A program made the position numbers and the translations under genes. The notes beneath the pieces were generated by a model. That model was not told where the DNA came from, did no database searches, and saw only the letters and a program-made list of their open reading frames with translations. A DNA stretch of 20,510 nt from a virus: positions 1 through 20,510 of IMG/VR virus record IMGVR_UViG_3300007276_000403, one strand, 5' to 3'. Shown here piece after piece: positions 1 to 20,510 of the stretch. Position 1 is the stretch's first letter; the number at the start of each line of letters is the position of its first letter.

Positions 1-3000
1 AACTTCATTTGAGGTTTAGTGTCTACACCACCAAAGTCTGTGAGACCGTCTTGCTCTACTGAAATACCCAATGCTGTTGTTGCCGGTAAGGCTTCATTAG
101 TTCCTATACTTAACAAGTCAGGTGTAACGTTTGCACCAATAAGCAATGCTCTACTTGTTGATAAGGCACTATCTCCACCTGTGGTTACATCTGCAACATG
201 ACGCATTTTTACGTTTGCCATGTCTACTGTTGAAGCACCGTAACTTACTCTATCTAATGTTACGTTGCTTAATGTTTCTGGTAAATCATACTGGTTGTAT
301 GTAGCTTGAGCAAAATCAAATGTAAGTGCATTTGTTGAAGTGTCACCTGTCATTACCGTGCCAATATTTTGTGTGCTACTATATGCACCAGGAATTAATA
401 TAACTGCACCAGCAATATTCTGTAATAAATTTTCACTTAGTGTAACAGTATTACCGCTTATACCAGTGATATGTCCAGTAACACTTGTTAGATAAGTTGA
501 GCTATTAGTTGTTACATCAAATATACGCCAACCTGATAAGTTAGCAAGACCCGCCCATGAAATACCGCCAAGTGTTGTGCCTGCATTTGTTAATGCATTT
601 TCTAAACTGCTGTCACCTGCAAGATATCCTGTGCTTGTAAATGCACCACCGGCAGTTTCTACACCTATGTATATACCTGATCCAGATGCAAGTCCTAAAC
701 ATGTTACTGTATTTGATCCTGCTGTGCCGTAAAATACTGTTAATATACGTGGAATATCTGCTGTTGTTACTGTAGCAGTATGGAAATCAAAATCCGCTAT
801 ACTATAACCTGATGTGTCTGCATCAAATATTCTCGAATCTACAGTAGCAATGGTTTTGTCTAATTCAATACCGTCTGTTTGGCCTTTAAGTTGTAAAGGT
901 TGAGCACTAGCACTACTGATATGGTCTGTTTGTAATACTCCTGTGCTGGCATTAAAAGATAACTTTGAACTGCTTACTTTTACGCCACTTAAACTACCAC
1001 TAGTTGCTGAAGCAAATGTTGGATAAATTGTTGCGTTTGTTGAAGTATCATCTGTAATTGATATTGAGCCTGCTGTGGTATCAGCTGGTGTAAATGTAAA
1101 TACACCACTACTGTTATCATATGCTAATGCACCTCCACCACTTGCTGAAGTAGTTGTTGTGCTAATATCAGTTAATGCAATACCAGGAACACTTGGTGTA
1201 AATGTAAATACACCTGTTGAATTATTGTATGCTAATGCGCCACCGCCACTTGCTGAAGCATTTGTTGTGCTAACTGCCGCTCTACTTCTTGCATCAGTGT
1301 AGTATAAGTTTGTATCTTCTGAAATGTCTGCTGTATCTAATACAACTACACCTGTTGCACCATTAACACTTGTGACTGCACCTGTGCCTATTACTGGTGG
1401 AGTAAATGTGAATACACCACTAGTATTATCATATGCTAATGCGCCTGATCCACTAGCACTTGCTGTTGTAATACTTAAATCTGTTAAAGCAATACCCGGA
1501 ACTGCTGGAGCAAAGGTAAACACACCACTACTGTTATCATATGCCAAACTTCCGCCACCACTAGCACTTGCTGTAGTTGTGCTTAATAATCCTCTTACTT
1601 CTGCATCAGTTTGAATATCAGCTGGAGTAAATGTAAATACACCTGTTCCGCTATTATATGCTAAAGCACCTCCACTACTTGCACTTGCTGGAGTGCCAAC
1701 ACTAATGTTGCCTCTAGCCCTTGCATCTGTAAAGTATAAATTTGTTCCTTCACTTAAATCACTAGTTGACTTAGCAGTAAAGCCTGCGTCTACTCTAGCA
1801 TCTGCTCTTGCATCTGTGTAGTATAAGTTAGTGCCTTCTGTTAAGTTACTTGTTGTTTTTGTTCCTAATCTTGTATCAAAACGTGCATCAGTATAATACA
1901 AGTTTGTGCCTTCTGTGAGCTCACTAGTGCTTGTTGGAACATCTGCAGGTGTATGTGTAAACACACCTGTTGAATTGTTGTATGCTAAACTGCCGTCACC
2001 ACTTGCTGTTGCTGATGTTACACTTACTAATCCTCTAGTTTGTGAAGTTGTTAGTATGTCTTGGTAAACATTGTCACCATTCATAAATGTCCATGTTTCT
2101 GATGGTTCATTCCATACTATTTTAGCATCATGTGTGCTTTGTGGTCTGTTTGAAATTATTTCTACTGTAGCATCTGTTGTTGCATTTGCATTTAGTGTAA
2201 TCTTTTGGTCTGTTACATATAAGTCTGTAACGTTTTGATAATTGATATTACCGGTTGCATCAATATTGCCAGTCACTGATAAATTGCCACCTACTGAAAG
2301 TGGAACTGTTGCAATGTGTGAAATAACTTGTGCGTTGGTTAGTGTTTGTGGCATGTTAGTCAATTGACTACCATCACCTAAAATGTATGCACCGCTTACG
2401 TTTGCAGTTGTTGTAATATTTCCAGTTGCATTGGTCATACCGCCTGTGTAATCGGCTATATCTGTATCTGTTCTAGCACTTGTATAATAAAGGTTAGTGC
2501 CTTCACTTAAATCACTAGTGCTTTTGGCTCCAAATGCACTATCAAATCTTGCTTGAGTGTAATATAAATTTGTGTTTTCAGCAATGTCATTTGTTTCTAA
2601 TACTACTGCACCTGTTTGAGTATTAACACTTGTAACTGCATCAGGCTGATTAGGTAAGTTTGTTAATAAACTACCATCACCTATAAACTTGCCGCTTGTT
2701 GAAGTAATATTACCAGAAACAGTTAATGTGCTTGGTGCTACATTTTGAAAGTTTACTACTGATGCATAATACTTACTACCATCATAAGTTACAGTTATAA
2801 TATCTATACCAGTTGATGCAGTTCCGCTTAATGTGGTATAGTCATCGACAAATTCCCAACTTGTCCAATTGGAAGGAGTTGTAGTTAAGTCTAATGAATG
2901 TCCACCAATTGCATCTTGAGTTAGAATAATAGTTGCTGAACCACCCGTGCTTATGCTGGATAATGTTATACCAGTTATGTCGCCTGTTAGTGTTGCTTTA

Positions 3001-3308
3001 TGTATTGTGCCATTAGTAATGTTATAGGATACATCACCACTTTGGTTGCCGTTTGATATTGTTGTTTCTTGATATTTCTTAAGTGTTAAATTATCTAAGT
3101 TACTGTCAAAACCAATTACACCTGTTGAAACATTGTAAGTAATCGGTAAAGTATTGCTTATTACACTTCTTATTTGAGAATTTGTAATAATTGCTGTATT
3201 ACTAACTGTAACATTAGATAATGAGGAACTTACTGTTACGTTTGTTTGGTCTGAGCTTACTGCAACATTAGACGTTGCTAGTGTAACGGTTACATTTGAA
3301 GAAGCCAT
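1..3308 (-). CDS. Large modular repeat tail fibre, 3' end outside the window
   Basis: The frame is open from an ATG at 3308 to the left edge, giving at least 1,102 residues with no stop. The start has a good ribosome site (AGGAG, 8 bases upstream) and follows the stop of the 171-residue gene by one base. From the N-terminus there is a run of four 9-residue repeats (residues about 3-38), then a Thr/Ser/Gly/Asn-rich beta-type stretch. Residues about 240-745 form a mosaic of two interleaved modules. One is NLYYTDAR-like (seven copies, often preceded by TSDLSEGT); the other is ASGGGALAYDNSSGVFTFTP-like (six copies). An 'ITDDTSTNATIYP...SSSKLSFNASTGVL' segment follows. I recall these modules from fibre and structural proteins of marine phages. 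The expected role is a trimeric fibre carrying receptor-binding or adaptor sites. It is the last gene of the tail cluster in view. The family-level role is fairly sure; the receptor is unknown. Confidence 0.85.
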   Translation of the reverse strand, partial: MASSNVTVTLATSNVAVSSDQTNVTVSSSLSNVTVSNTAIITNSQIRSVISNTLPITYNVSTGVIGFDSNLDNLTLKKYQETTISNGNQSGDVSYNITNGTIHKATLTGDITGITLSSISTGGSATIILTQDAIGGHSLDLTTTPSNWTSWEFVDDYTTLSGTASTGIDIITVTYDGSKYYASVVNFQNVAPSTLTVSGNITSTSGKFIGDGSLLTNLPNQPDAVTSVNTQTGAVVLETNDIAENTNLYYTQARFDSAFGAKSTSDLSEGTNLYYTSARTDTDIADYTGGMTNATGNITTTANVSGAYILGDGSQLTNMPQTLTNAQVISHIATVPLSVGGNLSVTGNIDATGNINYQNVTDLYVTDQKITLNANATTDATVEIISNRPQSTHDAKIVWNEPSETWTFMNGDNVYQDILTTSQTRGLVSVTSATASGDGSLAYNNSTGVFTHTPADVPTSTSELTEGTNLYYTDARFDTRLGTKTTSNLTEGTNLYYTDARADARVDAGFTAKSTSDLSEGTNLYFTDARARGNISVGTPASASSGGALAYNSGTGVFTFTPADIQTDAEVRGLLSTTTASASGGGSLAYDNSSGVFTFAPAVPGIALTDLSITTASASGSGALAYDNTSGVFTFTPPVIGTGAVTSVNGATGVVVLDTADISEDTNLYYTDARSRAAVSTTNASASGGGALAYNNSTGVFTFTPSVPGIALTDISTTTTSASGGGALAYDNSSGVFTFTPADTTAGSISITDDTSTNATIYPTFASATSGSLSGVKVSSSKLSFNASTGVLQTDHISSASAQPLQLKGQTDGIELDKTIATVDSRIFDADTSGYSIADFDFHTATVTTADIPRILTVFYGTAGSNTVTCLGLASGSGIYIGVETAGGAFTSTGYLAGDSSLENALTNAGTTLGGISWAGLANLSGWRIFDVTTNSSTYLTSVTGHITGISGNTVTLSENLLQNIAGAVILIPGAYSSTQNIGTVMTGDTSTNALTFDFAQATYNQYDLPETLSNVTLDRVSYGASTVDMANVKMRHVADVTTGGDSALSTSRALLIGANVTPDLLSIGTNEALPATTALGISVEQDGLTDFGGVDTKPQMK
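1080..2590 (-). repeat. Interleaved coding repeats in the fibre gene
   Basis: This stretch encodes seven copies of a module centred on NLYYTDAR (near 1300, 1730, 1820, 1895, 2485, 2565 and variants) and six copies of a module centred on ALAYDNSSGVFTFTP (near 1085-1145, 1195-1260, 1405-1465, 1510-1575, 1625-1690 and 1955-2020). Copies are similar in DNA as well as in protein, with many synonymous differences. That points to older duplication plus drift rather than very recent expansion. Such arrays allow module loss or gain by homologous recombination within the fibre. Boundaries are approximate because they were placed by eye. Confidence 0.8.
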
Positions 3309-3309
3309 G

Positions 3310-3825
3310 TTAAACTCCTGTTGATGTTATAGCTACGAAACTGGCGTCAGATGTAGGATTACCTGCTGTTACGTCCGCACTATATCTTTCTAAAATTGCC
3401 CACCTATGACTGTCAAATGTATTAACAGTTGGATTAGTATTTTCCCAAGTAAACTCCATAATGGTAATAACCACGTTTGTTCTAGCATCTGGAATTAAAG
3501 GTCCAGTGTATCTGTTTTTAGGAATTGTAAAATCAACTGTTCCTGCCGCGGCATCTGTTTTATTAATGTTGCCACCTGGCACTGAAGTAGAAACTGCACC
3601 AACGTATCCAATTACGTTACTTGCGGCAAAGTTAGGTTCGCCTGTGTTAATGTTGTAAGTTATTGCATCTACTACAACACTAGAATAATTTGCACTGAAA
3701 TTATAATTAGTGATATCTGTATCGTAATTGTATGTGAATGTTCTTTGGTGTTCGGGAAGCATTTCAATCATTTGAACATTGTTTGCCCCGCCCAAATATT
3801 GTTTAAAGTCTAAAACTCTTGACAT
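3310..3825 (-). CDS. Fibre-associated structural protein, 171 residues
   Basis: The start at 3825 is supported by AGGAG 10 bases upstream (TAGGAGAATACCAAC before ATG). The protein has no signal peptide or membrane segment and reads as a compact beta-rich domain. Its second half contains 'IPKNRYTGPLIPDARTNVV' followed by 'FTWENTNP...HRWAILERY', a pattern I recall from small conserved structural proteins next to fibre genes of marine phages, without a precise family name. The N-terminus carries FKQYLGGANN, similar to YKDHLGGAG near the N-terminus of the glycine-rich adhesin, which may mark a shared attachment motif. It ends one base before the fibre ATG, so the two are probably translated together. 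A role as fibre base or adaptor is inferred from position only. Confidence 0.7.
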   Translation of the reverse strand: MSRVLDFKQYLGGANNVQMIEMLPEHQRTFTYNYDTDITNYNFSANYSSVVVDAITYNINTGEPNFAASNVIGYVGAVSTSVPGGNINKTDAAAGTVDFTIPKNRYTGPLIPDARTNVVITIMEFTWENTNPTVNTFDSHRWAILERYSADVTAGNPTSDASFVAITSTGV

Positions 3826-3914
3826 GTTGGTATTCTCCTATTGGAAATAACCTATACGGTATTCCCTATAGGCTTATATGTTTTGTATGTTTGTATTTAT
3901 CGGATTATATGCAA
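3826..3914 (-). promoter_or_regulatory. Fibre-region leader with candidate sigma70 promoter and hairpin
   Basis: This is the largest gap in the tail cluster. On the minus strand a TATAAT (3904-3909) lies 17 bases downstream of ATGTCA (3927-3932, inside the end of the adhesin gene; 4 of 6 matches to TTGACA). Transcription would start near 3897, giving a leader of about 70 bases before the ATG at 3825. The leader holds an inverted repeat, CCTATA and TATAGG, around a 10-base loop (3851-3872). It also holds an imperfect direct repeat of the ribosome-site segment: CCTATAGGGAATACC resembles CCAATAGGAGAATACC just downstream. This may give the two fibre genes their own transcript. The -35 match is weak, so the promoter is only a candidate. 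Confidence 0.35.
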
Positions 3915-5687
3915 TTACGAAGTAAATGACATGTATTCTGTAGGATAATACACAATGATTATTCCTTCACCGCCGTTTGTTCCATATTCATTTGAAAGGA
4001 AAGGTCCGCCGGAACCACCACCACCTCTTAATCCGTGATATGTGTAACTTGCGTTAGCAGTGTTAGTAACTCTAGCCGCTGGTTCTACACTAAAACTTGT
4101 GTTTGCATTTCCTGTGCTATTTAATTGTGATCCACCTGCACCGTTAACTAATGTTAATCCTTCGTCATAACTAAGATTACCACTAGTGGATCTGCTACCA
4201 CCACCAGTAGGCGCACTTGCACCACCACCACCTAAATTCCAATATGTAACACTACCGCCACCTGCTCTTACATTGCCTGCTTGTGGTAAAGGTTGTGGCA
4301 CTTTAACACCACTAGTATCATGTAATCTATTCCATGATCCAGGTTGACCAAAAGGCTTTTGATAGAAAGGCGCTTTTTCACCTATTGTTGCTGTTTCAAA
4401 TACTGTTGTGTTACCTGCAACACCACCTTGACTACCATGCCAATTTTTTGCTACACCATTACCACTTGCACCAATTCTACTACTAGTTGATGTTACATTA
4501 CCTGGTGCTTTTGCAATGTATATTTCACTACTTGCACCAACATTTGTAATGTTTGCTTGGCTTAATCCTGCATTACCAAATCCTGCACTAAGATATCCTG
4601 CATTCATTAATGATGTTGATAAATCAAATGTTATATTAACATTTGTTGCACCACTACCACCCAAAGGTGTAGTCCAATCAACGTTTGCATTTGCCTTAAA
4701 TCCACCTAGACCTATATCAAAATTAACACTAGGGAACGTAAAGTTACTACTTGTTGAACTGTTTAAATCACTTGCTCTTAAGAAACTTGGAGGAGCAACA
4801 CCACCATGTGCTGTTAGTGTGCTTTGTGTTTCATGAAATCCAAATACTGTATTACCACCCATTGGTTTGTTTGTTGAGGAAGGTGTTGGGATAGCACTAT
4901 AATTGGCATTTGACATACCGCCTTGGAAAGAATGTCTACCACCATCTCCAAGTGTTATTGAAATATTACCTGCTGAATATACATTTGCTGGTGCTTTGTA
5001 ATAAATTACATCACCGGAACCACCACCACCTCCACTCGCTACAATGTTACCAAAAGATAAGTCTGTGCCGAATCTGTTTGGACCACCTGCGCCACCGCCT
5101 CCTACAACGATAGCAGTAACGTAATTGAATGGATCTGCAGTATCTCCTACACTAGTAACTTGTAAATCATCCCATACTTTTGCACTTGAAAATGTGCTGT
5201 TTTCAATAGTTTCATAACTATCGAATATATGAACTGTATGGTCATTTAATGTGCTGGCATTACTACTGTTTGCAGTAAAAGTATTAGCTGGTGCTAACGT
5301 TATATTACCACCTGTTGCTAATGTTGAATTGCCGTTTGGATTTATAATTGATAAATTTATGTCTGTTGAAGTATTTGCATAATTGGCCCAAACGTTCATG
5401 TCATAAGTTAGACTGGCATCGCCATTACCATCAAAAGTAAAACTACCTGACACAACACCATTAGCAAACATACTGTTACTGGCATTGTTTAATGTGTAGT
5501 TCACTGTAGCATTAGGAATATTACTAGAAATACCATACACAACTTTGTTTTTATATCCAGTGCCATATGTTGCGGCACTATCATGATTACTAATTGTTGG
5601 TGTTATTGTAATTGAACGCACAAAGGCAGTTCCGGCTCCACCTAAGTGGTCCTTATATAATCCTATTTTGCTACTTCCTAAAGGCAT
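3915..5687 (-). CDS. Glycine-rich tail adhesin (receptor-binding protein candidate)
   Basis: The 590-residue protein starts at 5687 behind a strong ribosome site (TAGGAGATAAG), which also contains the stop codon of the 50-residue gene upstream. Residues about 1-180 look like a beta-sandwich stalk rich in Thr, Asn and Ser. From 190 on, glycine-rich strands recur: VVGGGGAGG (195-202), ASGGGGGSGD (218-226), LGGGGASAPTGGG, and finally GLRGGGGSGG with GGEGIIIVYYP at the C-terminus. This alternation of poly-glycine runs with short variable loops is the pattern of phage adhesins with a glycine-rich domain, of which phage S16 gp38 (a polyglycine type II sandwich) is the known example. By analogy the loops between the glycine runs would contact the host surface. 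Family membership is inferred from pattern, not from alignment. Neighbouring genes are also fibre-related. Confidence 0.7.
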   Translation of the reverse strand: MPLGSSKIGLYKDHLGGAGTAFVRSITITPTISNHDSAATYGTGYKNKVVYGISSNIPNATVNYTLNNASNSMFANGVVSGSFTFDGNGDASLTYDMNVWANYANTSTDINLSIINPNGNSTLATGGNITLAPANTFTANSSNASTLNDHTVHIFDSYETIENSTFSSAKVWDDLQVTSVGDTADPFNYVTAIVVGGGGAGGPNRFGTDLSFGNIVASGGGGGSGDVIYYKAPANVYSAGNISITLGDGGRHSFQGGMSNANYSAIPTPSSTNKPMGGNTVFGFHETQSTLTAHGGVAPPSFLRASDLNSSTSSNFTFPSVNFDIGLGGFKANANVDWTTPLGGSGATNVNITFDLSTSLMNAGYLSAGFGNAGLSQANITNVGASSEIYIAKAPGNVTSTSSRIGASGNGVAKNWHGSQGGVAGNTTVFETATIGEKAPFYQKPFGQPGSWNRLHDTSGVKVPQPLPQAGNVRAGGGSVTYWNLGGGGASAPTGGGSRSTSGNLSYDEGLTLVNGAGGSQLNSTGNANTSFSVEPAARVTNTANASYTYHGLRGGGGSGGPFLSNEYGTNGGEGIIIVYYPTEYMSFTS

Positions 5688-5695
5688 CTTATCTC

Positions 5696-5848
5696 CTATG
5701 CATCTGGTAATGTAAAGCCATGTTCTGCGGCATAATCATCTATATTGTATGGTAAGCCATTAAACACTAGCACTCTATTTGTAGGGCCGTTGTAATTACC
5801 TTCGGCATCCCACATTTGTAAAATCAAACCTTTTAAACTTATATTCAT
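5696..5848 (-). CDS. Small hypothetical protein, 50 residues, upstream of the adhesin
   Basis: The ATG at 5848 is preceded by a strong ribosome site (TAGGAGAAAGAT), and the frame runs to TAG at 5696. The protein begins MNISLKGLILQMWDAEGNY and ends HGFTLPDA. It is acidic and has no signal peptide or membrane helix. Its TAG stop forms the first bases of the TAGGAG ribosome site of the adhesin gene, so translation of the two is probably coupled. I do not recognise a family. Position suggests a small accessory or folding factor for the adhesin, which is speculation. Confidence 0.7.
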   Translation of the reverse strand: MNISLKGLILQMWDAEGNYNGPTNRVLVFNGLPYNIDDYAAEHGFTLPDA

Positions 5849-5867
5849 ATCTTTCTCCTATATATCT

Positions 5868-6269
5868 TTATTGTGGTGGAGTAGGCCAAGTCATATATTG
5901 TCCAAACGTTATGTCTCTTAATGCTTGTCTATATGTTTGCCATTCCAATTTCTTTGCATCATTAAAGGGTGAATCAACACCTACTGTCCAATCTGTTGCA
6001 CTTAATTTTGTATTTCTTTGTGCTCTATGCTTTGCAACATAATCAACTGTTGCAGGTGTTCCCATTTTTACTACTGGTGGATCTACATTTACATCCACAT
6101 AATTATTTTCTATACTTAAAACAAAACCTAATTCAGTTTCTAGACCATATGTTAAATTTATACTAGCACCTTTTTTGCAGTTTTCTTGTGCTTGCCGTAA
6201 AGTAAATTGGTGTTTAGAATGTATTTTTCCTGTAACAGAATTGTAAAGTATATATGATTGAGTTTGCAT
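5868..6269 (-). CDS. Tail fibre assembly chaperone-like protein (Phage_tail_APC type)
   Basis: I take the ATG at 6269, one base after the TAA of the preceding open frame. A longer version from a GTG at 6302 would run through that frame's end, and the residues before 6269 look like readthrough of it. The 133-residue product ends with DWTVGVDSPFNDAKKLEWQ (about 93-111) followed by TYRQALRDI. This DWT...DSP...W..YRQALRDI arrangement is the signature I know from the Phage_tail_APC group of phage tail or fibre assembly chaperones. The N-terminal 60 residues are unassigned. It lies directly before the fibre and adhesin genes, which fits helping their folding or attachment. Confidence 0.7.
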   Translation of the reverse strand: MQTQSYILYNSVTGKIHSKHQFTLRQAQENCKKGASINLTYGLETELGFVLSIENNYVDVNVDPPVVKMGTPATVDYVAKHRAQRNTKLSATDWTVGVDSPFNDAKKLEWQTYRQALRDITFGQYMTWPTPPQ

Positions 6270-6270
6270 T

Positions 6271-6600
6271 TTAAAATAAGTCCCTATAGACATCGCCTTC
6301 ACGCAGTCTTTCTAATGTAAAGTTAGATATTCCGCCAGTTCCCGGATATAATGTGCTATTTGCACCAGGCTGTGATGTTAGTTGTTTTGGTATATACTTC
6401 TTACCAGTTGTAGTAACACCAGCCGCCTGGGCTACTGCCAATCCTCTTGCTTCACTTATTTCTAATACACCATTACTGATTAATGACGGCGGTATAGCAG
6501 TTCCAAAGTTTGCTTCTAATACTGGTGTTGATTGGGAATCTGTTATGTTGCTTCCGGTAGGTTGATTATTACCTTCATGAACTTCTGTGTAGTCAATGTA
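6271..6600 (-). CDS. Open frame without ATG/GTG start, possible frame-shifted end of the J-like protein
   Basis: After a TAA at 6601-6603 this frame is open for 109 codons to TAA at 6271. It is in the -1 frame relative to the J-like gene, whose stop is at 6543. The product, including YTEVHEGNNQPTGSN, LEANFGTAIPPSLISNG and RLREGDVYRDLF, looks like real protein, and no other gene covers 6303-6542. There is no ATG or GTG in frame. The choices are ATT at 6597, ATA at 6546 (overlapping the J-like stop as ATAA, with GGAAG upstream), or TTG at 6441, which would waste the coding-looking part. The alternative is that a one-base shift near 6598-6605 joins it to the J-like protein, giving about 940 residues. 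No canonical slippery site is present at that point. The frame is well supported; its start is not. Confidence 0.55.
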   Translation of the reverse strand, partial: YIDYTEVHEGNNQPTGSNITDSQSTPVLEANFGTAIPPSLISNGVLEISEARGLAVAQAAGVTTTGKKYIPKQLTSQPGANSTLYPGTGGISNFTLERLREGDVYRDLF

Positions 6601-9092
6601 TTAAACATTGCTAACTCTAATTTTCCACCACCTGCTCCGAGACTTCCTAAAGGTTGAAAATCACTTTTTAATCCATATTGTCCTAAATTTACTCCACCTA
6701 ATGGTGCCACATGTGGAGTCCCAATTAAACTTGCTGGTTCTCCTATTGCAGTAGCAATAGCATTGTTTACAGTTATACTTGCACCGCTGGATACATTAAC
6801 ATTTAAATTTGTAGTAATACTGCTGTTACCAGTAACTGCTGTTATCACAGTAACAGGAGTAATTCCAGTTCCGCTTAATATACCACCTACAATTAAATTG
6901 GGATATCCTTCTTCATTAAATGTCAAAGTGTTTCCTGTAAATGCTCCTGTGGTAGTATAAGTTAAATCACCTGCCATTGGTAAAACTTGTGCCGGAGGTG
7001 CTTCATCAACTTTGAATCCTGCCGCCTGACTGGCTAATGCCGGTCCAGGAATACCACCTTTATTAGGCAATGAAATATCTGGAACTGTTGCTGAAGGCAA
7101 AGTAGTAAATCTACCCGCTTCTCCAATACCGTGTCCAAATACTTTTATATTATACTTAGGATCTATTATATTAGGTAAATTAGGCAAAGGTATGCCATCG
7201 TCATCTTCACTAGCAGGTGCTTCTGGTATAGGAACAGCCAATATTGGTATTTCTGAAGGACTCCAACTACCACCAAATGGATTTCTAAATCTAGTTTTGT
7301 TTATAACTGGAATTTTTGAAGCACTATTGGCGCTGGTTTCTATTTCAATTTCTATTTCATCTAGTCCAGGAACATCTGGTATTTGGATTGGAAGAAGTGC
7401 TAATGGTGTTTCAGGCGTAGATGTAATACCGCCTTGTCCGCCTTCACCTCCAATAATAACATTGGGCCAATCGATAGTGTCGAAAGCATTTGGTGAGCCA
7501 ACTACATTACCATTACCTGGATTCACAGTATTTGCTGTAGCACTTGTTGGATCAGTTATTGAAATATCTCCAATAATAGGAATATTACCTATTCCACCCC
7601 ATATATTCCACCAATTAGGAATACCACTTACTCCTACTGCACCGTCACTTTGCAATACGGTGTGAGTATATATTGAATCATCATATTCAATACAAGTAAA
7701 CTTAGCACCTAACATAGCATCTTGCGTTTCTACTTCTGTAACACGCATAACTCTAAACAATTTGTTTGTATATCCGTATTGACTGCTTGTAACTTTAACA
7801 ACATCACCTACATCATTAACAATAGCACTATAGTCTGCTGTAAAGTTTATAACTGTGCTTGTTCTACTTTGGTTAAGGTCAATGTTTGCTAAGTTACCCA
7901 CTCTACTTCTGTCATTAACTAAGTTAAATCTAGTGTCTAGTGGATTGTCTGGCTCATTGTTGTTTCTATCACCACTTGGTGTGCTTATCACAATGGTTTG
8001 TGTTTGGTCTTTTTTGTCAACACTAGGATATTCAGCATCAATACTGTTGTATAAACTGAATAATTCTGTTGACGTAATATCAATTGAACTGGTTATGTTG
8101 TCATCATTAAACACATAAGCCGCATTCTTTTCAGCAGTAGTAGCCGCTCTGTTAGACACAACTTTGAACTTACCTTGTTTAGGATCGTAAGCAAAGTATG
8201 CCGCACAACTTCTACATATTTCATTAATGTTTGTTTTTACTGGTTGGTAGGTTGAACACATACCATCAATTTGCCATCTAGGGTGTCCTGCTACAACATT
8301 ACCTGTGGCAGTTCTGTATTCAACATTAGCCGTAGAATAGTCGTAGAGGTCGTTAAACGAGGTTAAATCAATATCAGCAGTGCTGATACCAGCACCATAT
8401 CTATCGTTTTGTAAGTAGTCTAAAAGAACGTTTGAAGGCTCATTTAAACTGTTGTTGATGTCGTATGTAATAGCACCCAAGCCTTGTAATCCGTTTTCAG
8501 CATCATAATCCATTTCAATAACTGAATACACTAAGTTTGCATAACTTGTGCCTGCATCAATTGTGGTCATTAATGTGGTAGCCGCTACTGCACCAGTTGT
8601 AGGAAACACTTGGTCACTTGCCGCTGTTCCGCCTGCATATACTCTACAACGTATCTTACCATTAATGTTGTTTGATGTAGTAGCATTTGGATCTGTTGCT
8701 CCAGTAACTGTTGCTCCACTAAAGATTAACTTTGCATCATCTCTGTAAATGTCATTGATAGTGATTGTGCCACTATCTGTTTTCTCACCAATAACCATAC
8801 AATACACCATGGTGTTGTTTTGGTTTTTGATTTCTGCATCCACAATGATTGCACCAGTAAAACTTTGTCCATAAAACACAGGAACTCTGTTGTCTGTGCT
8901 TGGTGGTAATTGTATCTTAACACCTGGATCTTTTGTTTCCTGCTGTTTAGGTGGTTCCATTACCCCTAATGCTTTTGCTGTTCCTAAGGCTAATCCAGCA
9001 CTAATAATACTTGTGGCAATTGTTGCTAACATGGCAGAACCAAATAAAGTTGATCCTACAATTGCTGTTGCTATGTAACTAAATACCGCCAT
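6543..9092 (-). CDS. Tail-tip / host-specificity protein, lambda J-like
   Basis: The 849-residue product starts at 9092 right after the TAG of the acetyltransferase gene, behind GAGGGTGTGTAG. Residues about 4-45 are hydrophobic and Ala/Ile-rich, as often seen at the start of tail-tip hub proteins. Then come NRVPVFYGQSFTGAIIVDAE (about 68-87) and 'INDIYRDDAKLIFSG', a pattern typical of J/gp13-type central tip proteins. The middle (to about 480) includes a segment with Cys residues (CSTYQPVKTNINEICRSC). Residues about 500-690 are rich in Pro, Ile and acidic residues (EIEIEIE, ILAVPIPEAPASEDDDG) and probably form an extended linker. The expected role is the central tail spike through which host recognition and DNA passage occur. 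The C-terminus may be altered by a frame change (see 6271-6600). Confidence 0.8.
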   Translation of the reverse strand: MAVFSYIATAIVGSTLFGSAMLATIATSIISAGLALGTAKALGVMEPPKQQETKDPGVKIQLPPSTDNRVPVFYGQSFTGAIIVDAEIKNQNNTMVYCMVIGEKTDSGTITINDIYRDDAKLIFSGATVTGATDPNATTSNNINGKIRCRVYAGGTAASDQVFPTTGAVAATTLMTTIDAGTSYANLVYSVIEMDYDAENGLQGLGAITYDINNSLNEPSNVLLDYLQNDRYGAGISTADIDLTSFNDLYDYSTANVEYRTATGNVVAGHPRWQIDGMCSTYQPVKTNINEICRSCAAYFAYDPKQGKFKVVSNRAATTAEKNAAYVFNDDNITSSIDITSTELFSLYNSIDAEYPSVDKKDQTQTIVISTPSGDRNNNEPDNPLDTRFNLVNDRSRVGNLANIDLNQSRTSTVINFTADYSAIVNDVGDVVKVTSSQYGYTNKLFRVMRVTEVETQDAMLGAKFTCIEYDDSIYTHTVLQSDGAVGVSGIPNWWNIWGGIGNIPIIGDISITDPTSATANTVNPGNGNVVGSPNAFDTIDWPNVIIGGEGGQGGITSTPETPLALLPIQIPDVPGLDEIEIEIETSANSASKIPVINKTRFRNPFGGSWSPSEIPILAVPIPEAPASEDDDGIPLPNLPNIIDPKYNIKVFGHGIGEAGRFTTLPSATVPDISLPNKGGIPGPALASQAAGFKVDEAPPAQVLPMAGDLTYTTTGAFTGNTLTFNEEGYPNLIVGGILSGTGITPVTVITAVTGNSSITTNLNVNVSSGASITVNNAIATAIGEPASLIGTPHVAPLGGVNLGQYGLKSDFQPLGSLGAGGGKLELAMFNTLTTQKFMKVIINLPEAT

Positions 9093-9548
9093 CTACACAC
9101 CCTCATATATATAATTTGTTTCTATAGGTCGCCAACCTCGTTTTTCTAAATCAAAGTCTGGCGTTATCTCCATGTTTGTGAGTGTAAAACCTTCTATAAT
9201 TTGTTCTTCTACTAGAGTTTTACCTATTTTCACATATTCTTTTAGTAATCTATAACCCAATGATGACATTCTGTGTTCTGGTTCTACCCACCACGCAACT
9301 TCTTTCATTGTTTTTATTTCTGGTAACCATGCATCTGTTTGTATTTGTGCTATCAACATGCTTACTACTTCGTTGTTCTTTTCACCTAACAGTATGCAAC
9401 CTTCTTTTCCAAAACTATCCAATAATCTTCTAATATACATATCATTGTATTCTGGATTGCGTAAAGCACTATAAGGTGAACTGTTGGCAAAGTTAATCAT
9501 CATTGCCATTATGCTGTCATAGTCTTGTATGGTTGCTCGTCTAATCAT
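9093..9548 (-). CDS. GNAT-family N-acetyltransferase in the tail-tip module
   Basis: The 151-residue protein begins MIRRATIQDYDSIMAMM, the usual first strand and helix of a GNAT fold. It continues with a central strand pair (CILLGEKNNEVVSMLIA, 51-67), the beta4 strand EVAWWVEPEHR (83-93), and an acetyl-CoA loop with R93, S95-S96 and G98 in place of the common Q/RxxGxG/A. The end, DFDLEKRGWRPIETNYI, matches the usual GNAT C-terminal strand. The gene overlaps the preceding tail gene by one base (TAATG) and abuts the J-like gene, so it belongs to the tail operon. I recall acetyltransferase-like genes at this position in other marine phages, where lambda has K (peptidase) and I. The substrate is unknown; virion or host protein modification are both possible. 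Confidence 0.8.
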   Translation of the reverse strand: MIRRATIQDYDSIMAMMINFANSSPYSALRNPEYNDMYIRRLLDSFGKEGCILLGEKNNEVVSMLIAQIQTDAWLPEIKTMKEVAWWVEPEHRMSSLGYRLLKEYVKIGKTLVEEQIIEGFTLTNMEITPDFDLEKRGWRPIETNYIYEGV

Positions 9549-10234
9549 TATCTCATCATTCCAGGAAATCTAAAGCCACCGCCATAGCCGCCGCCTCCGC
9601 CGCCTCCGCCGCCATAGCCACCACCGTAGCCACCACCGTATCCAGAACTAGCACTATATTCTTTACCAAAGTCAAATGATACATTGTGTAAGTCTGCTAC
9701 TCTGTCAAAAGTGTTATCTGTTGGGAAGTATTTTTTTCTATCTGTTAAGTTAGTTCTTTGTCCTGCTACTTTTTGTTCTAATATGGTGTTTACACTTGCA
9801 CAACTAACTGCAACACTATTAGTATTCTTGCCTTCAACGAAGTTGTAGTCTTCACTGATGCTGTAATTAGTTATAATTCCATTGTAACGTTGAAACACAT
9901 TTGCGGAATCTACACTATAATCATCATTAAAGAATGCTCTGTGTATTTTGACTACACCACCTTTAATTGCTGTGCTTAATATCAAACCCATATAGTCTTG
10001 GTCACTTGGTATACCACTTAAACTAAGTTGTATGTCACCGTTTGTTGTTCTTATGTCTTCTGGTATTTCACTAACACCTAAGAAACTGCCTAACTCTGTG
10101 TAAGTGTTTCCATCATATGTAACTGGTTTGTATGCACCACTTATGTAATACGTTGTTGCACCCAATGTAAGGTCTACTAACATTGCATGTTTTATGTTGT
10201 TTGTGCCGGTAACTGGAGGTATACTTGTTGCCAT
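9548..10234 (-). CDS. Minor tail / baseplate-hub-like protein with glycine-rich C-terminus
   Basis: The 228-residue product starts at 10234 behind AAGGAAAACAAC. The N-terminal half has the pattern of minor tail proteins next to J (lambda L-like or DUF2163-like): a domain with 'YKPVTYDGNTYTELGSFLGV' and 'GDIQLSLSGIPSDQDYMGLIL', then VFQRYNGIITNYSISED and VAGQRTNLTDRKKYFPTD. In place of a metal-binding C-terminal domain, residues about 198-220 are a low-complexity run of GYGGG units with one stretch of nine glycines, ending FRFPGMMR. The family assignment rests on position between the distal tail protein and the J-like protein as well as on the pattern. The glycine tail is unusual for this position and could be a flexible or packing element. 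Confidence 0.65.
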   Translation of the reverse strand: MATSIPPVTGTNNIKHAMLVDLTLGATTYYISGAYKPVTYDGNTYTELGSFLGVSEIPEDIRTTNGDIQLSLSGIPSDQDYMGLILSTAIKGGVVKIHRAFFNDDYSVDSANVFQRYNGIITNYSISEDYNFVEGKNTNSVAVSCASVNTILEQKVAGQRTNLTDRKKYFPTDNTFDRVADLHNVSFDFGKEYSASSGYGGGYGGGYGGGGGGGGGYGGGFRFPGMMR

Positions 10235-10244
10235 GTTGTTTTCC

Positions 10245-10898
10245 TTATGTTGTAATTATTTCGACCATTTCAAATGCACTTTGAAACTGTATTCTATCAT
10301 GTGGAACTACTCTGTATCCAGGTCGTTTTGTCAATTTAACTTTGAAGTGAACATCTTTACCAGTAAGTATGTTACCACTAGTCATTGTTACACCGTCTTG
10401 GCTAATAACTGGTCTGTGAACTGGAATTGCTACACTACTGCTTGTGCTAAAACTAACATCAGCCGTTACTTGATAAGGGTATCTGTAAGCGCCTGTGTTG
10501 CCCACTGGCTGTAAGTAATCACCTTTCTTGAACAATGTGCCACTTCCACTAACACCACTTGCATTGACGTTTATAGTGCTTCCTGAGACACTTACTAATG
10601 TCATTGTGCCACTAGTAACACCACCTTGATAAGCAGTAAGATATAACAAACCGCTGTTTGTGTCACCAATATCAATTGTGGTTTCTTCTGTAACATCCAA
10701 TGCATCAATATCTTCTAACAATCCTCTGTTAGTGCTGTATGTTAATCCACTATGCATGCCTACTTTGAATCTGTATGGCACGTTTGTTGCTCTTTCGGCA
10801 GTTAGGATTACTCCACTTCTACTTACTGATTGAGCGGCAACTTTACCTTTGTTTATGTCAATGTATGTTGCGTTGTCTATAATTGTTTGTAAACTCAT
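10245..10898 (-). CDS. Distal tail / tail-tip protein, 217 residues
   Basis: The gene begins at 10898, sharing one base with the stop of the tape measure gene, with AGGAGG a little upstream. The protein is beta-rich, with no signal peptide. The central 'LFKKGDYLQP' followed by 'YRYPYQVTADVSFS' and 'IPVHRPVI' resembles segments I recall from minor tail proteins encoded just after the tape measure in long-tailed phages (lambda M/L position, or Dit-like). The C-terminus ends PHDRIQFQSAFEMVEIITT. A role as the protein closing the distal end of the tail tube, on which the tip proteins assemble, is inferred from gene order. The exact family is not certain. Confidence 0.6.
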   Translation of the reverse strand: MSLQTIIDNATYIDINKGKVAAQSVSRSGVILTAERATNVPYRFKVGMHSGLTYSTNRGLLEDIDALDVTEETTIDIGDTNSGLLYLTAYQGGVTSGTMTLVSVSGSTINVNASGVSGSGTLFKKGDYLQPVGNTGAYRYPYQVTADVSFSTSSSVAIPVHRPVISQDGVTMTSGNILTGKDVHFKVKLTKRPGYRVVPHDRIQFQSAFEMVEIITT

Positions 10899-12811
10899 TA
10901 TGCTGGTTGCCTCCTCGCACCTACTTGCGTTACGTTAAACAGGTATTCGGGATTTTCCGCAAGTCGAGCCTCGAAAGATCTGGAATCAATTGCATTTATA
11001 TTATACGTTACTTGAGTGCCCATTCCCATTCCGCTACCGCCACTTGCCATTTCGTCATTTGGAATAACTGTCCCTGATTGATTTGGAACAAATAGTTCTG
11101 GTCCTTCTTCACCTACAACATACGGAGTTCCTGCTTTTGCTGGTCCACCATCTGCTAGTCCCATAAGTCCTAATATTGGTCCTGTAATAAACTTTTGTAT
11201 AAGTGCTTTGGCTAACACTTTCTTAATATGGTCTGCAAGGTCACTGAAACTGGCTTTACCTGTTAATACTGCATCTGTGAGTGCATCTTCTAATAACTGT
11301 CCTGCTTTGATAAATCCATCTTCTAATGTTTTAGCAAAGTCACCAATACCACTTGCGGCTAACTTTTCTTTTATGTTTTCAAAGAACTCACCAACTGATT
11401 TAGCCATCATGCTAAATGTGATAGTTATAAAGTCACCTATATTCAATACAGCCTTTTCAGCAAACTTTTCAGTTTCACTAAAGAAGTCGTCCATTTTTGC
11501 TTTACCGAATACTTTATCAAGCATTTTTTCAAAGAAGCCCATTTGTGTTTTGGTGCCAGTAACAACTACTTCTTCAATTTCAGTTGCGACTTCTTTTGCT
11601 GTTTCTTTATACTTCTCTAGGAAGTTGAATATACTAGCAAAGTCTTCTTCTGTTGGCATATCCAACATGCTTATTTCGCCGCCACCTTCTGATTCTACTT
11701 TTGTTTTTACTTTTTCTAGTATAGCAATAGCCTTTTCATAATCTTCATCACTTAGTATTTCCAATAAACCAAATTCATCTCTTAGTTCTTTGAATTTACC
11801 CACAGTAATCATAAAGAAGCCTTTATCTAATATGCCGGCTTTACTGCTTTCTCTTAATTCATCTATACTACGTTGTATTTCACTTACTTCATTAATTAAT
11901 CCTGCTTTTTCTAGTAAACGTATTGCACCATTAATGATTAACACCAATGCACGATATATTTCAAAGAACGCTCTAGCAACTGCTTGGGCAATACTGAGGA
12001 ACTTGTCTTTTAACACTTTACCTAAGTTTTCAAATCCGCCTTCTGCTTCTGCTGTTTCTTTGATTAAGTCAATCATGTTATTAACAAATTCATCTAATGC
12101 TGGTGCTAATTCACCGACTAATCTGTTAATTAATCCGCCTATCATTCGTTGCAGTTTGTTTAAACTGTCATTGAACTTTTCAACACCTTTAATTGTTTTG
12201 CTATCTAACACAATGCCTAATGCTTGTGCTTCTTCGAACATCTCTTTTAAGCCTGCACTACCTTGATTAAGTGTGCCAACTAATTCTGCACCCTCGGAGT
12301 CAAACGCCTTAAACGCAAGTGCTAGTTTTTGTGAAGCATCATCTACGCCAGCAATACCATCTGCAAACTCAAACAATACTTGTTCAGCACTTTTAAAGTT
12401 ACCTTCTGAATCCTTAGTGTCAATACCTAAACGTCTTAATGCTGGTAATAATTCACCTGTGTTCTTTTGAGCTTCACCTAATCTACGTGAGAAACGTCTA
12501 AGTGCTAATGCGGCATTGTCTGATGTTACACCGGCTTGTTCTGCCGCAAACCCAAACTTCTGTAAGGTGTCTGTTGCAACACCTGTAACTGTGCTTACTT
12601 TACCTAGCCTGTCAATATATTGAGCACTACGCAATACTATAGCGGCTACACCGGCTGTTGCGGCTGTTAATGCCAAGCCAAACTTAGCAATAATTCCACC
12701 CACTTTGCCTAATGCTCCGCCAAGCATACCAACGCCTTTGGTAGCTTTGCTTAATCCTTTTTGGAACATCTTAGTGTTCAATACTAGTCTGGTTGCGATT
12801 GGTGCCGCCAT
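10898..12811 (-). CDS. Tail tape measure protein
   Basis: The 637-residue product starts at 12811 behind GAGGAGATTATA and overlaps the upstream stop by one base. It has the features of tape measure proteins: a short basic N-terminus, a hydrophobic stretch (about 34-62, IIAKFGLALTAATAGVAAIV), a segment of the YIDRLGKVSTVTGVATDTLQ type, and long charged helices across 80-500. A second hydrophobic segment lies around 530-550. The C-terminus has the typical 'LADGGPAKAGTPYVVGEEGPELFVP' ending in QVGARRQPA. It sets tail length during tube polymerisation and may take part in DNA passage. Using the usual rule of about 0.15 nm per residue, the tail would be about 95 nm, which fits a siphovirus. No lysozyme or peptidase domain is obvious. 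Confidence 0.92.
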   Translation of the reverse strand: MAAPIATRLVLNTKMFQKGLSKATKGVGMLGGALGKVGGIIAKFGLALTAATAGVAAIVLRSAQYIDRLGKVSTVTGVATDTLQKFGFAAEQAGVTSDNAALALRRFSRRLGEAQKNTGELLPALRRLGIDTKDSEGNFKSAEQVLFEFADGIAGVDDASQKLALAFKAFDSEGAELVGTLNQGSAGLKEMFEEAQALGIVLDSKTIKGVEKFNDSLNKLQRMIGGLINRLVGELAPALDEFVNNMIDLIKETAEAEGGFENLGKVLKDKFLSIAQAVARAFFEIYRALVLIINGAIRLLEKAGLINEVSEIQRSIDELRESSKAGILDKGFFMITVGKFKELRDEFGLLEILSDEDYEKAIAILEKVKTKVESEGGGEISMLDMPTEEDFASIFNFLEKYKETAKEVATEIEEVVVTGTKTQMGFFEKMLDKVFGKAKMDDFFSETEKFAEKAVLNIGDFITITFSMMAKSVGEFFENIKEKLAASGIGDFAKTLEDGFIKAGQLLEDALTDAVLTGKASFSDLADHIKKVLAKALIQKFITGPILGLMGLADGGPAKAGTPYVVGEEGPELFVPNQSGTVIPNDEMASGGSGMGMGTQVTYNINAIDSRSFEARLAENPEYLFNVTQVGARRQPA

Positions 12812-13176
12812 TATAATCTCCTCACAAAATTATCAAAATCTTTTTCTGCCTTTTTACTTGTAGGCTCACTCATACCTTTTTGTGCTTGAGTGCTGTATCC
12901 ACCTATTGTTTTACCTGTTCCTGCTTTTGGTGGATTAGGGTATAAACCTTCATCCAAAACATCTGCATAACCATACCTTGTTTGTATTGCTATTTGCTTA
13001 CGTCCTTTTGAAACCTTTAATTTGGTATTACGTTTAGCATTACCGGTATCACGTGGTGTTTCTTTTTTAAAGTTCTGTAAAACACTCTTGGCAAAACGCC
13101 CATAAACAAACTTTTCCAGTTTCTTCATGTCTCTTTTAAATGCTCTAGCATCTAACGTTGCGTTCTTTCTTGCCAT
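12811..13176 (-). CDS. HK97 gp10-like neck/tail protein
   Basis: The 121-residue basic protein has the hallmarks of the HK97 gp10 / tail-completion group: an N-terminal helix (DMKKLEKFVYGRFAKSVLQN), then KKETPRDTGNAKRNTKLKV (TPRDTG at 40-45), a strand RKQIAIQTRYGYADVLDEG (59-77), and an amphipathic C-terminal helix ending FDNFVRRL. In many siphoviruses this protein sits at the head-tail joint and its gene lies before the tail tube gene. Here it lies between the tail assembly chaperone and the tape measure, which is a less common place. The gene starts within the last 25 bases of the chaperone extension frame and ends in a TAATG overlap with the tape measure gene, so all three are probably translated in a chain. 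Confidence 0.7.
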   Translation of the reverse strand: MARKNATLDARAFKRDMKKLEKFVYGRFAKSVLQNFKKETPRDTGNAKRNTKLKVSKGRKQIAIQTRYGYADVLDEGLYPNPPKAGTGKTIGGYSTQAQKGMSEPTSKKAEKDFDNFVRRL

Positions 13177-13699
13177 AATGCTTCTAGTTCCTCTGGTCGG
13201 TAAGTTTCTGTTATATCCTCACCAGCCTTTAATTTCTGTTGTCTTGCCTTGTGCGTTTGCACATGGTTAAATATTTGTATATCTAACGTATTGCCTTCTT
13301 CTAGCAGTTTACTAGGTAGAACGTGATACGTTTCTGCCATTGCATCTATCATCAATACTAAATTATGAACTCTAGGATCGATGGCATTGTCTACCTGACT
13401 TATTTTCCCAGGCTTTCAGTGACCTTCATAATTGCGGCATTCATGATATCCATTGGCAATGTTTTTTCTTCATCTACTACTGGCACACCGTGCTCATCCA
13501 ATACTAAATCCTTGACTGTTGAATACAACTGCCCAGCATCCTTTGTGTCTAGACTTGCTAGTTTACTGTATGTGCTAATTGGAAGTTTGTCATAAACAAA
13601 GAACTCTAGTTCTTCACCGTATTTCTCTACGATGTCTTTGTCGTCTATAACTATTGATGTTAGGCTTGGTTTGCCCGCTAGTTCTGATAATTTCTTCAT
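13152..13699 (-). CDS. Frameshifted tail assembly chaperone (GT-like fusion), -1 shift at 13403-13409
   Basis: Ribosomes that slip -1 on G GGA AAA (13409-13403), just before the TAA of the short chaperone, continue as ISQVDNAIDPRVHNLV and then through AETYHVLPSKLL to a stop at 13152. That gives a fusion of about 182 residues. The extension has no ATG at its upstream end; the first 16 residues after the slip are in open, sensible frame, so independent translation from TTG at 13355 is unlikely to be its main source. This copies the lambda G/GT arrangement: a short protein, a rarer long form made by -1 slippage at G GGA AAG, and the next gene the tape measure (here after one small gene). The long form is expected to hold the tape measure while tail tube subunits add. 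The extension ends in a charged helix (RPEELEALWQERTQR). Confidence 0.85.
13400..13699 (-). CDS. Tail assembly chaperone, short form (lambda gpG-like)
   Basis: The 99-residue acidic protein starts at 13699 and ends ESLGK-stop, the last two sense codons (GGA AAA) forming the frameshift heptamer with the G before them. The sequence (KPSLTSIVIDDKDIVEKYG, then FFVYDKLPISTYSKLASL) is of the type seen in siphovirus tail assembly chaperones: a strand-rich N-terminus and a helical C-terminus with MDIMNAAIMKVTESL. Its place between the tail tube gene and the tape measure gene is the standard one. It should be the abundant form, with the fusion as a minor product. Sequence similarity in this family is low, so the call rests mainly on position, size and the slippery site. 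Confidence 0.85.
   Translation of the reverse strand: MKKLSELAGKPSLTSIVIDDKDIVEKYGEELEFFVYDKLPISTYSKLASLDTKDAGQLYSTVKDLVLDEHGVPVVDEEKTLPMDIMNAAIMKVTESLGK
13403..13409 (-). other. Programmed -1 frameshift site G GGA AAA
   Basis: On the minus strand the codons CTG GGA AAA TAA contain the canonical X XXY YYZ heptamer GGGAAAA in the correct register (13409 to 13403), with the zero-frame stop immediately after. The -1 frame is open from here to 13152. The same motif family is used by lambda G/GT and is widely conserved in tail assembly chaperone genes. I did not find a strong stem-loop directly downstream by eye, which is also common for such phage sites. Confidence 0.85.
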
Positions 13700-13703
13700 A
13701 TCT

Positions 13704-13880
13704 TTATTCCTCTATATCTTTATCTGTTAAATGTTTTATACCACTAAGTGCAAACTGTAGTCTGCCTTGTGCTTTGTTTAAATCTTTTTCAGCACAACGT
13801 ATTTCGTTATGTGCTTTGGCAATCTCGGCTGTGAGACTACTCAGTATGTCCTTTGTCGGATGATTCTCCCATATCTGCAT
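13704..13880 (-). CDS. Small helical protein, 58 residues, overlapping the gene before it
   Basis: An ATG at 13880 lies within the 3' end of the preceding gene, in the +1 frame, with AGGAAG about 8 bases upstream. The frame runs to TAA at 13704, four bases before the chaperone ATG. The protein starts MQIWENHPTKDILSSL and continues as one long charged amphipathic helix (EIAKAHNEIRCAEKDLNKAQ), probably a coiled coil. It fills what would otherwise be a gap between two genes of a tightly packed operon, which supports it as real. I do not recognise a family. Position suggests a role in tail assembly, but this is inference. Confidence 0.65.
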   Translation of the reverse strand: MQIWENHPTKDILSSLTAEIAKAHNEIRCAEKDLNKAQGRLQFALSGIKHLTDKDIEE

Positions 13881-14064
13881 GTTCTTCTTCCTGTATATCT
13901 TCAGTTATATTTACCTGTTTCTTAGCCTTCTTGGCTTTAGGTAATTCAATTCCGTGCTCTTTGGCAAGTTCATGTGTGTTATACTGTTCGCCATATATAG
14001 TAACAGTTTCACCGCTATGTCCATTGTCAAGAACGGATTGTAGTTTTGTTTTTATATCTTTCAT
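13837..14064 (-). CDS. Small charged hypothetical protein, 75 residues
   Basis: I place the start at ATG 14064, preceded by TTAGGAGAACAT. A longer frame from GTG at 14094 would begin inside the terminator-like hairpin and is less likely. The protein begins MKDIKTKLQSVLDNGHSG and has a region like a short DNA- or protein-binding helix pair (YGEQYNTHELAKEHGIELP). A lysine-rich patch (KAKKAKKQ) and an acidic tail (EDIQEEEHADMGESSDK) follow. No family is recognised. It is the first gene after the hairpin that follows the tail tube gene, and its end overlaps the start of the next gene by 44 bases. Confidence 0.65.
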   Translation of the reverse strand: MKDIKTKLQSVLDNGHSGETVTIYGEQYNTHELAKEHGIELPKAKKAKKQVNITEDIQEEEHADMGESSDKGHTE

Positions 14065-14074
14065 ATGTTCTCCT

Positions 14075-14106
14075 AAAAGTGTAAACTCCCCCACATTGTG
14101 AGGGAG
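14075..14106 (-). terminator. Terminator-like hairpin after the tail tube gene
   Basis: The minus-strand sequence CTCCCTCAC AAT GTGGGGGAG (14106 to 14086) forms a 9-base-pair stem with one G-T pair and a three-base loop. It is followed by TTTACACTTTT. The T tract is interrupted, so termination would be partial. Its place, after the highly expressed tail tube gene and just before a ribosome site, fits a step-down in transcript level for the assembly genes that follow. Confidence 0.55.
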
Positions 14107-14139
14107 CCTAACTTATATGTTATTACGGTTTTGTAATTA

Positions 14140-14622
14140 TTAAGATACGATGACCTTAGTAATCTCACCATTAACGATAATTTCCATTGGAGTTACCCAT
14201 ACAGCCGCATCAATAGATGCTGTAGGAGTTAACCCTGATAAGAAACCTTTGCCTTTAACGTAGTATTCACCAGTTGTATTACCTTCATTAAACGCAACAG
14301 TGAAAAATATCTCTGTTTTGTCTGATGAAGTTTCTAGTAATCCTTTATTTGATATTGTGTTAGTGCCTGTTCCTGTTCCGAAAAAGACAGCTCCATCTAA
14401 TAGCATGTTTAAAGAAACACTATTTTCATTAACTGTTGTAAAAGCACTACTGGCTGTAGAATCCAAAGTTGAATATCTAGTTGATCCAGTCGATGCTGAT
14501 AACGTTACGTCTTGCATTAAGGGAATTACTAAAGCGTCTGATCCTCCTGGAAGGGACATTGCTTCAGTATTTCCTAAAGTTAATACTGCTTGAGAACCGC
14601 TTGTTACATTAATTACTGCCAT
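14140..14622 (-). CDS. Major tail (tube) protein
   Basis: The 160-residue product starts at 14622 behind TAGGAGAACAAC. It is beta-rich: MAVINVTSGSQAVLTLGNTE, then LVIPLMQDVTLSASTGSTRY, a central loop with Gly and Thr, and a C-terminal strand pair VWVTPMEIIVNGEITKVIVS. It has no signal peptide. The size, the strand pattern and the position between a tail terminator-like gene and the chaperone genes match siphovirus tail tube proteins, which stack as hexamer rings around the tape measure. The terminator-like hairpin after it also fits a highly expressed structural gene. There is no Ig-like C-terminal extension. Sequence similarity alone would not settle the family. Confidence 0.7.
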   Translation of the reverse strand: MAVINVTSGSQAVLTLGNTEAMSLPGGSDALVIPLMQDVTLSASTGSTRYSTLDSTASSAFTTVNENSVSLNMLLDGAVFFGTGTGTNTISNKGLLETSSDKTEIFFTVAFNEGNTTGEYYVKGKGFLSGLTPTASIDAAVWVTPMEIIVNGEITKVIVS

Positions 14623-14637
14623 GTTGTTCTCCTATAG

Positions 14638-15036
14638 TTAAACAGTTTTTTCAAAGCGAAATTCAAAAGTATATGTAATCTTGTCTAAGTCAATGTCTGA
14701 TTCATAATCACTTTCACTAGTTATAGTGTTAGTAATCACAGACTTTGCACTTAGCACATTACTGATTATACTGTTGATATCACTTAATTGGGTTTTGGCA
14801 TCGAGGGTGACGAATGCATTAAGTGTAGATTGGTTGGTGTTAAGGTTATTCCTGTCCAATACTTCATATAAAGTATCTTGTGAAATTTGCTCTTCATCAA
14901 CATAAAGTGTTTTCATGTTCTTGTCATACAACGTGTCCCCACCACTTTCGAACGGAAGTTCTGAACTTACACTAACATTACTGCTAGATAAGTTTGTGGT
15001 AAGTTGTGTTATTAAACTGTCCCTGATTACACTCAT
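14638..15036 (-). CDS. Tail terminator-like protein, 132 residues
   Basis: The gene overlaps the stop of the connector gene by one base (TAATG at 15036). The product begins MSVIRDSLITQLTTNLS and has TLYVDEEQISQDTLYEVLDR, followed by ALNAFVTLDAKTQLSDI and a final strand ITYTFEFRFEKTV. This mixed alpha/beta layout with an N-terminal helix and C-terminal strand, together with the gene order connector, this gene, tail tube, is that of tail terminator proteins (lambda U-like), which cap the tail before it joins the head. The call is mainly positional. Confidence 0.5.
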   Translation of the reverse strand: MSVIRDSLITQLTTNLSSSNVSVSSELPFESGGDTLYDKNMKTLYVDEEQISQDTLYEVLDRNNLNTNQSTLNAFVTLDAKTQLSDINSIISNVLSAKSVITNTITSESDYESDIDLDKITYTFEFRFEKTV

Positions 15037-15593
15037 TATCTGACCCTTGTTATAAATCGTTTGCCACGAGTCCTACGGTTTTTTCTAAAGTTGACCATTT
15101 CATCGGCGGATGTTATGGATGCATCTGCATTCACATCATACCACACAATTACTGAAAGTTTTTCATTAAACAATTCATTAAATTTAGTTTCGTAAAAGTT
15201 GATTTTGTTTACTTCTGAACTCTCTGGGTTACCAAAGTCAGCTACTTTTGGAAGTAACATTTCTTTCATAACATAACTTGATGTTAAGTCAACCCAATCT
15301 TGCAAGTTGCCAATAATTAAATTCTTATTGACAGCAGGCAAAATTGATGTGCTACTGATACTCTTACTACTAGCATATGCACTCCACTCGGGAGAGGCTT
15401 GCATTCTAGTAACAATCCTATCGGTAGCACGTTGACATAATATGTCAAGATATTCGTCTATAGTTGTTGCCGCAGTTCCAGAGTTAGCAAATGAAATCTC
15501 ATTCGCTTCAAACAATCTTTGATCCAAGTTTCGAATGTCTTCTGCTTCAGCAAAAGCCAATACATTATTTGATCCATCTCTCTGAAATGCCAT
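15036..15593 (-). CDS. Head-tail connector / head completion protein, 185 residues
   Basis: The start at 15593 follows AGGAGATAAC. The protein is largely helical in its first two thirds (EAEDIRNLDQRLFEANEIS; YLDILCQRATDRIVTRMQAS; DWVDLTSSYVMKEMLLPKV), then has a strand IVWYDVNADASITSADE and a very basic tail (RKNRRTRGKRFITRVR). The helical bundle and its position directly after the major capsid gene match head-tail adaptor proteins (gp6/gp15-like) that bind the portal. The basic C-terminal tail could contact DNA or the portal wing. No specific family is recognised from memory. Confidence 0.55.
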   Translation of the reverse strand: MAFQRDGSNNVLAFAEAEDIRNLDQRLFEANEISFANSGTAATTIDEYLDILCQRATDRIVTRMQASPEWSAYASSKSISSTSILPAVNKNLIIGNLQDWVDLTSSYVMKEMLLPKVADFGNPESSEVNKINFYETKFNELFNEKLSVIVWYDVNADASITSADEMVNFRKNRRTRGKRFITRVR

Positions 15594-15605
15594 GTTATCT
15601 CCTAA

Positions 15606-16574
15606 TTAGCCTTGTGTATTAGTTATGTCTGCAACTAGTTGATTAGAACGTAGCCACTTAATTCCAATAGCTTCTGAAATAACTGCATCCAATAAAGCTC
15701 TGTTACCAATGTCGCTTAAAGAACCAACTGATGTTGCTCCGTTAACGCCGTTGATGAAGCTTGAAAGGATGAATTCTACTTGTGGAGTAATAGCCGCATA
15801 GTAGAAGCCTGAAGCGTCAGCTGGAGCATTTCCTGCTCTTAGTTTTGCAACTGCTGTAGCAAAGTCACTTAATGTGGCATTGTCAGCTGTAGCTAATGAA
15901 CCGTCGATTGATCCAACTAGTTTAGTAAAGTCATTTCTTAATTTACCAAAGCCGTTTCTTACTGTTCCTGTTACGATGTGTCTATCGAACTGAACATCTT
16001 CTTGCATAGAAGCTGTAATAGAACGCTTCTCCATGTATCCCATGGCTTGAGGTGAAAAAACGCAATTTAGAGCTACTTTTCCGCCAGCCGCACCAACTGT
16101 GGTGTTTACTAGTTCTGCATTAAGACCACTTCCGTCTAGGACGTCTGCGTCTGTAGGAACTGTTTCTGTTCCGTTAACAATGCTTCTGAAACCAGCAACG
16201 TCTGTTGCTTGTGCCGCCGCCTGACTTAACTGACTAACAACTGCATTTCTTACTTGGTCAAATTGACCGTCTTCTAAGGACTCTTCTGTTACGAATGTTC
16301 CTGAACCACGTTTTACTGCGGTAATATCTAAACCAGTAATGCCCATGTCATTAGCGTGGTTAGTTACGATGTCTTCCATTTCTGTAAGTGTTACACCTAC
16401 TGAGAAAGCTGATTGTAGAGGGAACTGAACAGTTCTGCCTGCTCCTTCTGATATGTTTACGGAATTTGGGATCATTTGGCTGTTTGGTAACAACACTGCG
16501 TTGGAGTAGTAAGCCTGAAGGTCTGCTACAACATCACTATATAATCCGGCAATTCCTGCTGTATTTGTTGACAT
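15606..16574 (-). CDS. Major capsid protein
   Basis: The 322-residue product starts at 16574 behind AGGAGACAATT. It begins MSTNTAGIAGLYSDVVADLQ and has the order expected for an HK97-fold shell protein: a long N-terminal arm, an extended strand segment (GRTVQFPLQSAFSVGVTLTE), a spine helix (QVRNAVVSQLSQAAAQATDV, about 106-125), an A-domain with SPQAMGYMEKR, and a C-terminal part SEAIGIKWLRSNQLVADI. It follows a scaffold-like gene and a portal gene. No maturation protease gene and no long delta domain are seen, so assembly probably relies on the separate scaffold. The exact capsid family cannot be named by eye. Confidence 0.82.
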   Translation of the reverse strand: MSTNTAGIAGLYSDVVADLQAYYSNAVLLPNSQMIPNSVNISEGAGRTVQFPLQSAFSVGVTLTEMEDIVTNHANDMGITGLDITAVKRGSGTFVTEESLEDGQFDQVRNAVVSQLSQAAAQATDVAGFRSIVNGTETVPTDADVLDGSGLNAELVNTTVGAAGGKVALNCVFSPQAMGYMEKRSITASMQEDVQFDRHIVTGTVRNGFGKLRNDFTKLVGSIDGSLATADNATLSDFATAVAKLRAGNAPADASGFYYAAITPQVEFILSSFINGVNGATSVGSLSDIGNRALLDAVISEAIGIKWLRSNQLVADITNTQG

Positions 16575-16630
16575 AATTGTCTCCTATTATAGTTTTATGT
16601 TTTTAAAGTTTCTTTAAGATATCTCTATCT
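16575..16630 (-). other. Two small AT-rich hairpins between scaffold and capsid genes
   Basis: On the minus strand, AAGATA GAGA TATCTT starts in the last codons of the scaffold gene and includes its TAG stop. It is followed at once by TTAAAG AAA CTTTAA, sharing two bases. The second ends well before the AGGAG of the capsid gene. They are weak as terminators (no T tract) and could serve as transcript-processing or stability elements for the abundant capsid message. They may also be chance in AT-rich DNA. Confidence 0.3.
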
Positions 16631-17455
16631 TTTGATTTTAGCCATGTGAGCTTCAACTGTTTTATGGTTGACAAGTCCACCTCGACCAATACCTGTGCTA
16701 CGCAAATCAACATAAGCATTTCTATAAGCTGGATCTGATTTTAATCTATTTTGATCAACTTCAGAACTCTTATTTGATACTGGTGTTGTTTGTGCATCTA
16801 CAGTAGCAACTCCTTTCTTGGAAAACTGTAATCCTAAATCTCTACCCACTTTTTCAACAGCGGCAGTATAGTTAGGTTGTCCTTCATCAGTTGTAAAGAA
16901 ATCCTCTCCATTTGCAATATGGAAACTTTGTCCTTCAACTTTGAACATATTATCAGCACTCATCAATTTGACTACTGAATTCCTTTGTTCTGGCGTCCAT
17001 GCCGTTGGCATAGCATCCTTTAGTTTTCCTACGTGGGCATCTAAGACATATTGTGCTTTAACACCTTCTAGTTCAGCTTTAAGTTCAGCGACAGTTTGTT
17101 CTTTCTTTGCAACAGTATTTTTCAATGCTGTTACGTCTAAACTACTTTCGCCTTCAGTAATATTCGCGGTTTGAAGTTCCTTCACTACCTGCTTTACACT
17201 ACTTAAACTGTCAACGCCTAATTCTGCAATTATACGTTGCTCTACTTCCCTAGTGGTTGTTTTGGCAATTGCATCTTTTTCTGCTTTGGTAAACATACGT
17301 TGACCATCAACAAAGACACGACCGTCTTTCATTTCCACTTCTGGTTTTGTTGCATTACTGCTAACAGAGATACTTTCTTTCGAAACTTCAGTCTCTGGAA
17401 CTGTTTGACTTTCACCAGTGTCAACTACTGTATTTGTTGTATTGTCTTCCGACAT
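16625..17455 (-). CDS. Scaffold-like protein, 276 residues
   Basis: The start at 17455 has GAAGGAGAGAATATT in front. The first 60 residues are acidic and disordered-looking (Ser, Thr, Glu, Val), followed by VEMKDGRVFVDGQRMFTKAE and a helical, coiled-coil-prone middle (LKNTVAKKEQTVAELKAELE, about 110-130). A globular-looking part (AWTPEQRNSVVKLMSADNMF) and a basic C-terminus (GRGGLVNHKTVEAHMAKIKR) follow. An acidic coiled-coil protein with a basic C-terminal end between portal and capsid genes is the standard picture of a phage scaffolding protein, which shapes the procapsid and then leaves. No protease domain is visible. Confidence 0.7.
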   Translation of the reverse strand: MSEDNTTNTVVDTGESQTVPETEVSKESISVSSNATKPEVEMKDGRVFVDGQRMFTKAEKDAIAKTTTREVEQRIIAELGVDSLSSVKQVVKELQTANITEGESSLDVTALKNTVAKKEQTVAELKAELEGVKAQYVLDAHVGKLKDAMPTAWTPEQRNSVVKLMSADNMFKVEGQSFHIANGEDFFTTDEGQPNYTAAVEKVGRDLGLQFSKKGVATVDAQTTPVSNKSSEVDQNRLKSDPAYRNAYVDLRSTGIGRGGLVNHKTVEAHMAKIKR

Positions 17456-17503
17456 AATATTCTCTCCTTCATTTATACGACGAAGTATCGTTAACCAATC
17501 TTA

Positions 17504-19168
17504 TTATAAACTGTTGCTGGTAGTTGACTGTGTCAATAACTGCTCTAGTCGATCGCGAAGTTTGTCACGCAAATCTGTGTTAGGAGTATCTACTCCCATT
17601 AATTCTTCATACTCGTCATGTGTGGTGAACGGCATATACTTAACAGTGCCGTCGTCTGCTGTGTGCTCATGAGATCCACTTCCACCCATTGCTTCTGCAA
17701 CGGCTTCTGCTTGTTCTTGAGTATTGTATAGTTCTAAATCTGGTGCTTGTTGACCATATCCTAATCTATCGGATAAGTCCATCAGCATGTTTAATTCTTT
17801 TAGTTCGTGCTCCATTGCACGTTGATTGTATTGTCTGTTATAACTAATCTCTACTGTATTAGCTTCTCCAGTCCAATCATGATAGATATCAAATGCACGT
17901 TTCTCTGCGTTTTCCATTTGAACTGCTTTCTTTCTCACAAATGCTTGTAGTTTACTGTCTAATGTTTCTACCATTGCCGCACTACTTGATGCTTTAATTA
18001 AGTCATCACTTCTAATCATGCATGTTTCTAGCATTTTATCTATTTTGTTGTCTATTAGGTCTCTGATCTCTGTGATTGGATCAGTGTTTGGTTGTCTGAA
18101 TTCGTATGTGAAGTTTTGTTCACCCTGTAAGCCACTGTTTACTCTAATTACACTACCTGCTTCAGCACCTATTTCACCGTTGTTTAATTCGTCTGTGGCT
18201 TCATCTACTACTAATGTAGGATGTATGCTGTAGTTTACACTAGCATATATTTCCGAATTCAAGTTGTATATCTCTCTTTGTATAATAGAGGCATCTAATA
18301 AAGGACTTGAACCAACGCCAGGGAATGTAGGTATACCTTGATAAATTGGAAACACCGGAATGTATCCTAATTCATTTGGTTGCACTACTCTAAATACACC
18401 TTCGTCTTGTTGAAATACATCTTCTATTTCAGGTGGTAAGTAATCTTCATCTTCTGAATAAAACACAGTTTCAATTGTGTCTTGCGTAAAGTATCTGTAA
18501 ACAACTTGGTTTTCATCTTCTGCTATTTTAATTACTAGTTTTCTCAACACTTGGTCGCCATTCATGTCATAACCAAATTCCCAGTTCATAACATCTAATG
18601 GCTTATATATGTTAAAACGTGGAACTTCTGATCCACTTGGCTTTACTACACTTAACCAGCTCACACCAAATACACTTACTAGTGTGTCTACTTGACTGAA
18701 GAACTCTGGCAAACTGTTGCCTTCTCCATCACAGTTTTGTGCAAATGAATCCATAACAAACGTTTCTGGTAACATTCTATGTGCTGGGTTTTTAAATAGG
18801 ATTGCGTTGTATTCGTTAACGATTAACTTAACATAGTTGTAGAAACTTACGTTGTTAATCTTTTCATTGTAGAAACTGCCGCCTGCATCATTGCCACTTT
18901 TTGCATCAGCTCTATCAAAGCCTACATTATTGTTTACCCTGGCTTTGTATTTGCCAGTAGTGTTGCCAAACTCATCACGAGTATAAGTGTTTATTACTTC
19001 ACTGGCTGTTTGTTGGTCAGAATCAAACATCTTAAGGTATCTACCTTGTTTGTATTCCTCGGATCCCACAAAACTACGATAGGATAGATCCCATGTGTCA
19101 TGATATCGTTCGTATAAGTTGTGGACGCCGGTGATAAACTCACTGTATTCGGATAGGTTATCGCTCAT
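17504..19168 (-). CDS. Portal protein
   Basis: I start it at ATG 19168 (MSDNLSEYSEF), with GGGA about 7 bases upstream. A TTG at 19201 would add 11 residues that include the GC-rich palindrome and is less likely. The 554-residue product has portal features: a helical N-terminus (HNLYERYHDTWDLSYRSF), a strand-rich wing, VFPIYQGIPTFPGVGSSPLL followed by DASIIQREIYNLNSEIY (clip and stem region, about 280-320), and HPTLVVDEATD. Long helices near the C-terminus (LIDNKIDKMLETCM; QAFVRKKAVQMENAEKRAF) complete it. It forms the ring at the capsid vertex through which DNA enters and leaves. It ends with a TAA TAA double stop shortly before the scaffold gene. Confidence 0.88.
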   Translation of the reverse strand: MSDNLSEYSEFITGVHNLYERYHDTWDLSYRSFVGSEEYKQGRYLKMFDSDQQTASEVINTYTRDEFGNTTGKYKARVNNNVGFDRADAKSGNDAGGSFYNEKINNVSFYNYVKLIVNEYNAILFKNPAHRMLPETFVMDSFAQNCDGEGNSLPEFFSQVDTLVSVFGVSWLSVVKPSGSEVPRFNIYKPLDVMNWEFGYDMNGDQVLRKLVIKIAEDENQVVYRYFTQDTIETVFYSEDEDYLPPEIEDVFQQDEGVFRVVQPNELGYIPVFPIYQGIPTFPGVGSSPLLDASIIQREIYNLNSEIYASVNYSIHPTLVVDEATDELNNGEIGAEAGSVIRVNSGLQGEQNFTYEFRQPNTDPITEIRDLIDNKIDKMLETCMIRSDDLIKASSSAAMVETLDSKLQAFVRKKAVQMENAEKRAFDIYHDWTGEANTVEISYNRQYNQRAMEHELKELNMLMDLSDRLGYGQQAPDLELYNTQEQAEAVAEAMGGSGSHEHTADDGTVKYMPFTTHDEYEELMGVDTPNTDLRDKLRDRLEQLLTQSTTSNSL

Positions 19169-19176
19169 ATTTTGTT

Positions 19177-19184
19177 CCCGCGGG
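19177..19184. repeat. GC-only palindrome CCCGCGGG in the portal leader
   Basis: An uninterrupted 8-base palindrome of only G and C stands 9 bases before the portal ATG in very AT-rich surroundings. It includes part of the ribosome site (GGGA). It may affect portal translation or simply provide the ribosome site. Confidence 0.4.
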
Positions 19185-19232
19185 GTAAAACGTTCTTTCA
19201 AAGTTTTTGTTGTATACTGATGTATTTATGCA

Positions 19233-19241
19233 AATATACCA
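19233..19241 (-). promoter_or_regulatory. Candidate extended -10 promoter for the portal operon
   Basis: The minus strand reads TGGTATATT, an extended -10 (TGn plus TATATT, 5 of 6 matches to TATAAT). Transcription would start near 19226, leaving a leader of about 58 bases to the portal ATG. No convincing -35 lies at normal spacing. A promoter somewhere in 19190-19480 is expected because a minus-strand terminator at 19494-19530 should stop the upstream transcript. Confidence 0.35.
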
Positions 19242-19288
19242 CAATAAGGTTATAATACGGTGTTTAATCAAATAATCACCAAAAAAGG

Positions 19289-19316
19289 TTGACATTGAGC
19301 TGTAAAGAAGTATAAT
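19289..19316 (+). promoter_or_regulatory. Perfect sigma70 promoter on the plus strand
   Basis: TTGACA (19289-19294) and TATAAT (19311-19316) match both consensus boxes exactly with a 16-base spacer. An A/T-rich stretch precedes the -35. Transcription would start near 19322-19324, reading away from the portal gene and towards the terminase end of the gap. It is the only strong plus-strand signal seen in the window. Confidence 0.8.
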
Positions 19317-19321
19317 TAACT

Positions 19322-19488
19322 ACTTGTAACAAAGGAAACACTAATTTTTAATTAAGGAGAATTCCTGGATTAGAATACAATGTTTATTGTTTCTTTATTA
19401 CACACGGGTGTGTGTAGTGTGTTGCAATTTATGTAGGCGTCTTACTTAATAAAACATTGTGTGTATTGTTAGTAAGGCGCTTTTTTTT
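19322..19488 (+). ncRNA. Candidate small structured RNA, about 165 nt
   Basis: The stretch is bounded by a perfect promoter and a strong terminator on the plus strand, against the direction of every protein gene. Between them are three short hairpins, each with a four-base loop: AGGA-GAAT-TCCT (19355-19366), ACAAT-GTTT-ATTGT (19377-19390) and TACACAC-GGGT-GTGTGTA (19399-19416). A strong ribosome-site-like TAAGGAG (19353-19359) has no ATG, GTG or TTG at proper distance. The only ATG (19380) is 20 bases away and gives 18 residues. A noncoding RNA is therefore the best reading. It resembles no RNA family I know. Possible roles, all speculative: a regulator of host or phage messages, a packaging-related RNA, or a translation decoy through the exposed TAAGGAG. 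Confidence 0.6.
19437..19488 (+). terminator. Rho-independent terminator of the plus-strand RNA
   Basis: GCGTCTTACT (19437-19446) pairs with AGTAAGGCGC (19471-19480) over 10 positions with one G-T pair. The loop is 24 bases, partly able to pair further (AATA with TATT). Eight T residues follow at 19481-19488. On the minus strand no T tract follows, so it acts in one direction only. Confidence 0.8.
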
Positions 19489-19493
19489 GACTC

Positions 19494-19530
19494 AAAAAGA
19501 AACCCCACAATGGCCACACTATGAGGTTCC
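19494..19530 (-). terminator. Rho-independent terminator of the terminase transcript
   Basis: On the minus strand GGAACCTCATAG (19530-19519) pairs with TTGTGGGGTTTC (19510-19499) over 12 positions, including a few G-T pairs, around the loop TGTGGCCA. TTTTT (19498-19494) follows. It lies about 50 bases after the stop of the 59-residue gene and faces the plus-strand terminator, five bases away. Confidence 0.75.
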
Positions 19531-19581
19531 TAGTAACTTAAGACATACCACACACTGAACACTATAAGTCACTATGTGTAT

Positions 19582-19761
19582 TTATCGTATGTATTCTTCG
19601 TGTTTGAATGCACCTATTCTGCCTGCTTCATAACGGGCATATCCATCTAATTCTTTGGCAGAGCTCATTGTCCATGTTTTGTTTACTGTTTTAATTCGGT
19701 CTTTCTTTTGATATGTGCTACTCATATCATACCAATAGAATGTGTATGTTTTTGTTATCAT
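19582..19761 (-). CDS. Small hypothetical protein, 59 residues, coupled to the gene before it
   Basis: The ATG at 19761 overlaps the TGA of the upstream gene as ATGA, the usual sign of coupled translation. The frame ends at TAA 19582. The product begins MITKTYTFYWYDMSSTYQKK and ends GRIGAFKHEEYIR. It is basic and rich in Tyr and Lys, with an amphipathic segment MSSAKELDGYARYEAGR, and has no signal or membrane segment. I do not recognise a family. It is the last gene of the terminase transcript, which ends at the terminator near 19494. Confidence 0.7.
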   Translation of the reverse strand: MITKTYTFYWYDMSSTYQKKDRIKTVNKTWTMSSAKELDGYARYEAGRIGAFKHEEYIR

Positions 19762-20036
19762 GACTTATCTATTTCTTGTTCGTTAACATGATCTATATAG
19801 ACACCGTTTACTTTAGTTTTAAACTTGGGTTTAACTTTGTTTTTACCCCAGTCTATTTTATCGAAATTGTCTTTGTATGCTTGTTCATCACCGATACGTC
19901 TAGCACTTCCTTTGCCACCATGAGTAGCACCAAAGCCTTTACCACTAATGCCATTACTAATGTCCTTAGCACGTTTTAGTTCTGGTGAAGCATCTACTAT
20001 TGCTTTTGCTTGTTTCCTTATGTTGTCATCACTCAT
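19758..20036 (-). CDS. Small conserved-type phage protein after terminase, 92 residues
   Basis: The ATG at 20036 shares one base with the TAA of the terminase gene. The protein has a helical N-terminus (DNIRKQAKAIVDASPELKRA), then GFGATHGGKGSARRIGDEQA followed by YKDNFDKIDWGK. The 'GGKGS.R...D...Y..N.D.I.WGK' pattern resembles small proteins of unknown function that I recall in many tailed-phage genomes (HGGKGS..R...........N.D.IFGK). The C-terminal 30 residues are basic, then acidic. Location beside terminase suggests a packaging link, but no function is established. Confidence 0.65.
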   Translation of the reverse strand: MSDDNIRKQAKAIVDASPELKRAKDISNGISGKGFGATHGGKGSARRIGDEQAYKDNFDKIDWGKNKVKPKFKTKVNGVYIDHVNEQEIDKS

Positions 20037-20509
20037 TATAAACTTCTCCTGCTATGTCCATAGCCTTTACCTAAGTCACGTTTAATGCCAAAGTTTTGAT
20101 ACACTAAGTATCCTAAAGCATCAGCGGCATGGTCTAACACATTGTCTTTGTCTGGTATTCTAGTTCCTTCTTTGTAACTCATTTTGATTAACATCTCTCT
20201 TATCTTTGCACATTTAGGATCAATAAGCAAGTTGCGTTCACCATGTGCATTACATAACAAACTATTTACTGCATTTATTCTATCTAATACTGGAGGATTG
20301 GTTTTGCCCACAACTAACTTGAATCCATTGTTTGCCAATATGATATGGTCACTCTGATTACTGTTAGTTGACTTGTGACTACCACTTGCATCTGGATAAC
20401 ATATATAGTTTTTATTTGGGTAACGTCTTTTAATTTCTTGTATCATTTCATATGTGTTACTTTGATATATTTCAATAAAGTCAACCACGTATAGTTTATT
20501 ACCGTTCAT
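20036..20509 (-). CDS. terL: Terminase large subunit, C-terminal nuclease part (5' end outside the window)
   Basis: The frame reaches the right edge; the Met at 20509 is probably internal, because the ATPase half is missing. The 157 visible residues are the RNase H-like nuclease domain: a first strand with KLYVVDFIEIYQSN (candidate acidic residue D10), then IKRRYPNKNYICYPDASGSH (D40), SDHIILANNGFKLVVGKTNP, RINAVNSLLCNAHGERNLLI, and YKEGTRIPDKDNVLDHAADA (D126, D130) followed by LGYLVY. These spaced acidic residues bind the metal ions used to cut concatemeric DNA during headful or cohesive-end packaging. The protein drives DNA into the procapsid through the portal. The basic tail GKGYGHSRRSL ends the protein. 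Confidence 0.9.
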   Translation of the reverse strand: MNGNKLYVVDFIEIYQSNTYEMIQEIKRRYPNKNYICYPDASGSHKSTNSNQSDHIILANNGFKLVVGKTNPPVLDRINAVNSLLCNAHGERNLLIDPKCAKIREMLIKMSYKEGTRIPDKDNVLDHAADALGYLVYQNFGIKRDLGKGYGHSRRSL

Positions 20510-20510
20510 A

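Follow-up and report, generated by a model that had tools for sequence, protein, structure and literature searches.

Several kinds of phage RNA and phage cassette frame the locus described here. The pRNA of phi29 is a short, structured phage RNA near the packaging genes. Type III toxin-antitoxin RNAs and the abiF RNA are tied to phage-host conflict, while phage morons are independent accessory cassettes with their own promoter and terminator. Phages are also known to encode autonomous small RNAs, among them PreS of lambda and VpdS of VP882 (review PMC12197685).

An uncultured virus of bacteria, IMG/VR record IMGVR_UViG_3300007276_000403, carries a compact noncoding unit at positions 19289-19488 (+) of the window, the whole 20,510 nt (20.5 kb) analysed, between the genes for the terminase large subunit (terL) and the portal protein. 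The initial annotation described it as a structured small RNA unit, divergent and stand-alone, and its promoter, fold, terminator and compensatory changes support that description. Judged from sequence comparison, a conserved, structured, autonomous RNA gene very probably exists here.

Promoter, fold and terminator of the RNA unit

The unit and its flanks comprise the following features (related IMG/VR contigs carry L numbers).

17504-19201, minus strand: portal protein gene (phrog_145), flank
19223-19229, minus strand: ATAAATA late-promoter-like motif, upstream of portal
19289-19294, plus strand: -35 box TTGACA, preceded by GG as in most homologues
19311-19316, plus strand: -10 box TATAAT, 16-nt spacer from the -35 box
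19323-19488, plus strand: predicted RNA, about 166 nt, its start inferred from the -10 box
19326-19330, plus strand: P1 5' strand GUAAC, partner 19421-19425 (GUAGC/GCUAC in L004 and L296)
19335-19340, plus strand: P2 5' strand GAAACA, partner 19388-19393 (different sequence in L003/L029, L004 and L296)
19346-19375, plus strand: P2 inner hairpin, conserved GGA..UUCCUG segment
19377-19386, plus strand: ACAAUGUUUA, unpaired and near-invariant, candidate seed or tertiary contact
19388-19393, plus strand: P2 3' strand UGUUUC
19400-19415, plus strand: P3 hairpin ACACAC[GGGU]GUGUGU, all six pairs covarying, loop almost invariant
19421-19425, plus strand: P1 3' strand GUUGC
19437-19480, plus strand: P4 stem GCGUCUUACU/AGUAAGGCGC, internal loop AAACAUUGUGUGUAUU
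19481-19488, plus strand: T8 tract, forming the intrinsic terminator together with P4
19498-19531, minus strand: opposing terminator, end of the terL operon
20036-20509, minus strand: terminase large subunit, C-terminal part, flank

The sigma-70-type promoter, TTGACA-16-TATAAT, matches the consensus at 12 of 12 positions and tops a 10-kb scan by two matches. As the initial annotation claimed, the site is perfect; it is the only such site on either strand of the window, with about 0.03 expected from dinucleotide frequencies, and the consensus promoter is kept in homologues. At the other end, a 10-bp stem with one G-U pair (GCGTCTTACT/AGTAAGGCGC, 19437-19446 / 19471-19480) stands directly before the T8 tract, bearing out the claim of a strong terminator. 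A simple terminator scan of the window did not pick it up because the loop is long. A T8 tail would suit small RNAs of the Hfq type.

The unit lies on the plus strand and every credible gene of the window on the minus strand, so its direction is indeed opposite to that of all the genes. GC skew in the window switches sign to positive across the unit, as expected of a plus-strand transcript. The minus-strand genes include an acetyltransferase-like gene (phrog_1249; 9093-9548) within the tail gene cluster. Also on the minus strand, 19498-19585 holds a late-type motif with a terminator about 75 nt further on and no ORF, and L003 and L005 are similar there; this is possibly another very short RNA.

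The absence of a credible ORF was likewise claimed at the outset and stands. The sole candidate ATG, within the conserved CAATGTTTA, opens peptides of unrelated lengths (12 codons in the window, 5 in L005, 21 in L023, about 31 in L003 and 5 in L029) and is missing from L114, leaving the unit with no ORF conserved across homologues. A tiny start-stop ORF after a GGAG motif (CTG or GTG start, early stop) was dropped, as its starts and lengths vary.

Folding of the 200 bases gives -53 kcal/mol, against -37.1 +/- 3.7 kcal/mol for shuffled sequences (z = -4.3), and none of 200 shuffles is as stable. The RNA is laid out as a three-way junction (P1, P2, P3) followed by the terminator stem P4. The initial annotation had drawn three consecutive tetraloop hairpins. 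Two of the tetraloops are present, GAAU in P2 and GGGU in P3, but both hairpins are branches of the junction rather than consecutive elements, and the third is not a tetraloop hairpin but a longer stem, interrupted by internal loops, that also serves as the terminator. Positions 19452-19460 in P4 are complementary to 19377-19385 in P2 over 9 nt. Pairing between the P2 loop ACAAUGUUU and the P4 loop AAACAUUGU exceeds that of shuffles in the window (p ~0.001) and in L023 (0.03) and is weak in L003, L029 and L114 (0.09-0.17); given this unevenness, the contact is not claimed as a conserved feature.

Homologues and covariation

The same layout recurs in at least seven further IMG/VR contigs, and all members with readable flanking genes have it between terL and portal, on the strand opposite to those genes. 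Portal relatives in IMG/VR yielded L003, L004 and L005, and the core pattern yielded L023 and L029. Scans with the promoter pattern alone listed mostly chance matches, with one new member, L114, among them. With a wider portal search the comparison took in 80 loci, and an RNA pattern applied to the whole collection irrespective of context matched six contigs, every one from this group.

A covariance model trained on six sequences (the window, L005, L023, L003, L029 and L114) scores them at 65-116 bits. An extra hairpin in L003, L029 and L114, around which a MAFFT alignment of the full RNA is unreliable, was removed from these three training sequences, which affects the training alone. Outside the training set, L004 reaches 25.2 bits (E 0.05); the score of L296 is 21.7 bits (E 0.33). 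The highest chance score across 770 kb of unrelated contigs is 21 bits, from which these two stand out little or not at all; the membership of both rests on their homologous place and strand and on their helix pattern. L004 forms the helices GUAGC/GCUAC, AAGAAC/GUUCUU and AUAGUGA[GGGU]UCACUAU, and L296 forms GUAGC/GCUAC, AAAGAGU/ACUCUUU and AUAACC[UAGGUU]GGUUAU.

A covariance search for compensatory changes, proposed in the initial annotation, finds them. In an alignment of eight sequences that was fitted to the model and so favours the structure, 82% of cells pair, against 70% in shuffles and 40-50% with a slid partner; 14 pairs are changed on both sides, against 7.6 in shuffles (0 of 500 reaching the observed count) and 4-8 in slid structures; and the covariation score is 0.327 against 0.144. 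The hand-read helices are independent of that fit, and RNAalifold, run unguided, predicts P1 and P3. In P3, every one of the six pairs varies on both sides while the GGGU loop is kept in seven of the eight sequences.

The refuting condition named in the initial annotation, loss of promoter, hairpins and terminator in related phages, turned out in the RNA's favour: related phages retain the promoter, the junction and the GGGU hairpin, while the terminator persists as a function but not at a fixed place. P4 with its T8 tract is present in the window and in L005, and L023, L029, L296, L289 and L004 have different hairpin terminators located downstream. Taken as a whole, the sequence comparison indicates that members keep shape, promoter and place even as their sequences diverge.

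Domains are also added and rearranged. In L023 and L029 the RNA runs past P4 into an extra hairpin domain and a separate terminator, and in L289, L296, L306 and L004 the terminal element is a long AAAGGG...CCCUUUUAUUUU hairpin. The junctions of L296 and L289 carry UUAACUUAA...GUGUGUAUU in P2, a motif located in P4 in the window. L296 holds two three-way-junction RNAs in tandem at 2700-2960 (-), with different stems and a shared UAGGUU loop; the window has a single copy. These modular additions were read by eye, and model R1 has no match to L289 or L306.

The initial annotation recognised no known RNA family, and this remains true against Rfam 15. At gathering and relaxed thresholds no family was found, the best sub-threshold match in the window having an E value of 1.9, and the homologues matched nothing but a tRNA. 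In L003, a tRNA-Asn(GTT) at 4704-4778 (-) lies directly upstream of the RNA promoter. DNA similarity searches with the gap and the RNA gave at most short chance matches in the phage and plasmid collections, and a scan of bacterial genomes found no portal relatives. Two Desulfobacteraceae stretches picked out of bacterial genomes by the RNA pattern were set aside, as the covariance model gives them no support. A scan for relatives through the small ORF beside terL produced no further RNA, and a literature search found no described RNA matching the unit. The RNA is a new family within a known kind, the small RNAs of phages, so far restricted to one uncultured phage group.

The terL-portal gap

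On its terL side the unit is flanked by the terL C-terminus and a 92-aa ORF, and on the other by portal. Two classes of promoter meet in this gap. In 60 of 61 relatives the motif ATAAATA, mostly as GATAAATA, precedes portal by no more than 220 bp on the same strand as the gene, and it never occurs inside the gene itself. The window has three such sites (19223-19229, 19579-19585 and 3894-3900), all minus-strand and intergenic. The motif resembles the T4 late promoter, which is unexpected given the tape-measure gene and the Pelagibacter-phage-like terL of this phage group. In the 700 bp upstream of portal, sigma-70-type promoters fall on the opposite strand in 18 cases and on the same strand in one across the 61 relatives, with none inside portal; those on the opposite strand drive small ORFs or noncoding units. 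As the structural genes carry the late-type motif, the RNA is likely to be an early product of host RNA polymerase and its housekeeping sigma factor, a timing read from promoter type. The contrast between the two promoter classes strengthens the suggestion of early synthesis made in the initial annotation.

The RNA itself comes and goes between relatives. L281, whose portal is 74% identical, has an ORF cassette in the gap in place of the RNA; most relatives at 42-47% portal identity lack the RNA; and in the nearest cultured phages portal directly adjoins terL. Together with the strand bias of the sigma-70-type promoters, the cassette in L281 and the ungapped arrangement in cultured phages make an accessory island of opposite-strand cassettes, with a promoter class unlike that of the structural genes, the best reading of the gap.

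Further units populate the gap in relatives. ORF cassettes on the opposite strand, whose GGTTGAC..GTATAAT promoters are near-identical, occur in L023 (4110-6082), L308, L283, L293 and L331, and the ORF cassettes of the gap include AAA+-like ATPases. A second conserved noncoding unit, AGTAAAAGTGGCTTGTCCTAACTTGC..ACCGATGTAAAACAACGGT with a terminator, lies near portal in either orientation in L004, L005, L029, L281, L282, L286 and L312-L368; it is absent from the window and was unmatched at the Rfam gathering threshold and in the phage collection. The third unit is short: ATGTGCAAGAAGACACGCAT with a T-run terminator behind it, located between portal and the GGCTTGTCC unit in L029, L289, L296 and L306.

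A broader proposal, offered tentatively, treats the gap as a possible RNA moron site. It would be a dedicated slot within the late gene cluster, transcribed by the host, into which modular small RNA genes (the junction, the GUGUGUAUU hairpin, a third hairpin domain and a separate GGCUUGUCC unit) are acquired and in which they duplicate, recombine and trade places with protein cassettes, serving in counter-defence or host control. If the gap is such a slot for RNA and protein cassettes under host polymerase, it is a place to seek host-takeover and counter-defence factors across the group.

Candidate functions and known systems

For the function of the RNA, a free-standing phage small RNA acting in trans on a host target through its fixed unpaired stretches has roughly an even chance of being right, the mechanism being inferred. 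Host RNA polymerase with the housekeeping sigma factor would transcribe the RNA as soon as infection begins, while the late-type promoters in front of the structural genes are still inactive. The junction would hold out the near-invariant unpaired ACAAAG, ACAAUGUUUA and the GGGU loop, and these exposed stretches might act in trans on a host mRNA, chaperone or defence component. The RNA would be a dispensable accessory trait within the island of opposite-strand cassettes. Target complementarity within the window amounts to short, scattered matches. In the predicted structure, extensive folding leaves few accessible seed bases, so a protein partner would fit as well as base pairing.

The main rival is an RNA that binds protein, as a decoy or in counter-defence, with the junction and GGGU hairpin occupying a host defence or regulatory protein or replacing an RNA antitoxin. 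The conservation of shape over sequence, with a fixed hairpin loop on a stem that turns over, suits such a role, as do the accessory location, the presence and absence among near relatives and the tandem junctions of L296, but the window has no toxin-like gene beside the RNA and no Rfam antitoxin family matches. This reading is possible, though doubtful.

Three further rivals are unlikely in view of the evidence against each. Hairpins acting at the level of DNA or transcript ends could keep the convergent terL operon apart from the opposite-strand island without the free RNA having any role, and the opposing terminators do stand side by side in a region between two operons. Such an insulator would need neither a conserved promoter nor a three-way junction nor a fixed GGGU loop, and the compensatory changes in P1-P3 fall outside the terminator stem, which makes it improbable. 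Marginally less probable is a packaging RNA that cooperates with the adjacent terminase and portal, like the pRNA of phi29-like phages. Its position between terL and portal in all members with both flanks visible speaks for such a role, but the promoter is not of the late type, the nearest cultured phages have terL directly adjoining portal, and the RNA is missing from most relatives at 42-47% portal identity and from the near relative L281, which argues against an essential packaging role. A cis-acting leader (riboswitch or attenuator) is the least probable of all: a structured RNA behind a promoter, with P2 and P4 loops complementary over 9 nt, is attenuator-like, but no plus-strand gene follows it before the opposite-strand terL operon in the window, in L005 or in L003, which already contradicts a leader in the window.

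Few phage small RNAs with comparative structural evidence have been described from uncultured aquatic lineages. The helices, fixed loop and candidate seed of this RNA provide a ready, testable model.

Like an autonomous phage small RNA, the unit has its own promoter, an intrinsic terminator, a conserved structure and no conserved ORF. It shares with lambda PreS and VpdS of VP882 that it is a noncoding RNA encoded in a phage genome. Unlike them, it lies in the terL-portal gap on the opposite strand, forms an elaborate covarying junction and comes from an uncultured phage, and it has no sequence relation to either. The RNA resembles phi29 pRNA in being short, structured and near packaging genes, but differs in not being universal among close relatives and in having no Rfam match. 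It is small and structured like the type III toxin-antitoxin RNAs and the abiF RNA; unlike the former, it has no adjacent toxin gene in the window, and neither it nor its homologues match such a family in Rfam. With its own promoter and terminator, its opposite strand, its variation between relatives and its seat inside the late gene cluster, the unit is built like a moron, but the cargo of morons in this comparison is a protein gene, and the cargo here is RNA.
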